NCBI GenBank assembly: GCA_903832625.1 | Contig: CAILCI010000060.1 | Span: 1 to 64,000, forward strand | Direction: 5' to 3' | DNA from: an uncultured Burkholderiales bacterium | Lineage (GTDB): Bacteria > Pseudomonadota > Gammaproteobacteria > Burkholderiales > Burkholderiaceae_C | Length of the DNA stretch: 64,000 bases | In this document: piece after piece, positions 1-64,000 of the stretch | How positions within the stretch are numbered: the first letter of the stretch is position 1 | Layout of the letters: every line of letters begins with the position of its first letter | The notes under the pieces: model-generated | What the model saw: the letters and a program-made list of their open reading frames with translations, nothing else | Told to the model about the DNA's origin: nothing | The model's database searches: none | Made by a program: the position numbers and the translations under genes

Positions 1-85
1 AAACATTTCGTTTTTTGAGTCAATTTCTCAGCTTGACCAAAGAAGTGTTGCACGGTGACGAGCGGGTGATATCCAAGGGTAAATC

Positions 86-132
86 TGCATAAAAATGCAG
101 TTGCGCGCATTAAAAAGATGCACTATGATGCA
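86..132 (+). promoter_or_regulatory. Putative box promoter with two TGCA-N6-TGCA operator-like sites (86-99 and 119-132); -35 TTGCGC (101-106), 17-bp spacer, -10 TATGAT (124-129)
   Basis: Read directly: TGCA-taaaaa-TGCA and TGCA-ctatga-TGCA upstream of boxC. The second site overlaps the -10 box and the first abuts the -35. The motif matches my recollection of the TGCA-type operators of BoxR/BzdR-family repressors. Confidence 0.6.
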
Positions 133-171
133 CTTTAATTCCTGCCGCAGCCCTATTTTGTTGGAGACACC

Positions 172-1839
172 ATGACCCAAGCCACCGTTGTCGATTACCG
201 CATCGAACCCAGCCAATACCAGCACTGGTCCGTCAAGTACGAAGGCGAGACGGCCACGTTGCAGCTCAACATCAACGAAGACGCGGGCATTCGCCCCGGC
301 TACAAACTCAAGCTCAATTCGTATGACTTGGGCGTGGACATTGAGTTGAATGACGCGCTGCAACGCATTCGCTTTGAGCATCCCGAAGTCAAGTGCGTGG
401 TGGTCACGTCCTTGAAAGACCGCATTTTTTGCTCGGGCGCGAACATCTTCATGTTGGGCTTGTCCAGCCATGCGTGGAAAGTCAACTTTTGCAAATTCAC
501 CAACGAAACCCGCAACGGCATGGAAGACTCCAGCCGCAACGAGGGTTTGAAGTTCGTTGCGGCCGTGAATGGCGCCTGTGCGGGCGGTGGCTACGAACTG
601 GCCTTGGCCTGTGACGACATTGTGTTGGTGGACGACCGCTCCAGCAGCGTGTCGCTGCCCGAAGTGCCTCTGTTGGGTGTGTTGCCCGGCACCGGTGGTT
701 TGACCCGCGTGACCGACAAGCGCAAAGTGCGTCACGATTTGGCCGATATTTTTTGCACCAGCGTCGAAGGTGTGCGCGGTCAACGCGCTGTGGAATGGCG
801 TTTGGTGGACGAAGTGGCCAAGCCCGCGCAATTTTCTGCGGCCGTGCAAGCGCGTGTGGCCAAACTGGCTGCACACAGCCAACGCGCTGGCGCTGTGGCA
901 GCGGGCAAGGGCGTGGCTTTGACGCGCTTAGAGAAAAAGGTCAGCGCCGACGCGATTGACTACACCTACGTGCAAGTGGCCTTAGACCGCGCCAAGCGCA
1001 CCGCCACACTCACCGTTCATGCGCCGCACGCGCCCGTCCCCACGACGACGCAAGGCATAGAAGCTGCTGGCGTGAATTGGTATCCGCTGCAAATGGCGCG
1101 CGAATTGGACGACGCGATTTTGAGTCTGCGCACCAACGAGTTAGACATCGGCACTTGGCTCTTGCGCACCCAAGGCGACGCCGCGCTGGTTTTGCAGTCA
1201 GACGCCGTGCTGGTGCAACAGGCCTCGCATTGGTTGGTGCGCGAAACATTGGGCTTTATGCGCCGCACTTTTGCGCGCATTGACGTGTCCTCACGCTCTT
1301 TGTTTGCCTTGGTGGACCAAGGCTCTTGCTTTGCCGGCAGCTTGGCCGAATTGGCGTTTGCCGCCGACCGTGCTTACATGTTGGCCTTGCCCGACTCGCC
1401 AGAGCTTGCGCCACGCATCGCCTTGACTGAATTGAATTTTGGCCACTTGCCCATGGTCAACCACCAATCGCGTTTGCAGCGTCGTTTTTACGAAGAGGTG
1501 GAGCCACTGGAAAAAGTCCGCGCCGTGGTTGGGCAAGCGCTGGATGCCGACCAAGCTTTGGCGTTGGGTTTGGTCACTGCTGCGCCTGATGACATTGACT
1601 GGGCTGACGAAATTCGCATCGCGGTGGAAGAACGCGCCGCCATGTCGCCCGACAGCTTGACCGGTTTGGAAGCCAACCTGCGCTTTAGCCAAAAAGAGTC
1701 GATGGAGACGCGCATTTTTGGGCGACTCTCGGCCTGGCAAAACTGGATTTTCAACCGCCCCAACGCTGTTGGCGAAAAGGGCGCTCTCAAGGTCTATGGC
1801 AAAGGCGAAAAAGCCGCATTTGACCTCAACCGTGTTTAA
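172..1839 (+). CDS. boxC: 2,3-epoxybenzoyl-CoA dihydrolase (BoxC), enoyl-CoA hydratase/isomerase family
   Basis: 555-aa ORF with crotonase motifs (FCSGANIFMLG, GACAGGGYELALACD); followed directly by boxB and boxA. Confidence 0.93.
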   Translation: MTQATVVDYRIEPSQYQHWSVKYEGETATLQLNINEDAGIRPGYKLKLNSYDLGVDIELNDALQRIRFEHPEVKCVVVTSLKDRIFCSGANIFMLGLSSHAWKVNFCKFTNETRNGMEDSSRNEGLKFVAAVNGACAGGGYELALACDDIVLVDDRSSSVSLPEVPLLGVLPGTGGLTRVTDKRKVRHDLADIFCTSVEGVRGQRAVEWRLVDEVAKPAQFSAAVQARVAKLAAHSQRAGAVAAGKGVALTRLEKKVSADAIDYTYVQVALDRAKRTATLTVHAPHAPVPTTTQGIEAAGVNWYPLQMARELDDAILSLRTNELDIGTWLLRTQGDAALVLQSDAVLVQQASHWLVRETLGFMRRTFARIDVSSRSLFALVDQGSCFAGSLAELAFAADRAYMLALPDSPELAPRIALTELNFGHLPMVNHQSRLQRRFYEEVEPLEKVRAVVGQALDADQALALGLVTAAPDDIDWADEIRIAVEERAAMSPDSLTGLEANLRFSQKESMETRIFGRLSAWQNWIFNRPNAVGEKGALKVYGKGEKAAFDLNRV

Positions 1840-1871
1840 CCGACCCATTTCACAGTTACTAGGAGCACCTC

Positions 1872-3299
1872 ATGTCAGCCATCAACTACAGCGACAAAAT
1901 CCCTAACAACGTCAACCTGTCCGAAGACCGCACCTTGCAACGTGCGCTCGAGCATTGGCAACCCAATTACTTGCAATGGTGGCAAGACATGGGGCCTGAC
2001 GGCTCGCACAATTTTGATGTGTACTTGCGCACTGCCGTGAGCGTGGATCCGCAAGGCTGGGCGCAGTTTGGTCACGTCAAAATGCCCGACTACCGCTGGG
2101 GCATCTTTTTGAATGCGGCTGAGCAAGACCGCAAAATCCATTTTGGCGACAACATGGGCGAAGCCGTTTGGCAAGACGTGCCTGGCGAACACCGCGCCAA
2201 CTTGCGCCGCATCATCGTCACCCAAGGCGACACCGAACCCGCTTCGGTCGAGCAACAACGCCACTTAGGCCTGACCGCACCCAGCCAATACGACTTGCGC
2301 AACCTGTTTCAAGTCAATGTGGAAGAAGGTCGCCACCTGTGGGCGATGGTGTATTTGCTGCACAAATACTTTGGCCGCGATGGCCGCGAAGAAGCCGAAG
2401 CCTTGCTGGAGCGCAACAGCGGCAACGACGACAACCCGCGCATTTTGCAAGCCTTCAACGAGAAAACGCCCGACTGGTTGAGCTTTTTCATGTTCACCTA
2501 TTTCACCGACCGTGACGGCAAATTCCAGTTGTGCGCTTTGGCAGAAAGCGCCTTCGACCCGCTGGCGCGCACCACCAAATTCATGCTGACCGAAGAGGCG
2601 CACCACATGTTTGTTGGCGAGTCCGGCGTGGGGCGCGTGATTCAACGCACGGTGGACGCGATGAATCAACTCAAAACCGACGACGTGGGCAAGCTGCGTG
2701 CAGCGGGCGTGATTGATTTGCCCACCTTGCAGCGCTATATCAATTTCCACTTCAGCGTGACGATTGACTTGTTCGGTGCCGACCAGTCTTCTAATGCCGC
2801 CACCTTCTACAGTTCTGGCCTCAAAGGTCGCTACGAAGAAGGCAAACGCACCGACGACCATGTGCTCAAAGGCAACAGCTACAAAGTGCTGGAAGTGGTC
2901 AACGGCCAGTTGATTGAAAAAGAAGTGCCCATGCTCAATGCCTTGAACGAAGTGCTGCGCGACGACTACATCACCGACTCCAAAGGGGGCGTGGAGCGTT
3001 GGAACCGCATCATTGACAAAGCGGGCGTGTCGTACAAACTCACGGTGCCGCACAAAGCTTTCCACCGCAACATTGGTGGTTTGGCGGGCGTCAAAGTCAG
3101 CCCCGATGGCCGCGTGGTCAGCGAAGCCGAATGGAATGCCAAGGTCAACGAATGGCTGCCCAGCGAGCAAGACCGCGCCTATGTGGGCAGCTTGATGGGG
3201 CGTGTGGTCGAACCCGGCAAATTTGCCAACTGGATCGCGCCACCCGTCATGGGCATCAACCGCCAGCCGGTCGATTTTGACTACGTGCGTTTCAACTAA
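1872..3299 (+). CDS. boxB: Benzoyl-CoA 2,3-epoxidase, oxygenase component BoxB
   Basis: 475-aa ORF with BoxB-like sequence ([21 protein letters not shown] di-iron region); between boxC and boxA. Confidence 0.93.
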
Positions 3300-3331
3300 A
3301 GTCAGACCTTTCACGTTTAACCATTTGTGCC

Positions 3332-3598
3332 ATGACCGCCACCACCGAACTGATTCAGCAGCATGTGATTGACCCGGAGATTTGCATCCGCTGCAACACC
3401 TGCGAAGCCACTTGTCCGGTGGGCGCGATCACCCACGACAGCCGCAACTATGTGGTCATCGTGGACAAATGCAATTTGTGTATGGCCTGTGTGCCACCTT
3501 GTCCCACAGGCTCCATCGACAACTGGCGCAGTGTGCCCAAGGCCGCTGCCTACAGCGTGGAAGAGCAATTGGGTTGGGACGAGTGCCCGCACCCTTGA
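3332..3598 (+). CDS. boxA: BoxA N-terminal 2x[4Fe-4S] ferredoxin part, ending at an in-frame TGA
   Basis: Two ferredoxin motifs ([25 protein letters not shown]); ORF stops where the BoxA linker would begin. Confidence 0.85.
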
Positions 3599-4611
3599 GC
3601 GCGGCAGAGTTGACCAGCATGGGCGCTGAGTCGGCCGCTTCAAGCGAGGGCGCAAGCGCAGCTTCGCCATCGGTGGCCGCTTTGAGCAGCAGTGGTTTTG
3701 AGAGCGCAGCCACCACGCAAACCCACATGGGTTCGACCGTGCCGCCTTGGTCGGCGGCGCACGCTTACACCAACCTCTATGGCGTCAAAACGCCCATCAC
3801 GGCTTCGGTGGTGGGCAATGTGCAAGTCAACGACGCTGGCACAGCCAACGAAACCCATCACATTGTGTTGGACTTTGGCGCCATGCCGTTTCCAGTGCTC
3901 GAAGGTCAGTCGATTGGCATCATCCCGCCCGGCGTCGATGCGCAAGGCAAACCGCACCATGCAAGGCAGTACTCCATTGCCAGCCCACGCAACGGCGAAC
4001 GTGCGGGCTACAACAATCTGTCGCTCACCGTCAAACGTGTGGTCGAAGACCATGAGGGCCAGCCCGTCAAAGGCGTGGCTTCCAATTACCTGTGCGATTT
4101 GGAAACCGGCGACAGCGTGCAAGTCATTGGCCCCTTTGGTGCCAGCTTCTTGATGCCCAACCATCCCAAATCCAACATCGTGATGATTTGCACGGGCACA
4201 GGCAGCGCCCCCATGCGCGCCATGACCGAGTGGCGACGTCGCTTGCGCCAAAGCGGCAAGTTCGAAAGCGGCAAACTTATGCTGTTTTTTGGCGCGCGCA
4301 CCCAACAAGAATTGCCTTACTTTGGCCCGCTGCAAAAGCTGCCCAAAGATTTCATCGACATTCACTTTGCGTTTTCGCGCACCCCCAACCAACCCAAGCG
4401 CTATGTGCAAGATCTCTTGCGCGAGCGCAGTGCTGACATCACGGCGATGCTCCAAGATGCCAACACCTGTTTTTATGTGTGCGGACTCAAGAGCATGGAA
4501 GAGGGCGTGCTCCACGCCTTGCGTGACATTGCCAACGAAGCAGGTTTAGGTTGGGACGTGGTGGCACCGGTGTTGAAGCGAGAGGGACGCTTGCATTTGG
4601 AGACATATTGA
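3595..4611 (+). CDS. boxA: BoxA C-terminal FAD/NADP(H) reductase part, in the -1 frame relative to the ferredoxin part; start uncertain (TTG 3595 or ATG 3619)
   Basis: FNR-like sequence ([45 protein letters not shown]). The listed ORF starts at 3382, but residues before about 3590 are the ferredoxin domain read out of frame. Confidence 0.85.
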
Positions 4612-4624
4612 GGTTTAGCGGGCA

Positions 4625-5158
4625 TCACAGCCTAAATTCTTCTCTGTCCATTGCATAGTAAGCGTACTTAATCGCTCCTGCCTTGCTGTCGCGCATCGCC
4701 ATGTGGTGGAGCTTGCCGCCAATTTTTTCCAACGCACGGCGCGAGCGCAGGTTGTTTGCGCCAATGTGAAACCAAACTCTTTGCGCCCAACCAAAGGCGT
4801 GCGTGAGCATCAGGCGTTTGAGCGCGCCGTTGGTGGCTCCGCCCCAATGATTGCGGGCTAAAAAGGTGTAGCCAATCGCCAGTTCACGCTGCGCGGCGTC
4901 TAGGTCGTAATAGCGCGACGCGCCTAGCACTGCGCCGCTGGCGGTTTCGATCACCACCAAGGTGTTGGCACTGCTCAAGCCTGGCGCAAATACCTCTTGC
5001 TCAAACACTTCCCGCTGATAGCGCAGCGGGCTGGGATGTTGTTCCCAAATCAAAGGATCGCTGGCGACGCTGTACAAAGCATCGAAATCATCGGCGTGTA
5101 AGGGACGCAGGGTGAGTGTGTCGCCGTGCAGGGTGGGTTGCGGATTGAAGTCAGTCAT
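4625..5158 (-). CDS. GNAT-family N-acetyltransferase
   Basis: RimJ/RimL-type sequence (LRPLHADDFDALYSVASDP, WGGATNGALKRLMLTHAF). Confidence 0.8.
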   Translation of the reverse strand: MTDFNPQPTLHGDTLTLRPLHADDFDALYSVASDPLIWEQHPSPLRYQREVFEQEVFAPGLSSANTLVVIETASGAVLGASRYYDLDAAQRELAIGYTFLARNHWGGATNGALKRLMLTHAFGWAQRVWFHIGANNLRSRRALEKIGGKLHHMAMRDSKAGAIKYAYYAMDREEFRL

Positions 5159-5207
5159 ACAAAACGTGGGTTAGCAAAGGAATTTAACAGCAAGCTACCA
5201 TCTCCCC

Positions 5208-7814
5208 ATGATGCAAAACCCCAATTCCTCGGAGCCGCACGCCATCACTTGGTGGCAACAAGGCTGGCGCAGCTTGTGGCGCGATGCGCGGGCGGGCGAA
5301 TTGCGCTTGCTGGTGGTGGCTGTGGTGTTGGGCGTGGCGGCTTTGAGTTCGGTGAGTTTTTTGGCCGACCGTTTGAATGCGGGCTTGCAACGCGATGCCA
5401 GTCAGCTTTTAGGCGGCGATGTGGTGGTGGTCAGCGACGCGCCCACGCCCGAGGTTTTCAAGCGCGAAGCTGCGCAGCAAGGTTTGCGCGGCGTGACGAG
5501 TTTGAGCTTTGCAACCATGGCGCGCGCCAACGACAGCGAAGGCGGTGAAAGCCGTTTGGTGGCGCTCAAAGCGGTGGAGTCTGGCTATCCGTTGCGCGGG
5601 CATTTGCGTGTGACCGATTCACTGGCGCAGGCGAATGCCATTGCCAATTCCAATACCAACGACAAATCGCAGCTTTCTTCGGTGGTAGAGACAAATCAAA
5701 TTCCAGCACACGGCGAAGTGTGGGTTGAACCCGCCGTGCTGGAGGCGCTGAATGTGGAAGTAGGCGGCACCTTGCTGCTGGGTAACCAAAGTTTTGTGAT
5801 TCGCCAAGTGCTGTTGCAAGAGCCCGACCGAGGTGCGGGATTTATGAACTTTGCACCGCGTGTTCTGATGAACGCAGCCGACTTGCCCGCCACTGGGCTG
5901 GTGCAGCCCGCCAGTCGGGTGACTTGGCGCTATGCCTTGGCAGCAGACGGTGCAAAGGCCTTGGCACAGGTGCGCAGCTTTGCTGAGTTTGCCGAGCAAG
6001 AGGCCAAAAAGCCCGAGGTCAAAGGCGTGCATGTGGAGTCGCTGGAAGCAGGTCGCCCCGAAATGCGCCAAACCTTGGACAGGGCAGGCAAATTTTTGAA
6101 CTTGGTGGCGCTCTTGGCGGCCTTGCTCAGCGCCGTGGCGGTGGCTTTGTCGGCGCGCAGCTTTGCCGCCAAGCATTTGGACGACTGCGCCATGCTGCGT
6201 GTTTTGGGACAAAGCCAGCGGCAAATTGCTTCGGCTTATGCATTTGAATTTGTGTTGATCGCTGGCGTGGCCAGTGGCTTGGGCGTGGCCTTGGGCTGGG
6301 CTGTGCATTTGGTGTTTGTGCAGTTGTTGGCGGGTTTGGTGGAAACCGCCTTGCCTGCGGCCAGCGCTTGGCCTGTGATCTACGGCATGGGCACGGGCTT
6401 GATGTTGCTGCTTGCTTTTGGTTTGCCGCCCGTGCTGCAACTCGCCAGCGTTCCCGCTTTGCGCGTCATGCGGCGCGACTTAGGCGAGCTCAAAGCCAGC
6501 ACCGTGAGCGTGTGGGGCGTCGGTTTGCTGGGTTTTTCTGGCTTGCTATTGGCGGTGAGCCGCGACCTGCAATTGGGTTTGATGGTGGTGGGCGGCTTTG
6601 CGGGTGCTGCGGTCTTGTTTGCGGGCATGGCTTGGCTGGCGGTGCGATTGCTTCGGCGCACGGTGCGCGAAGGCGCGGCGCCCACATGGTTGATGTTGGC
6701 CACCCGTCAAATCAGCGCCCGACCCGGCTATGCCATGGTGCAAGTCAGCGCTTTGGCGGTGGGTTTGTTGGCCTTGTTTTTGTTGGTGCTATTGCGCACC
6801 GACCTCATCAGCAGTTGGCGCAACGCCACGCCTGCGGATGCGCCCAATCGCTTTGTCATCAACATTCAACCGTCACAGGCGCAAGCATTTTTGAAAAGTT
6901 TACAAAGCGAGGGCGTGGAGAAACTCGATTGGTATCCCATGATTCGAGGCCGTTTGGTGGCGGTCAATCAAACACCGGTGTCCGCTTCTGACTATGTGGA
7001 AGAACGCGCCAAGCGTTTCATCGACCGTGAATTCAACCTTTCCTACAGCCCCGATGCGCCCACACACAACCGCATCGTAGCGGGCGAGTGGACCAGCGAG
7101 GAGGCCGATGCCCTGAGCTTGGAAGAAGGCGTAGCCAAAGCCTTGGGCTTGAAGTTGGGTGATGTCTTGCGCTTTGACATGGCGGGCGTGTTGTACGAGG
7201 CGCGCGTCACCTCCATTCGGCATGTGGATTGGACTTCTATGCGCGCCAACTTCTTTGTCATGTTTCCGGTCAGCCATTTTGTCGATGCGCCAACCACGTT
7301 CATTGCCGCTTTTCGCGCGCCTGTTGAAGGCTTTGACAAACGCTTGGTGCGCCAGTTTCCTAACGTCACCAGCGTGGACATGGGCGCGACTTTGAATCAA
7401 GTGCAAAAAGTGTTGACCCAAGTCAGCCAAGCGGTGGAGTTTTTGTTTGTCTTCACCTTGGCGGCGGGTATGGTGGTCTTGTTTTCAGCCGTGACCGCCA
7501 CCCGCGAAGAGAGAGCGCGTGAATACGCCATCATGCGGGCATTGGGCGCGTCTGGCGCTTTGCTGGCGCGGGTTCAGCGCGCAGAGCTGGCGGGAATTGG
7601 TGCTTTGGCGGGATTTTTGGCCGCGTGTGTCGCCATGCTGTTGGGTTGGGGCTTGGCACGCTATGCCTTTGACTTCAACTGGACGGCCAGCCCGTGGGTG
7701 GTGATGTTGGGCGCCTTGGTCGGCGCGGTGCTGGCGCTGGCCGCAGGCTGGTGGGGTTTGCGCGATGTGTTGCGTCGCCCCGTGGTGCAGACCTTGCGCC
7801 AAGCCATGGATTAA
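5208..7814 (+). CDS. ABC transporter permease, FtsX/MacB-like (YbbP type)
   Basis: 868 aa; two FtsX-like TM regions with a periplasmic insert; typical 'SAVTATREERAREYAIMRALGAS'. Confidence 0.85.
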   Translation: MMQNPNSSEPHAITWWQQGWRSLWRDARAGELRLLVVAVVLGVAALSSVSFLADRLNAGLQRDASQLLGGDVVVVSDAPTPEVFKREAAQQGLRGVTSLSFATMARANDSEGGESRLVALKAVESGYPLRGHLRVTDSLAQANAIANSNTNDKSQLSSVVETNQIPAHGEVWVEPAVLEALNVEVGGTLLLGNQSFVIRQVLLQEPDRGAGFMNFAPRVLMNAADLPATGLVQPASRVTWRYALAADGAKALAQVRSFAEFAEQEAKKPEVKGVHVESLEAGRPEMRQTLDRAGKFLNLVALLAALLSAVAVALSARSFAAKHLDDCAMLRVLGQSQRQIASAYAFEFVLIAGVASGLGVALGWAVHLVFVQLLAGLVETALPAASAWPVIYGMGTGLMLLLAFGLPPVLQLASVPALRVMRRDLGELKASTVSVWGVGLLGFSGLLLAVSRDLQLGLMVVGGFAGAAVLFAGMAWLAVRLLRRTVREGAAPTWLMLATRQISARPGYAMVQVSALAVGLLALFLLVLLRTDLISSWRNATPADAPNRFVINIQPSQAQAFLKSLQSEGVEKLDWYPMIRGRLVAVNQTPVSASDYVEERAKRFIDREFNLSYSPDAPTHNRIVAGEWTSEEADALSLEEGVAKALGLKLGDVLRFDMAGVLYEARVTSIRHVDWTSMRANFFVMFPVSHFVDAPTTFIAAFRAPVEGFDKRLVRQFPNVTSVDMGATLNQVQKVLTQVSQAVEFLFVFTLAAGMVVLFSAVTATREERAREYAIMRALGASGALLARVQRAELAGIGALAGFLAACVAMLLGWGLARYAFDFNWTASPWVVMLGALVGAVLALAAGWWGLRDVLRRPVVQTLRQAMD

Positions 7815-7834
7815 CTCAAGCTTGACAATCGCTG

Positions 7835-8239
7835 ATGCAAATACAAGACAAACCTCCGTTTGATAGCCCCTTTGAGTGGATCGGTGGCGAAGCGCGCGTG
7901 CGCGCCTTGACCGAGCGCTTTTACGACCTCATGGATTTAGAGCCCGCTTTCAGCGAGTTGCGCAGCGCCCACGGCGCAGAATTGGACAACGCACGCCAGC
8001 GTTTGTTCATGTTTTTGTGCGGTTGGTTGGGTGGCCCGAGTTACTACACCGACCAATTCGGCCATCCCATGCTGCGCATGAGGCACATGCCTTTTGCCAT
8101 TGGCATCAAAGAACGCGACCAATGGCTGGCCTGCATGAACCAAGCCATGCAAGAAACACAAGTCCCTGATGCCTTGCGCGAGCGCTTGAACACCAGTTTT
8201 TTTCAGACAGCGGATTGGATGCGGAACAAAGGGGTTTGA
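7835..8239 (+). CDS. Group II truncated haemoglobin
   Basis: 134 aa; 'FMFLCGWLGGPSYYTDQFGHPMLRMRHMPFAIG' is characteristic of trHbII. Confidence 0.88.
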   Translation: MQIQDKPPFDSPFEWIGGEARVRALTERFYDLMDLEPAFSELRSAHGAELDNARQRLFMFLCGWLGGPSYYTDQFGHPMLRMRHMPFAIGIKERDQWLACMNQAMQETQVPDALRERLNTSFFQTADWMRNKGV

Positions 8240-8257
8240 AAAAGTCAGTGAAATAAC

Positions 8258-8899
8258 TCACGTTTTATGTGGCGCCATCAACACCACCAACGCGCCCGCT
8301 CCGCCATCTGAGGGTTTGGCTTGCACAAAGGCCAGCACCTCGTTTTTTTGCACCAGCCAGCGTTGTACTTTGGACTTGAGCACGGGTTCTTTTCCGGGAG
8401 AACCCAAACCTTTGCCGTGCACTACGCGCACGCAACGCCAGCCTTGGCTTTTGGCGCTGCGGATAAATTGCCCCAAGGCCTCTCGGGCCTCATCGCTGCG
8501 CAGACCATGCAAATCAAGCTGGCCTTGAATGCTCCATTCGCCTTTGCGCAGCTTGCGCGTCACGTCTGTGCCTATGCCTACGCGGCGATAGCTCATTTGG
8601 TCGTCCACGTCGAGCAAGGTGCTCACGTCGAACTCGTCGCTCAGGCTTTCTTGCAGGGCGGCTTGTTCGTCTAAAGCTCGTTGCATGACGCTGGGCACGG
8701 GGCGTGGCGTGGGCAAAATCACGCGCTCAGGGGCTTGCAAGGGCTGAACTTTGCCAATGGCGCGGGTGAAGAGGTTGCGCTCTGCTTCGGCGCGCAAGGC
8801 CGCCTCCTGCTTGGCAGCTTCGGCCAAGGCCTGGGAGCGGCTTTGCTCGGCCAGCGTTTTGCGCAGGTCGCCCAAGTCTTGCAGAGATTTAGATTTCAC
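8258..8899 (-). CDS. Smr-domain protein (SmrA-like)
   Basis: C-terminal Smr motifs (LDLHGLRSDEAREAL, VVHGKGLGS). Confidence 0.85.
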   Translation of the reverse strand: MKSKSLQDLGDLRKTLAEQSRSQALAEAAKQEAALRAEAERNLFTRAIGKVQPLQAPERVILPTPRPVPSVMQRALDEQAALQESLSDEFDVSTLLDVDDQMSYRRVGIGTDVTRKLRKGEWSIQGQLDLHGLRSDEAREALGQFIRSAKSQGWRCVRVVHGKGLGSPGKEPVLKSKVQRWLVQKNEVLAFVQAKPSDGGAGALVVLMAPHKT

Positions 8900-9585
8900 A
8901 ACAACCCTTCTTCCGCCAAAGACAAATACTTGCCCTGAGCCACGATGATGTGATCGCGAACCGCCACATCAATCAAGCCCAGCGCGTCTTTGAGCGATTG
9001 GGTGAGTTTAAGGTCGGCAGGCGAGGGCTTGACATTGCCGCCCGGATGGTTGTGCGCCAACACCACGCCGTCCGCGCCCAACGCCAGCGCAGTTTTGGCT
9101 ACTTCGCGGGGATAGACCATGGTTTGCGACACCGAGCCGCGAAACATGGGTTGGTAAGACAGCAGCCGATTGTGGACATCCAAGAACAACACCGCAAACA
9201 CCTCGTGCTTGAGTTGGCCGAGTTCGAGTTGCAAATATTGTTTGACCGCTGCGGGTGAATTCATGACTGCCGTCTCTGACAATTCTTGAGTCAGGGCGCG
9301 CCGCGCCATCTCCAGCACCGCCACCAATTGCGCGCGTTTGGCCGTGCCGCCCATGCCTTTGCAAAATTTCAGCTCGTCCGCGCTGGCGTGAATCAAGCCC
9401 GCAAAGCCTTTGAAATGTTCCAACAATTCTTGCGCCATGCGAAACACGCTTTTGCCTTTGATGCCGGTGCGCAAGAACAAAGCCAGCAGTTCGGTGTCAG
9501 TGAGGGAGGATGCGCCGTGGGTGAGGAGCTTTTCCCTCGGTCGCATTTCTGGGGGAAGTTGCTCAATTGTCATCGAATCGGTCAT
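8896..9585 (-). CDS. radC: RadC/JAMM-family DNA repair protein
   Basis: 'LPPEMRPREKLLTHGASSLTDTELLALFLRTG' and JAMM motif 'LAHNHPGGNVKPSPAD'. Confidence 0.93.
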   Translation of the reverse strand: MTDSMTIEQLPPEMRPREKLLTHGASSLTDTELLALFLRTGIKGKSVFRMAQELLEHFKGFAGLIHASADELKFCKGMGGTAKRAQLVAVLEMARRALTQELSETAVMNSPAAVKQYLQLELGQLKHEVFAVLFLDVHNRLLSYQPMFRGSVSQTMVYPREVAKTALALGADGVVLAHNHPGGNVKPSPADLKLTQSLKDALGLIDVAVRDHIIVAQGKYLSLAEEGLL

Positions 9586-9633
9586 GCGGCACGGCTTTCA
9601 GCAAGGCTATGGCGAGGTTTCTACAATATCGCC

Positions 9634-10098
9634 ATGTCAGAACATCTAACAAGTGGCAACCCTACCATTACCCCCGGCGCTTTTTTAACGCTCCACTATC
9701 GGCTTTGTGGAGCGCAAGGCGACATCATCAACACATTTGCCGATAAGCCTGCCACCTTGTCGCTGGGTTCGGGCGAGTTGTCGCCGGCCTTGGAGCAGCG
9801 TCTCATTGGCTTGACCGAAGGCACGCGCACCACGTTTGAAGTGCCTGCTGGCGAGGCCTTTGGTGAGCGCAACCCCGACATGCAGCAATGGGTGAGCAAA
9901 GACTTGCTCAAAGAATTTGGCGATCCTGACGAGCTCTACAACGTGGGTGACGTGGTGCAGTTTCCCGCGCCCAATGGCCAAGGCTCTTTTGCAGGTGCGG
10001 TGCAGCAAGTGGGCGACGACGCGGTGTTGTTCGATTTCAACCACCCGCTGGCTGGTCAAGCGGTGACGTTTGAAGTGCAGGTGATTGGCGTTTTATGA
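9634..10098 (+). CDS. FKBP-type peptidyl-prolyl cis-trans isomerase (SlpA/FkpB-like)
   Basis: FKBP motif '[37 protein letters not shown]'; start ATG 9634 preferred over the ORF-track start 9286; directly upstream of ispH. Confidence 0.85.
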
Positions 10099-11027
10099 AA
10101 CTCGTTCACGAAGTGTTGTTGGCCGAACCGCGTGGCTTTTGTGCGGGTGTGGACCGCGCGATTGACATTGTGGACAGAGCGTTGGCAAAGTTTGGCGCAC
10201 CCGTGTATGTGCGCCACGAAATCGTCCACAACACCTATGTGGTGGAAGACCTCAAACAGCGCGGTGCCATCTTCATTGAAGATTTGGCCGATGTGCCCGA
10301 GGGTGCGACCTTGGTGTTCAGCGCGCACGGTGTGCCCAAATCGGTTGAGCAAGAAGCCCAGCGACGCGGTTTTGAGGTGTTCGATGCCACCTGTCCGCTC
10401 GTCACCAAAGTGCATGTCGAAGTTGCTAAGCTGCACCGTGAGGGCTATGAGTTCATCATGATTGGTCACAAAGGCCACCCCGAAGTCGAAGGCACGATGG
10501 GTCAGTTGCTGGACGGTATTTATTTGGTCGAAGACGTGGCCGATGTGGTACACGTCACGCCAAAGCAAACCGAGCGCTTGGCCGTCGTCACCCAAACCAC
10601 GCTGAGTGTGGACGATGCCGCAGAAATCACCCGTGCAGTGACGGCGCGTTTTCCCAACATTCGCCAGCCCAAAATGCAAGACATTTGCTATGCCACCCAA
10701 AACCGCCAAGACGCGGTCAAGGTCTTGAGCGCTGAGGTAGACATTGTGATTGTGGTGGGCAGTCCTAGCAGCTCCAACAGCAACCGCTTGCGCGACGTGG
10801 CGCAGCGCTCGGGTACCACCAGTTTCATGGTGGATACCGCCGACGAATTACAAGCCGAATGGTTTGAGGGCAAACCCCGCGTGGGCTTGACCGCTGGCGC
10901 ATCCGCGCCTGATATCTTGGTGCAGCAAGTGATTACCCGCTTGCGTGCCTTGGGCGCAACAACCGTGCGCAAGTTAGATGGGGTGCAAGAGACGATCAAG
11001 TTTCCGCTGCCTAAGGGGTTGAAATAG
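10095..11027 (+). CDS. ispH: 4-hydroxy-3-methylbut-2-enyl diphosphate reductase
   Basis: '[16 protein letters not shown]', '[14 protein letters not shown]', 'SSSNSNRL'. Confidence 0.96.
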
Positions 11028-11047
11028 GCTTGCACTGGGTGTCATAA

Positions 11048-12400
<1,353 letters not shown>

Positions 12401-12438
12401 ACAAGTTGGGCTTGTTAGAATAGCGGCTTCGAACACGC

Positions 12439-12529
12439 GGAGCGATGGCAGAGTGGTCGAATGCGCCGGACTCGAAATCCGGTATACGGGTCTCCCGTAT
12501 CGAGGGTTCGAATCCCTCTTGCTCCGCCA
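12439..12529 (+). tRNA. tRNA-Ser, anticodon CGA, encoded CCA
   Basis: Acceptor stem GGAGCGA/TTGCTCC, discriminator G + CCA, anticodon loop ctCGAaa, long variable arm, T-arm GGTTCGAATCC. Confidence 0.95.
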
Positions 12530-12570
12530 ATTCATATTAATTCGCCAATATTGAACGGCTTATTTATTTG

Positions 12571-14436
12571 ATGAACCCAACGCCATCTAAATTTGTTGTG
12601 GCTCATTTTGAACATGTTGTTTATACAAGGCAGCATGAAACGGCGGGTCGCCAACTTATTCAATTGTTGGCTTTATTAGATGGCAGCTATGGCAATATTC
12701 CCCACGAATTAGAAGTTCGGGGCTATAGCTTATTTAAAACCCGCGAAGATTTTTTAGACCATGTATTTACGCGCATTGCTGCGGCTATTACTACGCTTTT
12801 TTGCGATCCAGATTTTCAATTGAGTCCAACTGGGTTTTTGCAATTGCTGCCGTTCCAGCGCTGGATTGGGGTGATTTTTTCATACACACCCATGCGCAAC
12901 GCCGATCATGTGATTTACAGCCTAAACAACCTTGGACAAGACAGCGATGTGGTGCAGTGGGCGTCAAAAGACGTTTACAAAATGGCTTTGTTAACGTTGC
13001 CAGATTCTGAAATACCCATCGATTTAGACATGATCTGGAGTGTCAGCCCCGCTTTGGCGGTAAGTTTGGCCTCGATTTGGGTCACGCCGCGTTTATTGGG
13101 AACCCCAGTCGCACATCACCGAAGAGAGGTGGTTTTAGGTTGGTTGCCAGATAAATTAAACGAGTTGAGTTTGGTCGATTTAGACAGCATTCCAAAAAGC
13201 TGTTGGCATGATTTGTACATGCATTGCAGTTATGCGCAACGCGTTGACAAACATCGCATTAAAAAATCAGTCCATGAGGCGTGCAATCGCTTATTGAACC
13301 ACGCAGGAATCAATGATTTACCGCCAATACCAGCCTCCAAACTGGCCTATAAAAATGGCAAGCCTGTGATGTTGGTATTGCTGGAATGGTTTCATGCAGC
13401 GCATTCTATTTATCGAACGCATTCCATGTCATTGCGGGCGGCCAGCGAGAGCTTTTACTTGATTGGCATGGGTATTTCCACCAGCGTGGATTCTTTTGGG
13501 CGCGAAGTATTTGACGAATTCATTGAGCTAAACCCTGCTTCGGTATTTGAGCAAGTCATACAAATTCGTGAGGTGTGCGAGAAAAACCAAGCGGCAGTTT
13601 TATATATGCCCTCTGTGGGGATGAATTTAGTCACCATATTCACCGCCAGTTTGCGCTTTGCGCCTTTGCAGCTCACAGCCTTGGGGCATGGCGCATCGAC
13701 TCAATCGCCATGGGTCGATTATTTTGCGGTGGACGAAGATTTTGTGGGCGATCAATCCACTTTCAGCGAAAAAATCATTGCCTTACCTGTAGATGCCATG
13801 CCGATTGTGGCGTCGTCTGCCCTAGACCGAGAAGCTTTAACGCCTCATATTATTGAAAAACCCGACGTCGTGAAAATAGCCATTGCGGCCACGACCATGA
13901 AAGTCAACCCACTCTATTTAGAAACACTGCGCCTCATTGCAGAAAAATCGCCACAAAAAATTCAATTTGAATTCTTTATAGGCTTTGCGACCGAATTGAT
14001 ATGGCCTTTGGTGCGGCGCATGATTCATACCATTTTGGGTGACTCTGCGGTTGTGTATCACCATTTAGCCTACCCGCAATACATGGAAAAAATGAACCAA
14101 TGCGATATGTTCATCACACCATTTCCGTATGGCAATATGAACGGTATTTCAGATGCAGTGACCTGCGGCCTGGTTGGCGTGTGCAAAAGCGGAGCACATG
14201 TGCATGAGCATATTGATGTGGGTTTATTTCAACGCTTAGGGCTGCCTAAATGGGCTATTGCTAATACACACGAAGAATATATAGACGCAGTGGTTCGCAT
14301 GGCCAACGCCCATGCCGAACGCGCAGAATTAAGAAGAGAATTATTGAAACGCAAGCCTGTGGAAACACTGCACAAAGGCAGGCCGGAGTTGTTTGGTAGA
14401 GCGATATTGAAATTGTTGAATACGACAACGGCGTGA
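12571..14436 (+). CDS. HMW1C-like cytoplasmic N-glucosyltransferase (GT41-related)
   Basis: Resembles ApNGT/HMW1C from recall along the length: 'QLIQLLALLDGSYGNI', 'MATAITTLF'-like 'IAAAITTLFCDP', 'HDLYMHCSYAQRVDKH', 'NGKPVMLVLLEWFHAAHSIYRTHSMS', 'FYMPS'-like 'LYMPSVGMNLVTIF', 'TTMKVNPLYLETL', 'CDMFITPFPYGNMNGISDAVTCGLVGVCKSGAHVHEHIDVGLFQRLGLP'. Confidence 0.88.
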   Translation: MNPTPSKFVVAHFEHVVYTRQHETAGRQLIQLLALLDGSYGNIPHELEVRGYSLFKTREDFLDHVFTRIAAAITTLFCDPDFQLSPTGFLQLLPFQRWIGVIFSYTPMRNADHVIYSLNNLGQDSDVVQWASKDVYKMALLTLPDSEIPIDLDMIWSVSPALAVSLASIWVTPRLLGTPVAHHRREVVLGWLPDKLNELSLVDLDSIPKSCWHDLYMHCSYAQRVDKHRIKKSVHEACNRLLNHAGINDLPPIPASKLAYKNGKPVMLVLLEWFHAAHSIYRTHSMSLRAASESFYLIGMGISTSVDSFGREVFDEFIELNPASVFEQVIQIREVCEKNQAAVLYMPSVGMNLVTIFTASLRFAPLQLTALGHGASTQSPWVDYFAVDEDFVGDQSTFSEKIIALPVDAMPIVASSALDREALTPHIIEKPDVVKIAIAATTMKVNPLYLETLRLIAEKSPQKIQFEFFIGFATELIWPLVRRMIHTILGDSAVVYHHLAYPQYMEKMNQCDMFITPFPYGNMNGISDAVTCGLVGVCKSGAHVHEHIDVGLFQRLGLPKWAIANTHEEYIDAVVRMANAHAERAELRRELLKRKPVETLHKGRPELFGRAILKLLNTTTA

Positions 14437-14587
14437 GCCGTAAGCCCGAGCAAACTCAGATCACTTTGCTCTTATTCAAATCTTAATTAATAAATAATAG
14501 TTATTCCAACGTAAATATACTTTGAAACCCCAATTTTCTTTGGCATTTCGAGAAGTAAACTCCTGCGACAAAAATCTAGGAGTGAAT

Positions 14588-15400
14588 ATGTCTGGGCAGT
14601 CAGTAATTGCAAACACATGGAAAACAAAAGTCGAACATTTCATCATGCAGCACTCAGTGCAAAACTTTATTGTTTTTCTGATCGTCTTGAATGCTGCCTT
14701 GCTGGGGTTAGAAACTAATCCGCAAATTACGCAAACTTATGGCGCAATATTGACATGGTTTGATCACGTCATTTTGGGCATCTTTACCTTGGAAATTGTT
14801 TTGCTCATTGGCGTGCGAGGCTGGGCTTTTTTCAAAGATCCTTGGTGCATTTTCGATTTCATTGTGGTCGGCATTGCCTTGGTGCCAGCCACTGAAGCCT
14901 TGTCGGTCTTGCGTTCGTTGCGCGTGTTGCGGGTCTTGCGATTGATCAACAAAGTAGAGAGCATGCGCAAAGTTGTGGGTGGTTTGCTGCACTCATTGCC
15001 TGGGTTGGGTTCCGTATTTAGCCTGATTTTGATTATTTTTTATGTCTCAGGCGTCATTACCACCAATGAGTTTGGCCGCGAATTTCCAGAGTTTTTTGGC
15101 GATCTGGGCAACAGTTTTTTCACCTTGTTTCAAGTCATGACCTTGGAGAGTTGGTCTGACAGCATTGCCCGTCCGGTGATGGAGAAATTTCCCTATGCGT
15201 GGACTTTCTTCGTGTTGTTTATTCTGATTGCAACTTTCATCATCGTGAATTTGTTTATCGCTGTGATTGTGGATTCCCTCAACGCCCACACCAAAGAAGA
15301 AGACGATGCCAATGGCATCAAATCGCCTGCAGAAATTGAAATCATTGCCTTGAAAAAAGAAATCATCGAATTGAAAGAGCTGATTCACGCCAAACTTTAG
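14588..15400 (+). CDS. Bacterial one-domain voltage-gated cation channel (NaChBac/NavAb-like)
   Basis: 6TM ion-transport sequence; S4 'RSLRVLRVLRLINKV'; pore 'FFTLFQVMTLESWSDSIARPVM'; S6 'FFVLFILIATFIIVNLFIAVIVDSL'; C-terminal coiled coil. RBS 'taggag' before ATG 14588. Confidence 0.93.
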   Translation: MSGQSVIANTWKTKVEHFIMQHSVQNFIVFLIVLNAALLGLETNPQITQTYGAILTWFDHVILGIFTLEIVLLIGVRGWAFFKDPWCIFDFIVVGIALVPATEALSVLRSLRVLRVLRLINKVESMRKVVGGLLHSLPGLGSVFSLILIIFYVSGVITTNEFGREFPEFFGDLGNSFFTLFQVMTLESWSDSIARPVMEKFPYAWTFFVLFILIATFIIVNLFIAVIVDSLNAHTKEEDDANGIKSPAEIEIIALKKEIIELKELIHAKL

Positions 15401-15499
15401 GCCAAATGCTTTGCGTGAAATAGGATAAATGGCCCGACAACTCTCCTAAAATTCAATTGTGTTGCGTTCACCCAATTGAATTCCTAATCGGAGTCGCGT

Positions 15500-16699
15500 T
15501 TGAAACTGTTGGCCTTTATCTTGAAATGGACGCTGCTTGCCAGCTTTGTGGCGGTGCTGGCGGGCACGGCTTCGGCGGCGTTTTTATGGGCGCTGGATTG
15601 GGCGGGCACCACGCGAGACGCGCATTTGCAAATGATTTGGGCACTGCCCTTGGTCGGTTTTTTTGTGGGCTGGGTGTATCACCAACTCGGGCGCGATGTG
15701 GAGGCCGGCAACAACTTGTTGATCGATGAGATTCACGACCCCAAAAAAATCGTGCCTCTGCGCATGGCACCTTTGATTTTGTTCTCCACCATTGCCTCGC
15801 ATGTGTTTGGCGCCTCGGTCGGTCGCGAAGGCACGGCGGTTCAAATGGGTGGAAGCTTGGCCGATCAACTCAGTCATATATTCAAATTCAACAAAGATGA
15901 GCGCCGCTTGGTATTGATGGCCGGCATGAGCGCAGGTTTTGCGGCGGTGTTTGGCACGCCCTTGGCCGGCGCAGTGTTTGCCTTGGAAGTACTGGCCGTG
16001 GGCCGACTGCGCTATGACGCGCTGTGGCCTTGCGCGTTGGCCGCGCTGGTGGCTGATCAGGTGTGTTTGTGGTGGGGCATTGAGCACACAGCGTATGCGG
16101 TGGGGAATATTCCTCATGCCAGTGTTTGGCTCATCACAGCCGTGGCTATTGTGGGCGCTGCTTGTGGTGTGACCGGGCAAATGTTTGCCAAATCCACCCA
16201 TGTGTTGTCGGCTTGGATGAAAAACCAAGTGAGTTACGCCCCGTTGCGGCCGCTTTTGGGTGGGATCGTTGTTGTTTTATTGATCGAATATTTGGATTTT
16301 GCAAGATATATGGGGTTGGGCATTCCTGTCATTCAGGAAGCATTTATTCATCCACTGGCTTGGACAGACGCAGCTGGCAAGTTTGTGCTGACCGTGCTCT
16401 CCTTGGGCGCTGGATTCAAGGGTGGCGAAGTCACGCCCTTGTTTTTTATAGGCGCCACGCTGGGAAACACGCTGGCGGGCTTGCTGGATGTGCCTTTTGC
16501 TTTGATGGCGGCCGTGGGTTTTGTGGCTGTTTTTGCGGGTGCGGCCAATACGCCGCTGGCGTGTACGCTGATGGCGATTGAATTGTTTGGTTCTCAAATT
16601 GGTATTTATGCTTTGATTGGATGTGTGTTAAGTTATTCGTTTTCGGGTCGAAGCGGTATTTACCGCGCTCAGCTTAAAACGAATGTCAAGCATGTATGA
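15500..16699 (+). CDS. ClC-family anion channel/antiporter, possible CLC-F fluoride clade
   Basis: ClC sequence with 'GNNLLIDEIHDP', 'GASVGREGTAVQMGG', 'GAGFKGGEVTPLFFIGATLGN'; TTG start with cggag upstream. Confidence 0.85.
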   Translation: MKLLAFILKWTLLASFVAVLAGTASAAFLWALDWAGTTRDAHLQMIWALPLVGFFVGWVYHQLGRDVEAGNNLLIDEIHDPKKIVPLRMAPLILFSTIASHVFGASVGREGTAVQMGGSLADQLSHIFKFNKDERRLVLMAGMSAGFAAVFGTPLAGAVFALEVLAVGRLRYDALWPCALAALVADQVCLWWGIEHTAYAVGNIPHASVWLITAVAIVGAACGVTGQMFAKSTHVLSAWMKNQVSYAPLRPLLGGIVVVLLIEYLDFARYMGLGIPVIQEAFIHPLAWTDAAGKFVLTVLSLGAGFKGGEVTPLFFIGATLGNTLAGLLDVPFALMAAVGFVAVFAGAANTPLACTLMAIELFGSQIGIYALIGCVLSYSFSGRSGIYRAQLKTNVKHV

Positions 16700-17142
16700 A
16701 TCAGTTGCTATTTAGTCTGCACAAATTAAGAAAAATCTTACCGCTTGTGATTGGTTTTTTTCCCGTATTGGCTCAAGCGCAGAACTTCAAAATGCCTTGT
16801 GAAGTGGCGGGCATCATGAAGGTCGGTTCTAAATCGAGCACCTTCAGACGCGAAGCTGTGGAGGTCGAGATATTGACCATGGGCAGAAATATTTATTTAA
16901 AAATCAACGGCGACAGCGAGTACCAAATGCAAGCCAGCAGCTTGGTGACAGAGGAATACACAGGGCAAAACCTGTCGTCGGCCAATCAAATTGGTGCCAA
17001 GCGGATTCATCGTAAAACTGGCTCTGAATATGACATTCGGGTGGAGCGCGAAAGCGTCAGATTGCACGCCAAAGCCGAGATATTTAATGCCGACAAGAAG
17101 ATTTACCTTGATTTTGAAGGGCCGTGCAGCTTACCCAAATAA
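16696..17142 (+). CDS. Hypothetical exported protein with two cysteines
   Basis: N-terminal signal-peptide-like 'LRKILPLVIGFFPVLAQAQ'; ATGA overlap with the ClC gene. Confidence 0.65.
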   Translation: MNQLLFSLHKLRKILPLVIGFFPVLAQAQNFKMPCEVAGIMKVGSKSSTFRREAVEVEILTMGRNIYLKINGDSEYQMQASSLVTEEYTGQNLSSANQIGAKRIHRKTGSEYDIRVERESVRLHAKAEIFNADKKIYLDFEGPCSLPK

Positions 17143-17150
17143 AATAGGGG

Positions 17151-17789
17151 ATGCTCAGTGTTCACAACCTCTCTTGCCAGCGCGGCGACAAACCCTTGTT
17201 TGAAGGTGTGAGTTTTCGCCTGCAAGCCGCTCAGGCGCTGCATATTGAGGGCGAGAACGGCGTCGGGAAAACCAGTTTGCTGCGCATCATTTGCGGGTTG
17301 TCCGCACCCGATGCGGGGCAAGTGCATTGGCAAGACCAGCCCACGTCTGAGGCGGGTGAAGCATTTCGCAGCAATTTACTCTACCTGGGTCATCACCTCG
17401 CCCTCAAAGAAGATTTGAGCGCTTTTGAAAACCTCCAAACTGACGCCGCCGTGGCAGGGCGCAGCCTGAGCCAAGTCCAAGTGCTCAAAGCCTTAGCGTT
17501 GATGGGCTTGCGCGGGCGCGAACACTTGCCCGTGCGTGTGATGTCGCAAGGCCAAAAGCGCCGTACCGCCTTGGCGCGCTTGTGCGTGAGTCAAGCCGCG
17601 TTGTGGGTGTTGGATGAGCCTTTTGTGGCGCTAGATGCCCAAGCTTTGGATTTGCTGCGGGGCTTGCTGGCCAAGCACGTGGCAGAAGGCGGCATGTTGC
17701 TGTTTACTAGCCATCAAAAAATAGACCTCGCCCATGCGCAAGGTCAAGTGTTGGCTGTGCAAAGCTACCGTTTAAAGGCCGCAGCATGA
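17151..17789 (+). CDS. ccmA: Cytochrome c biogenesis ABC transporter ATP-binding protein CcmA
   Basis: Walker A 'GENGVGKTSLLRI', 'VMSQGQKRRTALARL', Walker B 'LWVLDEPFVALD'; operon context. Confidence 0.93.
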   Translation: MLSVHNLSCQRGDKPLFEGVSFRLQAAQALHIEGENGVGKTSLLRIICGLSAPDAGQVHWQDQPTSEAGEAFRSNLLYLGHHLALKEDLSAFENLQTDAAVAGRSLSQVQVLKALALMGLRGREHLPVRVMSQGQKRRTALARLCVSQAALWVLDEPFVALDAQALDLLRGLLAKHVAEGGMLLFTSHQKIDLAHAQGQVLAVQSYRLKAAA

Positions 17790-18460
17790 GTGCATCTAGG
17801 GCTTTCACCGCAGTCTTGAAACGCGATTTGCGCTTGGCATTGCGACGCAAAAGCGAGGTGCTGACGGCGGTTTTTTTCTTCGTGGTGGTGGCTGCATTGT
17901 TTCCGCTGGGCATTGGCCCCGAGCTCAACACCCTGCGCCTCATAGCACCGGGCGTGCTCTGGGTCGGGGCTTTGCTGTCGAGCATGTTGGCCTTACAGCG
18001 CTTGTTTGAAGCCGATTACCGAGACGGAAGTTTGGAGCAAATGGCCTTGTCACCCGCGCCTATGCCCTTGCTGGTGGCTGCTAAATTGCTGGCGCATTGG
18101 CTGGTCTCGGGGCTGCCGTTGGTATTATTGGCTCCTCTATTGGGTTTGCAGTTCGATTTAGCGCCCCAAGCGCTGGCAACATTGATGTTGACCTTGCTGC
18201 TGGGCACTCCCGTTTTGTCTTTGGTCGGCGGCATTGGCGCTGCATTGACTTTGGGTGTGCGTGGCGGGGGTGTGTTGTTGTCTTTGCTGGTCTTGCCTTT
18301 GTTCGTTCCCGTGCTGGTATTTGGCGCGGGCGCAGTCGAGGCGCAGATCAGTGGTCTCGGAATTCAAGCCCATATCTCCATTTTGCTGGCGATGCTTTTG
18401 CCGGCTGTCTTTTTCAGCCCATTTGCATGTTCAGCCGCCTTGCGCATTGCGCTGGAATAG
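17786..18460 (+). CDS. ccmB: Heme exporter CcmB
   Basis: 'FTAVLKRDLRLALRRKSEVLTAVFFF', 6TM; operon context. Confidence 0.93.
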   Translation: MSASRAFTAVLKRDLRLALRRKSEVLTAVFFFVVVAALFPLGIGPELNTLRLIAPGVLWVGALLSSMLALQRLFEADYRDGSLEQMALSPAPMPLLVAAKLLAHWLVSGLPLVLLAPLLGLQFDLAPQALATLMLTLLLGTPVLSLVGGIGAALTLGVRGGGVLLSLLVLPLFVPVLVFGAGAVEAQISGLGIQAHISILLAMLLPAVFFSPFACSAALRIALE

Positions 18461-18470
18461 ATTGAAAGAA

Positions 18471-19235
18471 ATGAATCGCACTGGCATCAACTGGTTTTAT
18501 TTCGCTGCACCGCAAGCCTTTTATGGCTTGGCGGGCAAGCTGTTGCCTTGGCTGGCTGTGATGGCTGCGTTGCTGGGCGCAGCTGGCCTATGGCTGGGCT
18601 TTGCGGTTGCGCCGACGGATTTTCAGCAAGGCGAGGGCTATCGCATTATTTTTCTGCATGTCCCTGCGTCTTGGATGTCGATGGTGATTTATTTGGCCAT
18701 GGCGTTTTGGAGTGTCTTGGGTTTGACCTTTAACACCCGTTTGTCGGGCATGATGACGCGAGCCTTAGCGCCCACGGGCGCGTTGTTTGCATTTTTGTCT
18801 TTGTGGACTGGCGCTTTGTGGGGCAAGCCCATGTGGGGCGCTTGGTGGGTGTGGGATGCGCGGCTCACTTCAGAGTTGATTTTGTTTTTCTTGTACTTGG
18901 GCTACATCGCTTTGACGTCGGCCATTGACGACCCAAAGCGCGGCGATAAGGCCGGCGCACTCATTGCCATCGTGGGCGCGATCAATGTGCCCATTATTTA
19001 TTTTTCTGTCACGTGGTGGAACACCTTGCACCAAGGTGCGTCGGTGTCCTTGACCAAGTCGCCCAGCATGGCCGCTGTGATGTTGTGGGGCATGTTGTTG
19101 ATGGCCTTGGCGTTTTGGCTCTACACGATTGCTTTGGTGTTGTACCGTGTGCGCACACACATCTTGCAGCGCGAAGCGCACACGGAATGGGTGAAGCATT
19201 TGATGTCAGCGAAAGCCTTTGGAGGTGCAGCATGA
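18471..19235 (+). CDS. ccmC: Heme exporter CcmC
   Basis: 'MWGAWWVWDARLTSELILFFLYLGY' tryptophan-rich motif; ATG 18471 preferred over track start 18255. Confidence 0.94.
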   Translation: MNRTGINWFYFAAPQAFYGLAGKLLPWLAVMAALLGAAGLWLGFAVAPTDFQQGEGYRIIFLHVPASWMSMVIYLAMAFWSVLGLTFNTRLSGMMTRALAPTGALFAFLSLWTGALWGKPMWGAWWVWDARLTSELILFFLYLGYIALTSAIDDPKRGDKAGALIAIVGAINVPIIYFSVTWWNTLHQGASVSLTKSPSMAAVMLWGMLLMALAFWLYTIALVLYRVRTHILQREAHTEWVKHLMSAKAFGGAA

Positions 19236-19426
19236 AGTGGCAGAGCTGGGCCGAGTTTTGGGCGATGGGCGGCTATGCCTTGTATGTATGGGGCAGCGTC
19301 GGCGTGACATTTATAGCGCTGGTGATCGAAGTATGGGCGGCACGCGCTGCACGCCAATCAACGCTGGCGCAGCTCAATGCGCAGCATCTTGTAACGAATC
19401 TGTCCCACGAGGACGTGGCTGAATGA
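19232..19426 (+). CDS. ccmD: Heme exporter CcmD
   Basis: Small single-TM '[30 protein letters not shown]'; ATG 19232 overlapping the ccmC stop. Confidence 0.88.
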
Positions 19427-19887
19427 AACCTAGAACCCGACGTTTTTTATTGATTTTGGCTGGCATCGTTGTCTTAGCAGCGGCTGCGGCATTTGTGCTG
19501 AATGCTTTTCAAAGTAATTTGGTGTTTTTCTTCACGCCCACGCAAGTGAGCAAGGGCGAAGCGCCCAAGGGCAGAACCTTTCGCGCAGGCGGCATGGTCA
19601 AAGAGGGCAGCTTAAAGCGCGATGGCAATTCGGTGCAATTCATCATTACCGACACGGCGCTGGACATGCCCGTTCGCTTTGAAGGCTTGTTGCCTGATTT
19701 GTTCAAAGAAGGTCGTGGCGTGGTGGCGCAAGGCAAATTGGGCGAAGACGGTGTCTTTGTCGCCAGCGAAGTACTGGCCAAACACGACGAAAACTACATG
19801 CCGCCCGAAGCCAAACACGCCATTGACCAAGCCGAGGCCGAACGAACAGGCAAGTCGTTGAGCCAGCCCGCTGGAGAAAAACCATGA
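19423..19887 (+). CDS. ccmE: Heme chaperone CcmE
   Basis: '[16 protein letters not shown]', heme-binding '[13 protein letters not shown]'. Confidence 0.95.
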
Positions 19888-21809
19888 CCCCCGAGTTAGG
19901 ACATTTCGCGCTGATCTTGGCGGTCTGGGTTGCTTTGGTGCAAGGTGTGGCACCTTTGTGCGGCACCTTGATCAAGCAACGTCAATGGCAAATTGCCTTG
20001 CAGAGCTTGGCACGGCCTTGCGCGGTGCTGCTGTTTGTGTTGGTTGCGATTGCTTTTGCGGCCTTGGCGGCTTCGTTTTTGAACAATGATTTTTCGGTGC
20101 TCTATGTGACCGAACATTCCAACTCATTGCTGCCCAAACCCTACCAGTTTGCGGCCGTGTGGGGCGGACATGAAGGGTCCTTGTTGCTGTGGGTGTTGTT
20201 GCTCACCACTTGGTCGTTGGCGGTGGCTTTGTTCTCGCGCAGTTTGCCGCTGGACATGGTGGCGCGTGTTCTGAGCGTGTTGGGCTTGATTGCGGTTGGC
20301 TTTTTGCTCTTTATTTTGAGCACTTCCAACCCGTTTACCCGCTTGTTGCCTGCGGCTTTAGACGGACATGACTTGAATCCGTTGCTGCAAGACCCGGGTC
20401 TCGTAATTCATCCGCCCATGCTCTACATGGGCTATGTGGGCATGTCGGTGGCCTTTGCGTTTGCGGTGGCGGCTTTGCTCAGCGGTCGCTTAGATGCGGC
20501 TTGGGCGCGTTGGTCGCGGCCTTGGACGGTGGTGGCATGGACGTTCTTGAGCTTTGGCATTGGCTTGGGTTCTTGGTGGGCGTATTACGAACTGGGCTGG
20601 GGCGGTTGGTGGTTTTGGGACCCGGTGGAAAACGCCTCACTCATGCCTTGGTTGGTTGCCACGGCCTTGATTCACTCGCTCATGGTGACTGAAAAGCGCG
20701 GCAGCTTTAAGGCTTGGACGGTGTTGCTGGCGATCGCTGCTTTTTCGCTCTCGCTGCTGGGAACGTTTTTGGTTCGCTCGGGCGTGCTGACATCGGTTCA
20801 TGCGTTTGCATCTGACCCCAAACGCGGCGTGTTTGTGCTGATCTTTTTGGCTGTGGTGGTGGGCTCGTCTTTGACCTTGTTTGCTTGGCGCGCACCGCGT
20901 GTCACCCTCGGCGGACGTGTGGGTCTGCTGTCGCGTGAATCGTTTTTGTTGGCCAACAGCGTGTTGTTGGTGGTGGCGACGGCGGCGGTGTTGTTGGGCA
21001 CGATTTATCCGCTCATCATTGACGCTTTGAACCTGGGCAAGCTCTCGGTGGGGCCACCCTATTTCAATGCCGTGTTTGCGCCGCTGATGGTGCCGGTTTT
21101 GTTTTTGATGATCCCTGGCAGCGTGGCGCGTTGGCGCGAGGCGCAATTCAAAGAACTTTGGGCAGAGTTACGGTGGACCTTTGCTGCTGCTTTGGTGTTG
21201 GCGTTGGCCGTGCCGCTGGCTTTAGGTGCATGGTCTTTGGGTACGTCGCTGGGTGTGTTTTTGGGCGCTTGGGTGGGCGTGGGTACGCTGAAAGACGTGG
21301 TGCAACGTCTTCGCAAACCAGGGCGCATTGGTTTGTCCTTCTGGGGGCAACATGCGGCGCACTTTGGTATGGCTGTGTTGGTGCTGGGTGTGACGGGCGT
21401 GAAGTCTTATGAAGTCGAGCGCGATGTGCGCATGTCGGTCGGCGATGTGGTGACGATTGCGCCCTACACCTTCCGCTTGATGTCGTTGCGCGAAGTGCCT
21501 GGCCCCAACTACAAAGCGGTTCAAGCGCAGGTGCAGGTCGAACGCAATGGCCAAGCCTTTGAAGTGCTCAAGCCTGAGAAGCGCCGCTACTTGTCTTCAC
21601 CCATGCCCATGACCGAGGCAGCCATCGATTCCGGATTTGCGCGCGATTTGTATGTGTCTTTGGGTGATGCGCTCAACGATGAGCGCACCGAGTGGAGTAT
21701 GCGCATCTACTACAAACCGTTTGTGCCTTGGCTGTGGGCGGGCGTGTTGTTGATGGTGCTCGGCGGTGTTTTGGCAGCGCTGGATCGGCGTTATCGCAAG
21801 GTGGCCTGA
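19884..21809 (+). CDS. ccmF: Heme lyase subunit CcmF
   Basis: '[15 protein letters not shown]', '[27 protein letters not shown]'. Confidence 0.95.
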
Positions 21810-21811
21810 GC

Positions 21812-22390
21812 ATGAAAAAATTCTTGATTCCGCTGTTTTTGTTTTTAGGTTTGGTGGTGTTTTTGGCTGTGGGCTTAAAGCGCGATCCGCGTGAAATCCC
21901 GTCACCCTTGATCGACAAACCCGCGCCCACCTTCAGTTTGCCCACGTTGGTGGGAGACGCGGCTTTCTCGCCCACGCAGATGGAGGGCCAAGTGTGGATG
22001 CTCAATGTGTGGGCAACTTGGTGCGTGGCTTGCCGCGAAGAACATCCCGTGTTGGTGGCTTTTGCACGCAAATACCAAGTGCCCATCGTGGGCTTGAGTT
22101 ACAAAGAAATTCAGCCGCAAGAGCCTGAGTTCAAGTTGCCTGCAGCGCAAAAACTAGCGCTTGCGCGAGAACGCAGCTTGGTGTGGCTCAAGCGCCACGG
22201 CGACCCGTACATCAACTCCGTCATGGACATGGATGGCCGCGTGGGCATTCAGTACGGCGTGTATGGAGTGCCTGAAACCTATGTGATCGACAAAGAGGGC
22301 GTCATCCGCTTCAAGCATGTGGGTGCGGTCACGCCTGCGCTGCTGGCCAATACTTTGCTGCCGATGATTGAAAAGCTCAACTCGCTATGA
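21812..22390 (+). CDS. ccmG: Thiol:disulfide interchange protein CcmG/DsbE
   Basis: Thioredoxin fold 'VWMLNVWATWCVACREEHPVL'; ATG 21812. Confidence 0.93.
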   Translation: MKKFLIPLFLFLGLVVFLAVGLKRDPREIPSPLIDKPAPTFSLPTLVGDAAFSPTQMEGQVWMLNVWATWCVACREEHPVLVAFARKYQVPIVGLSYKEIQPQEPEFKLPAAQKLALARERSLVWLKRHGDPYINSVMDMDGRVGIQYGVYGVPETYVIDKEGVIRFKHVGAVTPALLANTLLPMIEKLNSL

Positions 22391-22884
22391 AATCTTTATT
22401 TTTGTTCTTTGTGTTTGTTCTGAGCGGCGCGTGTGCATTGGCGCAGCCTAGCACGGCCACTACATCCTCCAACAGCTCAGCCTCCAGTAGCCGTGAAGCT
22501 GCCCCGTTGGCGCAAGATGTTGCGCTGGAAGCTCGACTGGTGGCGCTGTCTCAAGAGCTGCGCTGCTTGGTGTGCCAAAACGAGTCCTTGGCGTCTTCAC
22601 AGGCCGAGTTGGCCGATGACTTGCGGCGCGAGGTGCGCGATTTGCTACGCCAAGGCAAGACAGACCAAGAAATCAAAGACTTTTTGGTCGCCAGCTATGG
22701 CGACTTTGTGCTCTACCGCCCCAGCGTGAAACCACTGACCTGGGTGCTGTGGTTTGGCCCCTTTGTGTTGGTCTTGTTGGCGCTGGTCATGTTGGCACGC
22801 TACATTCGCCAGCGCCGTGCACAAGATGTCAGCGAATTGAGCGATGCGCAACGCGAACAAGCGCAAACGCTGTTGAAAGGTTGA
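22387..22884 (+). CDS. ccmH: Cytochrome c-type biogenesis protein CcmH (CcmL)
   Basis: 'LRCLVCQNESLASSQAELADDLRREVRDLL'. Confidence 0.94.
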   Translation: MKSLFLFFVFVLSGACALAQPSTATTSSNSSASSSREAAPLAQDVALEARLVALSQELRCLVCQNESLASSQAELADDLRREVRDLLRQGKTDQEIKDFLVASYGDFVLYRPSVKPLTWVLWFGPFVLVLLALVMLARYIRQRRAQDVSELSDAQREQAQTLLKG

Positions 22885-22885
22885 T

Positions 22886-24202
22886 GTGACGCCTGCTTCT
22901 GTTTTCTTGCTTTCAGCCTTGGTTTTGTTGGTCTTGGTGGTGGCTGTTTTATCGCGCACCCTTTGGCGTGCTTGGCAGCGTGCGGCCTTGGATACGCCGC
23001 AGGTCGATGTTGTACAAGCCAATACCCAGGTTTTTCGTGATCAATTGGCCGAGTTAGAGCGCGATCACCGTTTGGGACAACTGAGCGATGCTGAGTTTGG
23101 TTTTGCCAAAGATGAGATTGCTCGCCGTGTGCTGGAAGATGTGGCGGGGGAATCGGCGCTGGTTCCGAGCGCTGCGTCCACTGAGGTGTCCACGCCATCG
23201 CCACTATCCGCATCAGCCGTTCCTCCCGCTAAGCGCTGGCTTTGGACCTTGTTGGTGTCCATCGCCATCGTGATTCCTGCCGGCTCCATCACGCTCTATA
23301 GCCTGTGGGGACAGCCCGAAGCACTCGACCCCTTGGCGCTCAAGCAAGGCGTTGACGAAGATGCACAAGTCACGCCCGAAAAGTTGTCTGAAATGGCCAC
23401 CGCCATTACCAAGCGCTTGCAAGACGAGCCCAACAGCGTTGAGGGTTGGCTCATGCTCGGGCGCGTGCAGCGTGCCCTACAGCATTTTGACGAAGCCGAT
23501 ACAGCCCTCAAACACGCCTTGGATTTGAGCCAAGATCCCAATATTTCGATTGAACGCGCAGAAGTTTTGGCTCAAAAAGCACAGGGCAGTTTTGCCGGCG
23601 AGCCTTGGGCCATCATTCAGCGCGTCCTCGACGCCGATCCCAATCACCTCAATGCTTTGTTGTTGGCAGGCAGTGCATCGTTTTCTGAACTCAACTATCG
23701 CTCCGCTTTGCGTTTTTGGGAGCGCGCGCGAGAGAGCGTCTCGCCCGACGCCAGCGATGCCATGGAGCTCGACCGCGCCATTGCCCAAGCCCGCGACAAA
23801 TTGGGCCTGCCCGCCAGCCCACCGCGCGCACAAGCCGATGCACACGCCAGCACGCCGGAGTACAGCATCAGCGGGCGGGTGAGCTTGGTGAGTGAATTGG
23901 CGGCGCAGGTCTCGCCCAAAGACACGGTGTTCATCTACGCAACAGCGGTGAGCGGCTCACGCATGCCGCTTGCCATCATCAAGACCACGGTGGCGCAGCT
24001 GCCGTTTGATTTTGTACTCGACGACAGCTCGGCCATGAACCCCAGCGCCAAACTCTCGGGAGCCAGCGAGGTGTCAGTGCAGGTGCGCATCTCCAAAACA
24101 GGCCAAGCCATGCCCCAGCCTGGCGACTTGGGTGTGATGCTGACGCCCGTCAAACTGGGCAGTCATGGTCTGAATTTGATGGTGCGCGAGGCCCTGCGCT
24201 GA
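22886..24202 (+). CDS. ccmI: Cytochrome c-type biogenesis protein CcmI
   Basis: N-terminal TM, 'RDQLAELERDHRLGQLSDAEF', TPR region; end of ccm operon. Confidence 0.88.
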   Translation: MTPASVFLLSALVLLVLVVAVLSRTLWRAWQRAALDTPQVDVVQANTQVFRDQLAELERDHRLGQLSDAEFGFAKDEIARRVLEDVAGESALVPSAASTEVSTPSPLSASAVPPAKRWLWTLLVSIAIVIPAGSITLYSLWGQPEALDPLALKQGVDEDAQVTPEKLSEMATAITKRLQDEPNSVEGWLMLGRVQRALQHFDEADTALKHALDLSQDPNISIERAEVLAQKAQGSFAGEPWAIIQRVLDADPNHLNALLLAGSASFSELNYRSALRFWERARESVSPDASDAMELDRAIAQARDKLGLPASPPRAQADAHASTPEYSISGRVSLVSELAAQVSPKDTVFIYATAVSGSRMPLAIIKTTVAQLPFDFVLDDSSAMNPSAKLSGASEVSVQVRISKTGQAMPQPGDLGVMLTPVKLGSHGLNLMVREALR

Positions 24203-24253
24203 AGCCTTGCACCATGGGCCTTTCAATCGAAAACGCCACATTGTTTGCTCATG

Positions 24254-24281
24254 AAAAAACCCGCCGTTGGGCGGGTTTTTT
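24254..24281 (+). terminator. Rho-independent terminator after ccmI (convergent gene follows)
   Basis: aaaaacccgcc-gttg-ggcgggtttttt hairpin with T tract. Confidence 0.85.
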
Positions 24282-24311
24282 GTGGTGCGTTAGTGCTTGA
24301 TTGACCAGCGC

Positions 24312-24905
24312 TTAGAGCAAGCCATTCATGCGTGCAAAGTGCAGTGTTTGGGTGCGGCTCTTGACGTTGAGACGACGGAACAAACGCCACAAGTGAACTT
24401 TCACGGTGTGTTCGCTGATTTCCAATTCGGCCGCAATGTCACGGTTGCTCAAACCACGGTCGAGCATGATGATGAGTTGCTTTTGGCGTTTTGACAGTTT
24501 GGTGTCACCGGCCACAACCACTTCGTCATCGCCGTTGCTGTCGGCTGCGAACAGGCCTTGGATGGCCGCTGAAATCTCATTGGCAGGCATTGATTTTTCA
24601 ATGTAGAGGTCTGCTCCGGCTTCGATGCAGGTCTCTTCTGCCTCGCCGGCAGGCATGGATGAGATCACCACAAGAGGTACTTCGGTGTACATCTTTTTGA
24701 CTTCACTCACTGCCGTTGTGCCTTTGACACCGGGGAGCAACAAATCAAGGATGAACAGCTCAGGTTCTCCGTTTTTAATGATTGCGGCTTGCAATTCGCT
24801 GAATTTTTCAAGCTCCACGACTTTTGCCGAAGGGCGGATGCGACGCAACAGCATAGCAATGGCTTGGCGAACGAGCGGGTGATCGTCGATGATGTAAAGA
24901 CTCAT
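24312..24905 (-). CDS. NarL/FixJ-type (LuxR HTH) response regulator
   Basis: REC motif 'LYIIDDHPLVRQAIAMLL', 'LFILDLLLPG'; HTH 'LSKRQKQLIIMLDRGLSNRDIAAELEISEHTVKVHLWRLFRRLNVKSRTQ'. Confidence 0.9.
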   Translation of the reverse strand: MSLYIIDDHPLVRQAIAMLLRRIRPSAKVVELEKFSELQAAIIKNGEPELFILDLLLPGVKGTTAVSEVKKMYTEVPLVVISSMPAGEAEETCIEAGADLYIEKSMPANEISAAIQGLFAADSNGDDEVVVAGDTKLSKRQKQLIIMLDRGLSNRDIAAELEISEHTVKVHLWRLFRRLNVKSRTQTLHFARMNGLL

Positions 24906-24927
24906 TAATTCTTCTCCGGTATCAATT

Positions 24928-26124
24928 TTAGTAGTTTAGCCCAATTGCCTGACGAACTTCGTGCATTGTTTGACGAGCCGTTTGTCGAGCCTTGTCCGTT
25001 CCGGCGTCAACGATATCACGAATGATGCGTGGGTTATCTATATACGGGGCTGCGCGCTCAAGCATCGGTTGCTGTTCGCGCAACACCGCATCGATGATGG
25101 GTTGCTTGCATTCCAAGCAACCTATTCCAGCGCTGGTACAGCCCTGATTGACCCACTGGCGGGTGTTTTCGTCACTGTAGACAAGGTGAAACTGCCAAAC
25201 AGGGCACTTATCAGGGTGACCAGGATCGGTGCGTTTGATGCGCGCTGGATCGGTGGGCATACGTTTTATTTTTAATTCAATACTTGCCCTATCTTCACGA
25301 ATTGCAATGGAATTGTTGTAACTTTTACTCATTTTTGCGCCGTCTAAGCCTGGTAAACGACTCGCTTCTGTGAGTAAAGCGTGGGGTTCTTGCAACACTG
25401 TTTTGCCTGTTCCCTTGAAATAGCCTTCTAAACGCTCACGGTCGGTGGCGTCGAGTTCGGGTGCGCTGGCAATGAATCCCATCGCACCTTCCAAAGCTTG
25501 GGTATTGCCGGTTTCTTGGTATGTTTTACGAGATTTTTCAAATCGTTTAATGTTGTCTTTTTGCAACTTATTGAGGCTGATTTGTAACTTTTCTTGCGCA
25601 TGGGTTTCACGACCATACAAGTGATTGAAGCGTCGGGCGGCTTCACGCGTGAGCTCGACATGGCTGGCTTGGTCTTCGCCTACAGGCACATATTTGGCTT
25701 TGTAGATCAAAATGTCTGCCGCTTGCAGCAGCGGGTAGCCCAAAAAGCCGTAGGTAGACAAATCTTTGTCTTTGAGCTTTTCTTGTTGATCTTTGTAGGT
25801 CGGCACGCGCTCCAGCCATCCCAGCGGTGTTCCCATGGCCAACAGCGTGAACAACTCGGCGTGCTCAGGAATGCGGCTTTGCAGAAAAATCGTGCATTGG
25901 TTAGGGTCAAGACCAGCGGCAAGCCAATCGATCACCATTTCATAGACATTTTTTTCTATGACTTCACGATTCTCATAATGCGTAGTGAGCGCATGCCAAT
26001 CGGCAACGAAGTAATAGCAATCCATGGTGGACTGCAATCGCACCCAGTTTTTCAAAGCGCCGTGGTAGTGGCCGAGGTGCAAAGCGCCCGTGGGGCGCAT
26101 GCCAGAGAGAACGCGTTCTTTCAT
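24928..26124 (-). CDS. trpS: Tryptophanyl-tRNA synthetase
   Basis: 'RVLSGMRPTGALHLGHYHGAL' HIGH motif, 'GAKMSKSYNN' KMSKS; start taken at MKERV. Confidence 0.94.
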   Translation of the reverse strand: MKERVLSGMRPTGALHLGHYHGALKNWVRLQSTMDCYYFVADWHALTTHYENREVIEKNVYEMVIDWLAAGLDPNQCTIFLQSRIPEHAELFTLLAMGTPLGWLERVPTYKDQQEKLKDKDLSTYGFLGYPLLQAADILIYKAKYVPVGEDQASHVELTREAARRFNHLYGRETHAQEKLQISLNKLQKDNIKRFEKSRKTYQETGNTQALEGAMGFIASAPELDATDRERLEGYFKGTGKTVLQEPHALLTEASRLPGLDGAKMSKSYNNSIAIREDRASIELKIKRMPTDPARIKRTDPGHPDKCPVWQFHLVYSDENTRQWVNQGCTSAGIGCLECKQPIIDAVLREQQPMLERAAPYIDNPRIIRDIVDAGTDKARQTARQTMHEVRQAIGLNY

Positions 26125-26125
26125 A

Positions 26126-26797
26126 TTATTTCGGTAATAAAAATTCAAATGGACTCAACAACAGGTTGAGTAACTCAAAAGTCACGCCCATCAGTGGCGT
26201 CATCCAAAACGCATTGATGACGTTCAAGACCACCAAAGCCATGACGATGTAAAAGCCCCAAGGCTCAATTCTGGCAAAGCTGAGCGCTTGCTTCATGGGC
26301 AACAAGCCGACCAAAATTCTTCCGCCATCGAGCGGCGGAATTGGAAATAGATTGAACGCAAACATAATGGCATTGACTTTGATACCTGCCTTGCATACTT
26401 CGATGAAGAATTTTTCGTCGAAGTTCAATCCGAGCAACACATATAAGGCCAAGCCCCACAAAAAGGCTTGTACAAAGTTGGAGGCCGGCCCAGCCAAAGC
26501 CACCCACACCATGTCGCGTTTAGGATGCCTGAGATTGCCAAATCGCACGGGAACTGGCTTGGCGTAGCCAAACAAAAAATTGCCGCCAGTGGCCAAAAAC
26601 AAGGCAATGGGCATGACCATCGTGCCCATGAGATCGATGTGCGACATCGGATTCAAGGACACGCGCCCCATCATCCACGCCGTGTTGTCACCCAAACGGT
26701 AGGCGGCAATCCCATGCGCGGCCTCATGCAAGGTGATCGCAAAAATCGCGGGAATCGCGTAAATCGAGATGGTTTGGATGAGGTCAGGGAAATTCAC
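26126..26797 (-). CDS. Site-2-protease-like M50 family membrane metalloprotease
   Basis: 'ITLHEAAHGIAAYRLGD' (HExxH), 'FNLFPIPPLDGGRIL'. Confidence 0.9.
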   Translation of the reverse strand: MNFPDLIQTISIYAIPAIFAITLHEAAHGIAAYRLGDNTAWMMGRVSLNPMSHIDLMGTMVMPIALFLATGGNFLFGYAKPVPVRFGNLRHPKRDMVWVALAGPASNFVQAFLWGLALYVLLGLNFDEKFFIEVCKAGIKVNAIMFAFNLFPIPPLDGGRILVGLLPMKQALSFARIEPWGFYIVMALVVLNVINAFWMTPLMGVTFELLNLLLSPFEFLLPK

Positions 26798-26829
26798 GGC
26801 TCGATTGTCTCATTGGGTGGGGCTGTGCT

Positions 26830-27465
26830 TCAAAGCCCTAAAACTTGCAAATCGCCACGGCCTTGGCGAATCAACTCTGGGTCGCCGCCTGCGCCCATGG
26901 GCGTCAAGTCCACCACGGTGGTGGGCTCAAGCGGGCAGGCGCCTGCATCGATGATGACGGCCAAGTCGTGCTCGAAGCGCTCGCGAATTTCTTCGGCGTC
27001 GTTCATGGGGTCGGTTTCATCTGGCGCAATGAGGGTGGTGGCCAGCAGCGGCGCACCATGCAAGGCCAATAAATCCAACAGCGTGCGGTGGTCTGGCACG
27101 CGCAGACCAATGGTTTTGCGCTGCGGATGGCTCACACGGCGCGGCACCTCTTTGGTCGCTTCCAAAATAAAGGTGTACGCGCCCGGCGTTACGGCTTTGA
27201 GCAAACGGTATTGACGGTTGTCTACCCGCGCGTAGTTGGCCAATTCAGACAAATCGCGGCACAACAGCGTCAGGTGGTGTTTCTCATCGACTTGCCGAAT
27301 GCGGCGCATTTTTTCAACCGCGAGTTTGTCGTCTAAGTGGCACACCAGCGCATAGCTAGAGTCGGTGGGCACAGCGGCCACGCCGCCTTGGGACAACAAA
27401 TTGACGGCTTGTTTGAGCAAACGCGCTTGGGGGTTGTCGGGGTGAACTTGGAGGAACTGCGCCAT
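26830..27465 (-). CDS. L-threonylcarbamoyladenylate synthase-like protein (YciO/TsaC/Sua5 family)
   Basis: 'GGVAAVPTDSSYALVCHL', 'KRKTIGLRVPDH'-like region; next to a PHP gene. Confidence 0.88.
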   Translation of the reverse strand: MAQFLQVHPDNPQARLLKQAVNLLSQGGVAAVPTDSSYALVCHLDDKLAVEKMRRIRQVDEKHHLTLLCRDLSELANYARVDNRQYRLLKAVTPGAYTFILEATKEVPRRVSHPQRKTIGLRVPDHRTLLDLLALHGAPLLATTLIAPDETDPMNDAEEIRERFEHDLAVIIDAGACPLEPTTVVDLTPMGAGGDPELIRQGRGDLQVLGL

Positions 27466-27466
27466 G

Positions 27467-28324
27467 TCACTGAATGCGCTCGGCCAGCAAATCCCACACG
27501 GGTGTGAGTTGACCGGGCAGCCAAGGCAGCGCGCCTAAGTCGATGCGGCTTTCGTCTGGGCTGTGAAAGTCGCTGCCACGTGATGCGGCGAGATCAAATT
27601 CTTGCGCCATGTCGGCGTATTTCACGTATTCGTCGGGTGTGTGTGAGCCTGTGACCACCTCAACCGCGCGGCCACCGTGAGCTTTGAATTCGGTAAAGAG
27701 CGCATATTCCTCGTTGGCTGTGAAACCATAACGTCCCGGGTGTGCAATGACTGCCACGCCATGTGCGTTGACGATCCAGCCGACAGCGTCTTTGAGGCTG
27801 GCCCAGCGGTGCGGCACAAAGCCGGGCTTGCCTTCGGTGAGGTAGCGTCGAAACACCTCGGAAGTATCTTGGCACACGCCTGTTTCGACCAAAAAGCGTG
27901 CAAAGTGGGTACGAGAAATGAGCTCTGGGTTGCCCGCGTATTTGAGAGCGCCTTGGTAGGCATCACGAATGCCGACTTTGGCCAGGCCGTCTGACATTTC
28001 TTGCGCTCGCTCGCTGCGACCCCCGCGAGTGCTACGCAGGCCTTGCACCATGTCGGTGTTGTCAGCATCAAAACCCAAGCCCACGATGTGCACGGTTTTG
28101 CCTGCAAAGGTGATGGAAATTTCGGTGCCTGTGAGGTAGGGAAGTTGACACGCTTTGGCTGCGGCCATGGCGCGGTGTTGCCCGCCAATTTCATCGTGAT
28201 CGGTCAATGCCCAGAGTTCAACACCGTTGGCTTTGGCACGCGCTGCCAAGACTTCGGGTGTGAGCGTGCCATCCGAGATGACGGAGTGGCAATGCAAATC
28301 GGCGTTGAGGATGTTTGTACTCAC
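27467..28324 (-). CDS. PHP-domain phosphoesterase (TrpH/RNase AM-like)
   Basis: 'DLHCHSVISDGTLTP', 'ALTDHDEIGG', 'GSDFHSPDE'; GTG start at 28324 preferred. Confidence 0.9.
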   Translation of the reverse strand: MSTNILNADLHCHSVISDGTLTPEVLAARAKANGVELWALTDHDEIGGQHRAMAAAKACQLPYLTGTEISITFAGKTVHIVGLGFDADNTDMVQGLRSTRGGRSERAQEMSDGLAKVGIRDAYQGALKYAGNPELISRTHFARFLVETGVCQDTSEVFRRYLTEGKPGFVPHRWASLKDAVGWIVNAHGVAVIAHPGRYGFTANEEYALFTEFKAHGGRAVEVVTGSHTPDEYVKYADMAQEFDLAASRGSDFHSPDESRIDLGALPWLPGQLTPVWDLLAERIQ

Positions 28325-28328
28325 GCGC

Positions 28329-29174
28329 TTATTGTAGGCGGGGCAGGGCGGCGCGGGCATTCGCCGTGGTGACAGCGGCCAGTTCTTCTAAGCTGATGCT
28401 GCGCAGATCGGCCAAGACCTGCGCAATGCGGGGCAACTCTGCGGGACTGTTGCGACCTTGCGGCGTGCCTGCGGCGCGTTGCTCGGCAGTGGTGTAGAGC
28501 CAATGTGGCGGGATGTCAGGCGCGTCGGTCTCCAGCACCAAGGCTGAAATTGGCAACTCGGCTGCCAAGCGGCGCAATTGCAAGGCGCGATCAAAGGTGA
28601 GCGCGCCGCCAAAGCCCAGCTTAAAGCCTAGGTCTATGAAGTTGTGCGCTTGTTGCAAGCTGCCGTTGAAGGCATGGGCGATGCCGCCCCCAACTTGAAT
28701 TTGCCGCAGTTCTTTGAGCAACGCATCAGCGCTTCGGCGTACATGGAGAATGACTGGCAGGCCATGTCGTTTGGCAATTTTGAGTTGTTCGCGGTAGAAA
28801 TAGCGCTGGCGTTCAAACGCCTCGGTTGTGTTGAGTTCGGGGACAAAACCGTCTAAGCCGATTTCGCCCACGGCCACGAGTTTTGGGTCGTCCAAGTGCG
28901 TTGTCAGCTGTTCGTCCAGGGTTTGTAAATCTTCGGTTTTGGCGCGTGGCGTGTAGAGCGGGTGAATGCCAAGGGCGTACGCACCAGAATGCGGTTGTGA
29001 GTCGGCATCAGAACACGCATGTGCCAACTCCCGCACAGCTTGAAAATTAGCCACCTCAACCGCTGGAATCACGCATTGCGCCACGCCGCGTTGACGTGCT
29101 TGGACGCGAGCTTGCAAACGGTCGGCGTCAAACTCTGCGGCGTCTAAGTGGCAATGGGTGTCAATCCAGTGCAT
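28329..29174 (-). CDS. TatD-family hydrolase
   Basis: 'WIDTHCHLDAAEFDADR', 'VAVGEIGLDGF', 'LVLETDAPDIPP'. Confidence 0.93.
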   Translation of the reverse strand: MHWIDTHCHLDAAEFDADRLQARVQARQRGVAQCVIPAVEVANFQAVRELAHACSDADSQPHSGAYALGIHPLYTPRAKTEDLQTLDEQLTTHLDDPKLVAVGEIGLDGFVPELNTTEAFERQRYFYREQLKIAKRHGLPVILHVRRSADALLKELRQIQVGGGIAHAFNGSLQQAHNFIDLGFKLGFGGALTFDRALQLRRLAAELPISALVLETDAPDIPPHWLYTTAEQRAAGTPQGRNSPAELPRIAQVLADLRSISLEELAAVTTANARAALPRLQ

Positions 29175-29183
29175 AAAAACCGA

Positions 29184-29876
29184 TCAAAGTTTGCCTTGCA
29201 CCAATTGCAGTTGCCGGTCGCAGCGTGCGGCCAGACGCATGTCATGCGTGACCACGACAAACGCCGTGCCTTGTTCGCGGGCGAGTTGGAGCATCAAATC
29301 AAACACTTGGGTGGCTGTGCTGCTGTCCAAATTGCCTGTGGGCTCGTCGGCCAAGACGCAAGCTGGATGCGTGACCAAAGCCCGTGCAATGGCGACGCGC
29401 TGGCGCTCACCGCCAGACAGCTCGGCGGGACGGTGGTTCACCCTCGCGCCCAATCCCACGGCGTGCAGCATGGCTTGCGCTTGGGCTGCGGCCTCGTGGC
29501 GCGAATTACGCCGAATCCACAGCGGCATGGCCACGTTGTCTAGTGCGGTGAACTCAGGCAGCAAGTGGTGAAATTGGTAAACAAAGCCCAAATGTTGGTT
29601 GCGCAAATCGCCCATTTGCTGTGCATTCAAGCCCGCCAGCGCTTGCCCCATCAGGGTGACTGTGCCGCGCGTCGGGCTGTCCAAGCCACCCAGCAAATGC
29701 AGCAGCGTGCTTTTGCCCGAGCCAGAAGCGCCCACTACGGCCAGCGTTTCGCCGCGTTGAATTTGCAGATTGACGTCTTGCAGCACCGTCACGTCCAAGC
29801 TGCCTTCGGTGAAGCGACGCTCCAAACCTTGCGCCAGCAAGACGGGTTGAAGGGTTGAGGTATCACTCATAGCGCA
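29184..29876 (-). CDS. lolD: Lipoprotein-releasing ABC transporter ATP-binding protein LolD (start approximate)
   Basis: '[31 protein letters not shown]', '[15 protein letters not shown]'; adjacent lolC/E. Confidence 0.92.
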
Positions 29877-31131
29877 GCGCCTGTGCAGGTTGAACACGGC
29901 TGGCGCGCCAGCTGGGATAGAGCGTGGCCACAAAGGCCATGGCCAATGAAATCAAAGCAATTGGCCAAATATCGCCCGATTGCGGATCGCTGGGCATGCG
30001 GTTGATGAGGTAGATGTCGCGCGGCAAAAAGCTGGTGTTCAAAGCATGTTCAATCGCGGGCACGATCACATCAATGTTTAAGGCAACACCTAAACCCAGT
30101 GCCAACCCGAGCAAAGTGCCCAGCACACCAACGGTCGCGCCTTGCACCACAAAAATTGCCATGATGCTTTTGGGGCTGGCGCCCAAGGTGCGCAAAATCG
30201 CGATGTCGGCGCGTTTGTCGGTCACAGTCATCACCAAAGTGGTCACCAAGTTGAAGGCGGCGACCGCCACGATCAAGGTCAGAATGATGAACATCATGCG
30301 TTTTTCAACTTGCACGGCGGCAAACCAACTGCGGTTTTGCCGGGTCCAATCGCGTACCACCACGTCTGAGCCGAGTTGCGTGGCCAGCTCATAAGCGACC
30401 CAGCGTGCGTCTTGTGGGTTGTTGATTTTTAAACGCAAGCCGCTGGGCGATTCGAGCCTGAAAATGCGCTGCGCGTCTTGCACGTGCATGAGCGCCAAAG
30501 TGGCATCGTATTCATAATGCCCCGAGTCAAACACGCCGCTGACATGCAGTTGTTTTAAGCGCGGCAACACGCCTGCTGGCGTAACTTGTCCGCCGGGCGC
30601 GACCAGTGTGACCGAGTCTCCCGCTTTTACGCCCAAGATGGATGCCAATTCCGCACCCAAAATGACATTGAAACTGTCGGGCTGCAAGGTGTGCAGCGTT
30701 TCGGAAGGAATCTGCTGCATGAAGTCAGCCACCAAGACTTCGCGCTGCGGGTCGATGCCGCGCACTTGTGCGCCGCGCATGTCTTCGCCTCGAGCAATCA
30801 AGGCTTGCTGGCCGACAAAGGGGGCGGCAGCCAGCACTTGCGGGTGCTGCGCCACTTGTTGCAGCAAATGGTCCATATCTGGCAAGCCTTGGCCGTCGGC
30901 GGCAGAGAGCTCGATGTGCGAGACCACCGACAGCATGCGGTCGCGCACCTCTTTTTGAAAACCATTCATGACGCTCAAGACAATGATCAAGGCCGCCACG
31001 CCCAGCGCAATGCCCAACATAGACACGCCGGAGATAAAGGAAATAAAGCCATTGCGACCGGACGAACGCCCAGCACGGGTGTAGCGCCAGCCGATGATCA
31101 GCTCATAAGGAATTTGGAAGGGTTTTGTCAT
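29863..31131 (-). CDS. Lipoprotein-releasing permease LolC/LolE
   Basis: '[59 protein letters not shown]'; start MTKPFQIP. Confidence 0.92.
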
Positions 31132-31170
31132 AGCTCTGAGCGCAATTGTGTCATCACGGACAATGAGGCC

Positions 31171-32124
31171 ATGTTGACCACTGTTTTGCCTTTCTCTCTG
31201 TGGCTCTTGCCTGCGGCTGAGCGCAAGCCCTATGCAGCTCAAATGGCGCAAACTGCTTTGCCCCATCTAAGCCAATGGCTGGCTCAGGCGCGTTGCGTGA
31301 GCCAGCACCGCTTGCCCGAAACCGCCTTGACCTCTGCTCATGAATGGGCGCTGGCGCAAGCCCAAGGCGCAAGCGGTTTGCAAGATGGTTTGTTGCCCAG
31401 CGCCGCATTGGCCGCGCAAACATTGGGTTTGACGAGCGCCCCCGATGAAGGCTGGGCCATACTGAGTTTGTGTCACTGGCAGGTCAGCAACGGTCAAGTG
31501 ATTTTGGGCGACCCGCAGCAGTTGCTGTTAGACGAGGCCACCGACGCGCAATTGTTTGCAGCCATGCAGCCGTTTTTTGCCGAAGATGGTGTGAGCCTCT
31601 TTCCATGGCGCACTGGGCATTGGTTGGCGAAATCCAAAACCTTTGTGAACTTACCCACGGCTTCTCTGGAGCGTGTGCTGGGGCGCAACATCAATGCTTG
31701 GCTGATTGGCGGGGAACATCCCAATGCACAGGCGCAATTGGTGCGACGTTTGCAAAACGAAATGCAAATGTGGCTCTACACACACCAAGTCAATGCGCAG
31801 CGTGCCGTGAGCATCAACTCGTTTTGGCTGCATGGCACGGGCAGCTTGTCAACAAACGCAACTCCGCAACCCGTGGTGCTGCAAGAAGCTTTGCGCGAGA
31901 GCGCTTTGCAGCACGACTTTTTGGCTTGGCTTGAGGCTTGGAAGCAGCTCGATGGCAGTGAGTTTTTCGCAGCCCTGCAGTCGCCAAAACGTTTGATCTT
32001 GTGTGGCGAAGATGCCTTTCATGTGTATGAGTCGTTCACGCCGAGTTGGTGGCACAAGCTGCGCCAACGTTGGTCACCGAACACGCTTGACCAAGCATTG
32101 TTCATTTCCCCGCAAGAAGATTAA
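31171..32124 (+). CDS. RpfE-type / phosphoglycerate-mutase-annotated conserved protein
   Basis: Resembles proteobacterial RpfE-type proteins encoded next to recJ (from memory); ATG 31171 preferred over the antisense-overlapping track start 30586. Confidence 0.6.
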   Translation: MLTTVLPFSLWLLPAAERKPYAAQMAQTALPHLSQWLAQARCVSQHRLPETALTSAHEWALAQAQGASGLQDGLLPSAALAAQTLGLTSAPDEGWAILSLCHWQVSNGQVILGDPQQLLLDEATDAQLFAAMQPFFAEDGVSLFPWRTGHWLAKSKTFVNLPTASLERVLGRNINAWLIGGEHPNAQAQLVRRLQNEMQMWLYTHQVNAQRAVSINSFWLHGTGSLSTNATPQPVVLQEALRESALQHDFLAWLEAWKQLDGSEFFAALQSPKRLILCGEDAFHVYESFTPSWWHKLRQRWSPNTLDQALFISPQED

Positions 32125-32130
32125 ACCCCC

Positions 32131-33843
32131 ATGCAACTGATTCCAAGAGACATTCCGCCGCGCAGCGTTTGGGCGCTTGAGCAAGCGGGCGTTCATCCTT
32201 TGTTGGCTAGGCTTTATGCCGCACGCGGCGTCAACGATGCACAAATTTTGGACACCTCGCTGGCGCATTTGCTGCCGCCTGCGGGCTTGAAGGGCATCGA
32301 CGAAGCCGCGCAAATTTTGGTGAACGCCATCGCAGAACAGAAAAAACTCTGCATCGTGGCCGATTACGACTGCGACGGCGCAACCGCCTGCGCCGTGGCC
32401 TTGCGCGGTTTGCGCATGTTGGGTGCGAAGCATGTGAGCTACATCGTGCCCGATCGCGTGGTGGACGGCTACGGCTTGACGCCGCCCATTTCCCAGCGCG
32501 TCAAAGCCAGTGGCGCAGACGTGCTCATCACGGTGGACAACGGCATTGCCAGCGTTGCTGGCGTGGCAGCAGCCAAAGCTTTGGGGCTGACGGTGTTGGT
32601 GACCGACCACCATTTGCCTGCGCAAACGCTGCCCGAGGCCGATGCCATCGTCAACCCCAATCAGCCGGGCTGTAACTTTGAAAGCAAGGCCTTGGCCGGC
32701 GTGGGCGTGATGTTTTATGTGTTGCTGGCCGTTCGCGCCAAGCTGCGCGAGAGCGGCGTATTTGATGCCCAAACCCAGCCCAAGCTCGATGTGCTTTTGC
32801 CCTTGGTGGCCTTGGGCACGGTGGCCGATGTGGTCAAGCTCGACGCCAACAATCGCCGCTTGGTGGCGCAAGGTTTGGCGCGGATTCGCAAGGGGCAAAT
32901 GCCTGCTGGCATGGCTGCTCTCTTGTCGGTAGCAGGCCGGCAAAGTGCGCAATGCAGTGCGCAAGATTTTGGTTTTGCCATGGGGCCGCGCATCAATGCG
33001 GCCGGGCGTTTGTCCGACATGACTCTGGGCATTGAGTGCTTGAGCACCGACGACATGGGCAAGGCCACAGAATTGGCAGCGGCGCTTGAGCGCATCAACC
33101 GCGAGCGGCGCGACATTGAAGGCGATATGCGTGAACAAGCGCTGGAATTGGCGCAACAAATGTTTGACCCCGACGAGCCCGCACCCCCCGCCTTGTGCGT
33201 GTTTGATCCTGACTTTCATGAAGGCGTGGTGGGCATTGTGGCGGCCAAGCTCAAAGATTTGCACCATCGACCCACCTTTGTGTTTGCGCCCAGCCAGGCG
33301 GCGGGTAAAGAGAATGAGCTCAAAGGTTCGGGGCGCTCCATTCCCGGCTTTCATTTGCGCGACGCCTTGGATTTGATTGCGAAGCGCCACCCTGAGGTAT
33401 TGCAGCGCTTTGGTGGACATGCCATGGCCGCAGGTTGCACTTTAGAAGAAGAGCATCTGGAAACCTTTGAAGCCGCCTTGCAACAAGTCGCGCAAGAATG
33501 GTTGGACGAAGCCACTTTGCAGCGCAAACTCCAAACCGATGGCGCGCTTCCGCTTGAATACCGCCGCCCTGACATGGCCGACACCCTTTTGCGCGAAGTC
33601 TGGGGGCAGGGCTTTGCCGCGCCTACTTTTAGCGAAGAGTTGGAAGTGGTGAGCCAGCGCATCGTGGGCGAAAAACACTTGTCGCTGCGCTTGAAACACC
33701 AAGGCCAGCCAGTTGACGGCATTTGGTTTGGCCGCGTCGATCCGCTGCCCACCAAAGCCCATTTGGCCTACCGCTTGCAAGCCGATGAATGGCAAGGCGT
33801 CAAGCGGGTTCAGTTTGTGATTGAAGCCATGGCACAAGACTGA
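32131..33843 (+). CDS. recJ: Single-stranded-DNA-specific exonuclease RecJ
   Basis: DHH motifs 'IVADYDCDGATACAVALRGLR', 'VTDHHLPAQTLPEADAIVNPNQPG'. Confidence 0.95.
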   Translation: MQLIPRDIPPRSVWALEQAGVHPLLARLYAARGVNDAQILDTSLAHLLPPAGLKGIDEAAQILVNAIAEQKKLCIVADYDCDGATACAVALRGLRMLGAKHVSYIVPDRVVDGYGLTPPISQRVKASGADVLITVDNGIASVAGVAAAKALGLTVLVTDHHLPAQTLPEADAIVNPNQPGCNFESKALAGVGVMFYVLLAVRAKLRESGVFDAQTQPKLDVLLPLVALGTVADVVKLDANNRRLVAQGLARIRKGQMPAGMAALLSVAGRQSAQCSAQDFGFAMGPRINAAGRLSDMTLGIECLSTDDMGKATELAAALERINRERRDIEGDMREQALELAQQMFDPDEPAPPALCVFDPDFHEGVVGIVAAKLKDLHHRPTFVFAPSQAAGKENELKGSGRSIPGFHLRDALDLIAKRHPEVLQRFGGHAMAAGCTLEEEHLETFEAALQQVAQEWLDEATLQRKLQTDGALPLEYRRPDMADTLLREVWGQGFAAPTFSEELEVVSQRIVGEKHLSLRLKHQGQPVDGIWFGRVDPLPTKAHLAYRLQADEWQGVKRVQFVIEAMAQD

Positions 33844-33852
33844 GGAAAAACG

Positions 33853-34611
33853 ATGGCCAGCAACAAAAAACCAGCCCTGCCCGAAGTCAATTTCTCAGAT
33901 TACGGTGCGGTGCGCTATTTGCATTTAGGGACGGAGTGGGTGCAAGGCTCGATGTTGATTGACGCCCCCTTTGACATTCATTTGGAGTATGTGCAGCGCA
34001 TGATGGCGTGGCTTTTGTTTGTGGACATTGACAAAGTGGGCAAACTCCACGCCATGCAACTGGGCTTGGGTGCGGCCTCGCTGACCAAGTTTTGCCACAA
34101 ACATTTGCGCATGAAAACCACGGCCATCGAACTCAACCCGCAAGTGGTGGCCGCGTGTCGTTTGTGGTTCAAACTGCCTGCCGACAGCGCCAAATTGCAA
34201 GTCGTTTTGGGCGACGCCGCCGAGGTGGCGCGGCATGATTTGTGGCGCGGCCAAATTGACGCGCTGCAAGTCGATTTGTACGACCACGAAGCCGCCAGCC
34301 CCGTGCTCGACAGCGAAGCCTTTTATGCCGATTGCCGACAACTCCTCACCGACGAAGGCTGCATGACAGTCAACCTGTTTGGCCGCAGCTCCAGCTATGA
34401 GCAAAGCTTGAAAAAAATCTGTGCGGTATTTGGCGAAGCTTCGGTCTGGGCGTTCAAGCCCACGCGCGAAGGCAATACGGTCATCTTGGCCTTGCGCACA
34501 CCGCAGCACTTCAAGCGCGGCGAGTTGCTCGAACGCGCCGAAGCGATTCAAGCCAAGTGGCCGCTGCCCGCCACCAAATGGTTGCGGGTGTTCAAATCTG
34601 TTGCCGCATGA
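33853..34611 (+). CDS. Spermidine-synthase-like methyltransferase-fold protein
   Basis: SpeE-like 'MQLGLGAASLTKFCHKHLRMKTTAIELNPQVV'. Confidence 0.7.
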   Translation: MASNKKPALPEVNFSDYGAVRYLHLGTEWVQGSMLIDAPFDIHLEYVQRMMAWLLFVDIDKVGKLHAMQLGLGAASLTKFCHKHLRMKTTAIELNPQVVAACRLWFKLPADSAKLQVVLGDAAEVARHDLWRGQIDALQVDLYDHEAASPVLDSEAFYADCRQLLTDEGCMTVNLFGRSSSYEQSLKKICAVFGEASVWAFKPTREGNTVILALRTPQHFKRGELLERAEAIQAKWPLPATKWLRVFKSVAA

Positions 34612-34629
34612 ACTAGGGGTTTCCCTAGT
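34612..34629. promoter_or_regulatory. Palindrome ACTAGGG-GTTT-CCCTAGT, candidate operator upstream of tctBA
   Basis: Perfect 7-bp arms read directly, starting right after the stop codon at 34609-34611. Confidence 0.5.
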
Positions 34630-34724
34630 CTGTGAGAGGCCTATTCCTAGGTGTAACCCACATCCGAAGACTTGGGGCTGAGCGCCACAATTTGAGAGAT
34701 ATATTTTTGGAGCGAGGGAATGAA

Positions 34725-35210
34725 ATGATCAAAAGTCAAAAAGACTTCTACTCCGGCCTGATGTTCACATTGGTCGGCGCAGGTTTTGCATTAGGTGCAA
34801 GCAACTACTCTGTCGGAACAGGGGCTCGCATGGGCCCTGGTTACTTTCCGATGATGCTGGGCATTGTGTTGGCTGTTCTGGGTGCGTTTGTGACCTTTTA
34901 TTCTTTGGTCGAACACACTGAAGACGGTGACAAAGTCGGTGCTTTTGCATGGCGACCCTTGGGCTATGTGCTGGGTGCGAACTTGGCCTTTGGCGTGTTG
35001 TTGGGCGGCTTGCCCAGCATCGGCTTGCCTGCGATGGGCTTGATTGCAGCCATTTTTGCCTTGACCATCATTGCCAGCAAAGCGGGAGACAGCTTTGTTT
35101 GGAAGGATGTGATTTTGCTGGCTCTTGTGTTGTCCGCAGGCAGCTATGTGGCGTTCATCTTGCTGCTCAAATTGCAGATGCCCGTTTGGCCAACATTCAT
35201 CACCGGTTGA
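34725..35210 (+). CDS. Tripartite tricarboxylate transporter small TM subunit TctB
   Basis: 4TM 'DFYSGLMFTLVGAGFALGASNYSVGTGARMGPGYFPMMLGIVLAVLG' typical of TctB; precedes tctA. Confidence 0.9.
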   Translation: MIKSQKDFYSGLMFTLVGAGFALGASNYSVGTGARMGPGYFPMMLGIVLAVLGAFVTFYSLVEHTEDGDKVGAFAWRPLGYVLGANLAFGVLLGGLPSIGLPAMGLIAAIFALTIIASKAGDSFVWKDVILLALVLSAGSYVAFILLLKLQMPVWPTFITG

Positions 35211-35227
35211 TTCGGGAGAGATAAAAC

Positions 35228-36739
35228 ATGGATTTATTTTCAAACCTCGCATTGGGCTTTGGCGTGGCGTTCACGCCCATCAACCTGATGTACGCCTTGG
35301 TCGGTTGTATTTTGGGTACGCTCATTGGCGTGTTGCCCGGCATTGGCCCGGTGGCGACCATCGCCATGCTGTTGCCAGCGACTTACGCTTTGCCACCCGT
35401 GTCGGCGCTCATCATGTTGGCCGGTATTTACTACGGTGCGCAGTACGGTGGCTCAACCACCGCCATTTTGGTGAACTTGCCGGGCGAGGCCTCATCGGTC
35501 GTGACCACGATTGACGGCTACCAAATGGCACGCAAAGGCCGCGCAGGACCGGCTTTGGCAGCGGCGGGCTTGGGTTCGTTTTTTGCGGGTTCGGTGGGCA
35601 CCTTGATCTTGGCGGCGTTTGCGCCTCCTTTGACCGAGTTGGCCTTCAAGTTCGGCCCCGCTGAATATTTCTCGCTCATGATTTTGGGCTTGATTGGCGC
35701 GGTGGTGTTGGCCTCAGGCTCTTTGCTCAAAGCGATTGCAATGATTGTGCTGGGCTTGCTCTTGGGCTTGGTGGGCACCGATGTGAACTCGGGCGTAGCA
35801 CGGTTTAGCTTTGACATTCCAGAGTTGACTGACGGCATTGGCTTTGTGACGGTGGCGATGGGTATTTTTGGCTATGGCGAGATCATCTCCAACCTGTCTA
35901 AGCCCGAGGAAGACCGCGAGTTGCTGACCGGCAAAGTCGAAGGCTTGTTCCCGACCAAAGAAGATTTCAAAAACATGTTGCCCGCGGTGCTGCGCGGCAC
36001 GGCGTTGGGTTCGGTGTTGGGCGTGTTGCCCGGCGGCGGCGCATTGTTGGCAGCGTTTGCGGCCTACACGATTGAGAAAAAAATCAAACTCAAACCCGGT
36101 GAAGTGCCCTTTGGTCAAGGCAATATTCGCGGCGTGGCTTCGCCCGAGTCTGCCAACAACGCGGGTGCGCAAACATCGTTCATTCCATTGCTGACCTTGG
36201 GCATTCCACCCAACGCGGTGATGGCCTTGATGGTGGGCGCGATGACGATTCACAACATCCAACCCGGCCCCCAAGTCATGACCAGCAACCCTGAGTTGTT
36301 TTGGGGCTTGATTGCCTCGATGTGGATTGGCAACTTGATGCTGGTGATTTTGAACTTGCCGCTCATTGGCATGTGGATCAAGCTGTTGTCTGTGCCTTAT
36401 CGCTTCTTGTTCCCCGCCATTGTCTTGTTCTGTGCGATTGGCGTGTACTCGACCAACAACAACACCTTTGACATTTGGATGGTGGCTGCCTTGGGCTTTG
36501 TGGGCTATTTGTTCCTCAAGCTCGGATGCGAGCCAGCGCCTTTGCTGCTGGGCTTTATTTTGGGACCCATGATGGAAGAAAACTTGCGCCGTGCATTGCT
36601 GCTCTCGCGTGGCGACTGGTCGGTGTTCATCACCCGTCCTTTGTCTGGCGGCTTGTTGGCGGCGGCGGTGTTGTTGCTCATCATCGTGCTCTTGCCTTCG
36701 ATTCGCTCCAAGCGAGAAGAAGCCTTCGTCGAAGAGTGA
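35228..36739 (+). CDS. Tripartite tricarboxylate transporter large TM subunit TctA
   Basis: 'GTLIGVLPGIGPVATIAMLLPATYALPPVSALIMLAGIYYGAQYGGSTTAILVNLPGEASSVVTTIDGYQMARKGRAGPAL'. Confidence 0.95.
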   Translation: MDLFSNLALGFGVAFTPINLMYALVGCILGTLIGVLPGIGPVATIAMLLPATYALPPVSALIMLAGIYYGAQYGGSTTAILVNLPGEASSVVTTIDGYQMARKGRAGPALAAAGLGSFFAGSVGTLILAAFAPPLTELAFKFGPAEYFSLMILGLIGAVVLASGSLLKAIAMIVLGLLLGLVGTDVNSGVARFSFDIPELTDGIGFVTVAMGIFGYGEIISNLSKPEEDRELLTGKVEGLFPTKEDFKNMLPAVLRGTALGSVLGVLPGGGALLAAFAAYTIEKKIKLKPGEVPFGQGNIRGVASPESANNAGAQTSFIPLLTLGIPPNAVMALMVGAMTIHNIQPGPQVMTSNPELFWGLIASMWIGNLMLVILNLPLIGMWIKLLSVPYRFLFPAIVLFCAIGVYSTNNNTFDIWMVAALGFVGYLFLKLGCEPAPLLLGFILGPMMEENLRRALLLSRGDWSVFITRPLSGGLLAAAVLLLIIVLLPSIRSKREEAFVEE

Positions 36740-36766
36740 TCTTCTTGACTTCACTTTGCAACATCT

Positions 36767-36794
36767 AAAAACGGCACCCTTGGGGTGCCGTTTT
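36767..36794 (+). terminator. Intrinsic terminator hairpin after tctA
   Basis: aaaacggcacc...ggtgccgtttt inverted repeat. Confidence 0.75.
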
Positions 36795-36797
36795 GCT

Positions 36798-38426
36798 ATG
36801 ACCATGAACTTTGATTTCTCCAATCCCTACACCAGCACGCGCTTGCCTGTATTCGCGCGCAACTTGGTGTCTACCTCGCATCCCTTAGCTGCACAAGCGG
36901 GTTTGCGTATGTTGTGGCAAGGCGGCAATGCCGTAGACGCAGCAGTGGCCGCTGCAGCCGCGATGACGATTTTGGAGCCTGTGAGCAACGGCTTGGGCTC
37001 AGATGCGTTTTGTATCTTGTGGGACGGCCAGTCCTTGCACGGCTTGAACGCCTCAGGCACGGCGCCACAAACGTGGACGCCAGAATACTTCAAACGCAAA
37101 TACGGCGCTGACGCCAAAACACCGCCCAAACGCGGCATGGATTCTGTGACCGTGCCGGGCGCGGTGGCAAGCTGGGTGGCCTTGAGCGAGCGTTTTGGCA
37201 AGCTGCCTTTTGAAGACCTGATGCAGCCCGCCATCGAGATGGCCGAGCGCGGCTATTTGCTGCCCGTGGTGGTGCAACAAAAATGGGCTGCCGCCACGCC
37301 TGAGCTGCAAAATTTACCGGGCTTTGCCCAGAGCTTTTTGCCGTGGGGACGTGCGCCGCAAGTGGGCGAGTTGTTTCAATTTGCCGCCGCTGCCAAGGGC
37401 TTGCGCGCCATTGCCAAAACCAAAGGTCAAGCCTTTTATGGCGGCGAGATTGCGCAGGCCATTGAAAAATTCTCGGCGCAACATGGGGGCAGCATCAGTG
37501 CGGCAGACTTCGCGGCTTTCAAGCCTGAATGGGTCACGCCCATCGCTCAAAACTACCGTGGTTACAGCCTGCACGAAATTCCCCCCAACGGGCAAGGCAT
37601 TGCCGCGCTCATTGCTCTGGGGATTTTGGAGAACTTCGATGTCGCCAGCCTCCAGCGCGATGGCGTTGACTCGCAGCATTTGCAAATCGAGGCCATGAAG
37701 CTCGCCTTTGCCGATGTTTATCGCTACGTGGCCGAACCCGCCAGCATGGAAGTCACCCCCGCGCAAATGCTGGATGCAGCGTATTTGCAAAGCCGCGCCA
37801 AACTCATCGATATGAAGCGAGCCCAAGACTTTGGCGCAGGAAACCCCGTCAAAGGCGGCACGATTTATCTCACTGCCGCCGATGAAAACGGCATGATGGT
37901 GAGCTTCATTCAAAGCAACTACATGGGTTTTGGCTCAGGCTGCGTCGAGCCAGAATTTGGCGTGAGTTTGCAAAACCGAGGCCACGGCTTTGGCTTGCAA
38001 GCACAAGGCTTGAATCCGGCCAATAGGGTGGAGCCGGGGAAGCGGCCTTTTCACACCATCATTCCGGCGTTTCTCATGCGCGACGGCCAGCCCGTCATGA
38101 GCTTTGGCGTGATGGGCGCCAACATGCAGCCGCAAGCTCACATGCAAACCTTGGTGCGGATGTTGGATTACCAACAAAATCCGCAAACCGCTTGCGACGC
38201 GCCGCGCTGGCGCTACAACGCAGGGCTTGAAATCAATGTGGAAGCCAGCCTCAATCCGCACACTGCGCAGGGCTTGCAAGCCATGGGTCACAAGGTGGAG
38301 GTCATCAACGACAGCTACCAAGACTTTGGTGCTGGTCAATTCATTTGGCGCGCAGGCGATCCCTCGGTGCAAGGCTATGTCGCCGCCAGCGATGCACGCC
38401 GCGATGGTTTGGTGGCGGGGTTTTAA
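36798..38426 (+). CDS. Gamma-glutamyltransferase-family protein (YwrD-like, no evident signal peptide)
   Basis: Ntn-hydrolase GGT sequence 'HPLAAQAGLRMLWQGGNAVDAAVAAAAAM', 'KGGTIYLTAADENGMMVSFIQSNYMGFGSG'. Confidence 0.9.
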   Translation: MTMNFDFSNPYTSTRLPVFARNLVSTSHPLAAQAGLRMLWQGGNAVDAAVAAAAAMTILEPVSNGLGSDAFCILWDGQSLHGLNASGTAPQTWTPEYFKRKYGADAKTPPKRGMDSVTVPGAVASWVALSERFGKLPFEDLMQPAIEMAERGYLLPVVVQQKWAAATPELQNLPGFAQSFLPWGRAPQVGELFQFAAAAKGLRAIAKTKGQAFYGGEIAQAIEKFSAQHGGSISAADFAAFKPEWVTPIAQNYRGYSLHEIPPNGQGIAALIALGILENFDVASLQRDGVDSQHLQIEAMKLAFADVYRYVAEPASMEVTPAQMLDAAYLQSRAKLIDMKRAQDFGAGNPVKGGTIYLTAADENGMMVSFIQSNYMGFGSGCVEPEFGVSLQNRGHGFGLQAQGLNPANRVEPGKRPFHTIIPAFLMRDGQPVMSFGVMGANMQPQAHMQTLVRMLDYQQNPQTACDAPRWRYNAGLEINVEASLNPHTAQGLQAMGHKVEVINDSYQDFGAGQFIWRAGDPSVQGYVAASDARRDGLVAGF

Positions 38427-38429
38427 GCC

Positions 38430-40283
38430 GTGCTGTGGCTGCGCTTGAATCGGCTTGGCAGCCTGCGCGCGCAGGCACTGATGGGCGTGCTCGTGTTTGC
38501 GCCGCTGATCGCAACCGCGCAAAGCCTCGCCAACGAAGACGTGCTGGCCAATCAACCCGAAATTGCCAGTACACGTTCTGTCAAAACTGCCAACGGCAAA
38601 CCCAGCAAGCCAGACGTGATCGCCCAGCGCTTTGCGGTTGCATCTGCCAATCCCTTGGCAACTCAAGCGGGCTTTGACGTATTGGACGCAGGCGGCTCCG
38701 CGATGGATGCTGCCATTGCCGTGCAACTGGTGCTCGGGTTGGTAGAGCCTCAATCGAGTGGCATTGGCGGCGGCGCTTTGATTTTGCACAGCCATGACCA
38801 ACACGTCGTGGCCTTGGATGGCCGCGAAACCGCACCTGCCTTGGTGCAAGAAGATTTGTTTTTAGACGCCCAAGGCAAGCCCTTGGCTTTTTATGATGCC
38901 GTGGTGGGTGGTCGCTCGGTCGGCACGCCCGGCACTTTGCGGGTACTGGCGCTGGCGCATCAGCGTTTTGGCAAACTCCCTTGGGCGCGCTTGTTTGAGC
39001 CTGCTATTGGGCTGGCGCGTCAAGGCTTTGCCATCAGCCCGCGCTTGTTTGCGCAGCTCAAAGCAGACCCTTTTTTGCGCCAAGACCCACAAGCCTTGGC
39101 GTATTTTTATGAGTCCAATGGCGAGCCGCATTCGATAGGCTTTGTGCTCAAAAACCCAGCCTATGCGCAGGTGCTGCAACGCGTTGCCAAAGAGGGCGTG
39201 GACGCTTTTTACAGCGGCGCGATTGCGCAAGCCGTGGTGGACAAAGTGCAGCGCCACCCCAGCAATCCGGGGCAATTGCAGCTCAGTGATTTGCGCAATT
39301 ACCAAGCCAAAACCCGCGAGGCCATGTGCTTTGAGTACGCCGCCGCGCAGCGGATGCTGAGGGTCTGCGGTTTTCCTCCTCCGAGTTCTGGTTTGATTGC
39401 GATGGGGCAAATTTTGGGTATGTTGAGCTATGTGCCAAACAGTCAGACAACATGGGTCAACGGACTGCCGTCTGCCGCATGGCTGCACAGCTATTTCGAA
39501 GCCTCTCGCTTGGCTTTTGCTGATCGCGCTCAATACGTGGGCGATCCTGACTTTGTGCCAGCGCCCGCTGGCAATTGGGCGAGTTTGCTGCAGCCTGAGT
39601 ATTTGCAACAACGCGCCCAACGCATAGGCAAGCAGCGTATGAACACTGCGCCTGCAGGCACGCCGCAAGGCGCATCAAACCTCAGCTTTTCGCCCAGTCC
39701 AGAGCAGCAAGAACACGGCACTTCGCACATCAGCGTGGTCGATGCGCAGGGCAATGCGGTGGCCATGACCACAACGGTCGAGAGCTCTTTTGGCTCACGC
39801 CAAATGGTGCAGGGTTTTATGCTCAACAACGAGTTGACCGACTTCAGTTTTGTGCCACGAGACGCAGCGGGCAAGCCCGTGGCCAACCGTGTGCAGCCCA
39901 ACAAGCGGCCACGCTCTTCTATGTCGCCCACCTTGGTGTTTGACAAGGCCACAGGCGAATTGCTCATGAGTTTGGGCAGCCCTGGCGGCGCGTTGATCAT
40001 TCCTTTCACCACCAAAACTTTTTACGGCGTCTGGCAATGGGGCTTGACGCCGCAGCAAGCCATCGATTTGCCCAACTTTGTGAGCATTGGAGGTGCGTTG
40101 TGGTTAGAAGCCAATGCGTTTCCAGCCGACACCTTGAACGCCTTGCGCCAAGCCGGACATGAACTCAGCGAGCAAGAGCTGACCAGCGGCTTGCAAGCCA
40201 TTGTGCGCACACAGATCAACGGTCAAAGCGTGTGGATGGGCGGCGCAGACTCGCGGCGCGAAGGCGTGGTGATGGGGCGTTAA
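38430..40283 (+). CDS. Gamma-glutamyltranspeptidase, canonical exported type
   Basis: N-terminal hydrophobic signal-like segment; 'GTSHISVVDAQGNAVAMTTTVESSFGS'; GTG start. Confidence 0.9.
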   Translation: MLWLRLNRLGSLRAQALMGVLVFAPLIATAQSLANEDVLANQPEIASTRSVKTANGKPSKPDVIAQRFAVASANPLATQAGFDVLDAGGSAMDAAIAVQLVLGLVEPQSSGIGGGALILHSHDQHVVALDGRETAPALVQEDLFLDAQGKPLAFYDAVVGGRSVGTPGTLRVLALAHQRFGKLPWARLFEPAIGLARQGFAISPRLFAQLKADPFLRQDPQALAYFYESNGEPHSIGFVLKNPAYAQVLQRVAKEGVDAFYSGAIAQAVVDKVQRHPSNPGQLQLSDLRNYQAKTREAMCFEYAAAQRMLRVCGFPPPSSGLIAMGQILGMLSYVPNSQTTWVNGLPSAAWLHSYFEASRLAFADRAQYVGDPDFVPAPAGNWASLLQPEYLQQRAQRIGKQRMNTAPAGTPQGASNLSFSPSPEQQEHGTSHISVVDAQGNAVAMTTTVESSFGSRQMVQGFMLNNELTDFSFVPRDAAGKPVANRVQPNKRPRSSMSPTLVFDKATGELLMSLGSPGGALIIPFTTKTFYGVWQWGLTPQQAIDLPNFVSIGGALWLEANAFPADTLNALRQAGHELSEQELTSGLQAIVRTQINGQSVWMGGADSRREGVVMGR

Positions 40284-42034
40284 GGGTTTGCGGCGTCAGG
40301 CGATTGAGGATCGCGCAACATGCTGTAGCGCGCCGTGCGCTGGGCTTGCGCCAAGCGAATCACCCGTTTGAGCGGAATGCCAATGTGAACCAATGTTTGG
40401 CTGGCCAGCATCAGACTGCCTTCGATCACTTCGGGTACCACTTCTGCGGCACCTGCGCGGCGCAGGGCTTCTAGGTCTTGGTCGTCGTGAGTGCGAACAA
40501 TCACGGGAACTTGTGGCGCGTGGGCTTGCACCCAAGCCAGCACCTTCAAAGCAGAAGGCGTGTCAGGATAAGTTACCGCCACCGCCGCCGCCCGAACCAA
40601 GCCAGCCGACATCAGGCTGGCCAGCCGTGTGGCGTCGCCAAACTCCACATGGTTGCCCGCTTCTCGGGCGGCTTGTACTTTGTCGGGGTCAGACTCCAGC
40701 GCCACGTAGCCAATGTTTTCCAGCTTGAGCAAATCCACCAAGGTTTGCCCGCTGCGCCCGTAGCCACAGACAATGACGTGGTTTTCAATCTGCATGGTGC
40801 GCTGCGCCATGCCGGTGAGCGCGAGCGACTGCATCAACCAATCGCTGCTGACCCAGCGGTTGACGATGGCATCGGCCTTGAGCACCAAAAACGGCGTGGC
40901 AATCATGGACAACACCATAGACGCCAAGATGGGACTGACCCAAGCCGCAGGCACCAACTGGTGAACCTGGCCGAGCGACAACAACACAAAACCAAACTCA
41001 CCCGCTTGCGCCAAATACAGCCCTGTGCGCAAACTCACGCCCGCCGGCGCGCCTTGCAACCGCGCCAACACAAACACCAAAGCCGCTTTGATGAGCACGG
41101 GCAACAGGCTCAAGGACAGCACCCAAGCCCAACTCTCAAACACGACTTCCCAATCGAGCTTCATGCCGATGGTGATGAAAAACAGCCCCAGCAACAAGTC
41201 GTGAAAAGGCCGAATATCGGCTTCCACCTTGTGTTTGAAGTCGGTCTCGGCAATCAACATGCCCGCCAAAAACGCACCCATCGCCAGCGACAAACCAGCT
41301 TGCGCGGTCAACCAAGACAGCCCCAAGGTCATGAGCAAGAGGTTGAGCATGAACAACTCGTCGCTCTTGCGCTTGGCCACCAAATGCAGCCAAGTTCGCA
41401 TGGCACGTTGACCGCCCCACAGCAGCACGCCCACCAAAACGCTGGCTTTGACAAAGGCTTTGGACAACACTTCGCCCATGTTGTTGTCGCCCAAATCAGC
41501 CAAAGTAGGAATCAGCACCAGCAGCGGCACCACGGCCAAATCTTGAAACAGCAGCACGCCCATGACGCGTTGGCCGTGTTGCGATTCCAACTCCACCCGA
41601 TCCACCATGAGCTTGACCACAATGGCCGTGCTCGACATGGCTAGCGCACTGCCCAAAACCAGTGCGGTTTGCCAACTCACCCGCCAAGTCAAACCCAATT
41701 GGTGAAGCGCCCAGCCAACTGTCATATTCAGTGCCACCGCCCCCAGCAAGGTCAGCACCACTTGTCCCAAACCTAGTCCAAACACCAGCTTGCGCATACG
41801 CTGCAGCTTGGGAAGGTTGAACTCCAGCCCAATGACGAACATCAAAAACACCACGCCAAATTCAGCCAAATGCTCCACCGCCACTGAGTCTTGGATCAGC
41901 GCCAAGGCGTTGGGGCCAATCAGCAGACCTGCAAACAAATAGCCCAACATGACGGGCAAGTGCATCAAACGAGAAGCCACCACGCACACCACCGCCGCGC
42001 ATAAGTAAAGCAGGGTGAGGTCGAGTGAGGTCAT
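40280..42034 (-). CDS. Kef-type monovalent cation:proton antiporter (CPA2) with C-terminal TrkA-N domain
   Basis: 'LFAGLLIGPNALALI', 'VIVCGYGRSGQTLVDLLKLE' Rossmann domain. Confidence 0.9.
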   Translation of the reverse strand: MTSLDLTLLYLCAAVVCVVASRLMHLPVMLGYLFAGLLIGPNALALIQDSVAVEHLAEFGVVFLMFVIGLEFNLPKLQRMRKLVFGLGLGQVVLTLLGAVALNMTVGWALHQLGLTWRVSWQTALVLGSALAMSSTAIVVKLMVDRVELESQHGQRVMGVLLFQDLAVVPLLVLIPTLADLGDNNMGEVLSKAFVKASVLVGVLLWGGQRAMRTWLHLVAKRKSDELFMLNLLLMTLGLSWLTAQAGLSLAMGAFLAGMLIAETDFKHKVEADIRPFHDLLLGLFFITIGMKLDWEVVFESWAWVLSLSLLPVLIKAALVFVLARLQGAPAGVSLRTGLYLAQAGEFGFVLLSLGQVHQLVPAAWVSPILASMVLSMIATPFLVLKADAIVNRWVSSDWLMQSLALTGMAQRTMQIENHVIVCGYGRSGQTLVDLLKLENIGYVALESDPDKVQAAREAGNHVEFGDATRLASLMSAGLVRAAAVAVTYPDTPSALKVLAWVQAHAPQVPVIVRTHDDQDLEALRRAGAAEVVPEVIEGSLMLASQTLVHIGIPLKRVIRLAQAQRTARYSMLRDPQSPDAANP

Positions 42035-42161
42035 GTAGGAGCGTGGGTATAAAACGAGCGTGACAGGAAATAAAAGCTGCGGCGACTAAACTCCACATCC
42101 GCTTGATTGTAAAAATCATTTGCGACGTATTTTTATTTGGCCTCAACATTTTCAAAATTCC

Positions 42162-43070
42162 ATGCTCGACAACCGACAGCGCATTGTGAGTGGACTCATT
42201 TTGGCTTCCGCTGGCGCCATCGCCTTCAGCGGCAAAGCCATCATCGTCAAGCTGTCTTATCGCTATGGCGTGGATGCGGTGACGGTCATCATGCTGCGCA
42301 TGTTGTTGGCGCTGCCGTTTTTCATCGTGATGGGGTTTTGGTCCGAACGTCAAGCCCATGCCCGCGCCAACCCACTGCATCGGGCTGACTGGTTGCGCAT
42401 TGTGGGGCTGGGCTTTGTCGGCTATTACTTGTCGAGTTATTTGGACTTTTTAGGCTTGCAATACATCACCGCCAGCTTGGAGCGGCTCATCTTGTACCTC
42501 AACCCCACCTTGGTCGTGGTGCTGAGTTGGTTGCTCTACAAAAAGCCCATCAACGCCATGCGCATGGTGGCTATGGCGGTGAGCTACAGCGGCGTGCTCT
42601 TGGTGTTTGCGCACGAGCTGACGTTGGCGGGCGACAACGTGGTGCTGGGTGGCGCCTTGGTGTTTGCCAGCGCCTTGAGCTATGCGTTTTATTTGATGCT
42701 CAGCGGCCAATGGGTGCAGCGCATTGGCTCCATCCGCTTGGTTGGTTGGGCAACCAGTGTGGCCTGTGTGTGTTGTATTGCGCAGTTTGTGGTGTTGCGT
42801 CCGTTGGCGGCGGCGCTGGTGCAGCCTGAAGTGTGGCAACTTGCAGCCCTGAATGCTGTGGCCTGCACGGTAGCGCCCGTGCTCATGGTCATGCTGGCGA
42901 TTGAACGCATCGGCGCGGGCTTGACCGCACAAACTGGCATGATTGGCCCCATGGCGACGATTGGCATGGGCGTGATTTTTTTGGGCGAACCGCTCAATGT
43001 GTGGATTGGCGTGGGCACGGCGTTGGTGCTGGGCGGCGTTTTCATCGTTTCTAAATACGGAGCAAAGTGA
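42162..43070 (+). CDS. EamA/DMT-family transporter
   Basis: 10TM repeat; 'IAFSGKAIIVKLSYRYGVDAVTVIMLRMLLALPFFIVM'. Confidence 0.87.
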   Translation: MLDNRQRIVSGLILASAGAIAFSGKAIIVKLSYRYGVDAVTVIMLRMLLALPFFIVMGFWSERQAHARANPLHRADWLRIVGLGFVGYYLSSYLDFLGLQYITASLERLILYLNPTLVVVLSWLLYKKPINAMRMVAMAVSYSGVLLVFAHELTLAGDNVVLGGALVFASALSYAFYLMLSGQWVQRIGSIRLVGWATSVACVCCIAQFVVLRPLAAALVQPEVWQLAALNAVACTVAPVLMVMLAIERIGAGLTAQTGMIGPMATIGMGVIFLGEPLNVWIGVGTALVLGGVFIVSKYGAK

Positions 43071-43864
43071 TGGATTTGGGACTCAAAGGCAAATGGGCAT
43101 TGGTGGGCGGTGCGAGCAAGGGCTTGGGGCTGGGCTGCGCACGCTCTTTGGCGCGCGAAGGCGCGCATGTGGTCATGGTGGCACGCGGCGCTGAAGCGCT
43201 GCAAGCCGCTGCCGAGCAATTGCGCGAATTTGGCACACACATCATTGCTGTGGCAGCCGACATCACCACGCCCCAAGGCCGTGAAGCCATTTGGTCGGCG
43301 CAAGGCGCACCCGGCAAGAACTTTGACATTGTGGTGACCAACGCAGGCGGTCCGCCCCCCGGCGACTTTCGCGATTGGAACCGCGAGGTGTGGATCAAAG
43401 CCTTGGATGCCAACATGCTCACCCCCATCGATCTGATTCAAGCCACAGTAGACGGCATGGCCGAGCGCGGATTTGGGCGCATTGTCAACATCACCTCGGG
43501 CGCGGTCAAAGCACCGATTGATATTCTGGGTTTGTCCAATGGCGCACGATCTGGTCTGACAGGTTTTGTGGCGGGCGTGGCACGCACCAGCCAGTTGGTG
43601 TCGCGCAACGTGACGATCAACAACTTGCTGCCCGGCGCCTATGACACCGACCGGTTGCAAACCACCCTCAAAGGCGGCGCTCAAAAAACAGGTCAACCGC
43701 TGGAGCAAATCATCCAAGCACGCAAAAGCGGCATTCCCGCGCGACGTTTCGGTCAAGCCGACGAGTTTGGCGACACCTGTGCGTTTTTGTGCTCGGCGCA
43801 AGCGGGCTACATCACCGGACAAAATATCTTGACCGATGGCGGGGCGTATCCGGGGACGTTTTGA
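43070..43864 (+). CDS. Short-chain dehydrogenase/reductase
   Basis: Glycine-rich 'VGGASKGLGLGCARSLAREGAHVVMVAR', 'VTNAGGPPPG', C-terminal 'AGYITGQNILTDGGAYPGTF'. Confidence 0.9.
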   Translation: MDLGLKGKWALVGGASKGLGLGCARSLAREGAHVVMVARGAEALQAAAEQLREFGTHIIAVAADITTPQGREAIWSAQGAPGKNFDIVVTNAGGPPPGDFRDWNREVWIKALDANMLTPIDLIQATVDGMAERGFGRIVNITSGAVKAPIDILGLSNGARSGLTGFVAGVARTSQLVSRNVTINNLLPGAYDTDRLQTTLKGGAQKTGQPLEQIIQARKSGIPARRFGQADEFGDTCAFLCSAQAGYITGQNILTDGGAYPGTF

Positions 43865-43926
43865 CAGTCACTTAAGTTCTGGCCATACTTTCTGACCCAT
43901 GCGTGATGGGATGAGGACTGTAGGGC

Positions 43927-44172
43927 ATGAGCGATTGGCATGAAAAACTGTGTGTCGAAACGATTAACGCGTTTCGCACACCCACCTTGAAGCAAAAAGA
44001 AGCGTATGGCAGGTTGTCTCACACCTTCAGTGCGGCAAGTCTGATTGGTAGCGTGACATTGATTTTTGCTGAGACTCCTTTGAATGCCCTGTTGGTCTTC
44101 AAACTATCCGCCTTGATGTTTTGGGGCGTGCTACTATTTTGGGTTGGAGCCCTGCTCAGCAAAGGAGAGTGA
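43927..44172 (+). CDS. Small hypothetical membrane protein (81 aa)
   Basis: Two predicted TM stretches; followed immediately by another small ORF with a strong RBS. Confidence 0.6.
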   Translation: MSDWHEKLCVETINAFRTPTLKQKEAYGRLSHTFSAASLIGSVTLIFAETPLNALLVFKLSALMFWGVLLFWVGALLSKGE

Positions 44173-44173
44173 C

Positions 44174-44290
44174 ATGGAAGTATTGTTTTTAAGCCTTGTC
44201 GCTGGCTTGGTCGTTTTTGGTGGCTTGTGGATGGTCACACGGGAAACAAAACCCGTCGAGAAACAACCAGAAACCAATCATCCCGCTTGA
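44174..44290 (+). CDS. Small single-TM protein (38 aa): MEVLFLSLVAGLVVFGGLWMVTRETKPVEKQPETNHPA
   Basis: Not in the ORF track (<60 aa); SD 'aaaggagag' 5 nt upstream of ATG; 1-nt gap from the previous ORF. Confidence 0.55.
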   Translation: MEVLFLSLVAGLVVFGGLWMVTRETKPVEKQPETNHPA

Positions 44291-45210
44291 TTTGACCTGC
44301 CGCGTCGGCTAGACGACACCACAATCCCGCCCACGATCAGCGCAAACGCCCACGCGTGGTAGCTTTGCGGGCTGTCACCCAGCACCACGGATGACATCAC
44401 GGCCGCAAACAAAGGCGTGAGGTTGGCAAAAAAACCTGCCACGCTTGGCCCCGCTTGCTGCACACCCAAACCCCAACAGCGGTAAGCCAGCAGCGCAGGC
44501 CCCAAAGCCACGTAGCACAAGGCCGCAGCCAGCGGCCAACCCCATTGCACATAGCCCGCGCCACTGAGCCATTCCAAGCCAGTGAAAGCGCCCGACCAAG
44601 CCAAGCCCAAAGCCATTTGCGCCATCAAAAACAGGGCCCAGTTGCTGCGAATGTGCGTCGGGTCGCTGGGCTGCGCCAACAACCAGCTGTACCAAGCCCA
44701 CGACGCTGTGGCCATCAACACATACACATCGCCCAGCACCCAGTGCACTTGCAGCAGGGTTTGCCAATCGCCGCGCCCCAGCACCCACAACACGCCAGCA
44801 ATCGACAGCAAAGCGCCTGCGATTTGGCGCTTGCGAATGCTTTGTTTGAAAAATACCGCGCCAATCATCAACATGAACACCGGCGTGCTTGACGCGACCA
44901 AGGTCACGTTGATGGGCGTGGACGTTTGCAGCGCCAAATACTGCAAACTGTTGTAACACCCCACGCCCAACAAGCCCAGCAGCGCATAGCGCTTCCAGTG
45001 AGGCCACATCGGGCTGGCGCGACGCAGCACCGATCCGGCCAGCGGAAACAACAACACAAAGGCCAGCGCCCAGCGCAAAAAGTTCAACGTCATCGGCGAA
45101 ATCAGCTCATGCACCAAACGACCCACCACTGCATTGCCCGCCCACAGCAGGGGCGGCAAGGTCAATAAAAGCGCGGAAGGCAGAGAAAGATGGGGGTGAG
45201 CAACAGACAT
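44278..45210 (-). CDS. EamA/DMT-family transporter
   Basis: 'LLWAGNAVVGRLVHELISPMTLNFLRWALAFVLLFPLAG', 10TM. Confidence 0.88.
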   Translation of the reverse strand: MSVAHPHLSLPSALLLTLPPLLWAGNAVVGRLVHELISPMTLNFLRWALAFVLLFPLAGSVLRRASPMWPHWKRYALLGLLGVGCYNSLQYLALQTSTPINVTLVASSTPVFMLMIGAVFFKQSIRKRQIAGALLSIAGVLWVLGRGDWQTLLQVHWVLGDVYVLMATASWAWYSWLLAQPSDPTHIRSNWALFLMAQMALGLAWSGAFTGLEWLSGAGYVQWGWPLAAALCYVALGPALLAYRCWGLGVQQAGPSVAGFFANLTPLFAAVMSSVVLGDSPQSYHAWAFALIVGGIVVSSSRRGRSNQAG

Positions 45211-45314
45211 GGGGGCAGACTCTACTGCAGCTCAGATAACCTGCGTGACAAGCAGGCGACCCATTTCATGGCAGGATTCGCCAGTTTTGGCAAATTCAAT
45301 CTTTGGAGAAAAAC

Positions 45315-46298
45315 ATGAGCAAAGCAGTCATCATTGAGAAAAACGGCGGCCCAGAAGAACTCAAAATTGTGGACGTTCAAGTCGGCCAGCCCGCTGCGGG
45401 CGAAATTCGCATTCGCCACAAAGCCATTGGCCTGAACTTCATCGACGTTTACCAACGCAGCGGCCTCTACCAATTGGCCATGCCTTTGCACATGGGCATG
45501 GAAGCCTCCGGCGTGGTCGAAGCTGTGGGCGAGGGCGTGACCCACCTCAAGGTTGGTGACCGCGCTGCCTATGCCAGCAACCCGCCCGGCAGCTATTGCG
45601 AAGAGCGTGTTTTGCCCGCCAAATGCGTGGTCAAACTGCCCGACGCCATTTCCTTTGAAACCGGCGCAGCCATGATGCTCAAGGGCTTGACTGCGCAGTA
45701 CTTGCTCAAACGCAACGTGCCGTTTGGCGGCTTCAAACCAGGCGACTTTGTGTTGTTCCACGCCGCAGCAGGCGGAGTGGGTTTGATCGCCTGCCAATGG
45801 GCCAAAGCCCTGGGCTTGCAGCTCATTGGCACAGCCGGCAGCGACGCCAAATGCCAACTCGCCAAAGACAATGGCGCGGCCTTTGTCATCAACTACAGCA
45901 CCGAAGATTTCTTGACGCGGGTGAAAGAAATCACCGGCGGCAAAGGCGTCAAAGTCGTTTATGACTCCGTGGGCAAAGACACCTGGGACAAATCGCTGGA
46001 CTGCTTGGAGCCCCTGGGTCTGATGGTCAGCTTTGGCAATGCCTCAGGCCCCGTGGCGCCTATGGCACCCGGCATCTTGGGCCCCAAAGGCTCGCTCTAC
46101 TTGACGCGCCAAACTTTGTTCACCCACATCGCCACCCGCGAGCGCACCCAAGAAATGGCCGACGATTTGTTCGCTGCCGTCACCAGCGGCAAAGTGCACA
46201 TTCACATCGACCAAACCTACAAGCTCGAAGACGTGGCACAAGCGCACCGCGACTTAGAAGCCCGCAAAACCACGGGTTGCACGGTCATTACCTTGTAA
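45315..46298 (+). CDS. qor: NADPH:quinone oxidoreductase (zinc-independent MDR family)
   Basis: 'IGLNFIDVYQRSGLYQL', 'LFHAAAGGVGLIACQWAKALG'; ATG 45315 with ggag RBS. Confidence 0.92.
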   Translation: MSKAVIIEKNGGPEELKIVDVQVGQPAAGEIRIRHKAIGLNFIDVYQRSGLYQLAMPLHMGMEASGVVEAVGEGVTHLKVGDRAAYASNPPGSYCEERVLPAKCVVKLPDAISFETGAAMMLKGLTAQYLLKRNVPFGGFKPGDFVLFHAAAGGVGLIACQWAKALGLQLIGTAGSDAKCQLAKDNGAAFVINYSTEDFLTRVKEITGGKGVKVVYDSVGKDTWDKSLDCLEPLGLMVSFGNASGPVAPMAPGILGPKGSLYLTRQTLFTHIATRERTQEMADDLFAAVTSGKVHIHIDQTYKLEDVAQAHRDLEARKTTGCTVITL

Positions 46299-46315
46299 AC
46301 CGCGTCGGTTCGAAA

Positions 46316-46338
46316 AAACGCTGCCGTGGGCAGCGTTT
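46316..46338. terminator. Bidirectional hairpin terminator between qor and lspA
   Basis: aaacgctgcc-gtg-ggcagcgttt inverted repeat in a convergent intergenic region. Confidence 0.75.
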
Positions 46339-46347
46339 AAACTTCCC

Positions 46348-46842
46348 TCATCGCCCCCGCCGCACGCGCAACACCTCATCCAAAATCAAACAAGCTGCGC
46401 CCAGCGTGATGGCGCTATCGGCCACGTTGAAGGCGGGGAAATGAACGCCTGCGTAGTAGAAGTCTAAAAAATCGACCACGTAGCTGTGGATCATGCGGTC
46501 AATCACGTTGCCCAATGCGCCGCCCAAAATGCAGCCCAAAGCAAAGCCAAACAGTGTTTGTCCGGCGTGTTGTTTGAGCATCCACACGATCACGCCCGCA
46601 GCCGCCAGCCCCAATCCAGTGAACAACCAGCGTTGCCAACCACCCGCCGCCGCCAAAAAAGAAAAGGCCGCGCCCGTGTTGTGCACCCGCACAATGTTGA
46701 AAAACGAGGTGACTGCAAACCCCTCGCCCAGCGCGTAGTTGCCCACAATCAACACCTTGGTGAACTGGTCAGCCAAGATCACGATCAAGGCCAATCCCAG
46801 CCAAATCCAGTAGCGCGGGGTGTTGTGTTGCCAGCGAGCCAT
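46348..46842 (-). CDS. lspA: Lipoprotein signal peptidase II
   Basis: '[11 protein letters not shown]', '[13 protein letters not shown]', '[23 protein letters not shown]'; start MARWQ. Confidence 0.95.
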
Positions 46843-46852
46843 GTGCGCGTCC

Positions 46853-49765
46853 TCAAGCAAAAAGGCGTGTTTCGCCGTGGCCAAACACATTGCTCACACA
46901 ACGGCCACACAAGCCCGCGTGCGCGCTGTCTGCGCCCACGTCGTCTTGGTAGTGCCAGCAGCGTTCGCATTTGGTGGCGTGGCTCACCTGTACCTCGACC
47001 TCCAGCGCAGCACCCGCCAGCTTGATGAGTTTGACCTTGGAGGTGATGAAGACAAACTTCAAGTCATCGCCCAAGCTGTGCAAGGCGTCGAACACTTCGC
47101 CGTCGCAGGTGATGACCAATTCGGCTTGCAACGATGCGCCGACCAAGCCCGCCGTGCGTTTTTCTTCGATGTTTTTGTTGGCCAGTTCACGCACCTGTTG
47201 GATGAGCGCCCATTTGTGGAGCAACGCATCGTCGCCAGCGGGCAAGTGCACAAAGGTTTCTAAAAACACGGATTCCGATGTGCCCAAGAAGCCCCAGGCC
47301 TCTTCTGCCGTGAACGACAAAAACGGTGCCATCCAGCGCACAAAAGCCTGGGTGATTTGGTACAGCGCGGTTTGCGCACTGCGCCGAGCCAGTGAGTTGG
47401 CGGCGCTGGTGTAGAGGCGGTCTTTGAGCACATCCAAATAAAACGCGCCCAAATCTTCGGAGCAGAAAATTTGCAGCTTGGAGACCACGGGATGAAACTC
47501 GTAGCGCCCAAAATGCCCGCCTTCAAACACGCCTGTGTCGGCGTTGAAGTGGCCCAAAATGTCGGCCTGCAATTGGGCGGCGCGGCTCAATGCGTAGCGG
47601 TCAATTTCCAGCAATTGTTCAAACGCCACGCTGTCGGTGGCGGGATTGAAGTCGCTGATGTTGGCCATCAAAAAGCGCAGCGTGTTGCGAATACGGCGGT
47701 AAGCGTCCACCACCCGCGCCAAGATTTTGTCGTCAATGTTCAAGTCGCCCGAGTAGTCGGTAGACGCCACCCACAGACGCACAATTTCAGCGCCCATTTT
47801 TTCGCTGACCTCTTGCGGCGCGATGGTGTTGCCCAAGCTTTTGCTCATCTTGCGGCCTTGGCCGTCGGTGGCAAAACCGTGGGTCAGCAAACCTTTGTAG
47901 GGCGCACGGTCGTACAAGGCGCAACCCAGCAACAGAGAGCTGTGGAACCAGCCGCGATGCTGGTCGTGGCCTTCCAAGTACAAGTCGGCCTCGGGGCCTT
48001 GGTCGTGATAGGGCGCACGGTCGTAAGCGTCTTTGTGGCTGCCGCGCAGCACATGTTGGAAGGTCGAGCCTGAGTCAAACCAGACCTCCAAAATATCGGT
48101 ACTCTTGGTGTAGCTGGACGCATCGTCTCCGGCTTGGGTGAGGATGCTTTCCACCGTCTCGCGGCTCCATGCCTCGATGCCGCCTTGCTCCACAATGCGG
48201 GCGGCTTGGTCCAAAATTTCCATGGTGCGCGGATGCAACTCACCGCTGTCTTTGTGCAAGAAAAACGGCACGGGTACGCCCCAGGAACGCTGGCGTGAAA
48301 TGCACCAGTCGGGTCGGTTGGCAATCATGTCGCGCAAACGCGCTTTGCCGTTTTCGGGGTAGAAATGGGTGTGCTCAATCGCGTTCAAAGCCAACTCGCG
48401 CAGCGACTGGCTGGACTTGTCGGTGATGAATCTGCCCGTGGTTTTTTCGGTCGTGCTGTCAAAACCGTCCATGCGCACAAACCACTGCGCCGCTGCGCGG
48501 TAGATGACCGGCGTTTTGTGACGCCAGCAATGCGGATAGCTGTGGCTGATGGTCTGCGTGGCCATCAAGCGGCCTGCATTTTGCAGCGCTTCCAAAATGA
48601 CGGGCACGGCTTTCCAAATGTGCAAACCGCCAAACAGCGGGAAGTCGGCTGCATACGCGCCATTGCCTTGCACGGGGTTCAAGATGTCGGTGTACTTCAT
48701 GCCATGCGCCATGCAGGAGTTGAAGTCATCGACGCCGTAAGCGGGGGCGCTGTGGACGATGCCCGTGCCGTCGCTGGCCGTGGCGTAGTCGGCCAAGTAC
48801 ACAGGAGCCGTGCGTTGATAGCCCGCATCGACCTGCGAGAGCGGGTGGTGAAATTCGATCAAGTCGAGGTGTTTGCCCACCGTGGTGGCGAGCACTTGGC
48901 CTTGCAATTGCCAGCGACTCAGGCACGACTCCACCAAGCTTTCGGCGCATAGAAAAAGACCGCGCTCGGTGTCCACCAGCGCGTAGGTCAACTCGGGGTT
49001 GAGGTTCAAGGCCTGGTTGGCGGGAATGGTCCATGCGGTGGTGGTCCAGATCACGGCAAAGGCTTCTTTGTTCAGCTGGGCCAAACCAAAGGCGGCGGCC
49101 AGCTTGTCGGGCTGGGCGCACAAAAACGCCACATCCAGCGTGTCGCTTTTCTTGTCGGCGTATTCAATTTCAAACTCGGCTAGGGACGAGCCGCAGTCAA
49201 AGCACCAGTACACGGGCTTCAAGCCACGATAAACAAAACCACGTTCAATCACACGTTTGAAGGCGCGAATTTGTCCTGCCTCGTTGGCGGGGTCCATGGT
49301 GCGGTAAGGACGCTCCCAGTCGCCCAAAACGCCCAAGCGCTTGAAGTCTTCGCGTTGTTGCTCGATTTGCTCGGTGGCAAAGGCGCGGCTTTTGGCCTGC
49401 ATGTCGTCGCGGCTGAGTTTGCGGCCATGCAGTTTTTCGATGGCGTTTTCGATGGGCAAGCCGTGGCAGTCCCAGCCGGGAATGTATTGCGCATCAAAGC
49501 CCGCCAACTGGCGGCTTTTGACGATCATGTCTTTGAGCACTTTGTTCAGCGCATGTCCAATGTGCAGCTTGCCGTTGGCATACGGCGGGCCGTCGTGCAG
49601 CACAAACAGGGGCGCGCCGTGGCGTGCCACGCGCAGTTTTTTGTACAGGCCTTGGTCGCTCCAGCTTTTTGCCCAAGCGCCTTCGCGTTTGGGCAAATCG
49701 CCACGCATGGGAAACGGCGTGTCGAGCATATTGAGCGTGTCGCGGTAAGAAGTGGTGTCGGTCAT
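46853..49765 (-). CDS. ileS: Isoleucyl-tRNA synthetase
   Basis: '[23 protein letters not shown]', 'KMSKSLGN', C-terminal zinc cysteines 'CERCWHYQ...CGRCV'; start [11 protein letters not shown]. Confidence 0.96.
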
Positions 49766-49907
49766 GGTGCTTGCGATATACGTTTTGAAGGCTTGTGGCT
49801 TGAGCCAAGTCCATGGCAGGATCAAGCGCTAAGGGTCTGAGCGCAGACGGTGTATGCCGTTTGGCCAGAAAGACAGACGCGGGGCAAGGTGCGTCGGGCG
49901 TGCCCTG

Positions 49908-50882
49908 TCAAATTCGGGCTGCGAACCAGGCGCGAGCGTCTTCGCAGTCTTGGTGTATGCCTTGCATCAAGGCGTCCAGACCGTCGTATTTGAGCTCGTC
50001 GTGTAATTTGTGCAGCAGTTCCACGCGGATGATTTTACCGTAGCCCCCATCCACGCCCAATTCAGCCGGCCAGTCCAAGCAATGCGTCTCCAGCAACACC
50101 CGCCCGCCGTTGACGTCGTTGGCGTCGAGCGATGGTCGAATGCCCAAATTCGCAACCCCTTGCAGGGGCTGGCTGCCCAAGCCATGCACGCGCACCACAA
50201 AAATACCGCTGGCCGCAGGCTTCCAATGGCTAAAGCGCAAGTTGAGGGTGCGGCAATCGAGTTCACGCCCGAGCTTGCGCCCATGCACCACATGGCCCGA
50301 GATGGCGTAAGGCCGACCCAGCAATTGCGCGGTGGCCTGCATGTCGCCCCGCGCCAAGGCCTCGCGCACGGCGGAGCTCGATACCCGTAAACCGCGCACT
50401 TCGTAGCTATTCATGCGCGCCACATCAAAACCGTGTTGATTTCCAGCCGCGTCGAGCATGGCGTAATCGCCCGCCCGCTTGGCGCCAAATCGGAAGTCGT
50501 CGCCCACCAACACATATTTCACGCCCAAACCGTTGACCAAAATGTCGGCCACAAAATCTTGCGGTGGCTGGGCTGCAAAGGCTGCGTTGAAGGGCAGCAC
50601 CACGCATTGGTCAATGCCGCAAGCAGCGAGTTCGTGCAGCTTGTCGCGCAAAGTGGCAATGCGGGCAGGGGCGAGTTCGGGTTTGCCCAGCGTTTGGGCA
50701 AAAAAGTCGCGCGGATGCGGCTCAAATGTCATCACGCAACTGGGCACGCCACGGTGCTGCGCCTCGCTCTTGAGCAGCGCCAACATGGCTTGGTGGCCAC
50801 GATGCACGCCGTCAAAGTTGCCAATCGTCACAGCGCAAGCGCTGGCGAGTTGGCGGTGCTGAAAACCTCTAAAAATTTGCAT
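49908..50882 (-). CDS. ribF: Bifunctional riboflavin kinase/FAD synthetase
   Basis: 'AVTIGNFDGVHRGHQAML'; operon order ribF-ileS-lspA. Confidence 0.95.
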   Translation of the reverse strand: MQIFRGFQHRQLASACAVTIGNFDGVHRGHQAMLALLKSEAQHRGVPSCVMTFEPHPRDFFAQTLGKPELAPARIATLRDKLHELAACGIDQCVVLPFNAAFAAQPPQDFVADILVNGLGVKYVLVGDDFRFGAKRAGDYAMLDAAGNQHGFDVARMNSYEVRGLRVSSSAVREALARGDMQATAQLLGRPYAISGHVVHGRKLGRELDCRTLNLRFSHWKPAASGIFVVRVHGLGSQPLQGVANLGIRPSLDANDVNGGRVLLETHCLDWPAELGVDGGYGKIIRVELLHKLHDELKYDGLDALMQGIHQDCEDARAWFAARI

Positions 50883-50992
50883 GGGGCAGCTTCAAAAGGG
50901 GAATGACCAAGTCGTCATCCAAACAGGTTATATTGTCTCTGATAGACAAATGCAGTTGGATCGGTCGTGACATTACGCGAAGGAGCTCTGTT

Positions 50993-51550
50993 GTGAAGGT
51001 CTTGAAGTTGTCAGCCCAAGGGTTGCCCCAGTCATGGATTTCGCTCGAACAAGCGGTGATTCACTACGCCGCCGGTGAGGTGCGCTGGGAGTCTGGCGGC
51101 GAGGTGGCGGTGTTTCATGGCGGCACCAACGCCATCACGGGGCAGCAGTCCATCATCACGGTCAACAGCATCATCGGCACCAAGGGCGTGCCCAAAATCA
51201 ATCCCTTTGAGCTCAAACCCGGCTTGACCAACAGCAAACTGTTTGCCCGTGACCGCAACATTTGCGCCTACTGCGGCGACGAATTCCACGAAACCGAACT
51301 CACCCGCGAACACATCCGCCCCTTCGGCCAGCATGGCGTAGACCACTGGATGAACGTCGTCACCGCCTGCAAAGCCTGCAACCACCGCAAAGGCAATCGC
51401 ACGCCCGAGCAAGCCCACATGCCGCTGCTCTACACGCCGTATGTGCCCAGCCTCTGGGAAGACTTCATTTTGCGCAACCGCCGCATTCTGGCCGACCAAA
51501 TGGAGTTTTTGATGGCGCATGTGCCGAGGACTTCGCGCTTGGTGGCTTGA
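50993..51550 (+). CDS. HNH endonuclease
   Basis: 'LFARDRNICAYCGDEFHETELTREHIRPFGQHGVDHWMNVVTACKACNHRKGNRTPEQA'; GTG start with AGGAG upstream preferred. Confidence 0.9.
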   Translation: MKVLKLSAQGLPQSWISLEQAVIHYAAGEVRWESGGEVAVFHGGTNAITGQQSIITVNSIIGTKGVPKINPFELKPGLTNSKLFARDRNICAYCGDEFHETELTREHIRPFGQHGVDHWMNVVTACKACNHRKGNRTPEQAHMPLLYTPYVPSLWEDFILRNRRILADQMEFLMAHVPRTSRLVA

Positions 51551-51641
51551 CTAGGCGTTCTGAGCAAGGTTGAAAACACGGATTGTTTGAGCACAGAATA
51601 AATTGAATACTTAAGAAGTAAAAAACTTAAAGGATTCCCTC

Positions 51642-52055
51642 ATGCTCGACCACATGACTTTTCGCGTTGCAGATATTGCTCAAACCAAAGCCTTTTACGA
51701 ACCTGTTTTAAAAACCCTAGGCTATGCTTTGGTCGTCGAAGGCTTTCATGGCGGCAACATGCTGGGCTTTGGCTATCCAAGCGATCAAGACCCCACGGGC
51801 GTAAAACTCGACACTTGGTTCATCGATGGCGATTCACCCTATGGCGGGCATCCTGTAACGGCAGGATGCCATTTGTGCTGGAGCGCTAAAAATCGTGCCG
51901 AGGTCGATGCCTTTTACCAAGCCGCCATTGCCGCAGGTGGCAAAGACAATGGCTCACCGGGTTTGCGCCCGCACTATCACGAACACTATTACGGCGCGTT
52001 TGTGATCGACCCTGACGGCAACAACATCGAGGCGGCTTGCCATCTGCCTGCCTGA
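51642..52055 (+). CDS. VOC-family (glyoxalase-like) protein
   Basis: 'MLDHMTFRVADIAQTKAFYEPVLKTLGY', 'FVIDPDGNNIEAACH'. Confidence 0.88.
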   Translation: MLDHMTFRVADIAQTKAFYEPVLKTLGYALVVEGFHGGNMLGFGYPSDQDPTGVKLDTWFIDGDSPYGGHPVTAGCHLCWSAKNRAEVDAFYQAAIAAGGKDNGSPGLRPHYHEHYYGAFVIDPDGNNIEAACHLPA

Positions 52056-52059
52056 TGGC

Positions 52060-52644
52060 TTAAAGCAGCTCTCGAATGACTCGCGGATAAATGAGGTGCT
52101 CTTGCGAGAGCACCCGCGCGGCCAAGCTCTGCGCGGTGTCGTCGGGCAGCACGGGAACCACGGCTTGGGCCAAGATGGGGCCGTGGTCTAGCTCGGCGGT
52201 GACGCGGTGAACGGTGGCGCCGGCGAATTGACAGCCTGCATCGATGGCGCGTTGGTGGGTGTTCAGTCCGGCAAAGGCAGGCAACAAAGACGGATGAATA
52301 TTGATCAAACGGTCTTGGTAATGCGCCACAAAGCCTGACGTCAATATCCGCATAAAACCCGCCAACACGACCAGCGCGGGCTGGTGGCCGTCAATTTCAG
52401 CCATCAAGGCGGCGTCAAATGCTTCGCGTGGGTTGGCATGGTTAGAAAAGGCTTTGTGATCGACCACCGCTGTCGCAATGCCTTGCGTCTGGGCAAAGGC
52501 CAGCCCCGGCGCATCGTCGCGGTTGCTGATGACAGCGCTCACGCGAGCACCCAAGCGGCGCGGCCAGTCTTCGCGCTGGGCGGCTTGCACGATGGCGGCC
52601 ATGTTGGAGCCGCTGCCTGAAATCAAGATCACAATGTTTTTCAT
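52060..52644 (-). CDS. purN: Phosphoribosylglycinamide formyltransferase
   Basis: 'VILISGSGSNMAAIVQA', 'LAGFMRILTSGFV...INIHPSLLPAFAG'. Confidence 0.95.
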   Translation of the reverse strand: MKNIVILISGSGSNMAAIVQAAQREDWPRRLGARVSAVISNRDDAPGLAFAQTQGIATAVVDHKAFSNHANPREAFDAALMAEIDGHQPALVVLAGFMRILTSGFVAHYQDRLINIHPSLLPAFAGLNTHQRAIDAGCQFAGATVHRVTAELDHGPILAQAVVPVLPDDTAQSLAARVLSQEHLIYPRVIRELL

Positions 52645-52746
52645 GTCGGCGAATTATCAGGGCTTGCCCTAGGTTGTCGCGTTTTGTACCGAAAAAATCG
52701 AACGATCGTGCTAAAAACGAGGAAGTATCAACAAGGACACTAGACC

Positions 52747-53925
52747 ATGGATTTGGCTTTTACCCCCGAAGAAGAGGCGTTTCGCCAGGAAGTGCGTGCT
52801 TGGGTGCACGCCAATTTACCCAAAGATTTGTCCCACAAAGTCCACAATGCGCTGCGTTTGACGCGCGACGACATGCAGCGTTGGGCCAAAATTTTGGGTG
52901 CCAAAAACTGGCTCGGCTACGGCTGGCCCACGCAATTTGGCGGCCCGGGCTGGACAGCGGTGCAAAAGCATTTGTTTGAAGAAGAATGCGCCTTGGCGGG
53001 CGCACCCCGCGTGGTGCCGTTTGGTCCGGTCATGGTGGCGCCGGTCATCATGGCTTTTGGCAACACCGAGCAACAACAACGCTTTTTGCCCGGCATCGCC
53101 AGCGGCGAAGTCTGGTGGAGCCAAGGCTATAGCGAACCGGGCTCGGGCTCCGACTTGGCGTCTGTCAAAACCAAAGCCGAGCGCGTGGGCAACAAATACA
53201 TTGTCAACGGCCAAAAAACTTGGACAACGCTGGGTCAATACGGCGAATGGATTTTCTGCCTGGTGCGCACCAGCAACGAAGGCAAGCCGCAAACCGGTAT
53301 TTCTTTCTTGCTGATTGACATGAAATCGCCCGGCGTGACGGTGCGTCCCATCAAGCTGCTCGACGGCGAATGCGAAGTCAACGAAGTCTGGTTTGACAAC
53401 GTGGAAGTGCCCGCCGAAAACCTGATTGGTGAAGAAAACAAAGGCTGGACCTACGCCAAGCATTTGCTGGCGCACGAACGCACCAACATTGCCGACGTCA
53501 ACCGCGCCAAGCGTGAGTTGGAGCGCCTCAAGCGCATCGCCAAAGCCGAAGGCGTGTACTACGATGTGCGTTTCCGCGACGAAATTGCCAAGCTCGAAGT
53601 CGATGTGGTGGCGCTGGAAATGCTGGTGCTGCGCGTTTTGAGCGCTGAAAAATCAGGCAAGCAAACGCTGGACATTGCGGGCTTGCTCAAAATCAAAGGC
53701 AGCGAAATTCAACAACGCTACAGCGAGCTGATGATGCTCGCCGCAGGCCCTTACAGCCTGCCCTTCATCGAAGAAGCCATGGACGCTGGCTGGCAGGGCG
53801 ACCATGTTGGCGCAGCGCATTGTGCGCCGCTGGCATCGACCTTCTTCAACATGCGCAAAACCACCATTTACGGTGGCTCCAACGAAGTGCAGCGCAACAT
53901 CGTGGCTCAAACCGTATTGGGATAA
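52747..53925 (+). CDS. Acyl-CoA dehydrogenase
   Basis: 'EPGSGSDLASVKTKAER', 'GWTYAKHLLAHERTNIADV', 'YGGSNEVQRNI'. Confidence 0.92.
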   Translation: MDLAFTPEEEAFRQEVRAWVHANLPKDLSHKVHNALRLTRDDMQRWAKILGAKNWLGYGWPTQFGGPGWTAVQKHLFEEECALAGAPRVVPFGPVMVAPVIMAFGNTEQQQRFLPGIASGEVWWSQGYSEPGSGSDLASVKTKAERVGNKYIVNGQKTWTTLGQYGEWIFCLVRTSNEGKPQTGISFLLIDMKSPGVTVRPIKLLDGECEVNEVWFDNVEVPAENLIGEENKGWTYAKHLLAHERTNIADVNRAKRELERLKRIAKAEGVYYDVRFRDEIAKLEVDVVALEMLVLRVLSAEKSGKQTLDIAGLLKIKGSEIQQRYSELMMLAAGPYSLPFIEEAMDAGWQGDHVGAAHCAPLASTFFNMRKTTIYGGSNEVQRNIVAQTVLG

Positions 53926-53928
53926 ATC

Positions 53929-55044
53929 ATGGATTTCAACTTTTCAGACGAACAAGAACAACTCCGCGACGCGGTGCGCAAATGGGTGGACAAGGGCTAT
54001 GACTTTGAACGCCGTCGCAGCATCGTGCAAGAAGGCGGCTACTCCGCCAAAGCCTATGGCGAATTGACCGAATTGGGCTTGGGCGGCCTCTACATTTCCG
54101 AAGAATTAGGTGGTCTGGGCATGGGCCCCGTCGAAGGCATGGTGGTCATGGAAGAGCTCGGGCGCGGCATTGTGCTCGAACCCGTGGCGCAAACCTTGAT
54201 CGCGGGCGCATTGCTCACCCATTACGCCAGCGGCGAAGTGCAAAGCACATGGTGCGGCAAGATCGCCGGCGGCGAAGCCTTGGTGGTGTTGGCGCACCAA
54301 GAACGCAAAGCTCGCTACAACTTGCTGCTTTGCGACACCCAAGCCCAGCCAGCAGGCAAGGGCTGGAATTTGAGCGGCCACAAAAGCATTGTTCCCGCAG
54401 GCGACCAAGCCGACGCTTGGCTGGTGCCCGCCGTCGCCAACGGCAAACTGGCGCTCTTCTTGGTTGAAAAAGCCAGCGCTGGCGCGGCTACACGCGGCTA
54501 TGTCACCCAAGACGGCTCGCGTGCGGCTGAGTTGACACTCGCCAACACGCCCGCGCATTTGGTCACACTCGACGGCGCCACGGCACTGCAACACGCGCAT
54601 GACATAGGCATTGCTGCGCTGTGCGCTGAAGCCGTGGGCGTGATGGACAAAACCATGACCATCACCGTGGACTACATGAACACCCGCAAGCAGTTTGGCG
54701 TGGCCATCGCCACTTTCCAAGCCCTGCGTCACCGTGTGTCCGACATGAAAATGCAGCTTGAATTGGCGCGCTCCATGAGCTATTACGCCAGCCTCAAACT
54801 CAACGCACCCGCAGCAGAACGCAGCGCCGCCATGAGCCGCGCCAAATACCAACTGGGCGTGTCCATGCGCTTTGTCGGCCAACAAGCGGTGCAACTACAC
54901 GGCGGCATTGGCGTGACCGACGAATACATCGTCAGCCACTATTTCAAGAAACTCACCCAACTCGAAATGAGCTTTGGCGACACCTTGCACCATTTGGGCG
55001 AAGTGAGCGCGAAGATGCAGGATACGGCGGGGGTGTTTGCTTAA
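53929..55044 (+). CDS. Acyl-CoA dehydrogenase (second, adjacent)
   Basis: 'MDFNFSDEQEQLRDAVRKWVDKGY', 'TRKQFGVAIATFQALRHRVSDM', 'QLHGGIGVTDEY'. Confidence 0.92.
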   Translation: MDFNFSDEQEQLRDAVRKWVDKGYDFERRRSIVQEGGYSAKAYGELTELGLGGLYISEELGGLGMGPVEGMVVMEELGRGIVLEPVAQTLIAGALLTHYASGEVQSTWCGKIAGGEALVVLAHQERKARYNLLLCDTQAQPAGKGWNLSGHKSIVPAGDQADAWLVPAVANGKLALFLVEKASAGAATRGYVTQDGSRAAELTLANTPAHLVTLDGATALQHAHDIGIAALCAEAVGVMDKTMTITVDYMNTRKQFGVAIATFQALRHRVSDMKMQLELARSMSYYASLKLNAPAAERSAAMSRAKYQLGVSMRFVGQQAVQLHGGIGVTDEYIVSHYFKKLTQLEMSFGDTLHHLGEVSAKMQDTAGVFA

Positions 55045-55045
55045 T

Positions 55046-55198
55046 ATGAATGCTTCAGAGACGTCAGCGATTGAACGCATCTACCAGATGTTGATCGCTG
55101 ATGCTCGTCGAGGTTTGATCGATGTGGCTGCGGGCAAGGTCAAAGATGCTCGTTCAGCCTTGGCCGAAATTAAACGTCGTCGGCAAGTTAAGAAGTGA
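55046..55198 (+). CDS. Small ORF (50 aa) after the acyl-CoA dehydrogenase pair: MNASETSAIERIYQMLIADARRGLIDVAAGKVKDARSALAEIKRRRQVKK
   Basis: Starts 1 nt after the upstream stop; not in the ORF track (<60 aa). Confidence 0.45.
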   Translation: MNASETSAIERIYQMLIADARRGLIDVAAGKVKDARSALAEIKRRRQVKK

Positions 55199-55219
55199 AC
55201 TTAACAACTTCGAAGAAGA

Positions 55220-55462
55220 TCAAGAGTTTGATATTTTGACAAACCGAGGCTGAACCACGCCGTCGATGTTGACTTGCTCTAAGAACATCGCGGCTGGTCG
55301 TACCCACAGGCCTTTTTCACCATACAAAGCGCGGTACACCGTCATGGCTTCGAGCGTTTCGCTGTGGCGGGCTGTGCCTATGACTTCGTACAGGCCGCCT
55401 TTGTAATGGCGGTAGGTGCCTTGGGGTGTTTCTTGGATGGGAGTTAGGCTTGGGTTGTTCAT
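55220..55462 (-). CDS. DUF1653-family protein
   Basis: 'GTYRHYKGGLYEVIGTARHSETLEAMTVYRALYGEKGLWVRPAAMFLEQV'; start MNNPSLTP. Confidence 0.85.
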   Translation of the reverse strand: MNNPSLTPIQETPQGTYRHYKGGLYEVIGTARHSETLEAMTVYRALYGEKGLWVRPAAMFLEQVNIDGVVQPRFVKISNS

Positions 55463-55487
55463 GACGAATGGATGGGACAATACACCC

Positions 55488-56843
55488 ATGCATCCTAAAG
55501 CCCTGTTAGAAGCTTGTACCGAGCTTGTCCGCCTCACCCTGAAGTTTGAGCATCCGGCTGACGCCGTGGTGTCTAAGTTTTTCCGTGATTACCGCAAAAC
55601 CTACGCCTTTGGCCCGCGCGAGCGTGCCGTGTTGGCCGAGACGGTTTACAACGTCTTGCGCAACAAACTGCGTTACGACCACTTCGCGCCGTCTGGCTCG
55701 GGGCCCAAAGAGCGCCGCATGGCCATTTTGGGCTTTGCCGATTACCTCGACCAGCAAGCCCACGCCGCGCCCAGCAAAGACACCAGCAAGCCCTCGGCGG
55801 GCAAGCGCAAGTCTGACGCCTCGGGGCCGCGTGACTTTTTGAAAAGCGCGCTCAACAACCCGGAAGTGGTTTGGCTCGACGCCTGCGCCCACATCCAAAC
55901 CGCCGACTTGATGGAGCGCCATCGTCACAACTTGCCCGAATGGCTGGTAGAGCCGCTCAAAGCCCAATTGGGCGCTGGCTTTTGGCCCTTGGTCGAGCGC
56001 TTGAATGCCAACGCGCCCCTCGACTTGCGGGTCAACACCTTGCACGACAAGCGCGAAGACGTGCAGCATGAGTTAGCGCTCGCTGGCATCAAAGCCCGCG
56101 TCACGCCTTTCTCGCCCTGGGGTTTGCGCATAGACGGCAAGCCTGCCCTGAGCCAACTCGACGCTTTTGCGCGGGGCGCGGTCGAAGTGCAAGACGAAGG
56201 CTCGCAACTCTTGGCGCTGCTCTTAGACGCCAAACGCGGCGAGATGGTGGTCGATTTTTGTGCAGGCGCTGGCGGCAAAACCTTGGCCATCGGCGCGTCC
56301 ATGCGCAACACTGGGCGCTTGTATGCGTTTGACGTGTCTGCGCACCGTCTCGACGCCTTGAAACCTCGCTTGGCACGCAGCAAGCTCTCCAACGTGCATC
56401 CTGCAGCCATTGCGCATGAGCGTGACGACCGCGTCAAGCGCTTGAGCGGCAAGATCGACCGCGTGTTGGTCGATGCGCCATGCTCGGGCTTGGGCACGTT
56501 GCGCCGCAATCCTGACCTCAAATGGCGTCAGTCGCCCAAAGATGTGGCCGAGTTGACCGTCAAACAAGCCGCCATTTTGGACAGCGCCGCGCGTTTGGTG
56601 AAGTCTGGCGGTCGCTTGGTGTACGCCACATGCAGCGTCTTGCCCGAAGAAAACGAAGCCATCGCTCAAGCTTTCAGCAAGTCGCACCCTGACTTTGTGC
56701 CGCTGCCCGTGAGCGAATTGCTGAGCAGCTTGAAAGTGGACAAAGCCGACAGTTTGTGCACATCTGATGGTCTTTATCTGCGACTTTGGCCTCATTTGCA
56801 CGCAACTGACGGCTTCTTTGCAGCCGTTTGGGTATTAAAGTAA
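55488..56843 (+). CDS. RsmB/NOL1-type RNA (m5C) methyltransferase
   Basis: 'VQDEGSQLLALLLDAKRGEMVVDFCAGAGGKTLAIG', 'VLVDAPCSGLGTLRRNPDLKW', 'LVYATCSVLPEENE'. Confidence 0.92.
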   Translation: MHPKALLEACTELVRLTLKFEHPADAVVSKFFRDYRKTYAFGPRERAVLAETVYNVLRNKLRYDHFAPSGSGPKERRMAILGFADYLDQQAHAAPSKDTSKPSAGKRKSDASGPRDFLKSALNNPEVVWLDACAHIQTADLMERHRHNLPEWLVEPLKAQLGAGFWPLVERLNANAPLDLRVNTLHDKREDVQHELALAGIKARVTPFSPWGLRIDGKPALSQLDAFARGAVEVQDEGSQLLALLLDAKRGEMVVDFCAGAGGKTLAIGASMRNTGRLYAFDVSAHRLDALKPRLARSKLSNVHPAAIAHERDDRVKRLSGKIDRVLVDAPCSGLGTLRRNPDLKWRQSPKDVAELTVKQAAILDSAARLVKSGGRLVYATCSVLPEENEAIAQAFSKSHPDFVPLPVSELLSSLKVDKADSLCTSDGLYLRLWPHLHATDGFFAAVWVLK

Positions 56844-56875
56844 AATCTTGAAACTATCATTTCGAAAGAATACCT

Positions 56876-58087
56876 ATGTTCGTACCTGATTGGCCTGTGT
56901 TCGACGCCGTGTTGAATTGGCTCAGCAATGGTTTGTTGAATTTTTCGGGCTGGCAGGTGCTGGCGGTAACTTTGGTGCTGACCCACATCACCATTGCCAG
57001 CGTGACCATTTACTTGCACCGCCACAGCGCTCATCGCGCTTTGGACTTGCACCCAATAGCCTCGCATTTCTTCCGTTTCTGGTTGTGGATGACCACGGGG
57101 CAAGTCACCAAAGAGTGGACCGCCATTCACCGCAAACACCACGCCAAGTGCGAGCAAGCCGAAGACCCGCACAGCCCGCACATTCACGGCATCAAAACCG
57201 TGTTGTTCACAGGCGCGGAGTTGTATCGCAAAGAGTCCAAAAACCTCGACACCTTGGCGCGTTACGGCCACGGCACGCCCAACGACTGGATCGAGCGCAA
57301 TCTGTACACCCGCTTTTCGTGGCAGGGTGTTGCGCTGATGTTGATCATCGACCTGGCCTTGTTTGGCGCTTTGGGCTTGACGGTCTGGGCGGTGCAAATG
57401 ATGTGGATTCCCGTGACTGCGGCGGGCATCATCAACGGTGCAGCGCATTACTGGGGTTATCGCAACTTTGAAGCGGCTGACGCCAGCACCAATATTTCGC
57501 CGTGGGGAATCATCATTGGCGGCGAAGAATTGCATAACAACCACCACACGTATCCCACGTCGGCCAAGTTGTCGGTCAAGCCCTACGAGTTCGATTTGGG
57601 CTGGGCCTATATCCGTGGCCTAGAAATGCTCGGTTTGGCCAGCGTCAAAAAGACACCGCCTAAGCTGGCTTTTGGCGACGTCAAGCCCGTGGCCGACGAA
57701 AAAACCCTCGAAGCCTTGATTGCCAACCGCTACGAAGTGATGGCCAACTACGCCCGCCAAATGCGTCTGGCGGTCAAACAAGACATCGCCAGCCTGCAAA
57801 CCATGCCCGCCGATGGCGTGCTGGCCGCCGCCAAGCGCTGGATGCACCGCGATGTCGAGAAAGTCCCCGCCAAAGTGCTGAGCCAACTCGAACAAGCGCG
57901 CAACTTGCTGCCCGCCGTGGACACCATGGTGCACATGCGCGAAGAGCTGCGCCAACTCTGGCTCAACACCAATTTGTCTCGCGCTCAGTTGGTTGCTGAC
58001 TTGCAAGCCTGGTGCAAACGCGCAGAAGAAAGCGGTATCGCAGCCCTGCAAGAGTTTGCGCTGCGCTTGCGTGCGGTTCATGTGTAA
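56876..58087 (+). CDS. Acyl-CoA/fatty acid desaturase
   Basis: Histidine boxes 'HRHSAH', 'HRKHH', 'HNNHH'. Confidence 0.92.
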   Translation: MFVPDWPVFDAVLNWLSNGLLNFSGWQVLAVTLVLTHITIASVTIYLHRHSAHRALDLHPIASHFFRFWLWMTTGQVTKEWTAIHRKHHAKCEQAEDPHSPHIHGIKTVLFTGAELYRKESKNLDTLARYGHGTPNDWIERNLYTRFSWQGVALMLIIDLALFGALGLTVWAVQMMWIPVTAAGIINGAAHYWGYRNFEAADASTNISPWGIIIGGEELHNNHHTYPTSAKLSVKPYEFDLGWAYIRGLEMLGLASVKKTPPKLAFGDVKPVADEKTLEALIANRYEVMANYARQMRLAVKQDIASLQTMPADGVLAAAKRWMHRDVEKVPAKVLSQLEQARNLLPAVDTMVHMREELRQLWLNTNLSRAQLVADLQAWCKRAEESGIAALQEFALRLRAVHV

Positions 58088-58105
58088 AACGCGCCGCTAG
58101 CAGCC

Positions 58106-58137
58106 AACAAAAAACCCGCCGAGGCGGGTTTTTTGTT
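58106..58137. terminator. Bidirectional terminator between the desaturase gene and rpmG
   Basis: Near-perfect long inverted repeat caacaaaaaacccgcc/ggcgggttttttgttg. Confidence 0.9.
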
Positions 58138-58150
58138 GGGCAAATCTGAA

Positions 58151-58321
58151 TTACTTCAGTTTGGTTTCTTTGTATTCGACATGCTTGCGAGCTTTGGGAT
58201 CAAATTTCATGATCGTCATTTTCTCGGGCATTGTCTTTTTGTTTTTGCTGGTCGTGTAGAAGTGACCAGTGCCTGCTGAAGATTCCAGCTTGATTTTTTC
58301 ACGTCCGCCTTTGGATGCCAT
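58151..58321 (-). CDS. rpmG: 50S ribosomal protein L33
   Basis: Reverse strand: [56 protein letters not shown]; absent from the track because <60 aa. Confidence 0.96.
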
Positions 58322-58348
58322 GATCGTTTCCTTGTAAGAGTTCGGGGA

Positions 58349-58582
58349 TTAGGCTTGACCGCGGGCGCGCAAATCGGCCAGCACAGAGTCAATACCGTTT
58401 TTGTCGATCAGGCGCAAAGCAGCGCTTGACACGCGCAGACGCACCCAGCGGTTTTCTGTTTCGACCCAGAAACGGCGGTATTGCAGGTTAGGCAAAAAAC
58501 GACGTTTGGTTTTGTTGTTGGCGTGGGAAACATTGTTCCCAGTCATCGGGCCTTTGCCCGTTACTTCACATACGCGTGCCAT
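58349..58582 (-). CDS. rpmB: 50S ribosomal protein L28
   Basis: '[34 protein letters not shown]'; next to rpmG. Confidence 0.96.
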
Positions 58583-58722
58583 GTGGACACTCCATGATTT
58601 TTCAAACAGCAGCCACTGACGTGGCCGCCTCACCTCGCCAGAAAGGGTGGCGGTAACCCATGATTGCTTTTTGAATTCAGCACTCGGCAAATTCAGCAAA
58701 GCCTGAAATTATAGCGCTTTTT

Positions 58723-59691
<969 letters not shown>

Positions 59692-59788
59692 TTAGAGGAG
59701 AATCAAAACAATAAAACCGCCATTGTAGAAGTCGGCTCAAAGCCCCGTGGAAGCGGGGGTTGCGGCTGGGTTAAGCTTCTCACCTGAC

Positions 59789-62146
59789 ATGACGTATTCG
59801 CTCAACACACTTAAAAACGACGGCCGCGCTGGTCAAGAAACCGCGCAAGAACCCACAGGATTCAGACGTTTTGCGCAAGAAATTGCGCTCACGCTGGGCT
59901 TTGTGTTCATGACTTTTTGGCTGTTGTCGCTGCTCACACACAACGCCCAAGACCCCGCGTGGACCACCTCGGGCTCGGGAGGCAGCGTGCACAACTTTGG
60001 CGGACGCTTGGGCGCTTGGCTGGGGGACATCAGCTTTTTCATGCTGGGCTATTCGGTCTGGTGGTGCTATGCCGCTGCGCTGTTGAGCTGGCTGGCTGCG
60101 CTGGCCAATCGTCTGCGCGAGGGCGACGCGCCACAAATGGACGAAACCCTGTGGCGCAACACCCGTTTTGCGTTTTGGGCGGGCTTGGTCATGTTGCTGA
60201 TTTGCAGCACCGGCATGGAGTGGACGCGCCTCTACCGCTTTGAAGACCGCTTGCCCGGCCATGTCAGCGGTGGCGTGTTGGGTTATGTGGTGGGGCCGTC
60301 GAGTTTGAAATGGCTGGGCTTTAACGGCTCGGGCTTGTGTTTCATTGTGTTTGGCGTGGTGGGCGCGTCGTGGGTGTTTCGATTTTCTTGGAGCCAAACG
60401 GCAGAGAACATTGGCGCAGCGATTGACGGCTGGATCACCGTGTGGCGTGAACGCCGCGAGTTAGAACAAGACAAAGCCTACGGCTTGGCCGCTGCCCGCG
60501 AACGCGAAGAAGTGTTGTTTGAAGAACGGGTCGAGATTCAAGAACACCATCCCGCGCCATTGGTGATTGAGCCGCAAATCGAGCCTGCGCTAGAGCCCGT
60601 GGTCAAAAGCGCGCGCGTGGCCAAAGAGCGCCAAAAACCGCTGTTCACCGACATGGTCGATTCGCGCTTGCCGCAAGTTGATTTGCTCGATGGCGCGACG
60701 GGCCGACAAGACACGGTCTCGCCCGAAACGCTGGAGATGACCAGCCGCATGATTGAGAAAAAACTCAAAGACTTCGGCGTCGAAGTGCGTGTGGTGGCGG
60801 CGTCGCCCGGCCCGGTCATTACCCGCTATGAAATTGAGCCCGCCACTGGCGTCAAAGGCTCGCAAGTGCTCAACCTGGCCAAAGACTTGGCGCGTTCGCT
60901 GTCGCTGATTTCTATTCGCGTGGTTGAGACCATTCCCGGCAAAAACTACATGGCGCTGGAGTTGCCCAACGCCAAGCGCCAGTCGATTCGTTTGAGCGAA
61001 ATTTTGGGCTCTGACGTTTACAACGAAGCCAAATCCATGCTCACCATGGGCTTGGGCAAAGACATCATTGGCAACCCCATCGTGGCCGATTTGGCCAAAA
61101 TGCCGCACGTCTTGGTGGCAGGCACGACGGGTTCGGGCAAATCGGTGGGCATCAATGCCATGATTTTGAGCTTGCTCTACAAGGCCGAAGCGCGCGATGT
61201 GCGCTTGCTCATGATCGACCCCAAGATGCTGGAAATGTCGGTCTACGAGGGCATTCCGCATTTGCTCGCGCCCGTGGTGACCGACATGCGCCAAGCCGCG
61301 CACGGCCTGAACTGGTGCGTGGCCGAAATGGAAAAGCGCTACAAACTCATGAGCAAAATGGGCGTGCGCAACTTGGCGGGCTACAACGCCAAAATTGACG
61401 AAGCCGCCGCCCGCGAAGAGTTCATCTACAACCCGTTTAGCCTCACACCTGAGCAACCCGAGCCGCTGCAACGCTTGCCGCACATTGTGGTGGTGATTGA
61501 CGAGTTGGCCGACTTGATGATGGTGGTGGGCAAGAAGATTGAAGAGCTGATTGCGCGACTCGCGCAAAAAGCCCGCGCCGCCGGCATTCACCTGATTTTG
61601 GCGACGCAGCGCCCCAGCGTGGACGTCATCACAGGCTTGATCAAAGCAAATATTCCCACGCGCATTGCGTTTCAAGTCAGCAGCAAAATTGACAGCCGCA
61701 CCATCCTCGATCAAATGGGCGCAGAGGCTTTGCTGGGCATGGGCGACATGCTCTACATGCCCAGCGGCACGGGTTTCCCGATTCGGGTGCACGGCGCCTT
61801 TGTGAGCGACGAAGAAGTGCACCGCGTGGTCAACTACCTCAAAAGCCAAGGCGAGCCCGATTACATCGAGGGCGTGCTCGAAGGCGGCACGGTGGACGGC
61901 GACGCGCCGGGTGGCGGCACCGATTTGTTTGGCGAAGCCCCCGCCGAGAAAGACCCGCTCTACGACCAAGCGGTGGAAATCGTGCTGAAAAACCGCAAAG
62001 CCAGTATTTCTCTGGTGCAGCGGCATCTGAAAATTGGCTACAACCGCGCTGCGCGTTTGGTGGAAGACATGGAAAAAGCGGGCATGGTCAGCGCCATGAG
62101 CAGCAACGGCCAGCGTGAAATTTTGGTGCCGCAGCGTGAAGAATAA
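59789..62146 (+). CDS. ftsK: DNA translocase FtsK
   Basis: 4TM N-terminus, '[24 protein letters not shown]', C-terminal gamma winged helix '[29 protein letters not shown]'. Confidence 0.94.
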
Positions 62147-62882
62147 GCCGCTGTTTGGCGACAAGCCCTGCCTCCAAAAAAATGAGAACAACAACGTGAC
62201 AAGCCATTCGCTCCCAACAACTCAGCTCCGAAAGTTGCTGGCAAAAGTAGCCTTGATGGCTTGCGCCTGCATCAGCACAGCAGCCTGGGCCGACAGCTTA
62301 GACGCGCTCGCGCTGTTTCTCAAAAACACCCAAAGCGCCCGCGCCGAATTCACCCAAGTGGTGACTTCTGCGCCAAGACAAGGGCAGGCGGCCAAGGTCA
62401 AAAAATCGACCGGTACATTTGCGTTTTTGCGTCCCAGCCGTTTTCGCTTTGACTACCAAAAACCGTTTGCACAAACCATCGTTGCCGATTCACAAACCCT
62501 GTGGCTCTACGACGTCGATTTAGAGCAAGTCACCGCGCGCACCCAAAGCCAAGCGCTGGGCAGCACGCCTGCAGCCTTGATCGCCACGGCCTCCAGCCTT
62601 GCCGCTTTGGAAAAAGATTTTGTGCTCCAAGCCCAAAACGACAGCGACGGTTTGCAATGGGTTGTGGCCAGCCCGAAAAACCGCGAAGGCAGTTTGCAAT
62701 CGGTGCGCATTGGCTTGAAGCAAGACGCATCGAGTGTGAGCTTGGCCAAGCTGGAAATTCAAGACGCGCTCGGGCAAAACTCGGTGCTGAGTTTTGACAA
62801 ATTCAGCGTCAACCCCGTGGGCTTGAACGCGGCTGCTTTTGCCTTTGTGCCGCCCAAAGGGGTGGACGTGATTCGGCCTTAG
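62136..62882 (+). CDS. lolA: Outer-membrane lipoprotein carrier protein LolA (start uncertain; GTG 62136 or GTG 62196)
   Basis: Signal-like N-terminus, '[12 protein letters not shown]', '[41 protein letters not shown]'; ftsK-lolA-rarA order. Confidence 0.9.
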
Positions 62883-62912
62883 TCGCCATTGCAGACGCTG
62901 CGCGCAAACACC

Positions 62913-64000
62913 ATGTCTGACTTCTTCACCCAAGAACCCAAGGCGCCGCTGGCCGAAGCCCTTCGGCCTCAGACCTTGGACGATGTGGTCGGGCAGTCGC
63001 ATTTGCTGGGCGCGGGCAAACCGTTGCGGCTGGCGTTTGAATCGGGCAAGCCCCATTCCATGATTTTTTGGGGCCCGCCCGGCGTGGGCAAAACCACGCT
63101 TGCGCGCTTGACGGCCAGCGCGTTCAAATGCGAATTCATTGCTTTGTCGGCGGTGTTCTCTGGCGTCAAAGACATTCGCGCTTCGATGGAGCAAGCCGAA
63201 CAAAACTTGGCGCTGGGCAAGCACACGATTTTGTTTGTGGACGAAATTCACCGCTTTAACAAATCGCAGCAAGACGCGCTCTTGCCCTATGCCGAAAGTG
63301 GCTTGGTCACCTTCATTGGTGCGACCACCGAAAACCCGTCGTTCGAGGTCAATTCCGCCTTGCTCTCCAGAGCACAGGTGTATGTGCTTAAGTCCTTGAG
63401 CGACGATGAGTTGAAGCAGTTGCTGCAACGCGCACAATGCCTCACCTTGAGCCATTTGCGTTTTGACGATGCCGCCACCGACACGCTGGTGGGCTATGCC
63501 GATGGCGATGCCAGACGTTTTCTGAATTTGTTGGAACAAACCAGCACCGCTGCGCAGGCCTCGGGCGTGAGCGACATCAGCGCTGAGTTTTTGCAAAACG
63601 CCTTGACCCTCAACAGCCGTCGCTTTGACAAAGGCGGCGACAACTTTTACGACCAAATTTCAGCCCTGCACAAATCGGTGCGCGGCTCGCACCCTGATGC
63701 TGCGCTGTACTGGCTCACGCGAATGCTCGACGGCGGTGCCGACCCGCGCTACCTCTCGCGGCGCATTGTGCGCATGGCGTGGGAAGACATTGGTTTGGCC
63801 GACCCCAGAGCCATGCAAATCGCCAACGATGCCGCCTTGACCTACGAGCGCTTGGGCAGCCCCGAAGGCGAATTGGCGTTAGGCCAAGCCGTGATTTACT
63901 TGGCCGTCGCCGCCAAAAGCAACGCCGGCTACAACGCCTACAACCAAGCCCGCGCCTTTGTGAAGCAAGACAAAAGCCGCGAAGTCCCGGTGCATCTGCG
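62913..64000 (+). CDS. rarA: Replication-associated recombination protein A (MgsA), 3'-truncated by the window edge
   Basis: 'PLAEALRPQTLDDVVGQSHLLG', 'IFWGPPGVGKTTLARL', 'LFVDEIHRFNKSQQDALLPYAESG'; the open frame runs off the window, so it is missing from the ORF track. Confidence 0.93.
   Translation, partial: MSDFFTQEPKAPLAEALRPQTLDDVVGQSHLLGAGKPLRLAFESGKPHSMIFWGPPGVGKTTLARLTASAFKCEFIALSAVFSGVKDIRASMEQAEQNLALGKHTILFVDEIHRFNKSQQDALLPYAESGLVTFIGATTENPSFEVNSALLSRAQVYVLKSLSDDELKQLLQRAQCLTLSHLRFDDAATDTLVGYADGDARRFLNLLEQTSTAAQASGVSDISAEFLQNALTLNSRRFDKGGDNFYDQISALHKSVRGSHPDAALYWLTRMLDGGADPRYLSRRIVRMAWEDIGLADPRAMQIANDAALTYERLGSPEGELALGQAVIYLAVAAKSNAGYNAYNQARAFVKQDKSREVPVHL

Follow-up and report, generated by a model that had tools for sequence, protein, structure and literature searches.

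In the window, that is, the whole stretch of 64,000 nucleotides that was analysed, a gene for an HMW1C-like N-glycosyltransferase (NGT) lies between a tRNA gene and an ion-channel gene, with the following features around it:

11078 to 12400, forward strand: serS, a core gene and the left flank of the islet
12439 to 12529, forward strand: tRNA-Ser(CGA), left border of the islet, 41 bases ahead of the NGT start
12530 to 15499 (ends approximate), no strand: low-GC islet with the NGT and ion-channel genes, missing from the sister genome G185
12571 to 14436, forward strand: HMW1C-like N-glycosyltransferase gene, 621 aa, with all-alpha domains (AAD; HMW1C_N and HMw1_D2) and a GT-B catalytic domain
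14522 to 15400, forward strand: ion channel of the voltage-gated type (Ion_trans), a Pfam match
15500 to 16699, forward strand: ClC-type chloride channel, right flank of the islet

The two neighbours named in the original prediction, tRNA-Ser (12439-12529) and an ion channel (14522-15400, Ion_trans), are indeed those found. GC content is about 56% outside the islet and 43-46% from the end of tRNA-Ser (12529) to about 15450, and third-position GC is 0.48 in the NGT gene versus 0.70 in serS. The sister genome G185 (L047) has serS, tRNA-Ser, ClC, the same hypothetical gene and ccmA, without NGT or channel gene between tRNA-Ser and ClC; ClC directly follows the tRNA there, which constitutes an empty site. 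In other sisters the same interval carries a subtilase and a TonB receptor (L045, 1456-9763) or two CHAT-TPR proteins (L046, 1968-9885). Since sisters carry other cargo or none, the stretch from tRNA-Ser(CGA) to ClC is a variable site, a hot spot whose cargo differs by species. Many genomes of the genus have Ion_trans homologues with 54-70% identity at other places, and no association of an ion channel with an NGT was seen at other NGT loci. We do not claim an integrative element, because no integrase gene was found and no second copy of the tRNA 3' end on the right side of the islet. As no clear Shine-Dalgarno-like sequence stands ahead of the NGT ATG and a promoter search on the forward strand upstream of the gene returned no promoter-like site, the gene may be transcribed by read-through from the tRNA unit.

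The NGT open reading frame starts with an ATG at 12571, extends with its stop to 14436 and is an intact frame of 621 codons. HMW1C_N (5e-20) and HMw1_D2 (4e-21) both match above the Pfam gathering cut-off, and this AAD part is joined to the GT-B part over the full length of the protein. The structure of the Actinobacillus pleuropneumoniae enzyme (ApNGT, also ApHMW1C; PDB 3q3e) aligns with residues 7-618 (phmmer E 2.9e-166), at 44% identity to ApNGT and 42-43% to AaNGT of Aggregatibacter aphrophilus (PDB 8p0o/8p0q). A chance or mis-annotated frame at 12571-14436 is excluded by the intact frame and the homology to 3q3e. NCBIfam NF049992, the equivalog model for UDP-glucose:protein N-beta-glucosyltransferase, matches with 667.6 bits (E 1.9e-200) over 4-611 of its 614 positions; because this is below the curated cut-off of 1000 bits, the protein is best read as a homologue that is not assignable to the equivalog. 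The O-type GT41 enzymes XcOGT (E 4e-5) and SPINDLY (E 0.02) score much lower, which places the protein among the N-type and not the O-type enzymes. In agreement with the original prediction, all three quoted HMW1C/ApNGT landmark motifs are present in this frame, the Pfam, NF049992 and 3q3e matches are far beyond chance, and the proposed check for a better score to a non-NGT family found XcOGT and SPINDLY far below the NGT structures. The structure prediction that it had also proposed gave 3q3e as the top fold match (TM about 0.7) for an AlphaFold model of low confidence (pLDDT 60), built from four sequences, from which no pocket geometry was taken. On this homology, the gene encodes a full-length HMW1C-like N-glycosyltransferase of GT41, of the all-alpha-domain type.

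We compared the positions described as important for these enzymes (PMC10507012) in an alignment of the window NGT, 35 other homologues, ApNGT and AaNGT. In AaNGT, the R177A and D215A mutants are inactive and H214A has an 11-fold lower activity (PMC10507012); these sequon-reading side chains are kept in the window protein as R174, D214 and H213, respectively. Identical residues also stand at H276, S277 and R280 (H278, S279 and R282 in the window protein), G369 and H370 (G372, H373), T437 and K440 (T441, K444), H494 and Y500 (H498, Y504), and N520, G521 and D524 (N524, G525, D528). Nine side chains that contact the UDP-sugar (H276, S277, R280, T437, K440, H494, Y500, N520, D524) are thus all identical, and the pyrophosphate side-chain contacts of AaNGT are shared. 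Every sequon-reading side chain tested and nearly all of those binding UDP-glucose are conserved, and the contact positions that distinguish the window protein from both ApNGT and AaNGT are Q468F (F472), a contact of the peptide +1 residue, S495L (L499), a uracil contact, and T519M (M523), a backbone contact in the phosphate loop (AaNGT numbering); H271W (W273) is a further substitution. Outside the Pasteurellaceae-type group of ApNGT and AaNGT, tryptophan is usual at 271 and position 495 varies; phenylalanine at 468 also occurs in L130 and L132, and methionine at 519 also in L010. From its residues, the window NGT is predicted to be active as an N-glucosyltransferase. UDP-glucose could come from a GalU homologue that the genome encodes.

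NGT genes are present in 7 of 84 genomes of the genus, where the window NGT is the only one found of its type. The NGTs of the other six congeners are of a different type, with 43-44% identity to it, and group with L011. Forcing the window NGT into one clade with them was rejected (p-AU 4.8e-7), which rules out that it was inherited vertically along with the other NGTs of the genus and indicates a separate acquisition, as judged from the sequence tree. The nearest protein in the tree is L010 of genome G391 (sister, support 97/87), encoded next to a branched-chain-amino-acid-type transporter operon, and the g31 NGT1 proteins (L005-L009; 50-51% identity), encoded at the edge of sugar-nucleotide/glycosyltransferase clusters, are also near (neighbourhoods from open-reading-frame listings by eye). 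L010 and the g31 NGTs belong to the same family as the window NGT and stand on long branches. Relatives are found on plasmids of Caballeronia, Cupriavidus, Paraburkholderia, Escherichia, Salmonella and Edwardsiella. In plasmid records, NGT homologues bear the labels "peptide transporter" or "cobalt ABC transporter permease", so that a keyword search misses them. A phage collection and viral contigs gave no relative, which leaves an origin as phage cargo unsupported.

A second HMW1C-like paralogue, NGT2 (L015-L018; also L058, L059 and L062), is kept in four g31 genomes although its sequon-reading and donor contacts are lost (R177 to N/T, D215 to Q, H276 to F, S277 to A, T437 to A/S), and a third g31 paralogue, L019, has S, P and P at R177, H214 and D215; a new specificity of such paralogues is possible from these residues. 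Like the window NGT, NGT2 follows closely on serS, from which a TctC-like gene separates it (L058, 2019-6373; L062), and this shared neighbourhood goes with only about 36% identity between the two proteins.

The original prediction described the enzyme as having no adhesin partner. This is true of its contig, on which searches for two-partner-secretion (TPS) adhesins and TpsB gave no match, but not of the genome, in which profile matches revealed three TPS-domain open reading frames and one TpsB. Contig C12 carries TPS-domain frames of 1232 and 350 aa together with the only TpsB (ShlB), and contig C32 one of 2826 aa; the lack of a local adhesin link is consistent with these being the only places of such matches. 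The locus is neither of the HMW1ABC type, with tpsA and tpsB adjoining the NGT, nor a rimO-ngt-agt operon, its neighbours being serS/tRNA-Ser and the ion channel. YadA_anchor, the mark of trimeric autotransporters, on which some unlinked NGTs act, had no match in the genome; autotransporter adhesins are the targets of reported unlinked NGTs (PMC5303269). TPS domains occur in all seven NGT-bearing genomes of the genus versus 48 of the 77 without NGT, a co-occurrence with a one-sided Fisher p of 0.045 that ignores relatedness and completeness. TPS-type (filamentous-haemagglutinin-type) adhesins adjoin the related NGT genes of Caballeronia, Paraburkholderia, Pseudomonas and a betaproteobacterial MAG. 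The congeners' NGTs (L222-L225, L227) and those on Caballeronia/Paraburkholderia plasmids (L228, L230) have a methyltransferase gene alongside and TPS adhesins near; this methyltransferase is FkbM-like by eye next to the congeners' NGTs, and methylation of the glycan is possible.

Sequon content was assessed by counting N-x-[ST] and, in each protein, also the reversed motif [ST]-x-N as a control for composition; sequons in repeats are not independent, so that all p-values are generous. The TPS adhesins of the genome have 125 forward versus 124 reversed motifs and those of the NGT-less sister G185 have 210 versus 190; the former are thus no more sequon-biased than the latter. Pooled NGT-adjacent adhesins reach 423 versus 265 (about 1.6-fold, p 9e-10), a signal that comes mainly from L230 (257 versus 128), several single adhesins being near parity. 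The g31 adhesins have 621 versus 392 (about 1.6-fold, p 3e-13), with 7/7 above parity; these TPS adhesins (L110-L116) contain up to 7.7 sequons per 100 aa, and their genomes carry NGT-like genes, mostly two or three. The comparison is a weak test, since some NGT-linked adhesins are also unbiased, and the absent bias fits a recent arrival of the NGT or other acceptors. The search for NXS/T-rich exported proteins that had been proposed, covering about 1.05 Mb of 2.62 Mb (about 40%), gave one further candidate, a Big_13 repeat adhesin on contig C52 (30 sequons versus 13 reversed), whose count is weak evidence because the domain repeats D-x-A-G-N-x-S and the sequons come back with each copy. In this part of the genome, non-surface proteins did not stand out as a sequon-rich class.

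Taken together, the locus probably holds an intact, horizontally acquired HMW1C-like N-glucosyltransferase that most likely acts on exported surface proteins whose genes lie elsewhere in the genome. What we observed are the homology, the conserved residues, the islet position, the candidate acceptors and the GalU homologue, from which we infer activity, donor, sequon use and acceptors. The enzyme would bind UDP-glucose in the cytoplasm through H278, S279, R282, K444, N524 and D528, with H498 and Y504 contacting uracil, and would transfer one glucose, with inversion, to the Asn of N-X-S/T in unfolded proteins. R174 and D214 would read the S/T of the sequon and H213 the +3 residue, and the acceptors might be the TPS adhesins encoded on C12 and C32, or else the C52 adhesin with its Big_13 repeats. 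The unenriched TPS adhesins, the NF049992 score below cut-off, Q468F, S495L and T519M, and the lack of an apparent Shine-Dalgarno sequence or promoter count against this adhesin model.

Some of these points would suit an active NGT that is retained for another reason and modifies cytoplasmic or envelope proteins in general. The missing adhesin linkage and the unenriched TPS adhesins agree with it, as does genome G391 of the tree neighbour L010, which has no TPS, TpsB or YadA-anchor match. Nevertheless, we consider it unlikely, given that about 40% of the genome yielded no sequon-rich class of non-surface proteins and that published unlinked NGTs act on surface adhesins (PMC5303269). The low-GC islet, the variable tRNA site, the status as sole such NGT in the genus, the adhesins without sequon enrichment and the lack of a clear ribosome-binding site might also point to a recent arrival or relic passenger, competent on paper, poorly expressed and with its dedicated acceptor still absent. 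This too seems improbable to us: the 621-codon frame is intact and, on a long branch, no essential side chain has been lost, which implies that purifying selection acted at some stage in the history of the NGT. That an HMW1C-fold enzyme has an altered specificity, using another sugar, another acceptor sequence or a glucoside acceptor, is suggested by Q468F, S495L, T519M and H271W relative to AaNGT and ApNGT and by the score below the equivalog cut-off. We regard it as very unlikely, since W271 and residues other than S495 are usual outside Pasteurellaceae-type enzymes, F468 recurs in L130 and L132, the Q469A mutation in ApNGT leads to higher activity (PMC10507012), and the S/T-reading residues are intact, unlike in g31 NGT2. 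A broader version, in which an adhesin-independent NGT that one species gained at a tRNA hot spot modifies proteins in the cytoplasm, either generally or with other targets, and phenylalanine at the Q469 position brings a new sequon preference, appears quite unlikely.

Under the preferred reading, an N-glucosyltransferase acting on exported surface proteins, the window NGT belongs to an already known category, the unlinked NGTs, published since 2014. The view that known examples usually adjoin an adhesin or an alpha-6-glucosyltransferase was therefore incomplete (PMC3983070, PMC5303269). A 2014 review distinguished HMW1C-like enzymes of TPS loci from a group without an obvious target in the locus, named Burkholderiaceae among the holders and considered the acceptors of unlinked NGTs an open question (PMC3983070); NGTs without an adjacent adhesin are known from A. 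pleuropneumoniae, H. ducreyi and K. kingae (PMC3983070, PMC5303269). ApNGT shares with the window NGT the full-length architecture, the donor and sequon residues and the lack of an adjoining adhesin, but lies in a rimO-ngt-agt operon with an alpha-6-glucosyltransferase and not behind tRNA-Ser in an ion-channel islet. H. influenzae HMW1C and ETEC EtpC are of the same enzyme family and are encoded in TPS loci with adhesin and exporter (PMC3983070), whereas the TPS genes of the present genome are on other contigs. Particular to the window NGT are the tRNA-side islet, the origin apart from the congeners' NGTs, the phenylalanine at the Q469 position and the unbiased resident adhesins.

If active, this would be a divergent NGT, with about 44% identity to ApNGT and a natural change at the engineered ApNGT position Q469, which might be useful for glycoengineering. 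Moreover, the adhesins of this genome lack the bias of pooled NGT-linked adhesins, so that the arrival of the enzyme and the evolution of its acceptors may be separable here.
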